Assembly (NCBI RefSeq): GCF_000317675.1
Contig: NC_019776.1
Location: 2,542,001-2,606,000 of the forward strand
Length of the DNA stretch: 64,000 bases
Source: Cyanobacterium aponinum PCC 10605
GTDB lineage: Bacteria; Cyanobacteriota; Cyanobacteriia; Cyanobacteriales; Cyanobacteriaceae
Reading direction: 5' to 3'
Shown here: one piece after another, positions 1 through 64,000 of the stretch
How the letters are laid out: each line of letters starts with the position of its first letter
Position numbering within the stretch: the first letter of the stretch is position 1
Notes under the pieces: generated by a model
The model's database searches: none
Told to the model about the DNA's origin: nothing
Seen by the model: the letters and a program-made list of their open reading frames with translations, nothing else
Translations under genes and position numbers: made by a program

Positions 1-324
1 ATTAATTGCAGTGGACATCGCCGCCCATGTATAACCGTCTGAAGTAGTTACATAAGTTGTTACGCCGATTTCTTCCCCCGGAGAAGCGAGAAATTGAGAT
101 TCATTGAATTGTAAGTTGCGAGTAGTATTTTTAACATAAGGAAGAGGAGGAGTATAATCTACCCAAACTTCGTCAGGGATTTCATTATCTCCCTCTTGAT
201 TCGGATCATCTGCACTCTTATAAGTTGCGATCGCATCTTGAGGATTAACAGTGATGGAACTAATGTTGACGATTTCAAAGGCTTCCTCTAGGATGTTCCA
301 AGTTAAAGTGATTTCGGGATTCAT
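1..324 (-). CDS. Hypothetical protein, C-terminus outside window
   Basis: Reading leftwards from an ATG at 322-324 the frame stays open to the window edge, giving the first 108 residues of a protein. The visible part is acidic (runs such as DDPNQEGDNEIPDE), hydrophilic and proline-containing, with no signal peptide or membrane segment. The stretch ending YVTTSDGYTWAAMS has a beta-rich, repeat-like look. I do not recognise the family. It is separated from the CorA gene by about 90 bases. It lacks the usual length limits because the 3' end is cut by the window, so function cannot be given. Confidence 0.6.
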   Translation of the reverse strand, partial: MNPEITLTWNILEEAFEIVNISSITVNPQDAIATYKSADDPNQEGDNEIPDEVWVDYTPPLPYVKNTTRNLQFNESQFLASPGEEIGVTTYVTTSDGYTWAAMSTAIN

Positions 325-416
325 GTCCTTATAGATTAGTAATTAAACTTGTGACCAGTTACACAAATATTAGCTTATTTAACCAATAAGAAACATTTTA
401 TAGAAGTGACTGGAAA

Positions 417-1544
417 TTACCACTTAGTTTTTTTGGAAAAATAGAACTTAAACCATCCTCTTTGCCAGAAAAAGAAAAGCATTAATAAGGCAATACTTAA
501 CATTAATAGTAAACATAAAAAATACCCCCAATGCCACTCTAATTCAGGCATAAATTCAAAATTCATACCATAAATTCCAGCGATAAAAGTTAGGGGGATA
601 AAAATACTAGAAATAATAGTTAATAACGTTACAACTTCGTTCATTTTATTACTCATAGAGGACATTAAAACATCCATTAAACTAGAGGCTAATTCCCTGT
701 AAGTTTCTAATATATCTAGTATTTGAATGGTATGGTAATAACAATCTCGAAAATAGATGTAAACCTCTTTACTGATAAGTTCATTTTCTTCTCTTGTCAG
801 TTGATTAAATAAATTTCTTAGAGGCCAAATAGAACGTCTTAAAGCTAATAATTCTCTCCTAATATTATAGATTTCTTTGAGAGTTTTTTGAGTGGGATCT
901 GCGACGATTAAATCCTCTAATAATTCTATCCTTTCTCCATAATCTTCTAATACGGGAAAGTAATTATCAATCAATGTATCTAATATTAAATATGCTAAAT
1001 AATCAGCTCCTAAATTTCTAACTTTTCCTTGATTATTTTTGATGCGATCGCGCAATTTAGAAAAATCATCTATGGCATCTTCTTGAAAAGTTAATAAATA
1101 GTTTTTTCCTAAAACAAGGCTAATTTGTTCAGAAGTAAAACCCATTTCATTGGAATTAGGTTTAATGCAATGTAAAATTATCAATAATTGATTTTGACAA
1201 TCCTCTAATTTTGGTCTTTGAGGCACATTGACCACATCTTCAAGAATTAAAGGATGTAATCTAAAAACCTCAGCAATTTCACGTAAAATCTTTTCACTGC
1301 CCAAACCCTGAATATCTGCCCAAGAAACTAAGTCATTATTCAAACAAGATTGACAATCTTTCGGTTGAATATCAGATTTTTTATAAGCCTTAATGGGATT
1401 ATATTCAATCAGATTAATATGAGTGGGTAAAGCCTCTGGATCGATTATAATGCTACCGGGTTCACTACCCGGTTCATCATAGTAATAATCGAAGTAGTCT
1501 TCTTCTTGGATTTCCATTTCTGGAGGAAAAGGCTGCGCTCGCAT
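417..1544 (-). CDS. corA: CorA family magnesium/cobalt transport protein
   Basis: Divalent-cation channel of the inner membrane (Mg2+, possibly Co2+). The 375-residue product has the family layout: a long cytoplasmic alpha/beta and helical N-terminal domain, then two closely spaced C-terminal membrane helices at about 308-326 and 343-363. The signature YGMN that closes the pore-lining first helix is at about 325-328, followed by an acidic and tryptophan-containing loop (MPELEWHW). The extreme C-terminus is basic (FYFSKKTKW), as expected on the cytoplasmic side. It is transcribed alone, downstream of and codirectional with the formaldehyde dehydrogenase gene. Whether it carries Mg2+, Co2+ or Zn2+ cannot be told from sequence. 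Confidence 0.93.
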   Translation of the reverse strand: MRAQPFPPEMEIQEEDYFDYYYDEPGSEPGSIIIDPEALPTHINLIEYNPIKAYKKSDIQPKDCQSCLNNDLVSWADIQGLGSEKILREIAEVFRLHPLILEDVVNVPQRPKLEDCQNQLLIILHCIKPNSNEMGFTSEQISLVLGKNYLLTFQEDAIDDFSKLRDRIKNNQGKVRNLGADYLAYLILDTLIDNYFPVLEDYGERIELLEDLIVADPTQKTLKEIYNIRRELLALRRSIWPLRNLFNQLTREENELISKEVYIYFRDCYYHTIQILDILETYRELASSLMDVLMSSMSNKMNEVVTLLTIISSIFIPLTFIAGIYGMNFEFMPELEWHWGYFLCLLLMLSIALLMLFFFWQRGWFKFYFSKKTKW

Positions 1545-1673
1545 TTTTACTTAATTTGAAGATTTATTTTCTATCATATTAAGAAAACATTTTCAATTCA
1601 ATATTAAATAATCTCAACTCGGCATAAAAATAGGAAAACAAAAAAGGCGGGTTACAACACACCCTAGAAAGGT

Positions 1674-2783
1674 TTAGAAAGTAATAACACTGCGGATAGA
1701 CTCCCCTTTGTGCATTAAATCAAATGCTGTGTTAATTTCCTCTAAAGGCATTACATGGGTAATTAAATCATCAATATTAATTTTTCCTGACTGATACCAT
1801 TCCACTATCTTCGGTACATCTGTTCGTCCTTTTGCACCTCCAAAAGCTGTTCCTTTCCAGACTCTACCTGTAACTAATTGGAAAGGTCTTGTACTAATTT
1901 CTTCTCCAGCCCCTGCCACACCAACAATAGTAGAAACTCCCCAACCCTTATGGCAAGATTCTAGGGCTTGACGCATAACATTAACATTACCGATACACTC
2001 AAAAGTATAGTCTGCACCGCCTTTGGTTAATTCCACTAAATAAGAGACTAAATCCCCTTCTATTTCTTTCGGATTGACAAAGTGAGTCATACCAAACTTA
2101 GATGCGATTGCTTTTTTACTATTATTAATATCCACCCCGATAATCATATCCGCCCCCACCATGCGACAGGCTTGGATTACATTTAAACCAATACCCCCCA
2201 AACCAAATACAATCACATTCGCACCAGCTTCCACTTTCGCAGTATTAATCACCGCCCCGATACCTGTAGTGACACCACAACCGATATAACAAACTTTTTC
2301 AAAAGGTACATCAGAAGGAATTTTGGCTAAAGCAATTTCAGGGACAACAGTATAATTAGCAAAAGTAGAAGTTCCCATATAATGATACAAAGGCTTACCA
2401 TCAAGGGAAAAACGAGAAGTACCATCGGGCATTACTCCTTTACCCTGAGTTACTCGAATTGCCTGACAAAGATTTGTTTTAAAACTGAGACAATATTCAC
2501 ATTCACGACATTCAGGGATATATAAAGGAATAACACAATCTCCCACCTTTAAACTTTTGACATTCTTGCCTACTTCCACAACAACCCCAGCCCCTTCATG
2601 ACCTAAAATACTGGGGAATAATCCTTCAGGGTCTTTTCCTGATAAAGTATAAGCATCAGTATGACAAACTCCTGTTGCTTTAATTTCTACTAACACTTCT
2701 CCTGCTTGAGGAGGTTGTAAATCAACAGTTTCAATGGTGAGGGGTTTTCCCGCTTCTAGGGCGACTGCGGCTTTTACTTTCAT
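1674..2783 (-). CDS. adhC: S-(hydroxymethyl)glutathione dehydrogenase / class III alcohol dehydrogenase
   Basis: Zinc- and NAD-dependent enzyme that oxidises the glutathione adduct of formaldehyde, and can also reduce S-nitrosoglutathione. Seen: catalytic-zinc ligands Cys40 (GVCHTD) and His62 (GHEGAG), structural-zinc cysteines 92, 95, 98 and 106, and a Rossmann motif FGLGGIGLN near residue 190. I start at the ATG at 2783, which gives 369 residues, the normal class III length. The frame is open further upstream (to 2873), but those 30 extra residues do not look like this family. The neighbours suggest no operon. Confidence in function is high; the exact start is inferred. Confidence 0.93.
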
Positions 2784-2884
2784 TACTCTTAATATTTGAT
2801 TATTGATTTTTTCTTTTTCATTATTGCCCAAAAAATGGGAAATTTCAGAAGTTTTCAGCGAAAAATTCATCATTTAAACATAAA

Positions 2885-2909
2885 TAGCACGGACAAAAAG
2901 CCCATGCTA
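2885..2909 (-). terminator. Probable terminator of the cpc cluster
   Basis: On the minus strand, 34 bases past the cpcD stop, TAGCATGGGC and GTCCGTGCTA form a 10-bp stem (with G-T wobbles) around a TTTTT loop, followed by TTTAT. The U-tract is short, so strength is uncertain. Confidence 0.6.
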
Positions 2910-2942
2910 ATCTTAAATTTATTCGAGATAAATTATTGATAT

Positions 2943-3203
2943 TTATTCTTCGGAATCACCACTTCCCCCTTCAGAGATAACAAGGGGACTAATATTGATA
3001 ATTTTGCCTCCCATGCGGTTAATGCGTTGCATTTCTTCATTCATACGAGCATAAGGCACTTGAATAAACACACTGCCACTTTTGCGGAAAGCATAGTTAT
3101 TTTTGTCGTTTTCTCCACTTTGCTTTAAGCCTGTGACTTCATAGACGAAAACACGATTTTTAGCAGGAGAATAGGAACTACCACTAACTAATGTACTTAA
3201 CAT
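2943..3203 (-). CDS. cpcD: Phycobilisome rod-capping linker CpcD
   Basis: Small linker polypeptide (86 residues, near the usual 80-90) that caps the distal end of phycocyanin rods and so limits rod length. It consists of a single CpcD-like domain: FVYEVTGLKQSGENDK near the start and YARMNEEMQRINRMGGKI, the conserved helix, in the second half. A tail rich in glycine, serine and acid (SEGGSGDSEE) follows. A GGAGG ribosome-binding site lies in front of the ATG. It follows cpcC by 28 bases on the same strand, so the two are clearly co-transcribed, and a hairpin terminator follows. Confidence 0.95.
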   Translation of the reverse strand: MLSTLVSGSSYSPAKNRVFVYEVTGLKQSGENDKNNYAFRKSGSVFIQVPYARMNEEMQRINRMGGKIINISPLVISEGGSGDSEE

Positions 3204-3231
3204 TTTCTAAACCTCCATGATAGTTGAATAA

Positions 3232-4092
3232 TTACGCTAAAGTAATACTAGCTACTTTTCCACCCATTTTTTGGATTTTTTGTAAAGTGGTGGATAAGTC
3301 TTCGTAAGGTACTAACCACTCACGGCTAATACGACGTACTTTGGGATAACGGGGTAAATTCATCGCCGCTACTTCAATACGATAAACACGTCCTTCACGG
3401 GTGGAATTTCTGAAGGTTTGATTGGGGGTAACACCCTTACTAGATGGACGATATGCCCAACCTTCACCGCTACCAGAGGGATTGACTACCGCAGAAACTC
3501 CATTACGTCCTAATTCGGAAGCTAAACGGGATTTATTACCACCAACTTGGGCGCGATCGCTGTTGGCATAGCCACGATATAATTGGAACATACGGGTAAA
3601 ACCAACAGTTTTTTGGTCAGTTTGAGTATTGAATCCTCTGTAGTAAGGAACAACATTTTCCCCGAAACTGCGACTATATTCTTCAGAGTCGATGTAAGAG
3701 TCAATATCAGCCTCATAACCTTCATTTTGATATAAGTCTAAATGCTCAATCACTTCAGACTCATCATAGGGAGCTCTTCCCAATAAGTGCTTAATATTGA
3801 GTTCGATGACTCTGGTTTGGAAGTTGTTATAAAGGAATTTATTTTTGTAAAGTTCAGATTTCGCAACCATGCGCACAAAATCACGAACAGTAATTGAACC
3901 ATTACATAATAAAGACTCTGCATTAGAAAGGCGCTCGGATTTCATAATATAGTCATTACCGAGAACTTGCTTATAAACAGCATTAATAGCAACTTGTGCT
4001 TCTTCTTTTGTCCAATTAGGGCGCAATTCTACGGGTTTGAAGTCGTTAAATGCAGATACACCTAAACGAGATGCGGCGGCAGTAATAGCCAT
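3232..4092 (-). CDS. cpcC: Phycobilisome rod linker CpcC
   Basis: Rod linker that joins phycocyanin hexamers and tunes energy transfer. The 286-residue product has the two expected parts: a PBS_linker_poly domain at about 18-150 (with the typical [24 protein letters not shown] stretch broken here into [10 protein letters not shown] and LLGRAPYDE) and a C-terminal CpcD-like domain at about 235-286 (RVYRIEV, then [11 protein letters not shown]). An AACGGAGG ribosome-binding site sits upstream of the ATG. The order cpcA-cpcC-cpcD is standard for the operon. Only one CpcC-type linker is present here, whereas some relatives carry two. Confidence 0.95.
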
Positions 4093-4112
4093 GATGTTTT
4101 TTCCTCCGTTAT

Positions 4113-4150
4113 TTGTTTTATTTGGGATTAATTGTTTTATTTGGGATTAA
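4113..4150. repeat. Perfect 19-bp tandem duplication in the cpcA-cpcC spacer
   Basis: TTGTTTTATTTGGGATTAA occurs twice head to tail (4113-4131 and 4132-4150) between the cpcC ribosome-binding site and the end of cpcA. No strong hairpin results. Looks like a recent slippage duplication in the intercistronic region. Confidence 0.9.
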
Positions 4151-4180
4151 ATAAATTAATTAAAAAGACATGAATTAGCT

Positions 4181-4669
4181 TTAGCTTAAAGCGTTAATAG
4201 CATAATCAATGTAAGAATTAGCCTCTACCGCAGGATCACCACTTAAGCCATGATTTGCCTTGATATATTTGAGAGCTTCAATGTACCAACTAGGAGATAA
4301 ATCAAAAGTACGATTAATTTCCTCAATACCAGAAATTAAGTATTCATCCATAGGACCAGTACCACCAGCAACAAGGCAGTATGTCACCATACGAAGATAG
4401 TAGCCAATATCTCTTGCACATTTATCTTTCCCTCTTTGATCTGCGGCAAAGTTTGCTCCTTGCATTTGGGTGGTATAAGGGAATTTTTGATATACGGCTT
4501 GAGCCGCTCCTTTAATTAATTTGTCGCTATTTTCAGTTAAAGACTTAGCGGCTTGTAAACTTGCGGTAGCTTGACGAAAACGTCCAAAAGCTACTTGAAT
4601 TTCGGTACTGCTTAAAAAGCGTCCTTGAGAATCAGCACTGGATACTGCTTCGGTTAAAGGTGTTTTCAT
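4181..4669 (-). CDS. cpcA: C-phycocyanin alpha subunit
   Basis: Antenna biliprotein alpha chain, 162 residues, the exact normal length, beginning [17 protein letters not shown]. The chromophore attachment cysteine (Cys84) lies in the motif [11 protein letters not shown], and the conserved [12 protein letters not shown] and [19 protein letters not shown] segments are intact. It pairs with CpcB to form (alpha-beta)6 hexamers in phycobilisome rods. It should be preceded by cpcB in a cpcBACD operon; here no cpcB lies upstream in the next kilobase, so either cpcB is elsewhere or the locus has been rearranged. The codon-level integrity of cpcA suggests it is still in use. Confidence 0.96.
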
Positions 4670-4999
4670 GATTGACTATGTGATTTAATGAATTTTGTTT
4701 TATTTGTTAAAAAAGTTTTTCAGTGGTTGCAATTACTGAATTTTTAAATGTTGTTTCTACTTTGTTCAACTTTGGTGATTATTTAAACAGAATCTTTGTG
4801 CAAACTACGTGCAGTTTTCCCTAGAATTTCGTAAAGTTTTATTGCGTTTTGTCAATGAAAATTAAAATTTGTTTGGTAAGGAATTATTTTTTCTTATCAT
4901 GCGATCGGTTTCTATGTATGGCGATGATCTTTTTCAATGATATAATTCGCAAATTTTGAGTTCTTAATAAATTAATTGATTATGAATAAATAATTAATA
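4670..4999. other. Leader/promoter region of cpcA, no gene
   Basis: AT-rich stretch between cpcA and the decayed gene at 5000-5483. No frame here encodes phycocyanin beta. It must contain whatever now promotes cpcA, but I could not pick a convincing -35/-10 pair. One imperfect GCGATCGG box lies near 4900. Confidence 0.5.
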
Positions 5000-5483
5000 C
5001 TAATTGAGGGAATCTTCTATCAAGGATGCAAATTGATCAGAAAAACTTGAGAGTTTATCCAAAATATCTGCCTCGGTTTTCAAACCAATTAATCTTTTAG
5101 TTGTTTTTACTTTCTCCAATAATGCAGAACTTCTTTTAACACACTGCCTTCTCTATTTCTTCACATCCAGAGAGATTTAAAAATGTCAATATATAAGCTG
5201 ATACTGTTGATAAAAAAGTAATAGAAAATGGAATAAATTTATTGGTAAAATCAGAAAAAGTAAGAATTGCACTTATGGAGGAAAAAATCACCGCAATCAA
5301 TCCAAAAATAATATAAGTAGAAAACCATATTTGAGACCAAGTTTTATTCTCATCTCTAAATTTTTTTAAATCTTTAATTAATTCTTCACACCAACTAACT
5401 GATTCCTGATCTATTTTTTGTTGTAATTATTCTGAATTTAAAGTTGCTATTTTTAATTCCTGTAAATTATCTTTTTCTTCCAT
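5000..5483 (-). pseudogene. Decayed two-helix membrane protein (SLATT/DUF4231-like)
   Basis: On the minus strand, from ATG at 5483, the frame reads MEEKDNLQELKIATLNSE then a TAA stop. It continues in the same frame through a helical segment (KIDQESVSWCEELIKDLK), a WSQIWFSTY motif and two hydrophobic helices (IIFGLIAVIFSSISAIL and IPFSITFLSTVSAYIL), then stops again. A +1 shift resumes a coiled segment (KRSSALLEKVKTTKRLIGLK) that ends at TAG 5000. One in-frame stop plus one frameshift make it a pseudogene. The helix, two membrane segments, helix layout resembles SLATT/DUF4231 proteins, which are often attached to effector systems; that assignment is inference. Confidence 0.65.
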
Positions 5484-5511
5484 TTTTTAAGATAAACTTT
5501 TTAACAAATAA

Positions 5512-7701
5512 TCAATATTTGTTGAATTTAACCCCACCGATGACATTAAGGAAATTCAAGTAACCTCTCCTGAAGCAACTTTTGTACGTATCACCATCAC
5601 GGGAAAAGAGGGCATTCCCACCGGCCAAGTGATACCATCATCGGATAATCTAGTCTTAAGTGTTACAAAAGGGCAAACCGTAGTCTCTGAAAATAATGAA
5701 ATCGAGATCTTAGCAACCCAAGAAAATCAAAATAATAACACTTATTTTGTGCCTTCATCATCCACTGCCACAGGTACAAATACTCGTTTATTAGATGTGC
5801 CTCAATCCATTCAAGTTGTACCTCAAAGAGTATTAGAAGATCGCAATGTGAGGGAATTAGGGGACGCTTTACGCACCGTGACGGGGGTTGTAGAGGGTAG
5901 CGGTAGGGGGACAAGTGTATTTGGACCGGGTTTTATTATTCGGGGTTTTCCTAGTAATGAGAGTGTCTTTCGGGATGGTATTCCTTATTTTACTCTTGCC
6001 CCTATTAGCACTACAGATATAGAGTCGATCGAAATTTTAAAAGGTCCTGCTTCGGTGATGTTTGGTGCGGGTGAGCCGGGGGGAATTATTAACTTAACTT
6101 CTAAAAAACCCCTAGATGAGCCTTATTATGAAGTTTCCGCCACCATTGGCAGTTTTAACACCTATTTAGTAACCACAGATTTATCCGCCCCTTTAAACGA
6201 GGATAAAAGTATCAAATATCGTTTGAATTTTTCCTATGAAAATTATGGTAGTTTCCGTGATTTTGTGGATGGCGATCGCCTCCTTGTATCTCCAATAATT
6301 ACTTGGCAGATGGGAGAGAGAACGAATTTAAACTTTTATGGGCAGTATGTAGGTAGTCGAGAAACGATAGATGAAGGTTTACCTGCGAGTAACGGCAAAA
6401 TACTGAATTTACCCCGTGAGCGGTTTTTAGGAGAAGATTTTGCTAGGTTTGAACAGGATCAATATATGATTGGTTATAACTTTAAGCACGAATTTAGCGA
6501 TAATTGGTCATTTCAACATAACCTACAGTATCTCAACTATAAACCTTTGCGTTACGCCCCTTTATTTGACTCCTTTGACGAAGAAACAGGGGAACTTTCA
6601 CGCCTTGCTTACTCGGCTGACGGCAGTTATAATCGCTTTTTTACCGATGCTAAATTTACAGGAAATTTTTACACAGGCTCGGTTAAACATAAACTCTATG
6701 CAGGTGTAGAATACCGTTATAATTCCGAACGCCCCGGATTTCAGTTTAGTGACTTATATCCATCTATTAACGTTTTTGATCCTGTTTATATTGGGCGCCC
6801 ATTTGCCAGAAAAACAGAATTTTTTAGAGACGATCGCATCTCAAGAATTGCCTTTTATTTTCAAGATCAAGTAGAATTTAGCCCTAATTTTAAACTATTA
6901 GCAGGATTTCGTTATGATTATGCACAACAAAATCGCACCGCAGGATTTGTCGGTGATCCTCGTGACGAATTTGAGCAAAATGATAGTAAAGTCTCTCCCC
7001 GTATCGGTTTAATTTATCAACCCGTTTCTAATGTTTCCCTTTATGCCTCTTATACGACTTCCTTTAATCCATCTTTTGCCGCCAGTCGTAACTTTGACGG
7101 TTCAACTTTTAACCCTGAAACAGGGCAACAGTGGGAAATTGGGGTAAAAACAGACATATCTGAGAGTTTTAGCATTACTGCGTCACTTTTTGACATCAGA
7201 AAGCAGAATATCGCCGTAGAAGATCCCAATAATCGATTTTTCTCTATTCAAACAGGGGAACAAACCAGCAAAGGTTTGGAACTATATTTAGGAGGGGAAA
7301 TCTTGCCGGGGTGGAATTTAACCGCAGGTTACACTTATTTAGATGCGTTTGTGAGTAAGGATACCACTGGCTTAACGGATAATCGTTTACCTAATGTACC
7401 AGAAAACCAGTTTAGCTTATGGACAACTTATGAAGTGCCAGAGGGAGATTTGAAAGGTTTAGGCTTTGGTTTAGGCTTATTTTATGTAGGTGATAGACAA
7501 GGGGATATTAGTAATAGTTACAGCATTCCTAGTTATTTTCGTACGGATATGGCGTTATTTTATAAACGAGATAATTGGGATGTACAGCTAAATATCGAAA
7601 ACCTGTTTGATAACACTTATTTTATTGCGGCGGATGAATTTTTAGGGGCATCTGTGGGTAAGCCTTTTGCTGTTTCGGGTAAGGTTTCTTTCCGTTTTTA
7701 G
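5512..7701 (+). pseudogene. TonB-dependent siderophore receptor lacking its N-terminus
   Basis: Outer-membrane receptor for ferric siderophores. The frame is open from just after a stop at 5509 and its first residues (VEFNPTDDIKEIQV, then FVRITITGKEG) are the tail of an AMIN domain, which in cyanobacterial receptors follows a signal peptide. Here the signal peptide and most of AMIN are gone. The only candidate start is GTG 5629 (690 residues), which would give a protein with no export signal. The rest is complete: plug domain (RLLDVPQSIQVVPQRVL, then EILKGPASVMFGAGEPGG) and a full beta-barrel ending in the aromatic C-terminus VSFRF. It is followed by a binding-protein gene. Most likely a recently beheaded gene; functional only if fused to something not visible. 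Confidence 0.85.
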
Positions 7702-7709
7702 GTTTGTAG

Positions 7710-7730
7710 TAAGGGCTTTAGCCCTTATTT
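7710..7730 (+). terminator. Hairpin after the receptor gene
   Basis: TAAGGGCTTTAGCCCTTA (7710-7727), a near-perfect palindrome, starts 9 bases after the receptor stop and is followed by TTT. It may act as a terminator. A relative (GAGGGCTTCAGCCCTTATTC) occurs near 56.19 kb, so it could equally be a small dispersed palindrome. Confidence 0.55.
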
Positions 7731-7789
7731 TAAAAACAAGGGACAATATACCCACTCCACACAATCTCAATGCCTCTTAATCAAATCCC

Positions 7790-8761
7790 ATGAATATTCA
7801 TTTTTCCAAATTATTTCTCTGTCTCTCTCTAATTAGCTTATTCTCTTGGAGTTGTCAAAGTGCTAATTCTCCCCCTGTTATCACTAATCAAAATTGTCAT
7901 CAAGTTAACCACTCTCAAGGAGTTACTTGTATTCCCAATGATTGGCAAACCTTAGTCGCCCTCGATTCTGTTACAACCGAAGGTGCGATCGCGCTTGGTA
8001 TAACGCCATTAGGTACAACTTTTTCGGGCATATCTAAACATTTAGAGGATAGATTAACCAATGTCAACAATATTGGCATAACGGGCGAACCAAATATCGA
8101 GAAAATATTAGCACTGAAGCCCGATTTAATTGTCGGTATCGATGGCCAAGAAAATATCTACCCTCATCTGTCTCAAATTGCCCCTACAGCCCTGATTAAA
8201 TTCTCCCATAGCGGTCATTGGAAGGCTGTATTTCAAGAGTTTAGCACCCTCATAGGCAAAAAAGAGCTAGGAGAAGAAGTAATGGCGAAATATGACGGAA
8301 GAATCGCAGAATTTAGGGCAAAAATAGGTGATAATCCCCCAGTAGTTTCTGTGGTGAGGATTTATCCCGATAGCATTAATCTGTATTTGCGAGACTCCTT
8401 TGTTGGCACAATTTTAACCGATGCAGGTTTACCACGCCCAGAAAGTCAAAATCTCTCTGCTGAAGAAGCGCGAAAAATTGCGGGGAATGAGATTCAAATG
8501 ACGATTAGTAAGGAGTTATTAACTAAAGCAGATGGCGATGTAATCTTTATTTGGACAGGGGAAAATGACCCAAAAATCAACGAAGAATTACAACAAAAAA
8601 TAATAGCACTGCAAAAAGATCCCCTCTGGCAAAATTTAAAAGCCGTCCAAAATGGCAGGGTTTATCAAGTGCCTAGTTATTGGATTGGAAGCGGTTTAAT
8701 TGCCGCAAACCTAGTCTTAGATGATTTATTTAAGTATTTAATTGATGAACAAAAAAAATAG
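7790..8761 (+). CDS. Iron-siderophore ABC transporter substrate-binding lipoprotein (FecB/FhuD-like)
   Basis: Periplasmic binding protein that hands ferric siderophore to an inner-membrane ABC permease. The N-terminus has a lipoprotein signal (LFLCLSLISLFSWSC, lipidated Cys about residue 22). The 323-residue body shows the helical-backbone cluster A-II pattern: GAIALGITPLGTTFSG, then a second strand NVNNIGITGEPNIEKILALKP broken here as NIGITGEPNIEKIL and LKPDLIVGID, and the late segment WQNLKAVQNGRVYQVPSYW. It follows the receptor gene by 88 bases and is itself followed by a DUF1636 gene, a standard siderophore-uptake order in cyanobacteria. No permease or ATPase genes are in the window. Confidence 0.9.
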   Translation: MNIHFSKLFLCLSLISLFSWSCQSANSPPVITNQNCHQVNHSQGVTCIPNDWQTLVALDSVTTEGAIALGITPLGTTFSGISKHLEDRLTNVNNIGITGEPNIEKILALKPDLIVGIDGQENIYPHLSQIAPTALIKFSHSGHWKAVFQEFSTLIGKKELGEEVMAKYDGRIAEFRAKIGDNPPVVSVVRIYPDSINLYLRDSFVGTILTDAGLPRPESQNLSAEEARKIAGNEIQMTISKELLTKADGDVIFIWTGENDPKINEELQQKIIALQKDPLWQNLKAVQNGRVYQVPSYWIGSGLIAANLVLDDLFKYLIDEQKK

Positions 8762-8782
8762 TAATAAATAAACTTTAAAAAT

Positions 8783-9160
8783 ATGAAAAAAGAAAAATTA
8801 TTTATTTGTAAATCTTGTCAAATTTCCGTTAATCAAGAAATCTTAGAAGGTAAATCAGGGGGCTATTATCTCCATCAAAATTTAATCAAAAATGCAGAAA
8901 ACTCATCCATAGAAATAGTAAAAAGTGGATGTTTATGGACTTGTAATCAACCCTGTGCAGTATCTTTTTTAGCTAGTAATAAATATACCTATCATTTTGT
9001 CAATATTCCTCCCTTAGATGAAAAATATCATCAAGCCTTGCTCGAATTTGGAGAGTTATATGCAGACAGTGAAAACGGCTATATCTTACCCGCAAAAGTA
9101 CCTGAAATTTTACAAGAAAAACTCCTCGTTAGAATCCCTGCCGTTGATACCTATAAGTAG
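8783..9160 (+). CDS. DUF1636 family metal-binding protein
   Basis: 125-residue soluble protein with a thioredoxin-like ferredoxin look. Cysteines come in pairs: CKSCQ near the start and GCLWTCNQPC at about 50-59, which would suit a 2Fe-2S cluster or another metal. The end (ILPAKVPEILQEKLLVRIPA) matches the DUF1636 pattern. Family members sit beside TonB receptors and siderophore binding proteins or in cobalt/iron loci, as here, 21 bases after the binding-protein gene. A role in iron release or sensing is inference. Start ATG is at 8783; no strong ribosome-binding site is seen. Confidence 0.85.
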   Translation: MKKEKLFICKSCQISVNQEILEGKSGGYYLHQNLIKNAENSSIEIVKSGCLWTCNQPCAVSFLASNKYTYHFVNIPPLDEKYHQALLEFGELYADSENGYILPAKVPEILQEKLLVRIPAVDTYK

Positions 9161-9329
9161 ATGGGGGGATAGGGGGATGAGGTGATAAGGGAATGAGGAG
9201 AAGTTAATTCTACATTCTAAAGGGGTATTGGGGTATTAGGGAGAAAGTTCTTTTTTATCTTAATACCGAACTCCGAACTCCGAACTCAAATCATTTTTAA
9301 TTCTTAATTTTTAATTCTTCATTTTATTA

Positions 9330-9756
9330 GTGAATAAAGCAAAAAATCTCAACACATTTTTAATTTTATGGATAGGAATTACCCTGTCAACTATTGGCTC
9401 ACAAATGACCAATTTTGCCGTAACATTATGGGCATGGGAAGCCACAGAAAAAGCCACTCCTTTAGCCTTAATTTTATTTTTTACTCAAACACCGAGAATT
9501 ATCGCCTCTCTATTTGCAGGGGTGATTGTTGATAGTTGGAATCGTAAATATTTAATGCGGTTTTAAAAATCGAGTTAATGGTTTATTATTGGGAAATATT
9601 TTAACGGAGTTTAGTAGTTGTTTAATCGGTTTATTTAAAATACCTTATTTATGGATGTTATCTGGTTTCTTTATGTCTTTTTTTGCTCCTTTAATTGGTA
9701 GCTCAAATCAGTCTATTGAAAAATTTAGCTGTTTTGTGATGAATTTAATAAATTAA
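9330..9756 (+). pseudogene. MFS transporter remnant (siderophore exporter type)
   Basis: A GTG-started frame encodes the first 78 residues of an MFS protein (LWIGITLSTIGSQMTNFAVTL, then the loop-2/3 motif GVIVDSWNRKYLM broken here as VDSWNRKYLM) and stops at 9566. From 9568 another frame carries more membrane segments (NGLLLGNILTEFSSCLIGL, then WMLSGFFMSFFAPLIGSSNQ) and stops at 9756. The first part is the N-terminal helices; the second matches a later part of the same half, after which everything is missing. At least one frameshift/internal deletion and loss of the C-terminal half make it dead. In intact siderophore loci the MFS gene exports or imports the siderophore. Confidence 0.85.
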
Positions 9757-9814
9757 GAGACTCGATCGCATTTACAATAAGAATTGTTACTCAACTATTG
9801 ACGATCGCAACTCC

Positions 9815-11086
9815 ATGACTATAACTCTAAATAAACCTCAATCCCTTCATCTGCCAACCATTACCACTCTGCCAGAGAATAATCTAACTATTATCGCTGA
9901 ACAAATACCCGTTGCGGCTGTAACATTAAATATTTGGTTTAATATGGGCTCGGCAGTAGAAGCAGATAATATCAATGGCATGGCACATTTTTTAGAACAC
10001 ATGATCTTCAAAGGTAGCCGAAAATTAGGTTTAGGGGAATTTGAGCGTTTATTAGAAGCTAGAGGTGCGATGACAAATGCGGCAACTAGCCAAGAATATA
10101 CCCATTTTTACTTTACCTGCGCCCCCCAAGATTTTGTCGATATATTACCATTACAACTAGATTTAGTTTCTAACCCTTCCCTACCCCCGGAAGAATTTAC
10201 ACGGGAGAAAAAAGTTGTTTTGGAGGAAATTCGCCGCTCCCATGATAACCCCCGTCGCCGTGTTTTTGACAAAATGATGAATCTTTGTTTCCCTAATTTA
10301 CCTTATCATCGCCCCATTTTAGGTACAGAGGAAATTATAGAAAATTTGAAACTCGAACAAATGCAGTCATTTCACCATTCATGGTATCAACCTTCAGGGA
10401 TGACTATTGTGGCGGTGGGTAATTTGCCTGTGGAAGAATTAACCGAAAATATCCTCAATACCCTTTCTTTAAAATCTAATCAACTTCAACCTCCTTCCCC
10501 TGAGTATTCCCCTGAATTGCCATTTACAGACATAATTACCGAAGAATATACAGACAGTAATTTACAACAAGCACGTTTGATGATGTTGTGGCGTGTGCCG
10601 GGTTTGAATCATCTGGAGGAAACCATTGCTTTAGATGTGTTGGCGGTAATTTTAGGTAGAGGTAAACTTTCTCGTTTATTTCGTGATTTAAGGGAAAATC
10701 GTCGATTAGTTACCCGCATATCTGCATCTAATACCACTTATAAAATTCAAGGGGAATTTTATGTTTCTGCTCAATTATCTCAAGAAAATATAGAAATTGT
10801 CCAAGCAGAAATTATTAAACATATTCAAGAAATTCAGCAATTTGGAGTTACGGAAGCAGAGTTAAATAGAGTTAAACAAAATGTTGCTAGTCAATTTATT
10901 TTTCAAAGTGAAAAACCAAGCGATCGCACTAATTTATATGGTTATTATTATTCTCAATTAAGAACTATTACCCCTGCTTTAGAATATAGTGAAAAAGTAA
11001 AACATATTACTGTAGAAAAAATCCAAGAAACTGCCATTAAATATCTTTCTCTTGATGCTTACGGAGTTTTAATTGCTAGAAACTAA
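9815..11086 (+). CDS. M16 family zinc metallopeptidase (processing-peptidase-like)
   Basis: Zinc protease of the pitrilysin/insulinase clan, 423 residues, the usual length of a two-domain M16B protein. The inverted zinc motif HFLEH is at about residues 57-61 (MAHFLEHMIFKGS) with the distal Glu in the segment FTREKKVVLEEIRRSHDNPR at about 130-140. The C-terminal half has the family's inactive-domain features (LQQARLMMLWRVPG, LSRLFRDLRENR). There is no signal peptide, so it is probably cytoplasmic. It is transcribed toward the glycosyltransferase gene with an 80-base gap. Substrate unknown; many cyanobacteria carry one or two such genes in tandem, here only one. Confidence 0.9.
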   Translation: MTITLNKPQSLHLPTITTLPENNLTIIAEQIPVAAVTLNIWFNMGSAVEADNINGMAHFLEHMIFKGSRKLGLGEFERLLEARGAMTNAATSQEYTHFYFTCAPQDFVDILPLQLDLVSNPSLPPEEFTREKKVVLEEIRRSHDNPRRRVFDKMMNLCFPNLPYHRPILGTEEIIENLKLEQMQSFHHSWYQPSGMTIVAVGNLPVEELTENILNTLSLKSNQLQPPSPEYSPELPFTDIITEEYTDSNLQQARLMMLWRVPGLNHLEETIALDVLAVILGRGKLSRLFRDLRENRRLVTRISASNTTYKIQGEFYVSAQLSQENIEIVQAEIIKHIQEIQQFGVTEAELNRVKQNVASQFIFQSEKPSDRTNLYGYYYSQLRTITPALEYSEKVKHITVEKIQETAIKYLSLDAYGVLIARN

Positions 11087-11166
11087 TTTGAGTTAGGAGT
11101 TAGGATTTCAGAGTTAGCATTATTACTAAAAAATAATCATAAAAATGGAATTAATTTCTCAAAAAA

Positions 11167-12369
11167 ATGGATTACAAACAAGAATTAATCACCACAATTC
11201 ACGATTTTGGTTGTGATATTAATGAGCTAGAATTAAAATTAATTGACTTAACAAAAGAAACAAAAACAGTTGTTTTAATCCCTGCTTTATATGAAGAAAT
11301 AAAACGCCCTGCTTTACACATTATTCGTCAGGAATTAGGAAAGTGTCAATTTGTACAAACAGTCATTATCTGTGTCTATGCTAAAACCATAGAAGAATAC
11401 AGAGAAACAGTACAGTTTTTTCAATCCTTACCCCAAAAAACCTATATTCTCTGGGAAAATGGTCAAAGAATCACTAATATTCTCGAATGTTTACGAGCAA
11501 AAGACCTTGATTTAATGAGATATAAAGGTAAAGGTAAAGCTGTATGGTTAGGGTTAGGATTGGCTACCTTAGCAGGAGAAGCGATCGCACTCCATGATGC
11601 TGATATAATTACCTATGATAAATCTTACCCTCTCAAACTCCTTTATCCTCTGGTAGAAAAAGAATTTGGTATTGCTTTTAATAAAGCCTATTATGCCCGT
11701 ATTGGGGAAAACTCTCGTAATTTGAACGGTAGAGCCGTACGTTTGTTCGTAACTCCCTTGTTAAGTGCCTTAACGGATATGTTTGGTTATCAAAACTATC
11801 TACGCTATCTTAATGCTTTTCGTTACCCTTTATCAGGAGAATTTGCCTTAAATAGTGACTTAGCCTTAAATATTCGTATTCCTGCCAATTGGGGTTTAGA
11901 AATCGGTTTGTTAGCAGAAGTTTATCGCAATGTAGCAGAAAAAAGAATCTCTCAAATTGATTTAGGTATATTTGACCATAAACATCAAAAAATTGGTAAA
12001 TCCACTAACGAAGGTTTACAGAAGATGTGTTTAGATATACTGCGATCGCTCTTTCGTACTCTAACTGAAACAGAACAAGTTATAATTACCAGAGATCATA
12101 TTCATGCCCTCAGAATCAAATATCGTCGGGAAGCTCAAGACTACACTCGTCAATATTCCCTCGATGCTCGTTTTAATGGCTTAAGCTACGATCGTCATCA
12201 AGAAGAAGTCATAATCGAAATTTTCCAACAAGTGATAGGAGAATCTGGAGAATACTTTTTTGCTGATCCTTCCGGTGCTTTAATCCCCGATTGGACAAGG
12301 GCTTTGGCTGTTATGCCCGATTTGCGAGAACAACTACAAAAGGCTGTAGATGAAGATAGTCAAGTTTAA
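11167..12369 (+). CDS. gpgS: Glucosyl-3-phosphoglycerate synthase-like glycosyltransferase
   Basis: GT81-type retaining glycosyltransferase predicted to join glucose from a nucleotide sugar to 3-phosphoglycerate, the first step to the compatible solute glucosylglycerate. The 400-residue product has a GT-A fold: VVLIPALYEE (about 35-44), the KGKGKAVWLGLG substrate loop and the metal-binding DAD in ALHDADIITYD (about 145-155), then DLGIFDHKHQ and a helical C-terminus (TRDHIHALRIKYRREAQDYTR region). The partner phosphatase gene (gpgP) is not next to it. Alternative: mannosyl-3-phosphoglycerate or mannosylglycerate-type synthase. Its stop overlaps that of the convergent methyltransferase remnant by 4 bases. 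Confidence 0.72.
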   Translation: MDYKQELITTIHDFGCDINELELKLIDLTKETKTVVLIPALYEEIKRPALHIIRQELGKCQFVQTVIICVYAKTIEEYRETVQFFQSLPQKTYILWENGQRITNILECLRAKDLDLMRYKGKGKAVWLGLGLATLAGEAIALHDADIITYDKSYPLKLLYPLVEKEFGIAFNKAYYARIGENSRNLNGRAVRLFVTPLLSALTDMFGYQNYLRYLNAFRYPLSGEFALNSDLALNIRIPANWGLEIGLLAEVYRNVAEKRISQIDLGIFDHKHQKIGKSTNEGLQKMCLDILRSLFRTLTETEQVIITRDHIHALRIKYRREAQDYTRQYSLDARFNGLSYDRHQEEVIIEIFQQVIGESGEYFFADPSGALIPDWTRALAVMPDLREQLQKAVDEDSQV

Positions 12370-12953
12370 AATAGCGATAGTTGAGTGACTTTTTCTGAAC
12401 ATAAACCAGTCTTCCCCTCTAACATTGCAATCAAACTGCAACCTAAATGATAAGCTAAATTAACAGGCACAGCATTCCCAATTTGTTGATATTGAGAAGT
12501 CAACGAACCAGCAAATTCCCAATCATCAGGGAAAGTTTGAACTCTGGCATATTCCCTTATTGTTAAAGGTCTTGTTTCAATGGGGTGACATCTTTCTGTT
12601 TGAGTTTGAGAAGGACTACAAGTAAGGGTCAAACAAGGTTCATCATAAGCCAATCTTTTTGCAAATCCTGTTCTACCACCCCCCTGATAATAGCTATCTA
12701 ATTGAGTTATATCTTGGTTAATAACATTCCAGTTGGGACGGTTTTTTTGTAAAGTCTCACAACTATTTTTATTTATATCTACTAATAATTTAGTATTTAA
12801 TCCAGCATTTTCAAAACCTAAAGCCATACCACCACACCCTGCAAATAGTTCTATCACCTCGAATTTAGATTTATTCTTACTATGTAAAATTTGATAGCTA
12901 CCAGAAAGATTAATTGTTGACATAATTAAATACAGTACATATATTTTTATCAA
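12366..12953 (-). pseudogene. DNA cytosine-5 methyltransferase with internal deletion
   Basis: The 195-residue frame fuses the two ends of a C5 DNA methyltransferase. Residues about 30-90 hold motif I (FEVIELFAGCGGMALGFENA) and motif II/III (LLVDINKNSCETL, NVINQDI). From about residue 95 it jumps to the region around motifs IX-X (CLTLTCSP, RPLTIREYARVQTFPDDW, QIGNAVPVNLAYHLG). The middle, with the catalytic PCQ (IV), ENV (VI) and QRR (VIII) motifs and most of the target-recognition domain, is absent, so it cannot methylate DNA. The deletion kept the frame. The likely original start is the ATG at 12923 (MSTINL). A restriction-enzyme-like remnant lies just upstream, suggesting a dead type II system. 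Confidence 0.88.
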
Positions 12954-12970
12954 ATAAAGTAGGCTTTTGT

Positions 12971-13224
12971 TTAAGAAAAAAGTTCTTGATCTATTGTATA
13001 TATAGTTTCACCGAACTTACTTAAAATAAAATTATATTCTAAGTCTATCAAAGACCAAAATGATTTACCTGCTAATCTTTGAATGGCATATTTTTCACTT
13101 TCATTTTTATTTATAAGCTATTTTATAAATTTCTAATAATTCCCTATTTTTGGGAAGAAAATTAAGAATTGAAATATTGTCTTTCTGAGATTTAATAGAA
13201 TCAATAATATTTTGTTTTAATTTT
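12971..13224 (-). pseudogene. Fragment next to the methyltransferase, possible restriction-enzyme remnant
   Basis: On the minus strand two short frames encode a continuous-looking C-terminus: ILNFLPKNRELLEIYKIAYK, a stop, then one base-shift later NESEKYAIQRLAGKSF, WSLIDLEYNFIL and YTIDQELFS ending at TAA 12971. No start codon and one frameshift. It lies directly upstream of the methyltransferase remnant in the same direction, where a type II restriction endonuclease often sits. The fold is not recognisable, so the restriction-enzyme idea rests on position only. The rest of the spacer to 13363 is very AT-rich with nothing else seen. Confidence 0.5.
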
Positions 13225-13363
13225 TTATATACTGTTATATAATATAATATTAATATCAATATATATAAGCAATTACCTAGCAAAAAATTATATAACTTAG
13301 ATTAAATAGTTATCTTTTTATTATTTAATTTCTTTACATAAAATTATATCAAGCTCAATTTGA

Positions 13364-14266
13364 ATGAATCTTCCTGTTGTTTATCATTCTGACTATGTTA
13401 CTCCATTGCCTGAACAACACCGCTTTCCGATGCCGAAGTTTAAACTTCTCTATGAGTTGTTGTTAAAGGATCAAATTATCACTCAAGAATCTACCTATAA
13501 ACCAACTATCGCTAATGATAAGTTATTACAACTAGTACATAATGAAACCTATGTAAGTCAATTTTGTGATGGTACTTTAGACGATAAAAGTAAGCGCCGT
13601 ATTGGTTTGCCTTGGAGTGAGGGATTAGTAAAAAGAACTTGCACTGCGGTGGGGGGAACTATTTTAACTGTACAATTAGCATTAGAGCATGGAATTTGTT
13701 GTAATCTCGCTGGAGGTACTCATCATGCTTTTCCTGATTATGGTTCAGGCTTTTGTATTTTCAATGATATTGCGATCGCATCTCGCTATTTATTAATAGA
13801 AAAGATAGTCAATAAAATTTTGATAATTGACTTAGATGTTCATCAAGGAGACGGCACAGCTTTTATTTTTAGAGATGATGAAAGAGTGTTTACTTTTTCC
13901 ATGCACTGCGAAGCGAATTTTCCTTACCGTAAACAAAAGAGCGATTTAGATATACCCCTACCCATTGGCTTAGATGATGATGGTTATTTGCAAATATTAG
14001 CCTTTCATTTAACAGATTTACTCAAACAAGTTAAACCAGATATTGTCATATATGATGCTGGAGTAGATGTTTCAGGATGCGATCGCCTCGGTAAATTATC
14101 CTTAACAGACACAGGAATTTATCGACGAGAAATGATGGTTTTAAGTACCTGTTTAGCAGAAGGTTATCCCGTCGCCGGAGTCATTGGAGGAGGATATTGC
14201 AAAGACTTAGATGAGTTAGTTTATCGTCATTCCCTGATTCATCGTGCCGCCGCCGAATGTATATAA
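13364..14266 (+). CDS. Histone deacetylase family protein (class II/AcuC-like)
   Basis: Zinc-dependent deacetylase of the arginase/deacetylase fold, 300 residues. Seen: the charge-relay/catalytic histidines in AGGTHHAFPDYGSGFCIFND (about residues 122-141), the zinc-binding DLDVHQGDGTA (about 163-173) and the distal Asp in the D-A-G-V-D motif (YDAGVDVSGCDRLGKL), followed by GGGYCKDL. All active-site residues appear intact. Bacterial homologues act on acetylated small molecules (polyamines, acetoin) or acetyl-lysine; the substrate here is unknown. It stands alone between the methyltransferase remnant and glgX, convergent with glgX. Confidence 0.9.
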   Translation: MNLPVVYHSDYVTPLPEQHRFPMPKFKLLYELLLKDQIITQESTYKPTIANDKLLQLVHNETYVSQFCDGTLDDKSKRRIGLPWSEGLVKRTCTAVGGTILTVQLALEHGICCNLAGGTHHAFPDYGSGFCIFNDIAIASRYLLIEKIVNKILIIDLDVHQGDGTAFIFRDDERVFTFSMHCEANFPYRKQKSDLDIPLPIGLDDDGYLQILAFHLTDLLKQVKPDIVIYDAGVDVSGCDRLGKLSLTDTGIYRREMMVLSTCLAEGYPVAGVIGGGYCKDLDELVYRHSLIHRAAAECI

Positions 14267-14386
14267 AAGGGCAAAGGTGAAAAATTAAGAATTAAAAACT
14301 CCTAACTCTCATCCTCATTACTCGTTACTTGTTTCTCCCTAACACCCCAACACTCCAACACCCTAACACCTCGCTCAATCCCTAAC

Positions 14387-16453
14387 CTATTTTGCAATCA
14401 AAACCACAGAAGTGCGATCGTGTACTAAATATGTATGTCCATTAATTTCGATCGCATCTTTAAGCTCATAAAAATCATCATTAGGAGGGACGGAAGTATC
14501 AATAATGCGAAACCATTTTTTACCATCCGGTGGTTGAGGAATCTGAAAATCAAGACATTCCCAATAAGCATTAAACATTACATGGAGAAATTCCCCCTTT
14601 TGAGGATGATGTAAAGTGAAAGCAATACTATGAGAATAATCACTCCAATCAGGCTTATAAAGTTGTGTACCATGCCAAATTAAATAAGGATTACCTCCAT
14701 TTTCCTCTGTTTTAAGTAATCTCTCCTGCTGAAACACATCAAGGGATTGAATCAATTTGATTAAACCTTTCACAAACCGTAACAAGCCTTTATTTCTCTC
14801 AACATCATCCCAATTAAACCAACTGAGTTCATTATTTTGACAGTAGGCATTATTATTTCCGTGTTGCGATCGCCCTACTTCGTCACCCATTGTAATCATA
14901 GGTGTTCCTTGAGCTAAAAGTAGAATCACCCAAAAGTTTTTCATCTGTCTTTCTCTTAGGCGATTGATATGCCCGTCATTTGTATAACCTTCTACCCCAT
15001 AATTGGCACTAAAGTTATTACTGCAACCATCTCGATTATCTTCCCCATTGGCATAGTTATTTTTTTTGCTATAGGAAACTAAATCAGCAAGGGTAAAACC
15101 ATCATGACAGGTGACAAAATGGATACTACGGTTAGGCTCTCGATCAGGTTTAGTATAAATATCAGAACTACTCAAAATCCTTGCCGCTAGAAGTTTAACT
15201 GTTTTTTCATCCCCTCGCACAAAACGCCGTACATCATCTCGAAAAGGGCCATTCCATTCTGCAAACCAATCCCCATGATTGATAAATTCTCCCACCTGAT
15301 ACAATCCCGCCGCATCCCAGGCCTCTGCAATCAACTTAGTACCAGCTAAAATGGGGTCAGATTCCATCTCCGCTAAAACAGAAGTAATTAACATGGGTTC
15401 ACCAAGATGATCTCGCCCTAGAATAGAAGCAAGGTCAAAACGAAAACCATCAATGTGCATTTCTGATACCCAATAACGAAGGGAATCTATAATTAAATTA
15501 CGAGCAACGGGTTGATTTGCCTTGAAAGTGTTACCACAACCGCTAAAATTCTTATATTTTGCCTGATTATCCTCTAAAAGATAGTAAATAGAATTATCTA
15601 AGCCCTTAAAGCAAAAAGTAGGGCCAGTGTCATCCCCCTCCGCAGTATGGTTGAAAACCACATCTAAAATAACCTCAATTCCTTCTTTGTGGAAGGCTTT
15701 AACCATGTCTCGAAATTCATCCACAGGACCAGTTAAACTTTGGTTATGGCTATATTGACGGTGGGGTGCAAAAAAGCTAATAGTGCTATAACCCCAATAA
15801 TTTTCCAACTCAGGCTTCACAACATCTTTCACGTCAAATTGATGTATCGGCAATAATTCCACTGCAGTAATGCCCAAATCTTTTAAATAAGGTATTTTTT
15901 CCACCAATCCAGCAAAAGTTCCCCGTTTTTTCGGATTTACTCCCGAATTTTCCCTTCTTGTAAAACCACCAACGTGCATCTCATAAATTACTGTGGAAGC
16001 AAAAGGAATACGAGGATGAGTTGTTCCTTCCCAGTCATAATGACGAGTATCTACCACCACGCTTTTTAAGGCTTGACAACAATTATCAACCCCATATTGT
16101 TTCGCTAAATTGCGATCGAATTTTTCTGTATTTACCACATCCTTAGAATAGGGATCTAATAATACTTTTGAACCATCAAAACGATGTCCTTTCTCCGGTT
16201 GAAAAGCCCCGTAAACTCGATAAGCATAAATTTGTTTGTCCTTAATACCATGGACGAATATATGCCAATAATGATAAGTTTTGTTAAGTTTAGGGTCTAA
16301 AGGAATAACGTGACTAGGTTCACTATCAGGATGATCAAATAATAATAATTCTACTCTTTCAGCGTGTTTAGAAAAGAGAGAAAAATTCACCCCCCCATCT
16401 TCTACCCTTGAACCGAGGGGATAGGTTTTACCCTCCGATATTTTATAATTCAT
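14387..16453 (-). CDS. glgX: Glycogen debranching enzyme GlgX (isoamylase type)
   Basis: Hydrolyses alpha-1,6 branch points of phosphorylase-limited glycogen. The 688-residue product has an N-terminal CBM48 domain (GSRVEDGGVNFSLFSKHAE, residues 13-31) and a GH13_11 catalytic barrel. Conserved regions seen: DVVFNHTAEGD (region I), DGFRFDLASILGRD (II, nucleophile Asp), LIAEAWDAAG (III, acid Glu) and FVTCHDGFTLADL (IV, stabilising Asp). NYWGYSTISFFAP and EVGRSQHGNNNAYCQ are typical of GlgX. A small all-beta C-terminal domain closes it. Cyanobacteria often have two copies; this is one. No operon partner is visible. Confidence 0.95.
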   Translation of the reverse strand: MNYKISEGKTYPLGSRVEDGGVNFSLFSKHAERVELLLFDHPDSEPSHVIPLDPKLNKTYHYWHIFVHGIKDKQIYAYRVYGAFQPEKGHRFDGSKVLLDPYSKDVVNTEKFDRNLAKQYGVDNCCQALKSVVVDTRHYDWEGTTHPRIPFASTVIYEMHVGGFTRRENSGVNPKKRGTFAGLVEKIPYLKDLGITAVELLPIHQFDVKDVVKPELENYWGYSTISFFAPHRQYSHNQSLTGPVDEFRDMVKAFHKEGIEVILDVVFNHTAEGDDTGPTFCFKGLDNSIYYLLEDNQAKYKNFSGCGNTFKANQPVARNLIIDSLRYWVSEMHIDGFRFDLASILGRDHLGEPMLITSVLAEMESDPILAGTKLIAEAWDAAGLYQVGEFINHGDWFAEWNGPFRDDVRRFVRGDEKTVKLLAARILSSSDIYTKPDREPNRSIHFVTCHDGFTLADLVSYSKKNNYANGEDNRDGCSNNFSANYGVEGYTNDGHINRLRERQMKNFWVILLLAQGTPMITMGDEVGRSQHGNNNAYCQNNELSWFNWDDVERNKGLLRFVKGLIKLIQSLDVFQQERLLKTEENGGNPYLIWHGTQLYKPDWSDYSHSIAFTLHHPQKGEFLHVMFNAYWECLDFQIPQPPDGKKWFRIIDTSVPPNDDFYELKDAIEINGHTYLVHDRTSVVLIAK

Positions 16454-16518
16454 AGTTGAAAAGAAACGCCTTGCTTTTTATAAGCTCTTATTTATATCTC
16501 AAAATCATTATATAGCGA

Positions 16519-17229
16519 TCATTGTTCGTATTTTCCATATTTAGCGATATAATGACTCTGGGGATTAGCTTCATTTTCTAACCATGCCCACATTTGATCA
16601 CCATAAGAAAAATGCCACCATTCTTCACGATGACGGTGAAATCCTGCTTTAGTCATAATTTGTAAGAGTATTTGTCGATGTTGATGATAGGTTTTTTCTG
16701 GTTCGTCTCGGGCATCAAGATAATAGTCAGGCAAAGATACAGGAGATAATTCGTCAATTTCTCCCCCCATCGGAATCGATTGCTTATTCTCATCCATAAT
16801 TGTAAGGTCGATCGCACCTCCCGTACTATGAGGGGGAGGAGTAAGAGGGTTATCGCTAGGAATTGCCCAAATTTTAAATACTTCTTGATAAATTTTTTCT
16901 TTCTCTTCTTCTCCTAAAATATCAACATTAATTTCTCTCTCTTTACAAATAGAATTAAAAGTATATTCCACCATAAACTTTTGAATTGAAACAGGTCGAT
17001 AAGCATCAAAAATTCTAATTTTCCAATGAGGATTTATTTTTTTTAACTCTTCTTTTGCTATCAATAACTTATCTAATACTCCTGCACGAAGAAAATAGGG
17101 AGACTTTCCTTGATAATCTGCCCCCAATCTAGCGTAAGCAGAAGGTGTTTCCAAATAAAAATCCTGCTCAGGAATCTGCACCAATGGCTCACCGCATTCT
17201 TGAATGATAATTTTTTGATAGGGCTTCAT
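16519..17229 (-). CDS. D-alanyl-D-alanine dipeptidase-like M15 metallopeptidase (VanX family)
   Basis: Zinc peptidase that would cleave D-Ala-D-Ala, 236 residues. Zinc ligands and catalytic residues of M15 are present: the S-x-H-x-x-G-x-A-x-D motif as HSTGGAIDLTI (about 141-151), and the E-x-W-H motif as EEWWHFSYGD (about 202-211). KIRIFDAYRP supplies the conserved Arg of the VanX family. No signal peptide is seen, so it is cytoplasmic. In non-pathogens such enzymes recycle peptidoglycan dipeptides rather than confer vancomycin resistance, and no vanA/vanH/vanS-like gene is nearby. Confidence 0.9.
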   Translation of the reverse strand: MKPYQKIIIQECGEPLVQIPEQDFYLETPSAYARLGADYQGKSPYFLRAGVLDKLLIAKEELKKINPHWKIRIFDAYRPVSIQKFMVEYTFNSICKEREINVDILGEEEKEKIYQEVFKIWAIPSDNPLTPPPHSTGGAIDLTIMDENKQSIPMGGEIDELSPVSLPDYYLDARDEPEKTYHQHRQILLQIMTKAGFHRHREEWWHFSYGDQMWAWLENEANPQSHYIAKYGKYEQ

Positions 17230-17342
17230 CTTCTAAATTAATAATATTTATAAATCATCAATTTTTCTATTTAAAATAGTATAATATTTCTAAAATTAAT
17301 TAGTAAAGCCTTATTTAAAAATCTATAACCACAAATAAAAAC

Positions 17343-17987
17343 TTAATTTTTTCTAGCAAAAATTCCATAAAAAGGATCTTTTCCTCCAATTCCGAACATT
17401 TGTAAAATAGCAGGTAATTCAGGTTGAGTAGCAACTATCTGAGGAGTATTGAATTCTTTAACCGATTGGAAGTAAGATTTAACAAGATGAATTCTCTGTC
17501 TATCTGTTGCATCCCTCCAAACTGCGATCGCTTTTTGATAAAACATTCGATTAGAGAAGCTAAAAATTGCCACCCCATTGGGCTTAAGAATACGGGCAAT
17601 TTCGCTAAAAATGGCTTCAGGATACTGTAAATACTGTACAGAAACCGCACACAAAACCCCATCAAAATCAGCATCATTTAACGGCAATTTAGGATTTTCA
17701 TTCAAATTCTGGATAAAATAACTATTTAAACGAGGATTCCTTATTAATTCTTCCTCATTCATTCCGTGACCTTCCACATGAGCAAATTCCATCTCAGGAG
17801 GTAAATGAGATACCCAACTACTCATCAAGTCCAAAATTCTTGTCTGTGGTTGCAAAAGTTGCCTATATAAATCCGTTAACTGACTAATAAAATTCTCATC
17901 CACATGGGTGACAAAACGAGGGAAAGAGTAAAATAAATTATCATCACTTTGATCTAATTTAGTTCTTTGATGGGGTTGTAATAGCAT
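17343..17987 (-). CDS. Class I SAM-dependent methyltransferase
   Basis: 214-residue protein with a methyltransferase core: motif I ILDLMSSWVSHLPP (about 54-67) is a variant of the glycine-rich SAM loop, motif II/III FAHVEGHGMNEEEL, motif IV DFDGVLCAVSVQYLQYPE, and motif V EIARILKPNGVAIFSFSN. The glycine-poor motif I is shared by a cyanobacterial family of unknown substrate. The ending is short (IGGKDPFYGIFARKN). It lies 110 bases upstream of the VanX-like gene on the same strand; no functional link is evident. Confidence 0.82.
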   Translation of the reverse strand: MLLQPHQRTKLDQSDDNLFYSFPRFVTHVDENFISQLTDLYRQLLQPQTRILDLMSSWVSHLPPEMEFAHVEGHGMNEEELIRNPRLNSYFIQNLNENPKLPLNDADFDGVLCAVSVQYLQYPEAIFSEIARILKPNGVAIFSFSNRMFYQKAIAVWRDATDRQRIHLVKSYFQSVKEFNTPQIVATQPELPAILQMFGIGGKDPFYGIFARKN

Positions 17988-18143
17988 GAATCCAAGCAGG
18001 AAGGGGAATATTTAGTTAATTATACATCTGCTATCCTATAAAAATACACGAATAAAAAATAGGTAAAGAAGAAAATCAACCTGAAACCCAAAACCTAAAA
18101 CCTGAAAACTACGACAAAGCTATATTTTTCCAGCAAACTCTCT

Positions 18144-18248
18144 TTAATCTTCAGTTTCTCTTTCCTCCTCTTCCTCATCAAGGTAATCATCCCAATTAAT
18201 ATCTTCTTCTTGTTCTAATTTGGGTTGAGATTGTTGTTTATCAATCAT
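18144..18248 (-). CDS. Small highly acidic protein, 34 residues
   Basis: ATG at 18248 to TAA at 18144 encodes a protein beginning MIDKQQSQPKLEQEEDINW and then DDYLDEEEEERETED. Half of the residues are Asp or Glu, with a single Trp. A TAGGAG-like ribosome-binding site lies 8-10 bases upstream (AGTTTTAGGAGTATGAAAT on the minus strand). Such tiny acidic proteins are found in many cyanobacteria, but I do not recognise this one. It lies alone between two divergent genes. The surrounding 17988-18461 spacer holds nothing else I can name. Confidence 0.55.
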   Translation of the reverse strand: MIDKQQSQPKLEQEEDINWDDYLDEEEEERETED

Positions 18249-18461
18249 ATTTCATACTCCTAAAACTTTCTTACTTATTTATCAGTTACTTTTTACCCAT
18301 TTATGCAATAGTGTAGAAATTTTTTTCGATCGAGTTAATTAATTTTTATTTCAACCATATCTAAATAATTCTTGATGGACATTCTAGCTAACTAGAAGGT
18401 TTAAGCTAAAAATAATTATTGATATTGCCTTCGGTATAACTAACTATATCCAAAGAAAAAG

Positions 18462-20708
18462 ATGATAACCCAACCATTAGAAAAACAAACTCTACAATTA
18501 AGGGGCATGAGTTGTGCGGCTTGTGCTAACAGTATTCAAAAAGCCATTAGTCGTATAGAAGGGGTGGAAGAATGTATCGTTAACTATGCCCTAGAAGAAG
18601 CTAGTGTAACTTATAATCCTCAATCAACAAATATTGAAGCCATTGAGCAAGTAGTAGAAAATATTGGTTATCAAGCCTTTGTTGATGAAGAAGATAATCT
18701 TTTCACCGATGAAGAAGAAAGTAAACGGCAAGAAAGCCAAGATTTCATCAATAAATTAATCTTCGGAGGAGTAATAAGTGCTTTTTTAGTTATTACCTCA
18801 CTGCCCATGATGACAGGTTTACATATTCCTTTCATTCCTATGTGGCTACATAATCCTTGGTTACAGTTGTTGGTAACTACTCCCGTTATGTTTTGGTGTG
18901 GACAATCATTTTTTACTGGGGCAATTTCTGCTCTTCAACATCGTAGTTTTAACATGAATACCCTTGTGGCTTTGGGTACGGGGGCGGCTTATCTCTACTC
19001 CTTAGTCGTAACTATTTTCCCTCAATGGCTTGAAAATCAAGGTTTACAAGTTAGTGTTTACTATGAATCGGCGGCAGTGATTATTACTTTAATTCTCTTG
19101 GGGAAATTTTTTGAACATCGGGCTAAAAATCAGACTTCTGAAGCCATTAAGAAATTATTACAGCTAGGAGCAAAAACTGCTAGAGTCATTCGAAACGGAA
19201 ATGAGCAGGAAATCCCCATTGTGAAAGTTAAAATTGATGAAATTATTATAGTACGCCCCGGGGAAAAAATACCAGTGGACGGAGAAATAATTAAAGGTGA
19301 GTCTTCCATTGATGAGAGTATGGTGACGGGAGAGTCTGAACCAGTAAAAAAAACAGTGGGAGATGAAGTAATTGGAGCGACTATTAATAAAACAGGTAGT
19401 TTTCAGTTTAAAGCCACAAGAATCGGCAAAGATACGGTATTAGCTCAAATCGTCGAATTAGTGAAACAAGCCCAATCGAGTAAAGCACCGATTCAAAAAT
19501 TAGCTGATCAAATTACGGGTTGGTTTGTACCTGTGGTTATAATTATTGCCCTTGTTACTTTTCTTATCTGGTGGTTGATAGGGGGTAATTTTACTTTAGC
19601 CTTAATCGCTTCTATCAATGTTTTAATTATCGCTTGTCCTTGTGCATTAGGATTAGCTACCCCTACATCTATTATGGTTGGCACAGGGTTAGGGGCAAGT
19701 CACGGTATTTTGATTAAGGATGCTAGTAGTTTGGAAAAGGCCCACAAAATCAAAACTATCGTCTTGGATAAAACAGGCACTTTAACAGTAGGTAAACCAG
19801 TCGTAACGGACTTTATCACGGTTAATGGTACTAAAACAGAGAAAGAGATATTAACCTACGTTGCCAGTTTAGAGGCAAATTCTGAACATCCCATTGCTGA
19901 AGCTATTATCGAATATACCCGAAGACAGGGGGTAAATCCATTAGAAGTAAGTAGCTTTGAGGCAGTTTCTGGTTGCGGTGTGCAAGGATTTATCGAAGGC
20001 AAGTTAGTACGCATGGGTACAAAAAAATGGTTTCAGGAATTAGGCATTAATACGGGTAAATTAGAGAGTTTATGTAATAACGAAGTTTTTGCTAAAACTA
20101 ACGCTTGGATAGCCATAGAGAGCGATATAGTAGGCTTATTAGCCCTTGCCGACAGTCTCAAGTCTTCATCTAAATTCGCAGTGGAAAAATTACAAAAAAT
20201 GGGTTTAGAAGTAATTATGTTAACGGGGGATAATGAACAAACAGCGGAGAAAATTGCTCAACAAGCAGGGATTAGACGATTTTATGCTCAAGTTCGCCCT
20301 GATGAAAAAACGGCAAAAATTAAGGAAATTCAACAAAATCAAGGGAAATTAGTGGCAATGGTGGGGGATGGTATTAATGATGCTCCTGCTCTTGCTCAAG
20401 CTGATGTTGGCTTTGCTATTGGTACGGGTACAGATGTTGCGATCGCATCTAGTGATATAACTTTGATTTCAGGAGACTTGCAAACCCTTGTTTCTGCCAT
20501 CAAATTGAGTAAAGCTACCATGAGAAATATTCAACAAAACCTTTTCTTTGCATATATATATAATGTGATAGGTATTCCAGTGGCCGCAGGAATTTTTTAC
20601 CCTATTTTCGGACTGTTATTAAACCCCATTATTGCAGGGGGTGCAATGGCTTTTAGTTCCGTTTCCGTAGTTACAAATGCTTTAAGACTGAAAAAAATTA
20701 AGATTTGA
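18462..20708 (+). CDS. Copper-translocating P1B-type ATPase
   Basis: Heavy-metal pump of the CopA/PacS/CtaA group, 748 residues. One N-terminal HMA domain carries GMSCAAC (residues 15-21). Eight predicted membrane helices follow, with the Cu-binding CPC motif in [14 protein letters not shown] (about 388-401), actuator TGES (about 288), phosphorylation site DKTGT (about 436), HP dipeptide in [11 protein letters not shown] and the ATP-hinge GDGINDAPA (about 635). The CPC together with the HMA cysteines indicates Cu(I). Cyanobacteria have two such pumps, one supplying the thylakoid lumen (PacS) and one the plasma membrane (CtaA); sequence alone does not tell which this is. No regulator or chaperone gene is adjacent. 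Confidence 0.93.
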
Positions 20709-20817
20709 CGGGAGACTAGCTCAATTTTTCTCGTTTACATTTCTTAAAATATCGTCTATGATTAGATTTGAGTTAAAATCAATTATTTAATAAAAATATA
20801 ATTAAGCATATATACTT

Positions 20818-20958
20818 ATGAAAACCGAATTAAAAACCACTAACTATAACCTAGAACAGTTACAAAAAGCCTATCAAGCAGACCAACAAGTTAAATATAT
20901 GAGCTTAGAAGCTGAATTAGAGTTGCTCTTACAACAAATTAAAACTGCCAAGAAATAA
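20818..20958 (+). CDS. Small hypothetical protein, 46 residues
   Basis: ATG 20818 to TAA 20958 gives a product beginning MKTELKTTNYNLEQLQKAYQ and ending EAELELLLQQIKTAKK. It is charged, leucine- and glutamine-rich and almost certainly a single amphipathic helix or coiled coil. Codon use is normal. It lies between the copper ATPase and pdxJ on the same strand but is separated from pdxJ by a repeat-filled spacer. I do not recognise a family; a role is unknown. Confidence 0.6.
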   Translation: MKTELKTTNYNLEQLQKAYQADQQVKYMSLEAELELLLQQIKTAKK

Positions 20959-21090
20959 GGTTTCAGGTGTCAGGTTGCAGGTGTCAGGTTTAGGGGAGTA
21001 ATGAGTAACGAGTAACGAGTAATTATCAACTATCAACTATTCATTATTCACTATTTACCTTTGCTCTTTGCCCCTTGAGTAAACTATATT
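20959..21090. repeat. Low-complexity intergenic string
   Basis: Short words repeat: CAGGTGTCAGGTTGCAGGTG, then GAGTAACGAGTAACGAGTAA, then ATCAACTATCAACTATTC, then TTGCTCTTTGCCCCTTGAG. The same vocabulary recurs in spacers at about 9.2, 14.3, 46.3, 50.5, 54.4, 59.6 and 62.2 kb on either strand. Confidence 0.75.
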
Positions 21091-21117
21091 GAATACTTGT
21101 CTGTTAGGAGGAAAAGA

Positions 21118-21840
21118 TTGTTAACATTAGGAGTTAATATAGACCACGTAGCAACTATTCGTCAAGCAAGGCGTACTGTTGAACCAGACCCCGTTGCAGC
21201 TGCGGTTTTAGCAGAGTTGGGGGGCGCGGATGGTATTACTACCCATTTAAGAGAAGATCGTCGTCATATTCAAGATCGAGATGTGCGTATTTTAAGAGAA
21301 ACTGTGCGTACTCATTTGAATTTAGAGATGGCACCCACAGAAGAAATGGTTGCGATCGCACTTTCTTTGAAACCTGACTATGTTACTTTAGTTCCCGAGA
21401 AAAGAGAAGAGGTAACAACAGAAGGGGGAATTGATATTGTTAATAACCTCGAAAAATTTACCGCCATTGTCGATAAAATGCAGTCGGCGGATATTCCTGT
21501 GAGTTGGTTTATTGATGCGGATGAGGCACAAATTGAAGCGGCGGCAAAAACTAAGGCTATCTTTATCGAATTACACACGGGGAAATATGCGGATGCGGAA
21601 AATGAGTCAACCCGTCAACAGGAATTAAGCGCTTTAAAAAAAGGTACTAAACAGGCTTTAGAGTTGGGTTTGAGAGTAAATGCAGGCCATGGCTTAACCT
21701 ATTGGAATGTGTATCCTGTTGCTTGTATTGAAGGCATGGAAGAATTGAATATTGGTCATAGTATCATTAGCCGTGCTGTGTTAGTAGGATTAGAAAGAGC
21801 GGTTAAAGAAATGAAGCTAGCGATGAAAAATCAACTTTAA
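21118..21840 (+). CDS. pdxJ: Pyridoxine 5'-phosphate synthase
   Basis: Last step of the DXP-dependent vitamin B6 pathway: condenses 3-amino-2-oxopropyl phosphate with deoxyxylulose 5-phosphate. I choose TTG 21118, giving 240 residues that begin [18 protein letters not shown] after the initiator, exactly as in the family. A strong AGGAGG (21106-21111) lies 6 bases before it, so the in-frame TTG at 21097 is too early (it would precede the ribosome-binding site). Conserved pieces include [20 protein letters not shown] and [11 protein letters not shown], with the phosphate-binding and catalytic His/Glu residues in place. No operon partner. Confidence 0.95.
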
Positions 21841-21951
21841 TTAAGATGCTTCAGCTTATTCCTATTAAGTAAGATATAATTAACAACCGTGTCAAAATAA
21901 CCTTTCTAATAGCCAACAAATTTTATAATTAACTCGAAAATAGATAAATTT

Positions 21952-22281
21952 ATGACTACTTATTACTATCTTGTTGCCAGTGAAAAATTCTTAACCAGTG
22001 ACAATGAAAATCTCCATGAAGTCTTAGAAGAAAAAGAAAGAGACTACAAGGAAAAAAATAAAGAAAAAGATTTTTGGTTTATCAAACAACCCGCATTTTT
22101 AGATGCTCCAGAATTTAAAGAAATTAAAGCAAAATGCCCTCAACCTGCGGCGGCGATTTTGTCTCTAAATGAGCAATGGATTACTTTTTTAAAATTGCGT
22201 TTAGAGTATGTTATTACTGGTAAATTTGATGCACCTTCAGCAGACATTCCTGAACCTTTAGCATCTTTAACCACTGTATAA
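21952..22281 (+). CDS. ycf54: Ycf54, Mg-protoporphyrin IX monomethylester cyclase subunit
   Basis: 109-residue assembly/stability factor of the oxygen-dependent Mg-protoporphyrin monomethylester cyclase (AcsF/CycI), needed to make chlorophyll. The sequence starts MTTYYYLVASEKFL and contains KNKEKDFWFIKQPAFLDAPE and PQPAAAILSLNEQWITFLKL, all diagnostic of the family. The length is normal. It is followed at once by a hairpin terminator, so it is transcribed as a short single unit. Confidence 0.95.
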   Translation: MTTYYYLVASEKFLTSDNENLHEVLEEKERDYKEKNKEKDFWFIKQPAFLDAPEFKEIKAKCPQPAAAILSLNEQWITFLKLRLEYVITGKFDAPSADIPEPLASLTTV

Positions 22282-22290
22282 CAGTTTTTA

Positions 22291-22311
22291 GGTGGGTATT
22301 TCCCACCTTTT
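22291..22311 (+). terminator. Rho-independent terminator after ycf54
   Basis: GGTGGG-TATTT-CCCACC (22291-22307), a perfect 6-bp GC-rich stem with a 5-base loop, followed by TTTT. It starts 9 bases after the ycf54 stop. Confidence 0.85.
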
Positions 22312-22324
22312 ATGTAATATTTTT

Positions 22325-22400
22325 GGCTCTATCACTTCTCGTCGTGTAAATTGAGGATAAAAGGGATTCATCATACTACTGTGATTAACAATGAAACAGT
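22325..22400. mobile_element. Solo end of an ISL3-like element
   Basis: The first 28 bases (GGCTCTATCACTTCTCGTCG then TGTAAATT) are identical to one end of the MITEs at 26.0 and 33.3 kb. After that the sequence diverges from the MITE interior (TGAGGATAAAAGGGATTCAT). No second end and no transposase is found. It probably comes from the full-length parent or a sister element, truncated here. Confidence 0.65.
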
Positions 22401-22461
22401 CCTATCCTTTTAAGGGGAGACACAGAGGGTTTTTCTCTTTTTCCTACCTTAACTGAAAATT

Positions 22462-23604
22462 TTATCTCGAACTCAGGTAATGCTGTCCTAAAATAACCTC
22501 TTTTTTTGCCCCTGTCACCTGTGGTAGATTACCCGGAAAGTTGTTAATATGCCAATAGGCTAAAATTGCAAATGCGATCGCTTCTTTAAATTCACTACTA
22601 ATACCCAAATCGTCACTATTGAGAAGACGGGAATGGGGTAAATGTGCTTGTAATCTCTCCTTTAAGTAACTATTACGACTTCCTCCTCCTGCTAAAACCA
22701 CTTCATGGGGGGGAGATGGCAAAAAACGATGATAACTATCGGCAATGGAAGCAACGGTTAATTCTGTGAGAGTAGCAAGGCAATCCGCCGAAGAAAGATT
22801 ATAAGTCTGAGCATCTTTTAGACATTGTTGAAGGTAATGGGGACTAAAAAGCTCTCTGCCCGTAGATTTTGGTGGTTTTTGCTTGAAAAAGTCTTGATTT
22901 AACCATTTTTTGACTAAGACTTGACAGGGCTTTCCCTGACGACTCCATTCACCATTAAAATCAAATTTTTGTTGATTATTGGTTAATTCTTGTACCGCTA
23001 AATCGATTAAAACATTTCCGGGGCCTGTATCCCAACCCATAATTTTCTCTTGCCATTGGGGTGTATGACTCGATGGAAGATAAGTGGCGTTACCAATACC
23101 GCCAATATTTTGTAAACAACGATGATGATGGGGATGGCGATATAAACATACATCTATTTTTGAGACTAAGGGCGCCCCTTGCCCTCCCAAAGCGATGTCG
23201 GCTACTCTAAAATTACTAACTGTATTAATACCCGTTAAGTAAGAGATTAAATCTCCCCTTCCTAATTGTAAGGTGTAGCCTAATTGATTTTTTTGTGGTG
23301 GTTGGTGATATACTGTTTGACCATGAGAACCGATTAGGTCAACTTTTAAATCGTCTGGAATTATGCTTGTAACTGCTTGTGCAAATTCAGATGCGATCGC
23401 ATTATCTAGTTTACTAAGTTCTTCCATTGATAGAGGTTTACCAGCACAAACCTGCAAAATTTCTTCTCTTAAAGAGGGAGAATAAGGAAAAGTTTGACCG
23501 ACTAATAAATCTACTTTTAAATCTAGTCCTTGTCCTTCAATATTAACAATAGCGGCATCAATGCCATCTACAGAAGTGCCACTCATTAAGCCAATTATAA
23601 TCAT
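22462..23604 (-). CDS. anmK: Anhydro-N-acetylmuramic acid kinase
   Basis: Cleaves and phosphorylates 1,6-anhydro-N-acetylmuramic acid to MurNAc-6-phosphate in peptidoglycan recycling. The 380-residue ASKHA-fold protein starts [20 protein letters not shown] (GLMSGTS-DG is the family signature) and contains [38 protein letters not shown] and [14 protein letters not shown]. Its very last codons and stop (CTGAGTTCGAGATAA) coincide with the end motif of a dispersed repeat, so the C-terminal residues LSSR may have been supplied by that element. Confidence 0.95.
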
Positions 23605-24017
23605 TAATTTTATTTATGAGGTTGACTACTAATTTATTTAATTTGATATAAACTCTAGGTAATTTAAGATTATACTATCATCTTTAATAATTTTATATTT
23701 TTAGTTTAATTGAGATATTTTCTTAATATTAAAACAGAGATATTTTATTATTTAAATTAACTATCTTTCATTTTGTATATTCCTCATAAAATAATATTTT
23801 TTATCGATATTTATTAAAATGTAATTAATTATAATAATCCTCAATGATTACTAATAAATAAATTATTAGAAAAAACATTGTAGATATTACTACTATTACT
23901 TATAGCTTATTACTTATTAGCTTTTTGAGCGAATTTTTTTGACATTAATGATTCAGTACTGCTATACAAATAAAACATGATACAATTATTTGAGGAAAAT
24001 AATAAGAATCAAACACA
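23605..24017. other. AT-rich spacer between anmK and the DUF262 gene
   Basis: About 410 bases, far above the local AT content, with poly-A/T runs and no reading frame of note. The two flanking genes are divergent, so promoters for both must lie here, but no clear boxes were identified. The marked AT-richness fits an accessory insertion. Confidence 0.5.
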
Positions 24018-26012
24018 ATGCAAGCAGGAGAAACCACATTAAAAGAAATCATACAAGGTGAGAAACAATACATTGTACCCTTGTTTCAACGTTCTTATAG
24101 TTGGGGTAAACCTCAATGGGAACAACTATGGAGTGATATTGTCGAATTATTAGAAAATGAATCTAATTCCCCTCATTTTTTCGGTTCAATTGTCACAATG
24201 CAAATGGAATTTCTTCCCGAAGAAGTTAGCAAATTTTTATTAATAGATGGACAACAAAGATTAACAACTATCTTAATACTTTTAGCAACCATTAGAGATC
24301 AAGCCAAAATAATTCATAATCTAAAATTATTTAAAGAAATTAATGATAAATATTTGATTAATGCCTATGATGAAGGAGAAAATTTTTATAAACTTTTACC
24401 AACACAAATAGATAGACAATCTTTTTATCAAATTATTAATGAAGAGTATAATCATATCAAACAACAAAAAAATCTCATAGCTGAATGTTATCAATTTTTT
24501 ACTCGTAAAATTAAACGATTTCCCGAAACTGAATACAAAAAACTAATTAATATTATCGGAGGCTATTTAATAGTTATAAGTATTGTTTTAAGTAAAGATG
24601 ATAACCCCTATTTAGTCTTTGAAAGTTTGAACGCAAAAGGGCAACCTTTAACCCAAGCAGATTTAATTCGCAATTATTTATTTATGGGTATTCAAGGAGA
24701 AAAACAAGATAAAATGTATCAACAATATTGGTTGCCGATGGAAAACTTATTACAAGATAATCTCACGGATTTTCTTAGATACTATCTCACAAAAAAAGGC
24801 AAAGATGTAAAAAAGAATCAAGTTTATTTTGAATTAAAAGAACAAACTATAAAAAATAATGTTAGTGATTATTTAAAAGATATTTATAAATTTGCTAATT
24901 ACTATTCAAGATTTCTTGATCCTAACCAAGAAAATAATATTAAAGTTAGAAAATATTTAATAAGAATTAAAAGTTTAGATATAAAAACAGTTTATCCTTT
25001 TTTATTGAATTGTTATGATGATTGGCAAACCAATAAGTTAAGCGAAACTGAATTTATTGATGTATGTAAAATTATAGAGAATTTTATTATCAGACGATTT
25101 GTATGTAATGTGCAAACTAGGGGATTAAATCGCATTTTTGCTCTTTTATATACTCAAGTAAGTAAAAATATTGACTTAGAAAATATCAATTTTTTAGACG
25201 AATTAAAACGACATTTACAAACCCAAGATTATCCCCAAGACGAAGAATTTAGAGAGAAAATAAAACAAGTAAAACTATATGGTAGTAATCGCACAGAAAA
25301 AGCCCGATTAATTTTAGAATCTATGGAAGAATCTTTTGGACACAAAGAAAAAGTATCTTTTGAGAATCTAACCATTGAACATATTATGCCTCAAAGATTA
25401 AATGAATGGTGGAAAAATCATTTAGGAGAAGATTACGAAATAACCCACGAATTATTGTTACATTCCCTAGGAAATTTAACCTTAACTGCTTATAATTCTG
25501 AATTATCTAATGATAGTTTTATCAATAAACAAAAAGAATTAAAAAATAGTCACTTAGAAATTAATAAATATTTTCAAAATATTAGCCAATGGCGTAGAGA
25601 AGAAATTGACAATCGAGCAGAAAAATTAGCTGATATGGCTTTAACAATATGGAGTTATTTTGGTGATAAAAATTATAAAAGTCAAAAGAGAAGAAAGGGT
25701 GTAACTGGCACTACTCCCAGAAATTTAAAAATATTTGATGAAGAATATTCCGTTAAAACTTGGCGAGACGTTTTAGAAACAACTTTAAACATTATCTCTG
25801 AGGTAGAAGCGGATAAATTTGAAGAATTAATCTTAACTTTTCCTCGCTTTCTATCTAAAAATAGAGGAGATTTAAGAGTAACTCGTCAGCTTAAAAATGG
25901 TATTTTTATAGAAGTACAATTATCCGCCCAAGACATTTATTCTTTTTGTCAAAAAATTCTTGAAACCTGTGATTTATCCAACGAAGATTGGCAAGTAATT
26001 ATTGAGGAGTAA
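24018..26012 (+). CDS. DUF262/DUF1524 endonuclease (GmrSD-type, defence-associated)
   Basis: Single-chain homologue of the type IV restriction enzyme GmrSD, which cuts modified phage DNA using NTP. Seen in order: N-terminal DUF262 nucleotidase domain with VPLFQRSYSWGKPQW (about 20-34) and the DGQQR motif in LLIDGQQRLTTI (about 75-86); a helical middle; a DUF1524 His-Me finger nuclease with TIEHIMPQRLNEWW (about 452-465) and SLGNLTLTAYNSELSN; and a conserved C-terminal domain (VKTWRDVLETTLNII, then FIEVQLSAQDIYSFCQ). Length is 664, all motifs intact. Surroundings are AT-rich, and a MITE sits 14 bases past its stop. Whether it acts alone or on modified cytosines is unknown. Confidence 0.88.
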   Translation: MQAGETTLKEIIQGEKQYIVPLFQRSYSWGKPQWEQLWSDIVELLENESNSPHFFGSIVTMQMEFLPEEVSKFLLIDGQQRLTTILILLATIRDQAKIIHNLKLFKEINDKYLINAYDEGENFYKLLPTQIDRQSFYQIINEEYNHIKQQKNLIAECYQFFTRKIKRFPETEYKKLINIIGGYLIVISIVLSKDDNPYLVFESLNAKGQPLTQADLIRNYLFMGIQGEKQDKMYQQYWLPMENLLQDNLTDFLRYYLTKKGKDVKKNQVYFELKEQTIKNNVSDYLKDIYKFANYYSRFLDPNQENNIKVRKYLIRIKSLDIKTVYPFLLNCYDDWQTNKLSETEFIDVCKIIENFIIRRFVCNVQTRGLNRIFALLYTQVSKNIDLENINFLDELKRHLQTQDYPQDEEFREKIKQVKLYGSNRTEKARLILESMEESFGHKEKVSFENLTIEHIMPQRLNEWWKNHLGEDYEITHELLLHSLGNLTLTAYNSELSNDSFINKQKELKNSHLEINKYFQNISQWRREEIDNRAEKLADMALTIWSYFGDKNYKSQKRRKGVTGTTPRNLKIFDEEYSVKTWRDVLETTLNIISEVEADKFEELILTFPRFLSKNRGDLRVTRQLKNGIFIEVQLSAQDIYSFCQKILETCDLSNEDWQVIIEE

Positions 26013-26026
26013 CATAAAATTAAAAT

Positions 26027-26200
26027 GGCTCTATCACTTCTCGTCGTGTAAATTATTAGTTAGGGTAGGCAAGAGGCAATAGGGGATTATTAAATAATAA
26101 TTTATAAACTTTTAGTTTTTGTTTTACTATAAACACTATTCAATCAAGGTTATGAAAGTTCTGTTTCTCTTAATTTATCATAACCACACTCTGAAGAACC
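26027..26200. mobile_element. MITE copy 1, ISL3-type ends, with target duplication
   Basis: 174-bp non-coding element from GGCTCTATCACTTCTCG to CACTCTGAAGAACC. It is flanked on both sides by the 8-bp direct repeat ATTAAAAT (26019-26026 and 26201-26208). The two ends are imperfect inverted repeats (GGCTCTATCA / GGTTCTTCAG). Nearly identical in reverse orientation to the copy at 33325-33511, differing by a 13-base expansion of a GGCAATA/GGCAAGA run and a few substitutions. The 8-bp duplication and GGxTCTT ends fit ISL3-family transposition. Confidence 0.93.
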
Positions 26201-26208
26201 ATTAAAAT

Positions 26209-26501
26209 TAATGGGTAGTGAGTGGAAAGAGATGGAGTAATAGGCAATTGCGATGTTGGGGGATTGGGGTATTGGGGAGAAATGAGTTAGGAGTTGGTTT
26301 GGGGCGAATGGCCATTCGCCCGTATAGGAGTTCAGGGTTAAGAGAGTCGCTGCGCTCGTACACTCCTTTCAGTCGTGAACGGAGTTTTTAATTCTTAATT
26401 ATTCACCCCAACAATATTTACCGTTGCCCTCCTCCCTCGAAAGGGAGAATAAAGGGGGGTTTGCCCTTTGCCCCTTTCCCCGCCCTTTTATTGTTAAAAA
26501 T
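26209..26501. repeat. Low-complexity spacer strings
   Basis: No gene. Contains the recurring spacer words (GGGGTATTGGGGAGAAATG, TTAATTCTTAATTATTC, TTTGCCCTTTGCCCC) and a palindromic piece GGCGAATGGCCATTCGCC at about 26303-26320. Confidence 0.65.
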
Positions 26502-27161
26502 TTAGACGAGATATGTTTTTGCTTCTTGGGCAACTATATCTAATTCATCTTGTGACAATTTTTGTAAAATTTCTTGGGCTTTATCTCCCCCTAGTTTTCC
26601 TAATGCTTGGGCTAAACGATGTCTAATTTGCCAATCTTCGTTGTTGACGAAGGGTAAAAGTAAATCAATGGCACGTTTATCTCCCAATTCACCTAATGCA
26701 CTAATAGCGGTAGTTTGTAAGAGGGAGTTATCTCCAGCAAGGGCTTCGCTGAGAATATCAAATCCTTCGGGATGCCCCAATTCTCCTAAAGCGGCGATAA
26801 TACTGAATTGTATTAACCAATCGTTGGTTTCTTGATATACTTTTTTAAGATCAGGGAAGGCTTCTTGTAGTTTTAATCCTGCAATAGCGTCGGCGGCGGC
26901 GGCTCTCACATCGGCTTCGGGATCATTATATAATGTGTCTAGTAGTAATTCTAAAGATTCTTCTCGATTAGCATCTCCGATACTGTCTAATTGGGATACT
27001 GCGGCATAGCGCACTCTCACATTTTCATCTTTGAGGATTGGTTGTATCAGTGAAAATGCGATCGCACTTCCTAATTTTTTTAGTTCATTTATACCTTTAA
27101 TGCGATCGCCAAAATTATCGGAGTAAAGTAATTGTTTTACAGATTCGGGTGTTATAGTCAT
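26502..27161 (-). CDS. HEAT-repeat protein (phycobilin-lyase-like / IaiH-like)
   Basis: 219-residue all-helical protein of about six HEAT repeats: VRVRYAAVSQLDSIGDANRE, PEADVRAAAADAIAGLK, WLIQFSIIAALGELGHPEGF, LLQTTAISALGELGDKRA and WQIRHRLAQALGKLGGDKA. It belongs to the group annotated as phycocyanin-lyase-related that includes NblB and the Fe-S-linked protein IaiH of Synechocystis. Best guess is an IaiH-like protein, by overall pattern only. It is not CpcE, whose signature segments are absent. Next to a CBS-domain gene on the same strand, 33 bases apart. Confidence 0.82.
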   Translation of the reverse strand: MTITPESVKQLLYSDNFGDRIKGINELKKLGSAIAFSLIQPILKDENVRVRYAAVSQLDSIGDANREESLELLLDTLYNDPEADVRAAAADAIAGLKLQEAFPDLKKVYQETNDWLIQFSIIAALGELGHPEGFDILSEALAGDNSLLQTTAISALGELGDKRAIDLLLPFVNNEDWQIRHRLAQALGKLGGDKAQEILQKLSQDELDIVAQEAKTYLV

Positions 27162-27194
27162 ATCAATAAAAATTTATAATTAATGCAGAATACC

Positions 27195-27653
27195 TTATTC
27201 ATCAGCCATAGCACGGATAATATCGCCCTGAGTCAAAATACCAATTATTTTTTTATCTGAATCTACTACGGGTAAACGACGAATTTGCTTTTGATGAAGT
27301 AATTGAGCCGCTTCTTTTATGGTTTTAGTGCTAGAAATAGTAATAGGTTTGTCACTCATGACATCTGCCACTGTTTGCCCTAATGCTTTATGAATTTCTT
27401 TATCGTAACGATTAGGATTTTGTAGATAGATAATACTGTCTAAAATCATAATATATGGCGGTGGTTCAACCCCTGTTTCTTGCCACATTAAATCACTTTC
27501 GGATAATATCCCGACTAACTCTCCACCTTCTTTTATCACGGGCATACCACTAATTTTATGCTCTACTAAAAGTGCGATCGCTTCTTTCAACGGAGTTTCA
27601 GGTTTCACAGTGATGGGATTAGGAGTCATCACTTCGCCAACAGTTTTATTCAT
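27195..27653 (-). CDS. CBS-domain pair protein
   Basis: 152-residue protein made of two CBS domains (a Bateman module): TVGEVMTPNPITVKPETPL / SGMPVIKEGGELVGILSESD and VADVMSDKPITISSTKTI / RRLPVVDSDKKIIGILTQGD. Such modules bind adenosine nucleotides and regulate a partner; in isolation the partner is unknown. It precedes the HEAT-repeat gene on the same strand and probably shares its transcript. Confidence 0.92.
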   Translation of the reverse strand: MNKTVGEVMTPNPITVKPETPLKEAIALLVEHKISGMPVIKEGGELVGILSESDLMWQETGVEPPPYIMILDSIIYLQNPNRYDKEIHKALGQTVADVMSDKPITISSTKTIKEAAQLLHQKQIRRLPVVDSDKKIIGILTQGDIIRAMADE

Positions 27654-27868
27654 CTGAATTTATTATTTGAGATTTTTTAACATAGCTTATTGTATCAAAA
27701 TGCACAGATAGGTTTAACTTGAAGTTACAATTCCTCAACAATAACGGGTAAATATATAATCCAATGCCGCATTTGCGGAGTTTTTGCCAAAAAATAAAAA
27801 AAATTTTCTTTTTACCTTGCATTTTAAAAATGCCTTCGCTAGAATATATAAATGTGAGCAATTCACCT

Positions 27869-28173
27869 GGGGGCGTGGCGGAATGGTAGACGCTACGGAC
27901 TTAAGGAAAATTGAGCCTTGTGAGGGAAACCTTATAAGTGTAAGTTCTCAAATTCAGGGAAACCTAAGTCATCTTTTTTTGATAGGGCAATCCTGAGCCA
28001 AGCCGAGAAATCGGAAGGTGCAGAGACTCGACGGGAACTACCCTAACGGTTCAAGCCGAGGGTAAAGAGAGAGTCCAATTCTTAAAGCTAGACTTAGCAG
28101 TAACGAAAGTTGCAGAAGAATGAAAATCCGTTGACCTTAAACGGTCGTGAGAGTTCAAGTCTCTCCGCCCCCA
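27869..28173 (+). tRNA. trnL-UAA: tRNA-Leu(UAA) interrupted by a group I intron
   Basis: The 5' exon (27869-27902) starts GGGGGCGTGGCGGAATGGTA and ends GGACTT; the 3' exon (28123-28173) starts AAAATCCGTTGACC and ends CTCTCCGCCCCCA. Spliced, the acceptor stem GGGGGCG/CGCCCCC, anticodon stem ACGGA/TCCGT and loop CTTAAAA give anticodon UAA with a long variable arm typical of tRNA-Leu. The final A is the discriminator; CCA is not encoded. Confidence 0.97.
27903..28122 (+). ncRNA. Group I self-splicing intron in trnL-UAA
   Basis: 220-nt intron inserted after the U of the anticodon wobble position. Core elements of the cyanobacterial tRNA-Leu intron (subgroup IC3) are present: AATTGAGCCTTG (P1 region), TCAGGGAAACCTAAGTC (P, near 27952), CAATCCTGAGCCAAGCCG (Q, near 27989), GTGCAGAGACTCGACGGGAA (R and G-binding site), GAGAGAGTCCAATTCTTAAAG (S, split here at GAGAGAGTCCAATTC and TTAAAG) and the terminal G. 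No homing endonuclease frame. The same intron occurs in chloroplast tRNA-Leu. Confidence 0.95.
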
Positions 28174-28264
28174 TATTTTTTAATAGGTATTGTATTTCTA
28201 AGTGCTGTACAGTAACAAATTATTTGTCATCGGTAACAAATTATAATTCTTTATAACTTATTTT

Positions 28265-29066
28265 GGCTTTGTTGCATAAATGATAAGTTAAAGCCTTTTT
28301 GTGTATAGGATAAAATAATAACATCTGTTTTGCTCTCAAGATACGGTCACTTAACTATGAAAGAAAAATATCGTCTCAGAAATTGATCAGAATATAATCA
28401 GGGTTTAAAACAAAGAGGTAGTCTGACATTTTGGATTTCTGAGGATACACTGTCTCATTGGTTAGTAACGGAAAAATCTGGTAAAAAAGGTGCTAGTAAT
28501 TATTTCTCCTCCCAAGCAATATTAACTTTTCTGATGGTCAAATCACTGTTTAATTTACCAGGGAGACAAACACAGGGATTGATGGAATCTTTATTTTCCC
28601 TGATGAATATAGATTTACCAATACCAGACCATAGTACTGTTTCTCGTAGAGCCAGAAAACTAAAGATAGTATTACCAGTGGAAAAAACATCTTCATCTGG
28701 TCATGTGGTAATAGATTCAATGGATGGGGACAGAAATAAGAATATTGACAGAATCGAAGAAATAGGAAGAAAAGAATGGAAACAAGAAAGTGGCTATCAT
28801 CGACGTTCTATCTCAGAGACAACAATGTTTAGGTTAAAAACAATATTTGGAGGTAAAGTAAGTAGTAGAAATTTTGATAACCAGGCAGTAGAACTATTTG
28901 TTCAATGTCTGTTGTTGAATAGAATGAGACAAATAGCTAAACCAGATAGCTATATAGTTAATAACAGATAAATATAAGGTTTAGGTGATTGCGCAGTGCT
29001 TCAGCTTCGCTGACATCGCACCTGTTGAAACAAAATTCCCTATTTATTAATTCATGCAACAAAGCC
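28265..29066 (+). mobile_element. Degenerate IS5-family (IS903 group) element
   Basis: Bounded by inverted ends GGCTTTGTTGCATAAAT (28265-28281) and ATTCATGCAACAAAGCC (ending 29066), which closely resemble IS903 ends. It contains the broken transposase described separately. Flanks (ACTTATTTT on the left, ATTTATCAT on the right) are not a direct repeat, so the insertion is old or rearranged. Its right end touches a 27-base MITE end. Confidence 0.88.
28357..28971 (+). pseudogene. IS903-like transposase, broken
   Basis: Starts MKEKYRLRN, then a TGA at codon 10 where the family has Trp (N-W-S-E-Y), and continues in the same frame: QGLKQRGSLTFWISEDTLSH, LFNLPGRQTQGLMESLFSLM, DHSTVSRRARKLKI, HVVIDS. 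It then jumps to the C-terminal region DRIEEIGRKEWKQESGYHRR, ETTMFRLKTIFGGK, FDNQAVELFVQCLLLNRM. The roughly 100 residues between HVVIDS and the C-terminal part, with the central Asp of the DDE triad, are deleted. Dead by both a nonsense codon and the deletion. Confidence 0.9.
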
Positions 29067-29067
29067 A

Positions 29068-29094
29068 TTTATCATAACCACACTCTGAAGAACC
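29068..29094. mobile_element. Solo MITE right end
   Basis: TTTATCATAACCACACTCTG then AAGAACC, identical to one end of the 174/187-bp MITEs. It is directly next to the IS903-like element, which may have inserted into, or recombined with, a third copy. Confidence 0.75.
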
Positions 29095-29174
29095 AAAAAC
29101 TTTTGTTTCTGACTCAGTAACTTTTACTCATTACTCTGCTAAGCCTCCTACCTGATACCTGATACCTGCTTTTG

Positions 29175-29202
29175 TTCGATATTCTTGAACCAAACTGAGG
29201 TT
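29175..29202 (-). repeat. Dispersed AACCTSAGTTCG-type repeat end, at a stop codon
   Basis: On the minus strand the motif AACCTCAGTTTGGTTCAAGA followed by ATATCGAA starts 3 bases after the TAA of the DUF2808 gene. It is one of the family whose consensus end is AACCTCAGTTCGGTTTAAGA then ATATCGGATAAG. Confidence 0.8.
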
Positions 29203-29205
29203 ATA

Positions 29206-29742
29206 TTAGTTGATACTCAAAATCCACGTACCAACACTTAATCTTAAAGGTACTTGCCCCGGAGTGAGTATTTGTCCTTGAAAATAAAACGTGCCACTGT
29301 TATCAGGATTTTTAACGTTAGAGAAAACTAACTCCACTTGATTACTTTCGAGTAAAGGTTCTTCCAAAGCAATTTCAATGATACGACTTTCTTCATCCCA
29401 AATGATTTCCCTAACTGGTAAGGTGGTATTTTTCGCCCTGACTTCTATTTTATTGACATCAAATTTACCATCAAAATAGTCTGGATAACTGATGAAAAAT
29501 TTATCTACTCCTTGAGTTAGTTTTTTCCCCGGAATTCTCAAACGATAACGATCCCATTGTCCCGCATTGCCGCCAAAATCCAAGCGATAATTTAGTATAT
29601 CTTTACGATCAACTCCACTAAAAATAGTTAACCCCGGATTACTTTGAGCAAATACAAGGTAAGGTAAACCTGTTACTAGGGTTGCACTTAAGGCGATGGT
29701 GGCAAAAATACTTTTTCTATTGAGTTTAAATAAATTAGTCAT
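29206..29742 (-). CDS. DUF2808 domain protein, exported
   Basis: 178 residues: a signal peptide (IFATIALSATLVTGLPYLVFA, cleaved near residue 33) and a beta-rich DUF2808 domain (YRLDFGGNAGQWDRYRLRI, FFISYPDYFDGKFDVN, QILTPGQVPLRLSVGTW). This family is restricted to cyanobacteria and of unknown function, probably periplasmic or cell-surface. It follows the folate cyclo-ligase gene on the same strand. Confidence 0.9.
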   Translation of the reverse strand: MTNLFKLNRKSIFATIALSATLVTGLPYLVFAQSNPGLTIFSGVDRKDILNYRLDFGGNAGQWDRYRLRIPGKKLTQGVDKFFISYPDYFDGKFDVNKIEVRAKNTTLPVREIIWDEESRIIEIALEEPLLESNQVELVFSNVKNPDNSGTFYFQGQILTPGQVPLRLSVGTWILSIN

Positions 29743-29820
29743 GGTTTAGTATATGTTTAGTTCTTTTAGTTTAAAGGGCTAATGGATAATGTAACAAACT
29801 ATTTCTATGGACTGTATTTC

Positions 29821-30402
29821 TTACTCTTTTTGTTCCTTGATAGGGGTTTTTATTCCTGATTCTGTACAGATATAATCTAAGGGTTTATCCCAGGATTCTT
29901 TTATTAGTTTATCAACATAAGCAAAGTCAAAAACAATGCCCATCCTAACTATATTTTGCCATAGCGGTTGAGCAAAGAGGCGATCGTAGTATCCTCCTCC
30001 ATATCCTAACCGATAACCGAAGCGATCGCACCCCACTGCTGGAACTAAAATTAAATCTACCTGATGAGGGTAAATCAAGGGCGAGTGAGTAGAAGGTTCA
30101 AGAATTCCATATTTTCCAATCTCTAAGTCATTAACAGAAGTAAATTGATGCCAAATTAATTCATTTCCCTGACAACGAGGTAAACCCCAAATTTTTCTTT
30201 TATCATGGTGCAATAGGCTTAAGTCTGGTTCTTGCTTAAAACTTAAATAACTCAGAATAATTTTACTATTACTAACCAATAAACTTTCTGATAAATGCTG
30301 ACAAATTTGCTTACTTTTTTCTTGCCATTGAAGCGGTGATAGTGTTAATCTTTCCTGCAAATATTTTTTTCTTAGCTGTTTTTTTTCTTTATTCATTATC
30401 AC
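29821..30402 (-). CDS. 5-formyltetrahydrofolate cyclo-ligase
   Basis: Converts 5-formyl-THF to 5,10-methenyl-THF with ATP (MTHFS/YgfA family), 193 residues. Seen: basic N-terminal EKKQLRKKYLQERLTLSP, ILSYLSFKQEPDLSLL, IDLILVPAVGCDRFGYRLGYGGGYYDR broken as LVPAVGCDRFGYRLGYGGGY (the ATP/substrate glycine-rich loop) and DKPLDYICTESGI. A second ATG two codons in is equally possible. It starts one base after the stop of the upstream exported-protein gene, so the two are co-transcribed. Confidence 0.93.
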   Translation of the reverse strand: MIMNKEKKQLRKKYLQERLTLSPLQWQEKSKQICQHLSESLLVSNSKIILSYLSFKQEPDLSLLHHDKRKIWGLPRCQGNELIWHQFTSVNDLEIGKYGILEPSTHSPLIYPHQVDLILVPAVGCDRFGYRLGYGGGYYDRLFAQPLWQNIVRMGIVFDFAYVDKLIKESWDKPLDYICTESGIKTPIKEQKE

Positions 30403-30403
30403 T

Positions 30404-31183
30404 TTAATGAGTATCTTCTTCGGTATAGTCTGGATGAGATAAATAAATATTTTTTATGGGTATTTCTTCAATACTTTTTTGATTTTCATATATCTTTAAT
30501 CCACGATAACTAACAACATATTTTTTATTATTTTTAGTTTCAGTTTCATAGCTAAAATTATTAGTCAAATGAGCAGGAATGTTATTTATTTCCTCTTGGC
30601 TTTTTTTTGAAATTTGCAAGTAATTCATCTCAATGGCATTAACATTATCTTTTTCTTCAATACAGATATAGATATTATCCTGTTCCGTTTCAAATACTGC
30701 CACTGGTTTTCTGGGTTGACAAGATGCGATCGCATTTTCTTCCAATAATCCCTGTAAAATACTTATTTCTACTTCTTTTGGTAAATACTGAGTCGAAATT
30801 ACGGGTTCAATTTTAGTAATAATACTGGCTTGAATAACCTTAAAATCAAAAGGACTAATATTGTATATTTTGCTATCAGGATCATCATAATTACCCTCTG
30901 TTGCCCCATAAGTAGGAAAAGAACCAAAAGCCCTCAAGCTGAGTATTTTTTCATGAGTATTAGTATTTATTTGAATCAACTGTTTTTCTTCATTATTTGT
31001 ACAGATATAAATACTAGATTCCTTTAACTCAAAATTAGCCTCTAATTGGGAACTGTCACATATATTAGACTTAAACTTTTCAGCTTTTGCAGACTTAACA
31101 AAAGAAATAAAAGGAACAGGAATTTTGATTATTTCAAAAATTATAATAATAAGAAAAAAGAATGGGAAATTATATTTAAACAT
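30404..31183 (-). CDS. Exported hypothetical protein
   Basis: 259 residues with an N-terminal hydrophobic segment (FPFFFLIIIIFEIIKIPVPF) likely serving as a signal peptide or anchor, then a hydrophilic, lysine- and glutamate-rich body containing two similar units around SSIYICTNNEEKQLIQIN and QDNIYICIEEKDNVNAIEM; the repeated IYIC-xx-EE/NE pattern suggests an internal duplication, with cysteines that may pair. I do not recognise a family. It is operon-coupled to the folate cyclo-ligase (2-base spacing). Codon use is strongly AT-biased. Confidence 0.72.
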   Translation of the reverse strand: MFKYNFPFFFLIIIIFEIIKIPVPFISFVKSAKAEKFKSNICDSSQLEANFELKESSIYICTNNEEKQLIQINTNTHEKILSLRAFGSFPTYGATEGNYDDPDSKIYNISPFDFKVIQASIITKIEPVISTQYLPKEVEISILQGLLEENAIASCQPRKPVAVFETEQDNIYICIEEKDNVNAIEMNYLQISKKSQEEINNIPAHLTNNFSYETETKNNKKYVVSYRGLKIYENQKSIEEIPIKNIYLSHPDYTEEDTH

Positions 31184-31284
31184 AAACTATCTTATTTAAC
31201 AAATAAAATATCTTAATATAAAACTATAACCTATAATATCATAATCAAAATATTTTATAAAAATAAAATTTAATATCAAAAAAA

Positions 31285-31839
31285 ATGAAAAAAGAACATA
31301 TCAAAAAATCAAAAATTTTGAGTTTAATACTTAGACATCAACCAGAATATATAGATATAAAATTAGATGAAAAAGGATGGGTTTCTATAAATGAACTTTT
31401 ATCAGGTTGCGAAAAAAAAGGAATAAAAATAAGTCGAGAGGAGATAGAAGAAATAGTAAAAACTAATGATAAAAAAAGATTTACTATTTGTAAATATACC
31501 GACAAAATCAAAGCCAATCAAGGACATTCTATTAAAGTTTCATTAAATCTCAAATGTGCAAATCCTCCCGATATTCTCTATCACGGTACAACAATTAAAT
31601 TCACAGATTCAATCATAAAGCAAGGACTACTAAAAATGAATTGTCATCATGTGCATCTTTCTTCAGATATTGAAACAGCCAAAAAAGTAGGTAGCAGACA
31701 CGGAAAAGTAATGATATTAGTAATTGACACCAAGAAAATGACAGAAGACGGATATAAATTTTATCTTTCCGAGAATAACATATGGTTAGTTGATCAAGTA
31801 CCTTCTATCTATTTCTCAAAGATAATTAAGGTTAGCTGA
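31285..31839 (+). CDS. kptA: RNA 2'-phosphotransferase (KptA/Tpt1 family)
   Basis: Transfers a 2'-phosphate from RNA to NAD+, the last step of fungal tRNA splicing; in bacteria the RNA substrate is unknown. 184 residues: winged-helix N-terminal lobe with the catalytic pair Arg17-His18 (LSLILRHQP) and GWVSINELL, then the ADP-ribosyltransferase lobe with LYHGTT, the HLSSDIETAKKVGSRHGK segment and YFSENNIWLVDQVP-like ending. The motif usually read IRANQGHS is IKANQGHS here (Lys76), a change at a position where the family normally has a catalytic arginine. AT-rich, so possibly acquired. Confidence 0.9.
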   Translation: MKKEHIKKSKILSLILRHQPEYIDIKLDEKGWVSINELLSGCEKKGIKISREEIEEIVKTNDKKRFTICKYTDKIKANQGHSIKVSLNLKCANPPDILYHGTTIKFTDSIIKQGLLKMNCHHVHLSSDIETAKKVGSRHGKVMILVIDTKKMTEDGYKFYLSENNIWLVDQVPSIYFSKIIKVS

Positions 31840-32034
31840 AAAAGTATTTTGATGGAGGTAAGCAAAAACTAAAAATTTTGCGCTTATCATTTCCTAGTGA
31901 ATACTGTTTTTTGATAGTACATATAAGCACTGAGATAAACTCTCTTCTCTTTTCCCTATTTTTCACCTCCACCGATAATTTTAGATCAAACTGAAGTATA
32001 AACAAGAATAAACGAACAAATATTAAATCTTTAT

Positions 32035-32046
32035 AAAGTACACTTT
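32035..32046. promoter_or_regulatory. Palindromic box AAAGT-AC-ACTTT, copy 1
   Basis: AAAGTACACTTT: a perfect 5-bp inverted repeat with a 2-base centre. Flanked by TA on both sides (TTATAAAGTACACTTTACAG). A candidate operator for a dimeric regulator. Confidence 0.55.
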
Positions 32047-32120
32047 ACAGAAACTAGGAAAAATGTAAAAATAGATACAGAAATAAAAAAATAAATCTCT
32101 TTGAAAATCAATTTCTTAAA

Positions 32121-32132
32121 AAAGTACACTTT
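32121..32132. promoter_or_regulatory. Palindromic box AAAGT-AC-ACTTT, copy 2
   Basis: Same 12-bp sequence as at 32035, 86 bases downstream (about eight helical turns), in AAAAAGTACACTTTATGTGG. Lies about 250 bases before the DUF4278 start. Confidence 0.55.
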
Positions 32133-32381
32133 ATGTGGTATAGATTACAATCGTTAGCCTTTAAAAGTAATGACCTTAAACACAATAAAAAATAAGGTGG
32201 ATATTTAAGAGAATGATGATCGATAGACTAATCTATTTATACCCAAATCAAATAAAGTCATAATTTTGTTAAGAAAAGCAACGATAAACAGGGAGATAAA
32301 CAATAGACATCATTAAGTAACATCTATTTAATTTTGACATCATAAGAATCTTATTTATATATCAGCAGAGGAGTTAAGAGA

Positions 32382-32777
32382 GTGAATATGAAATATCGTG
32401 GAAACGTCTATAAATCAGAAAACAACTTTTTGGAAGTAAAAGAAACCGATATAGTTGGTGGTAAATATCGTGGTTGTCAGTGGAATCATAAATTGCCTAG
32501 ACACGTAACACAATTAAGACCCAAATTAGGTCTTCAATATCGTGGTGTAAGTTATTGTACTAATCCAACAATGTCTAACTCCGTTGATAGCAACACCAAT
32601 GTCGCCCCAATCAATAACAAATCAAGAAAGGTAATAGTTTGCGAGAAAATACATAGCATCCATCTTGAAAATATGCGTCGTAATTTAGAAAGAAGAATCA
32701 AAGCCGCTCAAGAGGAAAACAATGAGACACTGTTGTTAATGTTGAAAAAAGAAAGCCTTGAGCTAGAGCTAGTTTAA
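32382..32777 (+). CDS. DUF4278 domain protein
   Basis: 131 residues. Three copies of a short Y-R-G motif define the domain: MKYRGNVYK at 3-11, GKYRGCQWNH at 27-36 and LQYRGVSYCTNP at 51-62. The C-terminal half is a charged helix (ENMRRNLERRIKAAQEENNE, preceded by a basic stretch). The family is cyanobacterial, unknown in function, and often stress-responsive in annotations. A GAGGAG ribosome-binding site (about 32366) precedes the start; a true start at the second ATG (MKYRG) is possible. It ends before a good terminator. Confidence 0.82.
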   Translation: MNMKYRGNVYKSENNFLEVKETDIVGGKYRGCQWNHKLPRHVTQLRPKLGLQYRGVSYCTNPTMSNSVDSNTNVAPINNKSRKVIVCEKIHSIHLENMRRNLERRIKAAQEENNETLLLMLKKESLELELV

Positions 32778-32840
32778 TTACTTACTGTTTAGAAAAAATC
32801 TTAAACCCATAATTTTTTCACTGTATATAACTATTTAACC

Positions 32841-32882
32841 AAAACTGATTGACTTTTAATTGCGAAGTTGGTCAGTTTTTTT
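32841..32882 (+). terminator. Rho-independent terminator after the DUF4278 gene
   Basis: AAAACTGATTGACTT pairs with AAGTTGGTCAGTTTT (two G-T wobbles) around TTAATTGCG, followed by TTTTATTT. The stem is about 15 bp and starts 64 bases after the stop. Confidence 0.8.
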
Positions 32883-32937
32883 ATTTCGTGATTGAATTAC
32901 AATAAATAACCAAATAATATTATTTCAATTCTCTGTC

Positions 32938-33302
32938 ATGAATTTAATTAAGCGTAGTTTATATTTAATTCCTTTAACTTTTTTTTTTGGGGAATAACAG
33001 GATGTACTAATTTAATTAATTGGGGTATAGCCTCTCCTCAAATACAAGAAATTACTCAAATTAAAAACGAAACCAATTTAACCCAATCGGTAACTATACA
33101 AGGAAAAATTGAAAAATCGATTCCTTTACTTAATTCATATGCCTATAAGGTTAAGGATGAAAGTGGTTCAATATGGGTTGTTACAACCAGTCAACAATTT
33201 GAACGAGGAGAAGATGTCACTATACAGGGTCAACTAAACTATAGAAATATTACTATTGAAGATAACGATTGGGGAGAGTTCTACATTGTAGCGGACAATT
33301 AA
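32938..33302 (+). pseudogene. Small lipoprotein with OB-fold-like domain, frameshifted at a T10 run
   Basis: From ATG 32938 the frame reads MNLIKRSLYLIPLTFFFGE and stops at 32997. Shifting by one base inside the ten-T run gives LIPLTFFF-WGITGCTN, a good lipobox, and then an open frame to TAA 33302: QIQEITQIKNETNLTQSVTI, KIEKSIPLLNSYAYKVKDE, VVTTSQQFERGEDVTIQGQL. An eleventh T would restore it. The beta-strand pattern resembles an OB-fold. Either a true pseudogene, a slippage-switched gene or a sequencing error in the homopolymer. Confidence 0.75.
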
Positions 33303-33324
33303 TTAACCTTGTGTGAAAAACTTT

Positions 33325-33511
33325 GGTTCTTCAGAGTGTGGTTATGATAAATTAATAAAAAATAACTTCCATAACCTTTATTGAATAGTGTTTATAGTAA
33401 AATAAAAATTAAAAGTTTATAAATTATTATTTAATAATCCCCTATTGCCTATTGCCTCTTGCCTCTTGCCTACCCTAACTAATAATTTACACGACGAGAA
33501 GTGATAGAGCC
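33325..33511. mobile_element. MITE copy 2, ISL3-type ends, with target duplication
   Basis: 187-bp non-coding element from GGTTCTTCAGAGTGTGG to GAAGTGATAGAGCC, flanked by 8-bp direct repeats AAAACTTT (33317-33324 and 33512-33519). It is the inverse of the copy at 26027-26200. It contains the run CTATTGCCTATTGCCTCTTG, longer than in copy 1. The right end lies 14 bases before the start of another repeat, an AACCTGAGTTCGAT element. Confidence 0.93.
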
Positions 33512-33532
33512 AAAACTTTTGATACTTGATAG

Positions 33533-33715
33533 AACCTGAGTTCGATATAAAATTGTCGATGAAGATAGCCAACAGTGTTTTTAATTGACATAAACTGAGT
33601 TTTAGTTGATTTTAAATAAATTTTGCCTAAATTTAATGATTTTTTTCAGGGAAAATTTTGTTAACTATAAGTCTCAACTCTTTATTTTTCAATGGTTTTT
33701 CATCGAACTCAGGTT
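33533..33715. repeat. 183-bp element with perfect 14-bp terminal inverted repeats
   Basis: Starts AACCTGAGTTCGAT (33533-33546) and ends ATCGAACTCAGGTT (33702-33715), exact reverse complements. The interior is AT-rich and non-coding. No clear target duplication is visible. Its outer end is almost the same as the tail of anmK (one difference in 21 bases), and it is related to the AACCTCAGTTCGG ends elsewhere in the window. Confidence 0.85.
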
Positions 33716-33772
33716 AATTACTAATTGTTAATTGCTTACTTTCCGGGATACCACTTTTTCATTCACCCCTAA

Positions 33773-34180
33773 TCAATTGAATAAATTAAGGGGAAAATGT
33801 CCATAAGTACCAATAATTTCTTCATTAAAATCAGCAAAAATGGTAATCAAAACTCCTCTATAATCTCCTGAATAATCACTAAGATGATAGGACTTTTTTT
33901 CGGTATTAAACTTTAAATAAACGGGTTTATTTTCTGTTACTTTTTCTGTGTCTATATTTTCTTCATAGCCTAGGGCTTTCAAATAATTTTTAAGAGTATT
34001 AAAGGCTTCATGGGAATTAGATGCACAAATGCCAAAATTTTGGTTATCAGAAAGACTGACAATCAGTTTTATACTTGACTCTAATTCCTGTTTTTCTTGT
34101 TCTGATTTGATGGTTTTTAATTGTAGGCAACTATAACTTTTAAGTAAAGATAGGGCTTGTTTTATTTTTTCATTCATCAT
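33773..34180 (-). CDS. DUF1824 family protein
   Basis: 135-residue soluble protein matching the cyanobacterial DUF1824 pattern: SDNQNFGICASNSHEAFNTL (about 46-66), KNYLKALGYE, KPVYLKFNTEKKSYHLSDYS followed by GDYRGVLITIF, and the C-terminal IIGTYGHFPLNLF. Function is unknown; the family is found in nearly all cyanobacteria. No neighbours suggest a role. Confidence 0.88.
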   Translation of the reverse strand: MMNEKIKQALSLLKSYSCLQLKTIKSEQEKQELESSIKLIVSLSDNQNFGICASNSHEAFNTLKNYLKALGYEENIDTEKVTENKPVYLKFNTEKKSYHLSDYSGDYRGVLITIFADFNEEIIGTYGHFPLNLFN

Positions 34181-34540
34181 TAATTTAGAGATTTAAAAAA
34201 GTTAGATTTAAAAAGGCTTAAAAATAAATTAATTTATAATTAATTTTGTTCTTTAATTTCTTGTAACAATTCTAATATTATTATCGTACCTGATTTTTAT
34301 TTGTTTGACGGCGATTTTCAGTTAGAATACCGAGGACAATGATGAAGTCGTCTTATTTTAAATATATCCGTGTTATAAAAAGCGATCACAAAGTGGTGCT
34401 GCGCGATCGCACTTTCTGTAGTTTAGCTCAAGTTCCCATGGTTTTATCCTTGACGGGAAAATACTACGTCCTGAAGGGAAATCTGTTCTTATAATTAAAA
34501 AATTAGAACCCGATAAAATATTATTCTAGCAATGAGAAAT
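34181..34540. other. Spacer before the TnpB element
   Basis: No gene seen. One inverted repeat, AAAGTGGTGCTGCGCGATCG followed by CACTTT (34391-34416), surrounds a HIP1 octamer. Confidence 0.5.
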
Positions 34541-34815
34541 TATCGTAATGATTCTTTACCAAAATAATGGGTCAAAAGCCTCGCCCTTTTAGGGCGACTT
34601 TAACCAATAAAAGGCGATGAGCCTACTCCTTTAATCTTATCCTCCTGATAAAATCTCTCACTACCTCTGTTTGATTCCTCCCTGTTTGCTCACAATATAA
34701 CTTGAGCTTTTTTTTCTTCTATTGTTATCAAAATCGTTAGATGAACTTTTTTATTTTGTGGGTTCATTTCTCTTTTTTTTCGCTATCATACCAATATATA
34801 CGGTGTTAGTCTAAC

Positions 34816-36036
34816 ATGAAACAACGATATAACTATAGAATTCATCCTACGTCACAGCAAGAACAGTTGTTAGCTCAACTGTTTGGTTGTTGTCGTGTGG
34901 TTTATAATGATGGGGTAGCGTTGTGTCAGCAAATCTATAAAGAAGGAGGTAAAAAACCAAGTAATAGTGAACTTCAAAAACTGTTAATCACCCAAGCCAA
35001 GAAAACTGAAAAAAGAGAATGGTTGTCAAAGGTTAGTGCAATCCCTTTGCAACAATCACTAAATGATTTTAACATCGCCTATCAGAACTTTTTTAATTCC
35101 TGTCAGGGAAAAAGAAAGGGAAAAAAAGTAAAACCGCCTAAGTTTAAGTCGAGAAAATCAAATCAATCAGCACGGTTCACTCGTGGTGGTTTTAAAGTTG
35201 GGCAACATAAAATTAAGTTGGCAAAAATAGGTAAAGTAAAAATTATCTGGTCAAGAAAATTGCCTAACCCACCATCATCGGCAACAGTGATCAAAGATTC
35301 TGCCAGTCGGTATTTTATTTCTTTTGTGGTGGAGACAATCCCTGAAAAATTGCCTGACAATGGTCAAAGTGTGGGGATTGATTTAGGAATTGAAACTTTT
35401 GCAACTCTAAGCAATGGGCAAAAGATAAAATCTTCTAAACCATTAAAGAAATATCAAAGGAAACTGAGACGTTGCCAGAGAAATTTAAGTAGAAAGAAAA
35501 AAGGGAGTAAAAGAGATGAAAAGGCAAGAAAAAGAGTAGCTAAAGTTCACAGTAAAATAAAAGACACTCGCACTGATTTTCTACATAAATTGTCAACGGA
35601 TATTATTCGTGAAAACCAAACGATAGTATTAGAAGATTTGAACGTCAGTGCCATGGTAAAAAACCGTAAATTAAGTAAAGCAATTAGCGATCTGGGATGG
35701 GGTACATTTAGGACTCTGCTAGAAGCAAAATCTGTAATGTATGGTAGAGAGTTTATTGTGATTGATCGGTGGATACCAACATCTCAAGTATGTTCTAATT
35801 GTGGATTTAATGGCGGTAAAAAAGAATTAAATATAAGAGAATGGACTTGCATTAATTGCGGTGTAGTGCATGATCGTGATATTAATGCAAGTAAAAATAT
35901 CTTAGTCGCTGGAGGGCATTCAGAGACTTTAAACGGACGTGGAGCAGGGCGTAAGACTAGCATAAAGTTAGCAGTAGGCGATGAAGCGTCAACCCACCGA
36001 GAGATTAGATTTAAGCACTTAAGTCTATTCCAGTAG
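34816..36036 (+). CDS. tnpB: TnpB RNA-guided endonuclease (IS200/IS605 family)
   Basis: 406-residue Cas12-ancestor nuclease, which with its omega RNA cuts sites next to a short motif and helps keep the element in place. RuvC residues appear intact: Asp in VGIDLGIETFA (about 187), Glu in IVLEDLNVSAM (about 271) and Asp in HDRDINASKN (about 353), with the four-cysteine finger CSNCGF/CINCG between them. The N-terminal start MKQRYNYRIHPTSQQEQLL is typical. Its C-terminal coding part and the right end would form the omega RNA. No tnpA nearby. Probably active as protein. Confidence 0.93.
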   Translation: MKQRYNYRIHPTSQQEQLLAQLFGCCRVVYNDGVALCQQIYKEGGKKPSNSELQKLLITQAKKTEKREWLSKVSAIPLQQSLNDFNIAYQNFFNSCQGKRKGKKVKPPKFKSRKSNQSARFTRGGFKVGQHKIKLAKIGKVKIIWSRKLPNPPSSATVIKDSASRYFISFVVETIPEKLPDNGQSVGIDLGIETFATLSNGQKIKSSKPLKKYQRKLRRCQRNLSRKKKGSKRDEKARKRVAKVHSKIKDTRTDFLHKLSTDIIRENQTIVLEDLNVSAMVKNRKLSKAISDLGWGTFRTLLEAKSVMYGREFIVIDRWIPTSQVCSNCGFNGGKKELNIREWTCINCGVVHDRDINASKNILVAGGHSETLNGRGAGRKTSIKLAVGDEASTHREIRFKHLSLFQ

Positions 36037-36071
36037 GAATCCCGTCGCCTTCAGGCACGGGAGGATGTCAA
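35900..36071 (+). ncRNA. Predicted TnpB omega RNA (right-end RNA)
   Basis: In TnpB elements the guide RNA is made from the 3' part of the gene through the right end. Here that gives an RNA ending GCACGGGAGGATGTCAA at 36071, so the guide would be the flanking sequence starting TAGCCCCATCACAGCTTT at about 36072. The 5' limit is approximate. Confidence 0.6.
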
Positions 36072-36110
36072 TAGCCCCATCACAGCTTTAATTATCAAAG
36101 ACACGATAAC

Positions 36111-36944
36111 CTAAATCAAAATTGTCTCCGTGATTTCTGTAATTTCTTCTACCGAAAGAGGTTGTATCTCAAAACGACATTGAAAACACTCGGCGGCGGC
36201 TTCTACCAAAACATTGACTATTTTGGGCAAAATTAAGCCACTGGGTATATTGATTTGAGGCGGAGATGAATTAAATACTTGCTCATATAGAGTGCAATCG
36301 CCAAGTGATGTTGTGCGATCGCATTTTAACATCATTGAACCATGTTGCAATATATATTTTCCTTGTCTTAACTGAGCACTTCCAATAAATTTATTACCCT
36401 TATCATCCATTAAATCAGCATTAGTAGCTAAGGAAAAACAATTTGCTGAATTTAAGTATTTTTGTTTTGGCTTTCCTAAATGAAGAGATAAACCCAACTT
36501 TTTCCAACCTAAAATCAGAAATTGACAAATTTCCTCATAAGTCTCTGTGACAGTGCCTTGGGAATAAGACGTAACAACACTATAGGTTAAATCCCCTTGG
36601 TGTAAAACCCCTCTGCCTCCTGTGGGGCGTTTAACAATTTCTAAAGGTTGATTTTCATAGGTTAAATTTTGCCAATGGGGAGGAATATGTCTTTTTTGGC
36701 TAACCCCAATAGAAATAGCTGGAGGATTCCATGTATAAAACCGGAGAGATGGAGGATGATTTTTTTCTTTATGTTGCTTAAGCAACCAAAGGTCGATCGC
36801 CATTTGTAGTTTCCCACTAGCACAAAACAGGGGGATTAATCGCCAGACAGGTTTTTGATTAAGAAACATTTTCGGGATTAGAGACACAGATAAGTTTCTA
36901 TCTATTCTAATTGGAATATTGTATAGTGGATAGTGAATAGTCAA
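36111..36944 (-). CDS. Lipoate/octanoate protein ligase family (BPL/LplA/LipB)
   Basis: 277-residue member of the biotin/lipoate ligase fold that attaches octanoate or lipoate to a lysine. Seen: RFYTWNPPAISIGVSQ (residues about 64-79), the acyl-binding loop VKRPTGGRGVLHQGDLTYSV, the conserved lysine in KFIGSAQLRQGKYILQHGSM. The true start may be the ATG at 36869 (MFLNQKPVWRLIP), since the first 25 residues look unlike the family. Known relatives act in lipoate scavenging or relay; which one is not clear. Convergent with tnpB. Confidence 0.85.
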   Translation of the reverse strand: MTIHYPLYNIPIRIDRNLSVSLIPKMFLNQKPVWRLIPLFCASGKLQMAIDLWLLKQHKEKNHPPSLRFYTWNPPAISIGVSQKRHIPPHWQNLTYENQPLEIVKRPTGGRGVLHQGDLTYSVVTSYSQGTVTETYEEICQFLILGWKKLGLSLHLGKPKQKYLNSANCFSLATNADLMDDKGNKFIGSAQLRQGKYILQHGSMMLKCDRTTSLGDCTLYEQVFNSSPPQINIPSGLILPKIVNVLVEAAAECFQCRFEIQPLSVEEITEITETILI

Positions 36945-37448
36945 TAGTTGATACGAAGAAACTTCTACTCATTACTTGTTTCCTCCCATCCCCTCATCAC
37001 CCCCAGTAGTCCCTAACACAACTTTTGTTGCTTAATCATTGTATGAAATGTACTGAAATTATGCCAAAAATTGAGACATCAAAATATTATCACTATTGCT
37101 TATTCTCTATTCCACCTGAATTCGATATAAGAATATCCGATTGGGGTAGGTTTTCAGTTTAATTTTTTCGAAAATTAATCCCGCCGTCACTCATTCTAAA
37201 AACAATAAAATCAGCTTATTAACTCTTTTTATCAAAATCTATTTACTTTAACTCCATTTATGACCGAAGGCGAAATCTCTGAACTCAGTTCGTTTTCTAT
37301 TACCTACCTAAATGATAAATAACTAAAATCAGCAACACCACAAAATTTTTTTAGCAAGAATAACTTATTATTCCCCCTTATGGGTAAAGAGAAAAGACTG
37401 TTTAAAGATATGATGATTAGGTATTCACAATTTTTTGGAGCAGTCTAA
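36945..37448. other. Spacer before hupE, repeat debris
   Basis: About 500 bases with recurring words (AGTGAATAGTCAATAGTTGA, CCCATCCCCTCATCACCCC) and a piece CACCTGAATTCGATATAAGA (about 37112) resembling the dispersed AACCTGAGTTCGATATAA ends. No gene or riboswitch recognised. Confidence 0.55.
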
Positions 37449-38078
37449 ATGAAGAAAAGTTTATCAATAAACAGTAGATTAATTCTATCGACAATTTTAC
37501 TTCTATTAATTGCAACTCCTGCATATGCTCACCATGCGATGGGAGGAGAAACACCCAATAGTTTTCTTGCTGGATTGATTTCAGGTTTGGCTCATCCTAT
37601 TATTGGTTTAGATCATTTAGCCTTTGTGATAGGGGTAGGATTTTTGGCTAGTTTCTTTTCTTGGGGTATGACAATACCTTTAAGTTTTGTTTTAACTTCC
37701 ATTTTGGGTACAGTTGTACATTTAATGAACATTGATTTACCCTTGCCAGAATTAATTATTTCTCTATCTGTTTTTGTGACAGGTATTCTTTTAACCAGAG
37801 ACAGAATTTTACCTCAATTTGTGGTGATAAGTTTAGCTGTGGTTGCAGGTATTTTTCATGGTTACGCCTACGGAGAAAGTATTATTGGGGCGCAAACAAC
37901 TCCCTTAATATCTTATTTAGCAGGTTTTGCTATTACTCAAAGTTTTATCAGTTTCACGGCTTATCAATTAGGAAAATATTGGCAAAAGAATTCTTCATCT
38001 GCCTTGAATCTCAAATTTGTAGGTTATCTTATCTGCGGTATGGGTATTATTTTTACTGCCGGATTTTTCGGTGTATAA
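37449..38078 (+). CDS. HupE/UreJ family membrane protein
   Basis: 209 residues with a signal-like first segment, a histidine pair after it (AYAHHAMGGETP) and about six membrane helices. The family signature HPIIGLDHLAFVIGVG (about 49-64) and the later FHGYAYGES (about 137) give further metal-binding histidines. Relatives accompany NiFe hydrogenase or urease and transport nickel or cobalt. Neither hydrogenase nor urease is in the window, so the metal is a guess. A TTGGAG ribosome-binding site precedes the ATG. Confidence 0.9.
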   Translation: MKKSLSINSRLILSTILLLLIATPAYAHHAMGGETPNSFLAGLISGLAHPIIGLDHLAFVIGVGFLASFFSWGMTIPLSFVLTSILGTVVHLMNIDLPLPELIISLSVFVTGILLTRDRILPQFVVISLAVVAGIFHGYAYGESIIGAQTTPLISYLAGFAITQSFISFTAYQLGKYWQKNSSSALNLKFVGYLICGMGIIFTAGFFGV

Positions 38079-38226
38079 GTATCACTAAATATAAATATAA
38101 GTTGCGTTAATTTTTGCAACACTGCCCTCACTACCCCAATTCAATAATCTCATTTTATTTTTATTTTTTTTCGGTAAAACGGTTAAAATAATTTAGCAAT
38201 TAGCTGAAACTAATTCTATAACTATA

Positions 38227-40029
38227 ATGTTTGTTCCTCTAGTTAGTGCGATTCTTGCTATCATAATTTCTGTTGCTAGTTTCTATTTATTACAAGGTGA
38301 ATTTCCTTTTATTTCTGATAATTTATCCAAAGTAGTAAAAAAAAATAAACTAATTTTCATCGGCTTAAATCTTATAGCTTTTGCTTTATTTTTAGGCTTG
38401 GTAGGATATTGGTTAAAACTTGGTGGTAATTTTCGCTACATCAGATTATTAATAATAATTGTGGGCTTAATTTGTGTAAAAATACCCTTAGCAAAAAACA
38501 TCAATTTATTCCCTAATATCAATCCTTTTTTTAAAAGAATTATTACTATTAATAACTCTCAGGCTTTACAAGTTTTTGCGGGAATAATTGTCAGTTTTTT
38601 AGCTTTAAAAAGTATTGTGGCGGTGGATTGGCCTAATGGTGATAGTTGGATGTATCAATTACCTTTTGCCGCTCGTTTTTGGGGAATGGTTTCTCCTCAA
38701 GAATATGTTTTTGAAGTTGAAAGAGAACCTTTTTATAATGCTTCGACGATGTTACCCAATATTTTGCAGGGTTTTTTTTGGTGGCTGTTTGGCTTAGAGC
38801 GTCCTCAAGGGGCAAATTTAGTTAGTTTTTTTAGCTTCATTGGTTATCTTATTTTTGTTAAACATTATCTGAAAATTCCTTACTATTTATCATCTTTAGC
38901 TTTATTAGCTGTTCCTTTATTTCATATTGCTGTTACCAGTGCTTATGTAGATTTATTTACTAATATTGGTTTTTCTATCACTATTATCATTACCTATTTA
39001 TTATTTATTAAGGAAGACTTTATTAAAGCGAAAAACGTTATTATTTTTATCATTGGTGGATTTATTGCCGCTAACAGTAAGTATCTTTTAGTACCACCTT
39101 TATTTTTATTAATTTTAGTAGTTTTGGGTAGAATTTTGTGGTTAATTTTTTATCGCTTCAATCCTGTTAATAAAGTAAAAAATACTGTTAAATTATTAAT
39201 AATTAGCTTTACTTCTGGATTATTAATTTTTGCAACAGAGGTTAAAAATTTATGGTTTTATCAAAATCCTTTTTATCCTTTAAAAGTTTCTCTTTTTGGT
39301 TATGAATTAAATCACACAGTTGTACCTAGTTCTACCTATATGGCAGATGCGATCGCATCTATGTCTCCTATTCAAAGATGGATATTTTCTCTATTAGAAA
39401 TAGGTGCTTTTGATGAGCGTCGCCCTTGGCCTTGGACTATTGCAATGGACTATGTGCCTTTAGAAGCGGATAGTTTTGGTATGGGGGGATATTTTGCTTT
39501 TTATGTAATATTTAATGTGGTTTTATTTGCTTTTTTATGTAAGAAAAAGAACCCTGAAACTAGAACAGCTTTAATATTTATAATTGTTTTAAGTTTGATA
39601 ACACCATTTATGCCTTTTTCTTACCAATTACGTTACTATATGTACTGGATAATAATATTAATTTCCTTAAATTTATACTTATTAATTAATCATTATTCTT
39701 TCACTAAAAATAAATGGCTAAAACCTGAAAATTATGGTTATGTTGCCGCAATGGTGTTAATGATTTTTGCTATCTTAACTCGTTGGGACTTTACTTATCC
39801 GAATGCTATGTCATTAGAAAAATTCATGAGTAGTCGAGTAGATCAAGAAATTATCGCAGATATAGAAGAAAATGAAGAAGTTTGTTTAGTTGGTTTTACT
39901 CCTCTAACTTTTCTTTATAGCTCCAGTTTCCATGAAGGAAGAAATTACTCTGTGAAAGCCGAATTTAATCTCAGTGAAGAAGAAGTAAGAGAAAAATGTG
40001 ATTCTCGCCGCATTATTCGTAAAAATTAA
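38227..40029 (+). CDS. Polytopic membrane protein, GT-C glycosyltransferase-like
   Basis: 600 residues with some 12-14 predicted membrane helices. An acidic motif in the first large loop (AVDWPNGDSWMYQLPFAARF, about 136-155) is where GT-C enzymes carry their catalytic Asp, and aromatic/proline loops (EREPFYNASTMLPNI, NLWFYQNPFYPLKV) are typical of sugar transferases using lipid-linked donors. The last 80 residues lie outside the membrane (EIIADIEENEEVCLVG). No neighbouring polysaccharide genes, so the acceptor is unknown and the assignment is a fold-level guess. Confidence 0.7.
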   Translation: MFVPLVSAILAIIISVASFYLLQGEFPFISDNLSKVVKKNKLIFIGLNLIAFALFLGLVGYWLKLGGNFRYIRLLIIIVGLICVKIPLAKNINLFPNINPFFKRIITINNSQALQVFAGIIVSFLALKSIVAVDWPNGDSWMYQLPFAARFWGMVSPQEYVFEVEREPFYNASTMLPNILQGFFWWLFGLERPQGANLVSFFSFIGYLIFVKHYLKIPYYLSSLALLAVPLFHIAVTSAYVDLFTNIGFSITIIITYLLFIKEDFIKAKNVIIFIIGGFIAANSKYLLVPPLFLLILVVLGRILWLIFYRFNPVNKVKNTVKLLIISFTSGLLIFATEVKNLWFYQNPFYPLKVSLFGYELNHTVVPSSTYMADAIASMSPIQRWIFSLLEIGAFDERRPWPWTIAMDYVPLEADSFGMGGYFAFYVIFNVVLFAFLCKKKNPETRTALIFIIVLSLITPFMPFSYQLRYYMYWIIILISLNLYLLINHYSFTKNKWLKPENYGYVAAMVLMIFAILTRWDFTYPNAMSLEKFMSSRVDQEIIADIEENEEVCLVGFTPLTFLYSSSFHEGRNYSVKAEFNLSEEEVREKCDSRRIIRKN

Positions 40030-41097
40030 GGAAAGGTAAAAAAGCGAAGTAAAAAGGCTAAGAACAGATAAGCTAGAATTTCATCTAATTTTACTGGTTA
40101 ACCTGAGTTTTGAATAAGCTGAAAGCATTATTTTCTCGCAGTCAGAAAACCTTATAGCTTCTTCTTAGAAATAACGATAAAATTACCTTAACCCGAACTG
40201 ACGTTAAATATATTCACCCCTACCACCCCAAAACCCTAAGCCCCTACTTCCCCCTTTCCCCTCATCACCTCATCCCCTCATCCCCTAATACCTGCAACCT
40301 GACACCTAACCTTGTCGGATATTCTTAAACCGAACTGAGGTTGGTTAGGTTAGAGAAAAGACAAACCCTTCTGTATCTACCCTTTTAAGAGAAGAAAGAG
40401 AAAGGTTGAGTATTTTGGTCATTACTCACGTTATCTACCTTCAATCTAAGAAAATTAAGTTCCCTACTATGGAAAATTCACCAAAGATGATAATATAACA
40501 AATCATCAACATTGCTATGTTACCTTACTATTAGTTCCTTATCTCAGATGAAAAATAGTCTTAAATAACTTTAATTCACCGGCAGAAGTATAATTCCACT
40601 AATTTTTTGTTGGTTTTTCTGCTATATAGTTATACTTTGTGTCTATTTTTTACCATGATATTTTATTCGATGGCATTGTCATTTTATATTAAACCTTATT
40701 CTCATGAATATATGTCATCGGTTTTCACAAAACTAATAATTAGAACAATAAATGTTGATAACTACAATGATTATTGTTATTTATAAATAAATTTTTTATA
40801 TCTTACTTCTTATTTTAAATCAATTAACATTAATTATTATTAGAATTATTTTTTATCGAGACTAACTATATTTTTTATAATCATCAGTTAGTAAATTATC
40901 GTAAAAATATTAATAAATTTCTTAAAATTTAAAATAAATATATCCATCATGTATAGTGAATTCATTAGGATTAAATTATCACTTTTCTACTAATTATCTT
41001 TATTTTTTTGTCAATTAAACACAATATTTTCTATATATTAAATTAAACATTTTATTATTTTATTTATCCTCATTCATTGTAATTACTAAAATTAAAT
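40030..41097. other. Long AT-rich spacer with dispersed repeats
   Basis: About 1.07 kb with no coding frame. 40100-40342 contains AACCTGAG, then CCCGAACTGACGTT at 40193-40206 and CCGAACTGAGGTT at 40330-40342, ends of the dispersed repeat family, with the usual ACCTGACACCTA words between. 40480-41097 is almost pure A/T, with no feature seen. Confidence 0.65.
40100..40342. repeat. Dispersed AACCTSAGTTCG repeat, composite copy
   Basis: Begins AACCTGAGTTTTGAATAAGC and ends TCTTAAACCGAACTGAGGTT; an internal inverse end (AACCCGAACTGACGTT) suggests two nested or joined copies. Lies 70 bases past the stop of the membrane-protein gene. Confidence 0.65.
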
Positions 41098-44000
41098 ATG
41101 TCAATTTTACATGGAAGTTTTTTAATTAAAAAAGAAGAAAAATACTTTATTATTTGGGGAGAAAAGTGGAGAAATATAGAGAAAGAAAAGTTTGATTTAG
41201 AGGCAGAGTTTTTATATATTTACCCTTTTTTAATTGAAGATAAGCAAGAATTAGGTGAGCTTTTAAAACAGAATTCTTTGGGCGGTATAATTTCTGATGA
41301 AGCTATAAATAATGAAGATCCTGAATCTTTTTGGCAGTGGGAAATGGCTTTATTTCCTGTTCAGAAAAAACCAAAATCAAAAACGGTTATACCTCTCCTT
41401 TATGAGCATTATTTGGGTATTAGCAATAAATTAAGTTCTGTTATTCTCTATCCTTGGGATGTGTGCGGAGTTAAGTTAAGCATGGATCAACTCTTAAGGC
41501 TATTACAACAGTTACCCTTAAATAAAGTAGATTATATAGCCCCTGATCTAAGATTTTGGAGTCATGTTTATCGTTGGTCTTTAGATTTAATTTGTCGTCA
41601 AAAATTTATTCCTAGTATTGATGAGAAAAATAACTGTTTTTGGCAACCTTTATTAGATAGTAATATTGATCAGGGTCGATTAGCTCATTTTATACAATTA
41701 ATGCCCTCTATTTGTCGTTGTTATGTAGAAAATGAAGACGATCCTAATATTCCTCAACAAAAGTTAATTTTAGAATTTTTAGCTACTATTTTAGATGCTC
41801 AAATAAGATGTTTATTAACAAATATTTCTACCCCTGTTAATAATGAATTAATGGTGCAAACTTGGTTAGAATCATTGAATAGTGAGGAAAAAAGTAAATG
41901 TCATTTATCTTCTTTAGATAATAAAAGACTACAAATGGCTTTTGATAATTGGACTTTACCGATTCAAGAAAACTTAATTTCTTCTGATTATCAATTGGTC
42001 AAAAAACAATATAGACTTTGTTTCAAATTACAGCCTCCTAGTGGGCAAAATCAAACAGATAATTACGATAATTGGAAACTAGATTATTATTTACAAGCGA
42101 TAGATAATCCTGATTTTTTAATTCCTACCGAGCAAATTTGGTTACATCCTCACCCCCAATTAGAAATAGGCGATCGCATCATTGATAATCCTCAAGAAAT
42201 CATTTTGAAGGGGTTAGGATTAGCGGCGAAATTCTATGAACCGATAGCGGAAAGTTTACAAGAATCAATGCCGAATTATTGCTCTTTAAATGCAATTTCT
42301 GCTTATCAATTTATTCGCAGTGCGGTATGGCAATTACAAGATAATGGATTAGGAATAATTTTACCCAATGGTTTAAATAGTGGTGTTGATGAAAAACGTT
42401 TGGGAGTAAAAATAGAAGCCAAAGTTAACCTTAAAAAAGGTGAAAGATTAAACTTAAATACTCTACTCAATTATAATTTGAAAGTTGCCGTAGGGGATAA
42501 AACTTTAACCAAAAAAGAGTTTCAAAATTTACTGGCACAAAAATCTCCTATTGTAGAAATTGACGGACAATGGTTAGCCTTACAACCCGCCGATGTCAAA
42601 GCCGCAGAAGACATTTTAAATAATACTGATTCTGGCACTAATTTAACCGTAGAAGATGCTTTGCGCTTGAGTAGCGGGAACAGTGAAACCATCGCCAAAT
42701 TACCCGTTGTCGCCTTTGAAAGTAGCGGTGCTTTGGCAGATTTAATCAATAGTATTAATGACAATCAAAAAGTAGAAGTATTGAGTTCACCAAAAGATTT
42801 TCAAGGTACTTTGCGCCCTTATCAAGAATTAGGATTTAGCTGGTTATATTTTTTACAAAAATGGAATTTAGGCGGATGTTTAGCCGATGATATGGGATTA
42901 GGAAAAACGATACAATTAATTGCTTTTATCTTAACTTTAAAAGAGAAAAAAGAGCTAAATAAACCTAGTTTAATTGTTGCCCCAACTTCGGTTTTAAATA
43001 ACTGGGCAAGGGAAATAAAAAAATTCGCTCCTTCTTTAAATGCCTTAATTCATCATGGGGATAATCGTAGTAAGGAAAAAGAGTTTGTTAAGACTAGCAA
43101 AAAATTAGATATTATCATCACCAGTTATTCTTTAGTTTATAGAGATTTTGATACGTTAAACTTAGTAGAATGGCAAGGAATTATTCTCGATGAGGCACAA
43201 AATATCAAAAATCCTCAAGCAAAACAAACTCAAGCAGTTCATGAATTAAATTCTGAATTTAGAATTGCTTTAACGGGTACACCTGTAGAAAATAGACTCT
43301 CAGAATTATGGTCAATTTTAGAGTTTTTAAACCCCGGTTATTTAGGGACACAACAATTTTTCCAACGGCGTTTTACCTTGCCTATTGAAAAATATGGGGA
43401 TCAACATTCCTTACAAACCTTACGCTCTTTAGTACAACCTTTTATTTTGAGACGCTTAAAAACAGACAAAAATATTATTCAAGATTTACCTGAAAAACAG
43501 GAAATGAATGTCTATTGTGGATTATCTAGTGAACAAGCTCAATTATATCAAAATTTAGTGGATGAATCCTTAGAAAAAATTAACGAAACTACGGGAATTA
43601 AACGTCATGGTTTAGTATTAACTTTGCTGATGAAATTAAAGCAAGTTTGCAATCATCCTGCTCATTTATTAAAAGAAGAAAAGCTCAATTTTTCCTCTCG
43701 CTCTGGTAAATTGTTACGCCTAGAAGAGATGTTAGAAGAAGTTGTAGCAGAGGGCGATCGCAGCTTAATTTTTACTCAATTTGCAGAGTGGGGAAATCTA
43801 TTACAACCCTATTTGCGTAAAAAGCTAGGGGTTGAAGTACTATTTTTATCTGGTAGTACCAAAACAGAAAAACGCCAAGAAATGGTCGATCGCTTCCAAA
43901 ATGATCCTCAAGGGCCTCCGATATTTATACTATCATTAAAAGCAGGAGGAACAGGCTTAAATTTAACCAGAGCAAATCACGTTTTTCATTATGATAGATG

Positions 44001-44241
44001 GTGGAATCCTGCGGTGGAAAATCAGGCGACAGATAGAGCATATCGTATTGGACAAAAACAAAATGTTCAAGTGCATAAATTTGTTTGCAGTGGTACTTTG
44101 GAAGAAAAAATCAATGATATTTTGGAAAGTAAACAACAGTTAGCAGAACAAACAATTAATAGCGGAGAAGATTGGTTAACTAACCTTGATACCGATCAAC
44201 TAAGAGAGTTGCTTATTCTGGAAAGAAGCGCAATTATTTAA
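41098..44241 (+). CDS. SNF2/Swi2-family DEAD/DEAH helicase
   Basis: 1047-residue bacterial SNF2 ATPase (HepA/RapA-like group), likely a DNA translocase acting in repair or transcription. An N-terminal bacterial SNF2-associated region runs to about residue 480; then motif I DDMGLGKTIQLIAFIL (about 596), motif II DEAQ (about 700, with IILDEAQNIKNPQ), motif III ALTGTPVENRL, and C-terminal helicase motifs SLKAGGTGLNLT and NQATDRAYRIGQKQ (about 978). Full length with all motifs. It stands alone, preceded by a long AT-rich spacer. Confidence 0.93.
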   Translation: MSILHGSFLIKKEEKYFIIWGEKWRNIEKEKFDLEAEFLYIYPFLIEDKQELGELLKQNSLGGIISDEAINNEDPESFWQWEMALFPVQKKPKSKTVIPLLYEHYLGISNKLSSVILYPWDVCGVKLSMDQLLRLLQQLPLNKVDYIAPDLRFWSHVYRWSLDLICRQKFIPSIDEKNNCFWQPLLDSNIDQGRLAHFIQLMPSICRCYVENEDDPNIPQQKLILEFLATILDAQIRCLLTNISTPVNNELMVQTWLESLNSEEKSKCHLSSLDNKRLQMAFDNWTLPIQENLISSDYQLVKKQYRLCFKLQPPSGQNQTDNYDNWKLDYYLQAIDNPDFLIPTEQIWLHPHPQLEIGDRIIDNPQEIILKGLGLAAKFYEPIAESLQESMPNYCSLNAISAYQFIRSAVWQLQDNGLGIILPNGLNSGVDEKRLGVKIEAKVNLKKGERLNLNTLLNYNLKVAVGDKTLTKKEFQNLLAQKSPIVEIDGQWLALQPADVKAAEDILNNTDSGTNLTVEDALRLSSGNSETIAKLPVVAFESSGALADLINSINDNQKVEVLSSPKDFQGTLRPYQELGFSWLYFLQKWNLGGCLADDMGLGKTIQLIAFILTLKEKKELNKPSLIVAPTSVLNNWAREIKKFAPSLNALIHHGDNRSKEKEFVKTSKKLDIIITSYSLVYRDFDTLNLVEWQGIILDEAQNIKNPQAKQTQAVHELNSEFRIALTGTPVENRLSELWSILEFLNPGYLGTQQFFQRRFTLPIEKYGDQHSLQTLRSLVQPFILRRLKTDKNIIQDLPEKQEMNVYCGLSSEQAQLYQNLVDESLEKINETTGIKRHGLVLTLLMKLKQVCNHPAHLLKEEKLNFSSRSGKLLRLEEMLEEVVAEGDRSLIFTQFAEWGNLLQPYLRKKLGVEVLFLSGSTKTEKRQEMVDRFQNDPQGPPIFILSLKAGGTGLNLTRANHVFHYDRWWNPAVENQATDRAYRIGQKQNVQVHKFVCSGTLEEKINDILESKQQLAEQTINSGEDWLTNLDTDQLRELLILERSAII

Positions 44242-44249
44242 TGATATGA

Positions 44250-44535
44250 AACGAGGGAGGAATCCTGACTTTCAATATAACGAAGTAGGCAACCTCGGTT
44301 CGTTTGACGAATATTCCTTGAAGACTCTCACCATTAAATCAATAGATTGTAATGGGAGATTCTGAACTGCAATTACTTGCAATTCCCTCCTCTATCACGA
44401 GGGTTGCTAGGCTGACTGGTACTTACCTTACTGGGTCATACATCCATCTAGGAAACCTAGACACCATGCCAATTCATGGTTAGCCGTGACTCTCGGAGGG
44501 ACTCCCCGTAGGTGGACGTTAACTCCACATCATTA
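44250..44535 (-). ncRNA. Orphan IscB omega RNA (HEARO-like structured RNA)
   Basis: Read on the minus strand, about 280 nt rich in hairpins and with no frame: GTGGA-GTTAACG-TCCAC (44528-44512), ACCATG-AATTGG-CATGGT, CTAGG-TTT-CCTAG and CGAACCGAGGTTGCC, ending AAAGTCAGGATTCCTCCC. The order of the CATGGT stem, short CCTAG hairpin, CCCAGTAAGGTAAG and ACCAGTCAGCCTAGCAACCC resembles the core of known IscB omega RNAs (stem, then a GxCAGTTGAT-GGAGCAAT-like pseudoknot strand). No IscB or IsrB gene lies on either side; the RNA's 3' end is close to the SNF2 stop. Identification is by recall of the motif, not a model search. Confidence 0.6.
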
Positions 44536-44782
44536 ATCATAGCATAACGTTGGCATTGTAGGGTTCAACGGCCGTTGAACCCTACATCTCACTCTACTCA
44601 AACTTGTTATTTAATGGGAGTCTTACGTCAACAAGATAATATTTCATATTAAAATTATCAATCCCTAAAAGTAAAACACTGCTTTCTCAAAAATACAAGA
44701 CCTATTTTTATTTCATGATAACATACTTAAAACAATACCTCAATAATGCTCAATAAGACTCCGACAGAAGCCTTCAAGTTAC
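44536..44782. other. Spacer between structured RNA and tRNA-Asp
   Basis: Contains one palindrome, GTAGGGTTCAACGGCCGTTG then AACCCTAC (about 44559-44586), a perfect 14-bp inverted repeat likely to act as a bidirectional terminator or a small dispersed palindrome. No gene. Confidence 0.65.
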
Positions 44783-44855
44783 GGGACTGACGGGACTCGA
44801 ACCCGCGACACCCTGCGTGACAGGCAGGTACTCTAACCAACTGAGCTACAATCCC
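44783..44855 (-). tRNA. trnD-GUC: tRNA-Asp(GUC)
   Basis: Minus strand GGGATTGTAGCTCAGTTGG start, anticodon arm CCTGC-CTGTCAC-GCAGG (anticodon GTC), T arm GCGGGTTCGAGTCCCGT, acceptor end CAGTCCC pairing with GGGATTG (one G-T). 73 nt; the terminal CCA is not encoded. Confidence 0.96.
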
Positions 44856-45021
44856 ATTTGACTGACATATTCAATGTTAACGAAAGAAAAAAAAAAAGTC
44901 AAGGCTAAATAACAAAAAATTTTTTCGATAAAAATAGACAAATCTTGACTTGCAATTGGGTTTGGTATGCTCTTATTGTTACAATAACCTGTTAGTCATA
45001 ATGTTGGGTAATGTAAATTAT

Positions 45022-46227
45022 ATGAGTCGTGCCAATAAAGTAGTTTTAGCTTATTCTGGAGGGGTTGACACCTCCGTCTGTATTCCCTACCTCAAAAACG
45101 AATGGGGTGTAAAAGAAGTTATCACCCTAGCGGCAGATTTAGGGCAAGGAGAAGAATTAGCTCCTATTCAAGAAAAAGCCCTCAAATGTGGTGCTGTTGA
45201 GTCTTTAGTTGAAAACGCAACGGAAGAGTTTGTCACTAATTATGCTTTCCCTGCCATTAAAGCTAATGCTTTATACGAAAATCGTTATCCTCTATCTACT
45301 GCTTTAGCTCGTCCTTTAATTGCAAAATTATTAGTCGAGGCGGCTGAAAAATATGGAGCGGATGCTGTTGCTCATGGTTGCACAGGAAAAGGAAATGATC
45401 AAGTCAGATTTGACTTAGGAATTACTGCTTTAAATCCTAATTTGAAAATTTTAGCCCCTGCTAGAGAGTGGGGAATGAGTAGAGAAGAAACTATTGCCTA
45501 TGGAGAAAAATTTGGTATTGAGTCTCCTGTCAAAAAATCTTCTCCCTATAGCATCGATCGCAACTTATTAGGACGTAGTATAGAAGCAGGACCTTTAGAA
45601 GATCCGATGACAGAACCCCCAGAAGAAATTTATGCTTTAACTAAATCTATTACTGATGCCCCTAATGAGCCTCAATATGTAGAAATTACTTTTGAAAAGG
45701 GTATTCCCGTAGCGGTAGATGGAGAAGCCTTATCCCCTGTGGCACTGATTACTAAATTGAATGAAATTGCTGGTAATCACGGTGTTGGCAGATTGGATAT
45801 GATTGAAAATAGAGTTGTGGGTATCAAGTCGAGAGAAATTTATGAAGCCCCTGCATTGTTGGTCTTAATTAAAGCCCATGAAGATTTAGAAAGCCTCACT
45901 TTAACCAGCGATGTTACCCATTATAAACGAGCTCAAATTGACTTAATGTACACCCGTTTGGTTTATGAGGGTTTATGGTATAGCCCTTTAAAATCTGCTT
46001 TAGATGCTTTTATTGACCAAACTCAAGACAGAGTAAGCGGCGTTGTGAGAATTAAATTTTTCAAAGGTAATGCTACCATTGTGGGCAGAAAATCTCATTA
46101 TTCTCTTTATAGTCCTGATTTGTCAACCTATGGTAGTGACGACAAATTTGACCATAAAGCCGCCGAGGGATTCATTTATATTTGGGGATTGTCCTCCCGT
46201 GTTTGGGCGGAAAAAACCAGACTTTAA
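45022..46227 (+). CDS. argG: Argininosuccinate synthase
   Basis: Joins citrulline and aspartate with ATP in arginine synthesis, 401 residues. Starts [20 protein letters not shown], where the PP-loop AYSGGVDTS binds ATP. The conserved [13 protein letters not shown] (citrulline/ATP site) and the C-terminal [18 protein letters not shown]-like segment ([20 protein letters not shown]) are intact. I prefer the ATG at 45022 because family members begin at this point; in-frame TTG 44950 and ATG 45001 upstream would add 24 and 7 unrelated residues and overlap the promoter. tRNA-Asp lies just upstream on the other strand. Confidence 0.95.
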
Positions 46228-46408
46228 TCGGTACTTTAAGGGGAAGTAATGGGTTAGGAAAAAGGTATCAGGTGATGAGGTGATGAGGTGATGAGGGGAA
46301 GGGGTGAGAGGGGGAAGTAGGGGCAATGGCTATTCCCTCGTACAAATGTTCGGAGTTTTTAATTTTTAATTTTTAATTATCAACTATTCACTATTCACCT
46401 TTGCCCTT

Positions 46409-48820
46409 TTAATTCAAATAAGCAACCGTAACCCCTGCCCCTCCTTCTTTTTGGGGTGCTAGTTCATAATGACTCACTTGGGGATGACTATCTAAAAATT
46501 CGTGTACCCCTTGTCGTAGGCTTCCTGTCCCCTTACCATGCACAATCCACACTGTACCCATGTCCGTTGCAGATGCGATCGCTTTTTCTAAGATAGGATA
46601 GGCTAAATGTACTCTTTTACCTCGAATATCAACACTGTTGCGGGAAGTGCGTATAGCTGTAGGGGGGCTTTTCGTCTCCGTTTTGACAGGATTTTTCCCA
46701 GGGGTAACGGGGGGTTTTTCTTTAACGGGAGTTTCAGGTTTTTCCCATCGTTTACCGTCAAGGGATTCTAAATCAGAGAAGGGGATAACCATTTTCATTA
46801 AGCCAAAACGGGCGCTGATTTGCTCGTTGCTGTCATCTACCCCCAACACTTCCGCTACCTGCCCAATACTCAAAATTCTGACCCTTTCTCCCACTTTGGG
46901 TTTATAACTAGATTTGGACTTACTTTTTTGAATAGGAGTCAAAAAGCGATCGCCAATTTTCCCTAAATTTTCCGTTGCTTGGTGTGCATCTTGGGCGGTG
47001 GGACTTCCTTTTTGTTTTAACCCCTTAATAACTTGGTTAATTTGGCTTTTAGCGTCTAATAAGAGCTTATGAACTTCTTGTTCTTGTTCTTTCTTTAAAT
47101 CTCTCTCTCTTGCCTGTAAAGAGATAGCTTTTGCTTCTACCTGTTGATAGAATAACTCCGTTTTGGTTAACAAATCCTGTGCCTGTTGATGCTTATCTTC
47201 TTGCTCTTTCCTCTGTTTTTCTAAGGCAGAAATCAATTCATTGACATCCGCAGAAAAGCCTCCGACTAATTCTTTTGCTTCGGCAACAATGTCATCATTT
47301 AACCCCAATCTTTGAGCGATAGTAATGGCATTAGAGCGCCCCGGAATGCCCCATAATAAACGATAGGTAGGCTGTAAACTCACATCGTCAAATTCCACTG
47401 ACGCATTCTCAAAGCGGGAATCGCTATATTTCAGGCTTTTTAACTCCCCATAGTGGGTAGTGGCGATGGTTAAGAGGTTATTACTAGCTAAATATTTCAA
47501 AATAGAAATTGCGATCGCAGTTCCTTCATTGGGATCTGTACCAGCTCCAACTTCATCTAACAATACTAACGAGTTATTTTCTTTAATTTCATCTAAAATA
47601 CGGACAATACGACGAATATGCCCTGAAAAAGTAGATAAACTTTGTTGTAAGGACTGCTCATCACCAATATCGGCTAAAACATTATTAAACCAAGGAATTC
47701 TTGCGGGGGATTTTGCAGGAATAAATAAACCTACTTTTGCCATTAACGCCACCATACCGATGGTTTTCAATGTGACAGTTTTACCCCCTGTATTCGGTCC
47801 TGTAATGGCGACAACCCTTGTTTCTGGGGAAATACGGACATCAATGGGAATTACTTGACTTCCTTCTTCGTGTCTTTCTTGCCACACTAATAGAGGATGT
47901 CTAACCTGTCTTAAAGTGATGCTTTCTCCGTCAGCAAAATCCACAAACTCAGGGGGATAAGCATCTAACCATAGGCTATATCTTGCCCTTGCGGTTGCTA
48001 AATCCAAAGTGGTTGCCACAGCGAGTAATTCTTCTAAGTCTTGCCAATTTTCGGCTACTTTCTCCGATAAAGCTCTTAATATCTTTTCTTCTTCTCTTTT
48101 TTCTTGATTACGGCTAGTTTGTAGCTTATTTCCCAATTCAACCACCGCTTTCGGTTCAACGTATAAAGTTGAGCCTGTGCTAGAAGTATCATGGACAATA
48201 CCGGTAATTATACCACTATGATCCGCTTTCACTGGTAGCACGAAGCGATCGCCCCTTTGGGTGATGACTAATTCTTGTAAGGCATTGCCATAACGTTGAA
48301 TAATACCTTGTAAAGTTTGTTGAATTTTACTGCGTAAGGACTTTATTTTTTGTCTAATTTCTGCTAACTGAGGACTTGCTCTTTCTGTGATTTCGCCCCT
48401 ATCATCTATACAATAATGAATTTCTTGTTCTAATTCAGGAAAAGTTCGAATATTCGCAACTAATTCTTGGAGAGTAATTAAGTCATTTTTATCATCAATA
48501 ATTCTTCTTAATTTACGCACCCCTGCCAAAGTTGTCGCTAAATTGAGCAACTCCTCCCCTGATAACATACCGCCCATTTTTGCCCTTTCAATACCATCAC
48601 CCACGTCATGAATACCCTGAAAAGACCAATTACAGTTAATATCTGTTTCTAATGTGACAACTTCTTGAGTCTGTGCTAATAATAACCTCGTGTGAGCAAG
48701 GGTAGAAGGAATGGTTAAATTTTGAGATGCGATCGCACCTAACTTTGTTGAGGCAAAAGTGGAAAGATGTTGACATAACCTTTGCCATTCTAGTAGTTTT
48801 AAAGTCTCTTTTTCAATCAA
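46409..48820 (-). CDS. mutS2: Endonuclease MutS2
   Basis: 803-residue MutS homologue without the mismatch-recognition domain; it acts on recombination intermediates or stalled ribosomes. Seen: helical clamp/core, Walker A in ITGPNTGGKTVTLKTIG (about 338), Walker B SLVLLDEVGAGTDP (about 415), H-loop TTHYGELK, a long coiled coil (about 520-610, rich in Glu/Gln/Lys), and a C-terminal Smr nuclease domain (about 724-803) with VDIRGKRV and the HGKGTGSLR motif. All nucleotide-binding motifs are intact. It stands alone. Confidence 0.95.
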   Translation of the reverse strand: MIEKETLKLLEWQRLCQHLSTFASTKLGAIASQNLTIPSTLAHTRLLLAQTQEVVTLETDINCNWSFQGIHDVGDGIERAKMGGMLSGEELLNLATTLAGVRKLRRIIDDKNDLITLQELVANIRTFPELEQEIHYCIDDRGEITERASPQLAEIRQKIKSLRSKIQQTLQGIIQRYGNALQELVITQRGDRFVLPVKADHSGIITGIVHDTSSTGSTLYVEPKAVVELGNKLQTSRNQEKREEEKILRALSEKVAENWQDLEELLAVATTLDLATARARYSLWLDAYPPEFVDFADGESITLRQVRHPLLVWQERHEEGSQVIPIDVRISPETRVVAITGPNTGGKTVTLKTIGMVALMAKVGLFIPAKSPARIPWFNNVLADIGDEQSLQQSLSTFSGHIRRIVRILDEIKENNSLVLLDEVGAGTDPNEGTAIAISILKYLASNNLLTIATTHYGELKSLKYSDSRFENASVEFDDVSLQPTYRLLWGIPGRSNAITIAQRLGLNDDIVAEAKELVGGFSADVNELISALEKQRKEQEDKHQQAQDLLTKTELFYQQVEAKAISLQARERDLKKEQEQEVHKLLLDAKSQINQVIKGLKQKGSPTAQDAHQATENLGKIGDRFLTPIQKSKSKSSYKPKVGERVRILSIGQVAEVLGVDDSNEQISARFGLMKMVIPFSDLESLDGKRWEKPETPVKEKPPVTPGKNPVKTETKSPPTAIRTSRNSVDIRGKRVHLAYPILEKAIASATDMGTVWIVHGKGTGSLRQGVHEFLDSHPQVSHYELAPQKEGGAGVTVAYLN

Positions 48821-48859
48821 GGCTCAATCAGTGACTATATTTCCAATAGGTTTTAATCA

Positions 48860-48880
48860 ATTCTAACCTAAACTGAGGTT
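48860..48880 (-). repeat. Dispersed repeat end directly after a stop codon
   Basis: Minus strand AACCTCAGTTTAGGTTAGA begins at the base after the TAA of the kinase gene (48881-48883). A short copy of the AACCTCAGTTCGG end motif. Confidence 0.7.
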
Positions 48881-50377
48881 TTACCAGATATGTCTCTTAC
48901 CATCTGGAAATATGGTAGCCCAATTAGTTTGACTTTGTTGTATTTGTTCCTCTGTTATATTTGCGTCCGTTAAGTTTGCACCGCAAAGATTAGTTCCTTC
49001 CAAATTAGCACCTTCCAAATTAGCAGATTTTAAATTAGCATTGCGCAAATCGGCTGATTGTAAATCAGCTTTAAAAAAATAAACTCTAGTTAGATTGGCT
49101 TTAAAAAATCTTGCTCCTGCTAAATTCGCACAATAAAAATTAGCTCCTTCTAAATTAGCCTCTTCAAAATTTACTCTAATTAACTGACAGTTACGAAAAT
49201 TAATATCAGGTATTTCCCCTTGAGCAAAATTCAATTGATTGAAATTTTGTCCATTAAAATCCCTTCTCCCATTGAGATACGCATTTAAAACAGTACGAGG
49301 GTTAACCTGAGTTATATACTTACTTTTTCCCTGACGAGATTTTCTCGCTCTAATTGCCATGGCTAAACGAGAAGTTGCTGATAAATGAGTATTTTGGGAT
49401 GTATTATCTTTTTCCTCTATTTCTTTTTTATCTTTCCCTTGAGCATTCAACATTCCTTCCTCTAATTCCTTTGCATAGGGCATTATATCTAAATCCTTAA
49501 TTACCTCATCCGCCGACTTATAGCGATCGCGCAAATTCATTTCTAACATTCGAGAAAGGACTTTTTCAAAACTTTTACTTACCTTTATTTCTCTCTGCCA
49601 AGCTAATTCTCCCGTTAACTCATCAATGGGAAAATCTTTTGGAGACTTCGCACTCATCAGATAAAGACACGTTGCCCCCAAAGCATAAATATCACTAGCA
49701 TAAAAAGGACGCATTGCTAATTGTTCAGGAGGGGCAAATCCCATTGTACCCACAGCAAATTCCGTTAAAGCCGTTTGTCCATAAGTTTTAGCTAAATGAC
49801 TATTAACTTGATCCTTTACCGCTCCAAAATCGATTAAAACAAGTCTCCCATCCTGCTCACGACGAATAATATTTGCGGGTTTAATATCTCGATGAATAAT
49901 CTTTAAAGAATGAATATATTTAAGTATCTCTAAAACTTCCAACAAAAATTTTTTCACCTTGGTTTCACTAAAAATCCCATCTTTTTTCACCTCTTGTTGC
50001 AACGTCTTACCCTTGACCCAATTTTGTACTAAATAAAATCTCTTATCTTGTTCAAAGTAATCCAACAATCTAGGTATTTGAGGATGATCTAATTTTCCTA
50101 AAGTTTTTGCTTCTCTCTCAAACAAATCTAATGCCATCTCAAAAGCATCAGGGTCATTCGCAGAAGGTCTTAATTGCTTCACTACACATAGGGGATTACC
50201 CGGCAGAGATAAATCTATACTCAAAAAAGTTGCCCCAAATCCACCCTTACCAATTTTCTTAACCGCACGATAACGCCCATGTAAAATTAAATCGCCACCA
50301 CAATTTTGACAAATCTTTAAATTAGATGGGTTTTGTGGCAGAGAACAATCGGGATTTAGGCAATAACTCAGAATCAT
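48881..50377 (-). CDS. spkB: Serine/threonine protein kinase with pentapeptide repeats (SpkB-like)
   Basis: 498-residue Hanks-type kinase. N-terminal zinc-ribbon-like cysteines 6, 11, 23 and 26 (CLNPDC / CQNC). Kinase domain about 34-300: glycine loop GKGGFGATFLS, VVKQL lysine, HRDIKPANI catalytic loop, DFGAV, and APPEQ in place of APE. A linker with basic RARKSRQGKSK follows, then pentapeptide repeats (about 385-480; ANLEGANFYCANLAGARFFK and onwards). This layout is that of SpkB of Synechocystis, linked there to oxidative-stress tolerance. No membrane segment. Substrates here are unknown. Confidence 0.88.
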   Translation of the reverse strand: MILSYCLNPDCSLPQNPSNLKICQNCGGDLILHGRYRAVKKIGKGGFGATFLSIDLSLPGNPLCVVKQLRPSANDPDAFEMALDLFEREAKTLGKLDHPQIPRLLDYFEQDKRFYLVQNWVKGKTLQQEVKKDGIFSETKVKKFLLEVLEILKYIHSLKIIHRDIKPANIIRREQDGRLVLIDFGAVKDQVNSHLAKTYGQTALTEFAVGTMGFAPPEQLAMRPFYASDIYALGATCLYLMSAKSPKDFPIDELTGELAWQREIKVSKSFEKVLSRMLEMNLRDRYKSADEVIKDLDIMPYAKELEEGMLNAQGKDKKEIEEKDNTSQNTHLSATSRLAMAIRARKSRQGKSKYITQVNPRTVLNAYLNGRRDFNGQNFNQLNFAQGEIPDINFRNCQLIRVNFEEANLEGANFYCANLAGARFFKANLTRVYFFKADLQSADLRNANLKSANLEGANLEGTNLCGANLTDANITEEQIQQSQTNWATIFPDGKRHIW

Positions 50378-50454
50378 TCAGCATTTGTTATGTCGCTCTA
50401 TTGATAATCAGTATAGCGATTTTAGTGATGGGGTGAATAGTTATTAATCATGAA

Positions 50455-50670
50455 TAAATCTCAAAAGGGCAAGGGGCAAAGTCAATGGGCAATGGACAAT
50501 GGGTAAAAGGCAAGAGTGTTTAATTAACTTCCCTCTAACGCCCCAACACCCTGTTTCTCTCTCTGCCCTCATCTCCCCATCCCTTAAAACCTTGACACCT
50601 GCAACCTGCAACCTGCAGCCTGAAACCTGACACCTACCCTTATCCAATATTCTTAAACCGAACTGAGGTT
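50455..50670. repeat. Spacer strings ending in a repeat motif at the mrnC stop
   Basis: Low-complexity words (AAGGGGCAAAGTCAATGGGC, CCTGCAACCTGCAACCTGCA) lead into TCTTAAACCGAACTGAGGTT (50651-50670). The final TT plus the next A is the stop codon (TAA, minus strand) of mrnC, so the repeat end overlaps the gene's stop. Confidence 0.75.
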
Positions 50671-51151
50671 AATTATATTTTTGTGTAACATCCGTTAAAT
50701 GAGATAAAAGAAACTCTAACCTTTCTGGCTCAGAAATATACAAGTATCCCAAAAGAGTTTCAAATCCACTAGCCGCTTGATAAGTTTGTAACGGTAAACG
50801 ACGAGGAGATTTATTAACCGCATTTCTACCCCTACGCACCCAATCTTTCTCTATGTCGTTGAGAAGAGGATAAATATTTTGTAAATATGTTGCCTGAGAC
50901 TCCGCCCTGACTTTGCTGACAACAACATGATGGTAGTCCGCTATTTTTTTTGAGGGCAATAAGTAGGAGGTACGAATATATAGCTCATAAACTGCATCGC
51001 CAATATAAGCGAGAGCATCAGGAGAAACTTGCGACAATACTTTAGAAATGTCATCACTTTCAAACACCAATTTAGACAAGACTTTTACCTCATTCCGAGT
51101 TTCAGAGTGAGGTGGTGGAGAAAATGAAAGTTGTGTTTTTTTCTTAGACAA
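50669..51151 (-). CDS. mrnC: Mini-ribonuclease 3
   Basis: 160-residue RNase III-type nuclease without a double-stranded RNA binding domain; in Bacillus it matures 23S rRNA ends. The RNase III core is seen in ALAYIGDAVYELYIRTS (about 44-60, with the Asp and Glu of the active site), RRGRNAVNKSPRR and YQAASGFETLLGYLYISEPERL (second acidic pair in FETLLGYLYI). In cyanobacteria two such proteins are common. Its stop codon is embedded in a dispersed repeat end. Confidence 0.93.
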   Translation of the reverse strand: MSKKKTQLSFSPPPHSETRNEVKVLSKLVFESDDISKVLSQVSPDALAYIGDAVYELYIRTSYLLPSKKIADYHHVVVSKVRAESQATYLQNIYPLLNDIEKDWVRRGRNAVNKSPRRLPLQTYQAASGFETLLGYLYISEPERLEFLLSHLTDVTQKYN

Positions 51152-51365
51152 ATCCGTAAATCAAGATTGTAGTTTAAATTTATTCTGAGACTTTATTGTT
51201 AGAACAAACGTAATGGTTGACTAAAATTAATTGATTTAACCGTAGTCAAACTCGAATATTTATTACTAACTTATCAATTGGTCATGGACGTAGTTAGTTT
51301 TCTACGTCCTTGTCAAACTCCTATCCTCACAAATCCATTTTTGATTGTAATAGTCAAGACATGAG

Positions 51366-51725
51366 TTAAACATTTTTCAAAGCCTCATCGAGAGAGTTCT
51401 GTAACTTAAGAAACTTCTCTAATCTTACCATTTTTACAGTCTGGGTAACTCTAGGATTAGTAACAATTTGCATTTTTCCTTTCACATTCTCAACTTGTTT
51501 GGCAATGCGTACTAACGCACCTAGTCCAGAACTATCAATAAAATCGATTTGAGATAAATCAAGGACAATTTTATTAGCTTTATCTGAAATATACCCAGAA
51601 ATGATTTTCTGAAAAGTTGGCTCAGAAAATGCGTCTAGTTGACCAATGAGATGAAAGATTTGACAATTATTTCTGACTTCACGAGTCCCTCTAAGACTAA
51701 CAGTCAGGTTTAGTTGTTCGGAAAT
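51366..51725 (-). CDS. STAS-domain anti-anti-sigma factor-like protein, ATT start
   Basis: 119 residues, SpoIIAA-like: SEQLNLTVSLRGTREVRNNC, LIGQLDAFSEPTFQKIISGY, IVLDLSQIDFIDSSGLGALV, IVTNPRVTQTVKMVRLEKFL. The phosphorylatable serine is in DSSGLG. Such proteins bind kinase-type anti-sigma factors in partner-switching. No ATG, GTG or TTG lies near the N-terminus; AAGGAGG is 5 bases before ATT (51725-51723), which fits a ribosome-binding site, and the reading frame upstream has no better start. ATT is therefore my call for the initiator. Confidence 0.82.
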   Translation of the reverse strand: MSEQLNLTVSLRGTREVRNNCQIFHLIGQLDAFSEPTFQKIISGYISDKANKIVLDLSQIDFIDSSGLGALVRIAKQVENVKGKMQIVTNPRVTQTVKMVRLEKFLKLQNSLDEALKNV

Positions 51726-51865
51726 AGCAACCTCCTTACTTCTCGTAGTTGTTAAAATAGCGATGATCGGTTAATAGTATAATATAGCCTATTATTTGGG
51801 TCAATTAATTTTTTCTGTCTGTTTTTTTCTCAATTCGCTTAATTTTTTTCGTTAGGATCTTTTTT

Positions 51866-52159
51866 ATGAGTTCTTTTTTGGGCAGATTCTCTTTATTGTG
51901 GTTTTTATTCTTTTTTGGTCATTTTTCAGCTATTGCCTTACCTCCTCCCGATGATATTCCGGAAGAAGTTTTAGCAACAGAAATTATTACAGAAGCGCGA
52001 TCGCCTCTTAATAATGAACCCCTTACAACAGAGGAATATGTGACCCTCACAGAAAAACAAGCAAATAGTAAATATCCACCTCAAATAAGTTCCGATATAC
52101 GCCAGAAAATATTTTTGCTAAGAATTATCAACCTTATCAGAACAATCTCTCCTTTGTAA
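51866..52159 (+). CDS. Small secreted hypothetical protein
   Basis: 97 residues: a signal peptide (FLGRFSLLWFLFFFGHFSAIA, cleaved near residue 24), then a proline- and acid-rich stretch (LPPPDDIPEEVLATEI, then EARSPLNNEPLTTEEYVTLT) and a short hydrophobic C-terminus. The sequence EVLATEIITEARSPLNNEPL recalls a family of cyanobacterial exported proteins without known function. It is convergent with the RRM gene and followed by its terminator. Confidence 0.72.
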   Translation: MSSFLGRFSLLWFLFFFGHFSAIALPPPDDIPEEVLATEIITEARSPLNNEPLTTEEYVTLTEKQANSKYPPQISSDIRQKIFLLRIINLIRTISPL

Positions 52160-52171
52160 CTCCCTTCAAAA

Positions 52172-52208
52172 AAGAAAAAAGCCCTACAATAAATAATAAA
52201 GTAGAGCT
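52172..52208 (-). terminator. Terminator of the RRM-protein gene
   Basis: Minus strand AGCTCTAC ... GTAGGGCT (52208-52180), an 8-bp stem with one mismatch around a TTATTATTTATT loop, followed by TTTTTTCTTT. Starts 34 bases past the stop at 52243. Confidence 0.75.
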
Positions 52209-52242
52209 GATGAAGGAATTTGTTTTATAACAATGTCAAATC

Positions 52243-52779
52243 CTAATTAGAAGTCTGAGCGGCAAACATTTCTTTTAACTTATTGAGTTCATTTGCCCAA
52301 CGAGGATCTGGTTGAATAGATTCAGAAACCGAAACGGCTTTTTGAGTTTTAGCCTTACCACCTTTACGATTTTTCTTCGGTTTTTTATTGTTATTATTAC
52401 GACGAGAAGGCTTATTATCAGTGTTAGCTTCTACCTGATTATTATTAGTTGTTTCAGCTTCTTCCTGTTGTTCCCCTTCTTCCTTGCTACCCTTATTACG
52501 AGGTAACGCTTTTTCTATAACTAAAAGGAAATCCTTACCCTCTTCATCCTTATAGGTTTCACCATTATAAACTAATGGCTTTTCATTATATCTGTTAATA
52601 AAATCTTCCGCCGCCTCATCACTGGGGACAGTTACAAAACCAAAACCACGACATTCTTTTTTCTTTCTTTCTTTTATTAACTTAGTGGTAAAAGAAGGCT
52701 CAAAATCACTAAACATTTTTTCTAAACCTTCTTTCTCTATTTCCGCCTTTGGTAACTTCACATATAGACGTACAGACAT
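52243..52779 (-). CDS. RRM RNA-binding protein with charged tail
   Basis: 178 residues. One RNA-recognition motif at 1-85: RNP2 VRLYVKLP near the start and RNP1 CRGFGFVTV (about 44-52). The tail (about 95-150) is rich in Glu, Gln, Asn and Lys/Arg (EEGEQQEEAETTNNN, then SRRNNNNKKPKKNRKGGKAK), likely disordered and RNA-binding. Cyanobacterial RRM proteins are small; this one is longer, and its RRM is divergent from the Rbp group. Codirectional terminator follows. Function in mRNA targeting or cold response is only a guess. Confidence 0.88.
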   Translation of the reverse strand: MSVRLYVKLPKAEIEKEGLEKMFSDFEPSFTTKLIKERKKKECRGFGFVTVPSDEAAEDFINRYNEKPLVYNGETYKDEEGKDFLLVIEKALPRNKGSKEEGEQQEEAETTNNNQVEANTDNKPSRRNNNNKKPKKNRKGGKAKTQKAVSVSESIQPDPRWANELNKLKEMFAAQTSN

Positions 52780-53309
52780 TTAGATTTCCTCCATTAATGT
52801 TAAATATTTGGTTGATTATTCGTAAAATTTATAAAATTACCACAGATTAACTCTTTCTATTCACAACAAATGAGCTAGTTGAACCCTACAAGGCATAACT
52901 AACTCTTAATCGCTGATGTTTTATTTTATTTTGTCTGTCAGATGAAGCTATTAAGATCATTGACTGTTTATTATCAACTTAGTTTAGAACTTTATTTTAT
53001 CTTTATCGAGAATAATCTGAAGTATTGGTATTTGTTTTACTAACAGTTCTTATTTATTCCCTTAGATCCTATCACAGTTATTAATTTCTGTTAAGTATAA
53101 TAGGAAATATCTTTAACTTTTTTTAACCTCAGTTAACTGACGAACTTTTTTACTATAAGTATTTATGCTTATTGTTCAAGATGAGCAGTTTAACAATTTT
53201 GGTTATGTTACTCATTAAGATAATTGATTTGACACTAGGTAAAACGCAAAATTTTACCCTTATCAAGGATAGCAGTTTTTACTTTGAAAGTAAAGGAGAA
53301 TATGAGATT
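52780..53309. other. Spacer between RRM gene and nblA
   Basis: Divergent promoters must lie here. The frame upstream of nblA is open to 53172 but codes for no recognisable sequence and looks like a long leader. A TTTTTAACCTCAGTTAACTG motif near 53120-53139 resembles the dispersed repeat ends. Confidence 0.5.
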
Positions 53310-53489
53310 ATGTCTAATTCAGTCGGTTTGTCTTTAGAACAACAATTCAATCTTCGTTCTTTTGAAACTCAGGTAGAGAAAATGACAAAAGAACAAGCAC
53401 AAGACTTTTTAGTTAAACTTTATGCAGAAATGCTTGTTAGGGAAAATCTTTATAAAGACACATTAAAACATCAATGGGGTTTAGAATAA
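53310..53489 (+). CDS. nblA: Phycobilisome degradation protein NblA
   Basis: 59-residue adaptor made under nitrogen or sulfur starvation that brings phycobilisomes to the Clp protease. From ATG 53310: SVGLSLEQQFNLRSFETQVE then MTKEQAQDFLVKLYAEMLVR then ENLYKDTLKHQWGLE. The family core L-E-Q-Q-F, E-Q-A-Q-x-F-L and RENLY is intact. AAGGAG (53293-53298) precedes it; the in-frame ATG at 53172 is far upstream and gives an unrelated extension, so I use 53310. An NtcA box was sought but not convincingly found. Confidence 0.92.
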   Translation: MSNSVGLSLEQQFNLRSFETQVEKMTKEQAQDFLVKLYAEMLVRENLYKDTLKHQWGLE

Positions 53490-53934
53490 ATTTTTCCTGC
53501 CATCATTAAATTCATTCATCTATCTTTTATATCAGCCTCCCTCTCTTGCTTGGTTCTAAAAGAAATAAGCTGGGGTTGCCGGGGTGAAAAATTGAAAAAA
53601 TTGGTTTTTTTATAAATATCTTTTCTTCAAAATATGAAATAAGATTTTTAAAGAAATTAATAATTATCAAAATACTGACAATTCTAAACTTATAAATGTG
53701 TAATCTTAAAGTTTAACTCCTCCTCAAAATTATAAAGTTTAAGATAAATAGCAATCAAATTAATGAGCCAGAAAGCACTGTCAAATAAAAAGAAGCTCAG
53801 AAATAAATCTTAAAGCTAGTTTAAGTTAGTCTAAAAAATCAGTTGAAAAAAATAAATTTAGTTAACCATAATCTCAAGACTAAAAAACTAATATTAAAAT
53901 TTATTCCGAGCCCCAATAAATAAAAAGTATTAGC
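53490..53934. other. AT-rich spacer after nblA
   Basis: About 440 bases with no frame, no clear hairpin and no repeat from the families noted elsewhere. Nothing identified. Confidence 0.5.
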
Positions 53935-54273
53935 TTAATGAGTGGTAGATAAAATAGGAGCAGTTCCCTTAACTTGGGGTTTAATAATCCTCAAACTAGG
54001 AAAAAGAAAATGATTTTCCTCAACATACTGAGCACCAAACAAACCTTTTTCTGCCCAGAAATAGCGATCAGTTGTGTGTTCATTTCTTTTGACAACTAAA
54101 ACAGCAGGAGGTGTAATTCCATTTGCTCTTATATGTTTACGAGCGGCGGTGACTGGTTTATCTTCACCACTTTCTATATGATAGTGAGGCACTAGCTCTA
54201 ATATTTTGCGTCCCTCAAGGCGGCGGCGACTTTTACGTTTTCTTTTTCTTGCCAACCTTATGTCCTCCTTCAT
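53935..54273 (-). CDS. DUF3155 domain protein
   Basis: 112 residues: an arginine/lysine-rich N-terminus (ARKRKRKSRRRLEGRKI), then LVPHYHIESGEDKPVTAARK, GITPPAVLVVKRNEHTTDRY and FWAEKGLFGAQYVEENHFLF. The family is small and limited to cyanobacteria, with unknown function. The strongly basic start suggests RNA or ribosome contact, as inference. GGAGG lies 8 bases before the ATG. Confidence 0.87.
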   Translation of the reverse strand: MKEDIRLARKRKRKSRRRLEGRKILELVPHYHIESGEDKPVTAARKHIRANGITPPAVLVVKRNEHTTDRYFWAEKGLFGAQYVEENHFLFPSLRIIKPQVKGTAPILSTTH

Positions 54274-54348
54274 AAGTTAAATGTTATTTTTACTACATTT
54301 TGGGGCAATTATATAATGTTTGCTTAAAAATGTCAAGATAGTTTAATT

Positions 54349-54537
54349 AACTTGAGTTCAGGATAAATTTTCATCTCTGAGTGATGGGCAAAAGAGCAAT
54401 GGACAAGGGGCAATGGTGACGAGTTGATAGTTGATTCGGAGTTTGAAAAAAGAGGGTTAAATAAATAGTTGATAATTAAAAAATACCAGCAACCTAAAAC
54501 TTGCTTTCATCCGATATTCTTCGATCGAGCTGAGGTT
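54349..54537. repeat. Dispersed repeat copy with AACTTGAGTTC / GAGCTGAGGTT ends
   Basis: Starts AACTTGAGTTCAGGATAAAT and ends CGATCGAGCTGAGGTT; ends are approximate inverted repeats. The interior carries the shared words (GGGCAAAAGAGCAATGGACA). Between the divergent DUF3155 and lysS genes. Confidence 0.75.
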
Positions 54538-54603
54538 AGATAGCGAAAGTAAGATATAATGGATATTCTGCAGTTTAAAGATAGTGAACAATAAATTATA
54601 AAT

Positions 54604-56175
54604 ATGTTTTGGGCGGATAAAATAGCGGCTTCCTCACACCAAGAAGAATTAGTAAACGATTCCAAAACCCCTTCAGGTAGAGTTCATGTAGGTTCTGTTA
54701 GAGGGGTGATTATTCATGACGTTATGTATCGGGCTTTGAAAAGAGCAGGAAAGCCGGTAAAGTTTACCTATGGAGTTGATGATTACGACGCTTTAGATAC
54801 AGTCCCCCATTATTTAGATAAAGAAAAATTTTCTCCTTATTTAGGTTATCCTCTTTGTAATGTTCCTTCTCCCGACGAAAATGCCCCTGATTATGCCAAA
54901 TATTTTATGGGTGAATTTTTAGAAGTATTTGAATATTTAGGGGTGAAAGCCGAAATTTACTATTTGAGAGACTTATATCGTTCAGGAAAATTAAACCCCT
55001 ATATCGACAAATTTCTCAATCATGCTCAGGATGTTAGAGAAGTTTATCGAGATGTAAGTAAAGCCGATCGCGCCGATAATTGGTATCCTTTTCAAGTAAT
55101 CTGTCCTAATTGTGGCAAGATAGCAACTACCAATGTAACTGACTATAATGGTTCAGAAGTATTTTTTACCTGTAAGGAAGATGCCACTGACTGGGTGAAA
55201 GGATGTGGACATCAAGGCTGGATTTCTCCTTTTGACGGTAATGGCAAACTTCCGTGGAAAGTTGAATGGGTTGCCAAGTGGGATTTAGTTGGTGTAACCA
55301 TGGAAATGGCGGGGAAAGACCATTCTCAAAAAGGTGGCTCAAGGGATGTAGCAAATGCTATTTGTCGTAAAGTTTTACATAAAAAACCCCCTTTCCATTC
55401 TCCCTATGAATTTATTTTGGTTAACGGTACAAAAATGAGTTCTTCTAAGGGGGTGGGTTCAAGTGCCAAAGATATGGCAGATTTGTTGCCTCCAGAGTTA
55501 TTACGCTTTTTAATGTTAAGAACTCAACCAAAAACGGTGATTAATTTTGCTCCTAATTATGAGACGATCACTCGTTTATTTAGAGATTATGATAATCTTT
55601 TAAATCAATATGCTCAACTGCAAAAGGAAAATGAAAATGTAGAATTAGACAGAACTTTGTTACCTCTATTCTATGCTCAATTAGAGGAGGAAATTAAACC
55701 TTATTATACTTTCGACATTAGTACTCTCATTTCCTTATTACAAGTACCCCATTTAGACTTAAAAGCGGAAATAGAAAAAAGAGCAGAAACAGAATTAACC
55801 GACTATGATTGGGAGAAAATAAACGAACGTATTGCCGTAGCGAAAAAATGGTTAGAAGATTATGCCGATGAGGAAGAAAAACTGGTAATTTATTTTGATA
55901 ATATTCCTGAAACCGCCTCTGGGTTGAGCGATGAACAAAAACAATATTTGACTAAATTAAAAGAAAATTTAATCGCTTTGGAAAAATGGGAAGGGGAAGA
56001 ATTGCAAACTGCTTTATTTACTGCCACTAAACAATTAGGGATTAGTCCTAGTGTTGCTTTTCCTGCCATTTATTATTCGTTTTTAGGTAAGGAAAGAGGA
56101 CCTAAAGCTGGTTATTTATTTTCTTATTTAGATAAGGATTTTGTTTTAAAACGTTTAGAGGAAGTTGTAAAATAG
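54604..56175 (+). CDS. lysK: Lysine--tRNA ligase, class I
   Basis: 523-residue class I (archaeal-type) lysyl-tRNA synthetase. The HIGH-type motif is HVGS in SGRVHVGSVRGVIIHD (about 24-39) and the KMSKS-type motif is KMSSSKGVGSSAKDM (about 277-291); a zinc-like cysteine group CPNCGK/C-x(n)-GCGH (about 168-200) sits in the insertion. HSQKGGSRDVANAICRKVLH and the anticodon-binding helical C-terminus are normal. Most bacteria, including many cyanobacteria, use the unrelated class II LysS; whether one is also present elsewhere is unknown. Alone upstream of a spacer full of repeats. Confidence 0.93.
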   Translation: MFWADKIAASSHQEELVNDSKTPSGRVHVGSVRGVIIHDVMYRALKRAGKPVKFTYGVDDYDALDTVPHYLDKEKFSPYLGYPLCNVPSPDENAPDYAKYFMGEFLEVFEYLGVKAEIYYLRDLYRSGKLNPYIDKFLNHAQDVREVYRDVSKADRADNWYPFQVICPNCGKIATTNVTDYNGSEVFFTCKEDATDWVKGCGHQGWISPFDGNGKLPWKVEWVAKWDLVGVTMEMAGKDHSQKGGSRDVANAICRKVLHKKPPFHSPYEFILVNGTKMSSSKGVGSSAKDMADLLPPELLRFLMLRTQPKTVINFAPNYETITRLFRDYDNLLNQYAQLQKENENVELDRTLLPLFYAQLEEEIKPYYTFDISTLISLLQVPHLDLKAEIEKRAETELTDYDWEKINERIAVAKKWLEDYADEEEKLVIYFDNIPETASGLSDEQKQYLTKLKENLIALEKWEGEELQTALFTATKQLGISPSVAFPAIYYSFLGKERGPKAGYLFSYLDKDFVLKRLEEVVK

Positions 56176-56187
56176 GGTCAGTTAGTA

Positions 56188-56262
56188 GTGAGGGCTTCAG
56201 CCCTTATTCTCATAACTTTTGCAACCCCTAAAGGGGTAACTACGAACTTTAGTTGTATTTAA
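56188..56262. repeat. Palindromic intergenic repeat
   Basis: GAGGGCTTCAGCCCTTATTC and ACCCCTAAAGGGGT are small palindromes in series, then ACTACGAACTTTAGTTGTA. The first also occurs after the siderophore receptor (7710). Possibly a terminator region for lysK. Confidence 0.6.
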
Positions 56263-56282
56263 CGGGAGCTACTTATTAAGTA

Positions 56283-56447
56283 AACCAGAGTTGGGGATAA
56301 ATTTTCCTAGTTATGGTAAAAAAAGAGGAAAAGGGAAAAGTGACTAATAAGTTAATATTCAAAAAAACAAACTGTCAAACCTGCCAACTGAAGCCTGTAA
56401 CCTGACACCTACACTTATTCGATATTCCTAAGCCTAACTGAGATCAA
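56283..56447. repeat. Dispersed repeat copy next to the map stop
   Basis: Begins AACCAGAGTTGGGGATAAAT and ends TCCTAAGCCTAACTGAGATC, degenerate versions of the family ends. Its end lies about 10 bases after the stop codon of map (minus strand). The interior has the TGAAGCCTGTAACCTGACAC words. Confidence 0.65.
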
Positions 56448-56456
56448 TTAAAGTGC

Positions 56457-57308
56457 TTAGTCTCGCCAAGTTAGAATTTCATAGCCATCATCAGTTACTA
56501 AAACAGTATGCTCGAACTGGGCTGAAAGACATTTATCAATGGTTACGACTGTCCAACGATCTTTAAGGGTACGAGTTTTATTACTACCTACATTAACAAT
56601 GGGTTCAATGGCTAAAGTCATTCCACTGCGCAATTTTACATTGGGTAAATCTCTAGTGCGAACGTTAAATACAGAAGGTTCTTCATGTAAATTTCTACCT
56701 ACACCATGTCCCACGAAATTTTCTACTACAGAAAACCCATTTTTTTCTACATAATCTTGAATTGCTCCTGCTATATCCATTAAATAATTACCGGCTTTTA
56801 CTTGCTCGATTCCTTGATACATAGCTTTTTCAGCTACTTCTAATAACTTAACTCCTTGTCTTTTGATTTTACCAATGGGGAAACTAATACAGGAGTCACC
56901 GTGATAGCCATTATAAAAAGCTCCCGTATCAACTTTGACAATATCACCCATTTTCAGGACTTTTTTGGGGTTAGGAATGCCATGGACTACTTCATCATTA
57001 ATACAAGCACAAATGGAGGCGGGAAAGCCATGATAACCTTTAAAACTAGGAGTTGCCCCCATTTCTCGAATACGCTTTTCTGCATAGGCGTCTAAATCCG
57101 CCGTTGTCATTCCGGGTTTGGCAATTTCTTGAATTTCTTTTAATACTGTTGCCACTATTTTCCCTGAAACCCTCATGATTTCGATTTCAGCTTCAGTTTT
57201 TATTTCTATTCCCCTGCGACTTTTTTTTATTGGCGGAAGTCCTTTTGTTTTGGGGGGATTTTTTTTGCTGTTTTGGCTAGGAAATAATAATTCTCTTAAC
57301 TGTTTCAT
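56457..57308 (-). CDS. map: Methionine aminopeptidase, type I
   Basis: Removes initiator methionine, 283 residues. All five metal ligands are visible: Asp in [19 protein letters not shown] (two Asp), His in [14 protein letters not shown], Glu in [12 protein letters not shown] and Glu in [34 protein letters not shown] gives the substrate pocket. The N-terminus carries an additional basic, proline-rich stretch of about 35 residues ([20 protein letters not shown]) before the [11 protein letters not shown] core; it may be a true extension. Ends next to a repeat. Cyanobacteria have several map copies; the role of this one is unknown. Confidence 0.95.
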
Positions 57309-57435
57309 AGGTTAGATGAATGAATTTGGGGGTTGAAGAGGGAAAAAATGAAAAAGGAAGTATATTTGATGTTTTTTTTGACAATTTACGTTTCTATCAG
57401 TATTTATGAGTGGAAAAGTCAGTCATTGCTATAAA

Positions 57436-58020
57436 TTAAACTTCATGGGCAAAACTTTCAATTCTGGTAAAGTGGAATGGTCCGGCAACAGAACCCCACA
57501 ATAATTCATCTGTAACTAAATCTCTACCTCGATCGAAACTAATTAGTTTACGTTCATCAATTTCAAAGGAGTTATCTAAATAGGATTCTTTTCCTTTTCT
57601 AACTACAATACAGGCTTTACCCGGTTTGATGTAACCTTTAAAATGACTTCCATTCCATTCGGCAATCATATCACAACCATTCATTTTTTCTAAATGGTCA
57701 ATAGTTAATTCTTTCAATTTTTCTCGATTACGGGAAGCTCCATAAAATTCGGCTTCTTCTTTCAGTTTGTAGTGTTCTAATTCTAAATGATCATCCACTG
57801 CTTGAATTTTAAATACTCTTAAACGATAGGGTTGATTCAAGAGAAAATCGTAGGCTTGTTCAAGAAAAAGACTTGTACCACCGAGGAGAGATTCGGGGAG
57901 GGGGCGCATACAAACTCGAATATGAGCGAAAAAAGGGGGGTTATCCCATGCCTGTTGTTGATTGCTGAAGTCAGCCGCCATTAATCGGGCTAATCCTTTT
58001 ACATCTGTTGATTTACTCAT
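57436..58020 (-). CDS. cpcT: Phycocyanin lyase CpcT
   Basis: 194-residue lyase that attaches phycocyanobilin to Cys153 of phycocyanin beta. Seen: the N-terminal DFSNQQQAWDNPPFFAHIRV (residues about 17-36), the FLEQAYDFLLNQPYRLRVF segment, NGCDMIAEWNGSHFKGYIKP (about 112-131) and the C-terminal SVAGPFHFTRIESFAHEV. Same strand as and 16 bases after the cpcF gene, so lyases for both chains of phycocyanin form a unit. Its target, cpcB, is not in this window. Confidence 0.93.
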   Translation of the reverse strand: MSKSTDVKGLARLMAADFSNQQQAWDNPPFFAHIRVCMRPLPESLLGGTSLFLEQAYDFLLNQPYRLRVFKIQAVDDHLELEHYKLKEEAEFYGASRNREKLKELTIDHLEKMNGCDMIAEWNGSHFKGYIKPGKACIVVRKGKESYLDNSFEIDERKLISFDRGRDLVTDELLWGSVAGPFHFTRIESFAHEV

Positions 58021-58035
58021 ATTCTTAAAAAATTG

Positions 58036-58692
58036 CTATACTTCCTGTTTGATTTTTGTCAATGCTAGTTTAGCACGGGTTTGAACCCCGATCTCATCGT
58101 CTTTTTGAGATAGTAATGTTAATTGTTCAACAATTTGAGGTATTAAATAATTGTTATTAAAGGCTTTTAGGCTTTGTGTTAAGTTTTCTAAAGCAACAAT
58201 GGAGGCGTAACGAACTACCCATTCTCCATCTTGAATAGTTAAGCAAAGGGTGCGGAAAATTTTTTCTTGGGTTGGGGCAATATCTTCTGGGGGTAAGCTA
58301 GACAATTGAATATTTCCTAATCCTTTTGTTGCCGCTCTTCTCACGCTCAGGGAAAAGTCTGTAGTAGCGGCACTAATTAGTAAGTCTAAGGCTCTAATAT
58401 CCCCAATTCCTGCAAATACTCTTAATGCCCATGCTCTTGCCCCATAATTATAATCATCAAGGTTTTTCATCAGAGGTGCGATCGCAATTTCTCCGAGATT
58501 GATTAAGCCTTCTGTGGCGGCAACGGCGGCACCGGGGTTATTGAAACCTAATACTTGAATTAGGGTGGGTATGGCTTCGGGAGATTGAGCGGCGGCTAAT
58601 TTTTGTACTGCCTGAAGTAGTTTGACGGCTGAATCTGCTTCGTTGACAGCGTTAATTAGTTGTTGAACTGATGTTTCTAGGGTTTGAGTCAT
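58036..58692 (-). CDS. cpcF: Phycocyanin alpha-subunit lyase subunit CpcF
   Basis: 218-residue HEAT-repeat protein that with CpcE attaches bilin to Cys84 of CpcA. Seen: SPEAIPTLIQVLGFNNPGAA, DDYNYGARAWALRVFAGIGD, TDFSLSVRRAATKGLGNIQL, DGEWVVRYASIVALENL. The YNYGARAWALR and NNPGAAVAA strings are typical of CpcF. CpcE is not adjacent; it must be elsewhere. Immediately upstream of cpcT and downstream of a small hypothetical gene with 6 bases between, so probably one transcript. Confidence 0.92.
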   Translation of the reverse strand: MTQTLETSVQQLINAVNEADSAVKLLQAVQKLAAAQSPEAIPTLIQVLGFNNPGAAVAATEGLINLGEIAIAPLMKNLDDYNYGARAWALRVFAGIGDIRALDLLISAATTDFSLSVRRAATKGLGNIQLSSLPPEDIAPTQEKIFRTLCLTIQDGEWVVRYASIVALENLTQSLKAFNNNYLIPQIVEQLTLLSQKDDEIGVQTRAKLALTKIKQEV

Positions 58693-58697
58693 AAGTA

Positions 58698-59015
58698 TTA
58701 TTTGGATTCGTTTTCCCTTAGTAATTTTAGCAATTCTGACGGAGATATATTTTTTTCAATATATTGGGGATTATTTGGATTATAAGGACTTAAGATGCGA
58801 TCGCAGCTTATAATTTCTCCATCAGGAGATAAAATAGGCATATCAGGATCAAAAGCAGTTGAACCAGTTAAATTGCTGGAAAATCCTTTAAAAATCATAA
58901 TTTCTACCTCCTCTTGATTATCTCTAGCCCTTAAGATTAATACCTCTTGAGGATGATTTTCACTATATTTTTCTATTTCTTGAATCGTGATCATTGATAA
59001 GTAAATCGTTGTCAA
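58698..59015 (-). CDS. Small conserved hypothetical protein upstream of cpcF
   Basis: 105 residues; the likely start is the second ATG (58997, MITIQEIEKYSE), giving 99. Mixed alpha/beta pattern: VLILRARDNQEEVEIMIFKG, STAFDPDMPILSPDGEIISC, ISPSELLKLLREN. Conserved in many cyanobacteria in my memory but without function. Its stop lies 6 bases before the cpcF start, so it is co-transcribed with the lyases, which hints at an antenna link (inference). Confidence 0.75.
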   Translation of the reverse strand: MTTIYLSMITIQEIEKYSENHPQEVLILRARDNQEEVEIMIFKGFSSNLTGSTAFDPDMPILSPDGEIISCDRILSPYNPNNPQYIEKNISPSELLKLLRENESK

Positions 59016-59038
59016 AAGTACCCATATCTGGTTATACT
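59009..59038 (+). promoter_or_regulatory. Sigma-70-type promoter for the gene at 59068
   Basis: TTGTCA (59009-59014), 18-base spacer, TATACT (59033-59038). Transcription would start near 59045, about 23 bases before the TTG start. It overlaps the start of the divergent gene. Confidence 0.55.
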
Positions 59039-59067
59039 ATTGTAGCCAAATCATTGTTGAGGAACTC

Positions 59068-59529
59068 TTGTTTAGTTTACGTTTAAGATTTCAAACAGTA
59101 GCTTCAAAACTGAAAATTTCTGATTTAAACGCCCCAGATTTGAACGAAGAACACTTGCTTGAAGTAGCAACGAAATACTGTCAGGGAAAATTACGTTGGG
59201 CAAAGGGTAAACGTTATGATTTGAGTGACTATCTCATACTCTGGGAAATTATCGGCATCGATAATATAATTACCCTAGAAAATCAAGAAGGTCAATCCTT
59301 GAGAGTCGCTATTACCCTAAGAGAAAGTGAGAGCAAAGCTCAAAGTATTTTTTATGATTTAAAAAGTAAGCAACGTGCCAGTATTCGTCAAGAATTAAAT
59401 ATTGATCAACACTGGGTTATCGCTGTAAAATGGAAAAACTTTCCTGAAGAAGATGAATGGATTGATATTCTGTACAGAGAAATAGACGATGATTCCAGTA
59501 GTTCTGATTGTCGTTTAATTATTTTGTAG
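59068..59529 (+). CDS. Conserved hypothetical protein
   Basis: 153 residues from TTG 59068 (GAGGA about 5 bases earlier). Compact alpha/beta protein: DLNEEHLLEVATKYCQGKLR, RYDLSDYLILWEIIGIDNI, VAITLRESESKAQSIFYDLK, HWVIAVKWKNFPEEDEWIDI, acidic tail with DDDSSSSD. I do not recognise a named family. Divergent from the cpcF cluster. Confidence 0.75.
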   Translation: MFSLRLRFQTVASKLKISDLNAPDLNEEHLLEVATKYCQGKLRWAKGKRYDLSDYLILWEIIGIDNIITLENQEGQSLRVAITLRESESKAQSIFYDLKSKQRASIRQELNIDQHWVIAVKWKNFPEEDEWIDILYREIDDDSSSSDCRLIIL

Positions 59530-59728
59530 TAGTAGATTCTTGATTAACCTCTGTTAGGTTATTGGGGGATTGGGGTGTTTGGAGGTAAATGAATTAATTA
59601 CCTTTGCCCCTCTCCCATTTTAAGGGAAGACACAGAGGGGTTTACCCTTTTTACTTCGCCTCTTGCCCTTTGCCCATTCGCTATCTAAACTAAAAACCAT
59701 AGCCTAATTTACCAACGCCCGAAAGAAA

Positions 59729-60796
59729 TTAAAAAATAGCCCCCTTACTTATTAACTCCTGTTTTTTCTCCTCATTTAAACCGAGATTGTTAGCAAAAAT
59801 AGCCCCTTTAACAATTGTTTGACCTAGGCTAGTATTTTGTAAATTGGTATTAGTTAAGTTGGCATTGGTTAAATTTGCCCCAATTAAATTACTTAAAGCT
59901 AAACTAGCATTAGTCAAATTAGCATTAGTTAAATTTGCACCTTCTAGGTAAGCTCCACTTAAATCCACACCATTAAGTTTTGTATTTTGTAAATTAGCTT
60001 CGCTTAAATCAACATCTGTTAAGTCAGCACCTCGCAAATTTGCATCCTGAAAATTGGCACTACTCAAATTCAAACCACTTAAATTGACACCAATCAAATT
60101 AGCACCAACAAAATCTATCAAAGGATTAAGATTAGCTTTTTTAGCTAAAGTATTAAAGTCTTCTTGAGGATTTTGATAAATTCCTTGAATGACATTTTTT
60201 AAACTACTTATTTTTTGTTCAATTTCTTGATTATTTTTGTGATGAAAATTAGGTGTTGTTTCAGATTTTTGATAGGAAAAAATCGCTCTACTAACATAAG
60301 GACTAAGATAGACTTTTTCAATAAATTCGGCTACTTTTCTTTCTAAAATAGCGTGTTTATTGGGGGTTATATTATGAACCCATAATCCTTCTATATCAGT
60401 TAAAACAACATTAGATTTATCTATTACAATTTGAGCAGTTAAATTACTTTCATCTCCCACAGCTTTGAGTTTTGCTAATTTAACGGAAGAGTTATCCTTA
60501 AGTAAATTTGGTTTGATTAACCACTCTTGATGATTTTTTGACGTATTTTTTCTTATTTTAATGTAATCCTTATTAATGTCATAAATTTCTAAAATATCAA
60601 GGTCATTAAACGTTACTAATAATTTTGCTAATCTGAGACTAAATTTAACTTTTCCATCTAAGATACTCTCTTGTTGTTCATTTACTTTAGCATTAAAATA
60701 AAACTCATATTCTCCTTGTTTATCAGCAACAGGAATTAACTTTAAATCAGCAGAGAAACAATCAGGACATTGATTGTGGCATTCTAATAAGTACAT
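59729..60796 (-). CDS. Pentapeptide-repeat protein
   Basis: 355 residues. Residues 1-200 are a globular region with an unusual cysteine group at the start (CHNQCPDCFSADLKLIPVAD) and alternating strands (ISSLKNVIQGIYQNPQEDFN). Residues about 225-340 are a pentapeptide-repeat helix of about 20 A(N/D)LxX units (ANLIGVNLSGLNLSSANFQD, ANLTNANLTNASLALSNLIG), ending GAIFANNLG. Such right-handed helices can mimic DNA or act as scaffolds. No kinase domain, unlike the gene at 48.9 kb. Function unknown. Confidence 0.88.
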   Translation of the reverse strand: MYLLECHNQCPDCFSADLKLIPVADKQGEYEFYFNAKVNEQQESILDGKVKFSLRLAKLLVTFNDLDILEIYDINKDYIKIRKNTSKNHQEWLIKPNLLKDNSSVKLAKLKAVGDESNLTAQIVIDKSNVVLTDIEGLWVHNITPNKHAILERKVAEFIEKVYLSPYVSRAIFSYQKSETTPNFHHKNNQEIEQKISSLKNVIQGIYQNPQEDFNTLAKKANLNPLIDFVGANLIGVNLSGLNLSSANFQDANLRGADLTDVDLSEANLQNTKLNGVDLSGAYLEGANLTNANLTNASLALSNLIGANLTNANLTNTNLQNTSLGQTIVKGAIFANNLGLNEEKKQELISKGAIF

Positions 60797-60955
60797 AGAA
60801 AATCTTAAGAAAAACTAAAAATATATATATTAAAAACAAGTTATCTTTTTAAGAATATCATCTCATGAAATGGACTAATCACAGAGAATACAATGTTCTA
60901 ATTTTTTAATCTTCTTTTACAATTAAAGGTGATCTTATTTTTTAGCAATATTATT

Positions 60956-61051
60956 ATGACTGGTGATCAATTTTTAATGTTAGTAACTCTGTTAGCACCC
61001 GGATTATTACTTTCTTTTCTGGTAATGATTTCTTTTGCTAAGGGTGGTTGA
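60956..61051 (+). CDS. 31-residue single-span membrane peptide
   Basis: ATG 60956 to TGA 61051: MTGDQFLMLVTLLAPGLLLS then FLVMISFAKGG. One transmembrane helix with a short lysine/glycine end, typical of small thylakoid-complex subunits (PSI, PSII, NDH or cytochrome b6f), though it is none of PsbJ, PsbM, PetN, PetM or PsaM as I know them. A weak AAAGGTGAT lies about 30 bases upstream, so the ribosome-binding site is unclear. Confidence 0.55.
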   Translation: MTGDQFLMLVTLLAPGLLLSFLVMISFAKGG

Positions 61052-61242
61052 TAACCTATAAATTCATCTCAAGTGTGGAGAATCGAGAAAAATAAGGCTC
61101 TCTTACTTTAATAGGGGGAGCTGAAAAAGTGTTTAGGGAAAGTTAGGAATAGCTGATGAGCAATAGTTTAGGAAAATTGCTAATTAATTTATAATTTATC
61201 ATAATTGCCGTAAAAGAGCTAAAAACAATATTAAAAGAAAAA

Positions 61243-61968
61243 TTAAAAGCTAATAATAGATAACTGATTTCTGGTACTTGAATCTTGATGAGCTGATTTT
61301 CTCGTTAAGGATACATGATTAACTTCTTCTACTGAATATTCTTTTAATTCTCTTGGCAAAAGCATATCCCATTGACCTTCGGAGAATAAAAACAGATTAC
61401 TCATCATGACTAATCCTGTGGTTGCAAATTGCCATCCTGCAAATAATGGTAGTACTAAAACCATACTACCATGAATTATACCTGCTAAGAAAAAAGCCCT
61501 CGATCGCATCATCCAACCTGTGAGGAAATAACCTAAGGCACTTAAAATTAGCCACAACTCACATAAATGACCGAGAATATAACCCCAAGAAAATGCGATC
61601 GCACTATCGGTAATAATCAGACCAAAAATCATCAAAAAAATCCAGCCATAAAGTAAACCTGAAACTTTTTCCCATACTGCCCAAGAATAAGTTAAGCTGG
61701 TCATGACAATGATGGCAAAAATGGTAAATACAGACCAAAAAAACGCTTGATCAGCCCAACTAACAGATAAAAATTGAGCACTGAAAAAAATTATTGCCGC
61801 CACCACTCCCCAAACTAACATTGCCTGATCAACACAAGTATATATTCCTGAGAGAAAAAATTTTTCTGCAGACTTTATTCTTAAACATTTCATTGATAAA
61901 AACTGCTGAGTATCAGAGGAAGATTGCTTTCGTTGTAAAATAGGTTGTCTAGGCTTAAAAAAAGTCAT
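61243..61968 (-). CDS. Conserved membrane protein
   Basis: 241 residues with about six membrane helices: MLVWGVVAAIIFFSAQFLSV, AFFWSVFTIFAIIVMTSLTY, LLYGWIFLMIFGLIITDSAI, LCELWLILSALGYFLTGWMM, FFLAGIIHGSMVLVLPLFAG, then a soluble tail. HGSM and E-L-W residues could bind cofactors. It belongs to a cyanobacterial family without a known function. Confidence 0.8.
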   Translation of the reverse strand: MTFFKPRQPILQRKQSSSDTQQFLSMKCLRIKSAEKFFLSGIYTCVDQAMLVWGVVAAIIFFSAQFLSVSWADQAFFWSVFTIFAIIVMTSLTYSWAVWEKVSGLLYGWIFLMIFGLIITDSAIAFSWGYILGHLCELWLILSALGYFLTGWMMRSRAFFLAGIIHGSMVLVLPLFAGWQFATTGLVMMSNLFLFSEGQWDMLLPRELKEYSVEEVNHVSLTRKSAHQDSSTRNQLSIISF

Positions 61969-62621
61969 TATAAATTAAATTTTTGATATGTATTTTTTAT
62001 ATTTTTAACAAAAGTTAATAATATTTTAAACTAAAATTATCATACTGACATATACAGTTTTTGAGCAATCCTATTCAACCTCACCTCAATTCTGGATAAA
62101 TTTTTATGGAGATTGATTGAGAAAAGGGCAATGGGCAACCCCCCCTTTGTCCCACCTCGAGATGGGAGAGGGCAAAGGTAAATAGTTAATAATTAAGAAT
62201 TAAAAACCCTTAACTCCTGACTCCGAAATCCCTAACACCGTAAGGGTTGAATATATTCAACCCCTACCACCTGAAACCTACTCTTATCCGATATTATTAA
62301 ACCGAACTGAGGTTAACCTAGGTTCTGCATAAAGAATATTGCATAAGCTCAACTTGTGGGGTTTAAAAAATATTCAAATCTCGTGATTTTAAATGACAGG
62401 TATGAGGTTTAGCGGAGTTATTATTAATTGATTAGGGAATTGTGGGGAGAAACAGAAACCTCTTTTTTGTCTTAACTCTGAGCTTAAGCTAACTCAGGTA
62501 GTTTCAGTAAGATAAAACTTTATATAAATGAAAATAATCTTTTTGATTGCAACTATTTTATATTTCCTATGATTCCTAACAAGGGGAATTAACCCCTTGC
62601 CTAATTCCTAAGACTTAAATC
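61969..62621. other. Spacer with a dispersed repeat
   Basis: About 650 bases, no gene. 62077-62314 is a repeat copy (next entry). The rest is AT-rich with no frame. Confidence 0.6.
62077..62314. repeat. Dispersed repeat copy, AACCTCACCTCA / ACCGAACTGAGGTT ends
   Basis: Starts AACCTCACCTCAATTCTGGA and ends ATTAAACCGAACTGAGGTT. The interior has GGGCAATGGGCAACCCCCCC and CACCTGAAACCTACTC. A full-length member of the family whose single ends lie at several stop codons. Confidence 0.75.
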
Positions 62622-64000
62622 TTATCGGTTATTTAGCTTTACTGAGCGGTTATAACTACGTTTAGGTTTACCTTTGTATTTATTTTGACGATCGAAGCTA
62701 TCAGCACCACGACTACCATATTTAGTACGTCCTCCTTTACCTTTTTTGATATAAGGTTTAGGGGTTGCAGGAGGGGGAACATCCCAATCTTGCTGTAGCC
62801 AACTAGGACAGTCTCGATCATATAATATTTGTAACGTAGCGGCTGCGATCGCAGTTGGGTCATAATCTTCATGTAGTTCTTTAACTAAAGGTAAGAAAGA
62901 AGCTAACCTTTCACCCGCTAAAGACTCTTTAATTTGTTCCGTAAGTTTCTCCATTCTTTTCGCTTCTACCGTAGAGCGATTGGGGACATTTTCCACCCGA
63001 ATGGTTTGATTTAAACGACGCTCGATTTGACGTAAAAAACGGCGATCACTTGGTTCAACTAAAGCAATAGCTTTACCCTCTTTTCCTGCCCTTCCTGTAC
63101 GCCCGATACGGTGAATATAAGTCTCGGTATTATCTGGTAAATCGAAGTTGAAAACGTGGGTTAAATCAGATACATCCAGACCTCTGGCGGCAATATCTGT
63201 AGCCACTACCAACTTAATTTTTCCATCACGCCAGCGTTGAATTAAACGCTCCCGTTGAGATTGGCTTAAATCGCCATGGTATTCATCTACACTTTGACCC
63301 GCTTCTTGTAATTTAGTCGTTAGCTCAGACGCAGTGCGCTTAGTTCTCACGAAAATAATGCCACTTTGAGGATCTTCAATTTCAAGGATTGGTTGAATAG
63401 TTTTAATTTTAGACCAACCACGAGGCACCATGTACACACACTGGTCAATGCGAGAAGGTGTATCTTGAGGTTTTTCTCCTGTAGCATTGATAGGATCATT
63501 CATGAACTCTTTTACCAGATATTGAATCTCTTTGGGCATAGTTGCCGAGAAACAAATGGTTTGACGAGATTTAGGAGTTTGAGAAAGAATCTCTTTTACA
63601 TCGTCAATAAAGCCCATGCTTAACATTTCGTCCGCTTCATCTAAAACTGCATAGCGAAGAGAATCTAACGTAAGATTTTTACGGTTGAGTAGATCGATAA
63701 TCCGCCCCGGAGTACCAACAACAATGTGAGAACCTTTTTCGAGAAAGCGAATTTGACGCTCTATGGATTGACCACCATAAACAGTTAGAACATAAGTCCT
63801 GTCACCTCTGGCGATAAAATCCTTTAAAGATTCAGCTACTTGTTGAGCTAATTCTCTGGTGGGAGTCAAAATTAAGGCTTGAACATCTTTGGAACTGCGA
63901 TCAATGCTATCTAAGATAGGTAGAGAATAAGCGGCTGTTTTACCTGTACCAGTTTGCGATTGCCCTACTACGTCACGCCCTGATAATAATTCGGGAATTG
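62622..64000 (-). CDS. DEAD-box RNA helicase, N-terminus outside window
   Basis: The frame continues past 64000, so the start is not seen. From the window edge: PELLSGRDVVGQSQTGTGKT (Q-loop end and Walker A), LILTPTRELAQQ (Ia), VVGTPGR (Ib), VLDEADEM (II, DEAD), ICFSATMPK (III), IIFVRTKRTA (IV), ATDIAARGLDVSDL (V) and HRIGRTGRAGKEG (VI). A basic, glycine-rich tail follows (KKGKGGRTKYGSRG, then NKYKGKPKRSYNRS). Resembles the cold- and redox-induced CrhR of Synechocystis, though the match is to the general family. All catalytic motifs are intact. Confidence 0.93.
   Translation of the reverse strand, partial: IPELLSGRDVVGQSQTGTGKTAAYSLPILDSIDRSSKDVQALILTPTRELAQQVAESLKDFIARGDRTYVLTVYGGQSIERQIRFLEKGSHIVVGTPGRIIDLLNRKNLTLDSLRYAVLDEADEMLSMGFIDDVKEILSQTPKSRQTICFSATMPKEIQYLVKEFMNDPINATGEKPQDTPSRIDQCVYMVPRGWSKIKTIQPILEIEDPQSGIIFVRTKRTASELTTKLQEAGQSVDEYHGDLSQSQRERLIQRWRDGKIKLVVATDIAARGLDVSDLTHVFNFDLPDNTETYIHRIGRTGRAGKEGKAIALVEPSDRRFLRQIERRLNQTIRVENVPNRSTVEAKRMEKLTEQIKESLAGERLASFLPLVKELHEDYDPTAIAAATLQILYDRDCPSWLQQDWDVPPPATPKPYIKKGKGGRTKYGSRGADSFDRQNKYKGKPKRSYNRSVKLNNR

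Follow-up and report, generated by a model that had tools for sequence, protein, structure and literature searches.

The window analysed here is a stretch of 64,000 nucleotides from the genome of Cyanobacterium aponinum PCC 10605. One of its non-coding gaps, bordered by an SNF2-type helicase gene (identified by its translated sequence) on one side and by a tRNA gene on the other, holds a short repeated element on the minus strand. The initial annotation had read positions 44250-44535 as an orphan omega RNA of the IscB type (HEARO). Its description of the letters was accurate, as the stretch is non-coding and the strings it quoted are all found on the minus strand in the order given. The span that it proposed does cover the RNA; the 68 bases from 44250 to 44317 are flanking DNA, except for a predicted guide of about 16 nt, and the left end was missed, the element reaching 44635. 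The features of the locus, together with the TnpB gene discussed below, are as follows.

44302..44317, minus strand (read 44317-44302): predicted guide GGAATATTCGTCAAAC, a 16-nt piece of the flank on the 3′ side of the right end, assigned by homology to TnpB reRNA (PMC8612924)
44318..44635, minus strand: non-autonomous IS200/IS605-type element of 318 bp whose only cargo is a TnpB omega RNA, delimited by repeat boundaries and the empty sites of sister copies
44318..44362, minus strand: right-end hairpin GAATCTCCC...GGTGAGAGTC plus terminal TTCAA, which is the 3′ end of the scaffold
44352..44524, minus strand: omega RNA (reRNA) scaffold, 173 nt with eight helices, from a 188-bit match to covariance model R1, covariation and homology to the RNA at tnpB 3′ ends
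44536..44544, minus strand: extended -10 element TGCTATGAT, situated 20 nt upstream of the RNA as modelled; sister copies read TGCTATAAT and TGATATAAT
44558..44585, no strand assigned: perfect palindrome of 28 bp, GTAGGGTTCAACGGCCGTTGAACCCTAC, between the left end and the promoter motif
44603..44635, minus strand: left-end hairpin CTTGTT...AACAAG, from sequence, a compensatory change and homology to the cognate tnpB element
44636..44639, minus strand: target site and presumed TAM, TTAT (TTATC if the element's first base is included)
C1:2789550-2791016, minus strand: cognate TnpB, an open frame of 489 aa without internal stop, about 200 kb from the window copy

Copies and ends of the element

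Besides the window copy, the genome carries five near-full copies (C1 1854k, 1558k, 1325k, 1587k and 4077k) and a partial one at 1400k. A search for further omega RNA copies was among the checks that the initial annotation had suggested, and the repetition itself had been overlooked. The ends were fixed by comparison with a sister species (G001), in which two insertion sites of sister copies are empty and TTAT is joined directly to the 3′ flank. These junctions indicate that the element begins with C and finishes with TCAA, and at both sites the insertion was clean, with no target duplication. The empty site of the window copy was also sought in this species and none was found there, because the locus is rearranged. 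The left-end hairpin is preserved by a compensatory change in copy c1325k, where it reads CTCGTT...AACGAG. Of 27 stand-alone elements of the main type, 25 have TTATC on the 5′ side of the left end, where 6.9 would be expected, and the tnpB element of the same genome has it there too. The right-end hairpin terminating in TCAA was present at 43 out of 44 stand-alone loci and at all 31 tnpB-borne ones, and right ends resembling that of the element also follow other tnpB genes. Altogether, the subterminal hairpins at left and right, the constant target motif and the clean insertion that define IS200/IS605 elements were all found. By their sequence, the ends would suit a Y1 transposase (TnpA) working in trans; the genome contains ten Y1 transposase matches.

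The copies differ in what lies between the left end and the RNA. The 28-bp palindrome has a counterpart in copy c1558k and is missing from c1854k and c1325k; it probably arose by a nested insertion or was left behind by recombination. In copy c4077k, about 85 bp are inserted between the promoter motif and the RNA. An open reading frame common to the stand-alone loci was sought as a possible cis partner, and only unrelated or antisense matches were obtained; the idea of a hidden protein partner encoded in cis was rejected on this ground. An ORF of the group II intron reverse-transcriptase type lies just upstream, on the same strand, at three loci (copies 1587k and 4077k of this genome, L005 and L006, and L110 in genome G053), and at the first two Rfam recognises a group II intron domain V/VI whose end is a short distance upstream of the stand-alone RNA. 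A group II intron fragment was likewise rejected as the identity of the RNA, since the introns are separate units that are missing from the other copies. The window also holds a group I intron at 27893-28099 on the plus strand (RF00028, 93 bits). Elsewhere, a right-end-like hairpin, GAATCACCC...GTGTCAA, is located downstream of a tnpA gene (L039, G000:C1:1793137-1796505, positions 460-498, minus strand). Upstream of this hairpin, the same strand has a long non-coding region without R1 match, and the locus could possibly hold a further stand-alone RNA.

The RNA scaffold and its TnpB relatives

The RNA runs from about 44524 down to the element end at 44318, roughly 205 nt on the minus strand. 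The hairpin-rich structure claimed for the stretch was borne out by folding against shuffled sequences, with z-scores of -3.0 for 44240-44560 and -3.7 for 44318-44524. A free alignment of 11 gene-less copies out of six genomes, from which R1 was built, showed changes on both sides in 21 of its 41 consensus pairs. When 75 loci were aligned, double changes were seen in 39 of 42 pairs, and 93.9% of the cells were paired, compared with 65.5% in shuffles and at most 46% with slid partners; this larger alignment was fitted to the structure, so the count from the free alignment is the safer one. The structure of the window RNA is real. Among its 173 positions, 42 are conserved in the stand-alone and the tnpB-borne classes alike. 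In the omega RNA of ISDra2, a pseudoknot has been seen. No Rfam family fitted the window RNA at E values up to 10, the other families giving chance matches only, to eukaryotic miRNA and snoRNA models, and a scan of GTDB contigs with the pattern GGTCAGCCTAGYAACCC returned only unrelated matches in Nocardia and others. The RNA represents an omega RNA family without entry in Rfam 15.

Across the order of the host, R1 detected the RNA in at least 67 of 391 genomes; the figure is a minimum, as scoring was limited to the seven best candidates of each genome. We examined 75 loci, of which 31 overlap the 3′ end of a TnpB homologue of about 485 aa on the same strand and 44 are stand-alone without tnpB, a proportion that favours the latter because R1 was built from stand-alone copies. 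Since the RNA is shared with tnpB 3′ ends at these 31 loci, its identity as a TnpB omega RNA (reRNA) is near certain. Such RNAs derive from the terminal part of tnpB together with the right end of the element, and the flanking DNA provides a guide of about 16 nt (PMC8612924). As in TnpB RNAs generally, the guide is predicted at the 3′ side of the RNA: the 3′ flank after TCAA varies between copies, and TTAT stands at the junction. The 5′ guide that had been placed at 44530-44550 gave way to the promoter-like extended -10 described below.

The host genome encodes exactly one TnpB of the R1-linked family at E 1e-60 or better. This protein contains the Pfam domains OrfB_IS605 and Cas12f1-like_TNB, scores 267.7 bits against NCBIfam guided_TnpB (cut-off 100) and is intact, the RuvC D, E, D motifs and the Zn ribbon being visible in its sequence. 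The 3′ end of its gene carries the same RNA (R1 64 bits, E 5e-15). At the left end, this tnpB element shares 38 of 50 positions with sister copy c1854k, and three of the four copies compared reached local scores of 33-57, whereas no shuffle exceeded 24. Thus, the wider suggestion of a stand-alone OMEGA guide RNA served by a nuclease encoded elsewhere holds, and the nuclease would be TnpB, not IscB, given the 31 tnpB-linked loci and the single intact cognate TnpB. A different TnpB family is represented in the window itself by a full-length gene of 406 aa (34816-36036, plus strand); it is not the cognate one, and the R1 RNA is missing from its end. At the same threshold of E 1e-60, a TnpB of the R1-linked family was not found in two genomes with main-type stand-alone copies (G093 and G329) or in five with the second type (G029, G040, G220, G332 and G335), which may reflect loss, draft gaps or a different partner.

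Candidate promoter and lineage of the stand-alone RNAs

An extended -10 (TGnTAnnnT) precedes the RNA at 33 of the 44 stand-alone loci, mostly at -17 to -28, compared with 10% in shuffles. In front of tnpB-borne RNAs it occurs at 9 out of 31 loci, at scattered positions. A scan for a -35 box gave none that was convincing. The motif is a candidate promoter, and it seems that the stand-alone RNA has a promoter of its own in place of the tnpB gene.

An IQ-TREE tree of 73 distinct RNAs contains a branch (support 91/94) that splits 39 stand-alone RNAs from all 31 tnpB-borne ones; the tree is unrooted, and the direction of change cannot be read from it. The stand-alone or tnpB label changes 4 times on this tree, compared with 24 times in shuffles. 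Three stand-alone RNAs that look decayed are placed elsewhere, and the window copies cluster closely together (99/99) inside the stand-alone side, which spans at least nine family codes. The stand-alone RNAs look like a long-lived lineage. Since this lineage is apart from the tnpB-borne RNAs, recognition by present-day TnpB is not assured. A second stand-alone group from other genera (L155-L158, L163, L168, L169 and L129) has a conserved upstream block, GCCGTGAATATGGTAnAAT...TCAGTACAAGACTTTAAAACCTACC.

Proposed use of TnpB in trans, alternatives and significance

TnpA excises IS200/IS605 elements in single-stranded form and leaves a junction of target motif and flank (PMC8612924; restated in PMC11870625), and it has been proposed that TnpB, guided by the element's own RNA, cuts this junction and thereby lets repair bring the copy back (PMC8612924; PMC11870625). 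The stand-alone element has every cis part for this TnpA/TnpB cycle, and only the proteins are missing. We consider it quite probable that it is a gene-less IS200/IS605-family element whose sole content is a TnpB omega RNA and which uses the cognate TnpB in trans for its retention. Specifically, a Y1 transposase supplied in trans would mobilise the element, with insertion 3′ of TTAT and a TCAA end. The extended -10 promoter would drive a transcript comprising the scaffold, the right-end hairpin and, as guide, about 16 nt from the adjoining DNA. Loaded with this RNA, the one cognate TnpB, whose gene is some 200 kb distant, would cleave the TTAT-guide junction recreated at each excision by TnpA, and repair from the sister chromosome would put the element back. 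A scaffold and ends that are kept, together with a promoter that is added, are what would be expected from selection for use in trans.

The same locus could be read as a MITE, an inactive remnant left by deletion in a tnpB element, in which the RNA is a functionless leftover of the right end spread passively by TnpA. MITEs derived from IS200/IS605 elements are common, one of the copies is damaged by an insertion and another is a fragment, and transcription of the element is predicted from its sequence. However, the RNA covaries inside the stand-alone lineage, the promoter motif is conserved at near-fixed spacing and is missing there in the tnpB-borne copies, and a scaffold of about 170 nt has been kept over at least nine family-level groups, whereas the ends would suffice for the transposase. 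For these reasons, we regard a passive leftover as unlikely. A guide RNA domesticated for regulation, which would steer TnpB or a relative without nuclease activity to a gene of the chromosome, is far less probable still. What speaks for it is one near match to TAM plus guide, TTATGGAATATTTGTCAAA (G000:C1:3565228-3565246, L225), with one mismatch over 19 nt, inside an ORF of 506 aa; this site is possibly an off-target, a regulatory target or a chance match. A lone match found post hoc is weak evidence, the guides differ among copies at unrelated sites, as in a mobile element, and the catalytic motifs of the cognate TnpB are intact.

The probability of a divergent IscB/IsrB omega RNA is close to nil; what recommends it is a superficial resemblance in strings such as AGTCAGCCTAGCAACCC and the compact build of an RNA with many hairpins. 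We rejected the HEARO identity: the covariance model (RF02033) found nothing in the window, the genome or 12 loci with copies or relatives at E up to 10, while the same model, as positive control, gave matches above cut-off in 65 of 149 genomes from the host's order, and at 31 loci the same RNA adjoins tnpB and not iscB. Genuine HEARO sequences from the order precede iscB and differ in look from the window RNA. The absence of IscB noted in the initial annotation extends to the whole genome, an RRXRR/IscB search of which was empty (the control genomes were silent too).

Among known systems, the TnpB reRNAs of ISDra2 and IS608 are similar in being structured RNAs that end at the right end and take their guide from 3′ DNA (PMC8612924, PMC10097598). 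The relatives of the window RNA likewise overlap tnpB 3′ ends, and a target/TAM motif lies 5′ of the left end in each case: TTGAT in ISDra2, TTAC in IS608 and TTAT here (PMC8612924, PMC10097598). In contrast to both, the present element lacks tnpB, has a candidate promoter of its own instead of the tnpB transcript, and bears a multi-branched scaffold outside Rfam 15. The closest precedent is provided by the Fanzor 'ghost' loci of Spizellomyces punctatus, in which transposon ends and an omega RNA without nuclease gene occur in many copies with a retained TAM-like motif (PMC10432273). As in the window lineage, the ghost scaffold differs from that of the nuclease-bearing loci, and omega RNAs from these Fanzor-less loci functioned with SpuFz1 in human-cell assays (PMC10432273). 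The ghosts are eukaryotic and have inverted-repeat ends, whereas here the nuclease would be a bacterial TnpB, the ends are of the IS200/IS605 type, a candidate promoter is present and many genera are involved. With the stand-alone IscB omega RNAs (HEARO), the element shares the principle of a stand-alone OMEGA guide whose nuclease would be encoded elsewhere; it differs in the RNA, the nuclease and the end that carries the guide (5′ in IscB, 3′ here). Such IscB omega RNAs reportedly work with a nuclease encoded elsewhere, as Altae-Tran is said to have found in 2021. IS200/IS605-derived MITEs named PATEs, small and gene-less elements of archaea and cyanobacteria, have IS200/IS605 ends and are moved in trans. 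They are described by their ends, whereas the window element keeps a full covarying guide-RNA scaffold and a promoter motif. In a literature search, which covered the subscription literature in part, no description of bacterial stand-alone TnpB RNAs came to light. The parts (a TnpB omega RNA and an IS200/IS605 element) are known, and the form, in which the element carries only a guide RNA preceded by a promoter motif of its own, appears to be new.

The stand-alone RNAs may further constitute a selfish, long-lived lineage of RNA-only homing elements that comprise two transposon ends, a promoter and a guide RNA; the lineage would evolve apart from the tnpB elements and be parasitic on TnpA and TnpB across many cyanobacterial families. 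We put the chances of this broader reading at about even. The element also predicts a TAM, TTAT, for a cyanobacterial TnpB. TnpB is thought to aid the survival of its own element. If gene-less elements use the TnpB of another element, this benefit would be obtainable in trans, which would explain the persistence of miniature elements. The genome would then offer a testable natural system with one nuclease gene, six natural guides and known targets. If true, a single nuclease would naturally be served by several guides, which would be a step in the direction of CRISPR-like guide sets.
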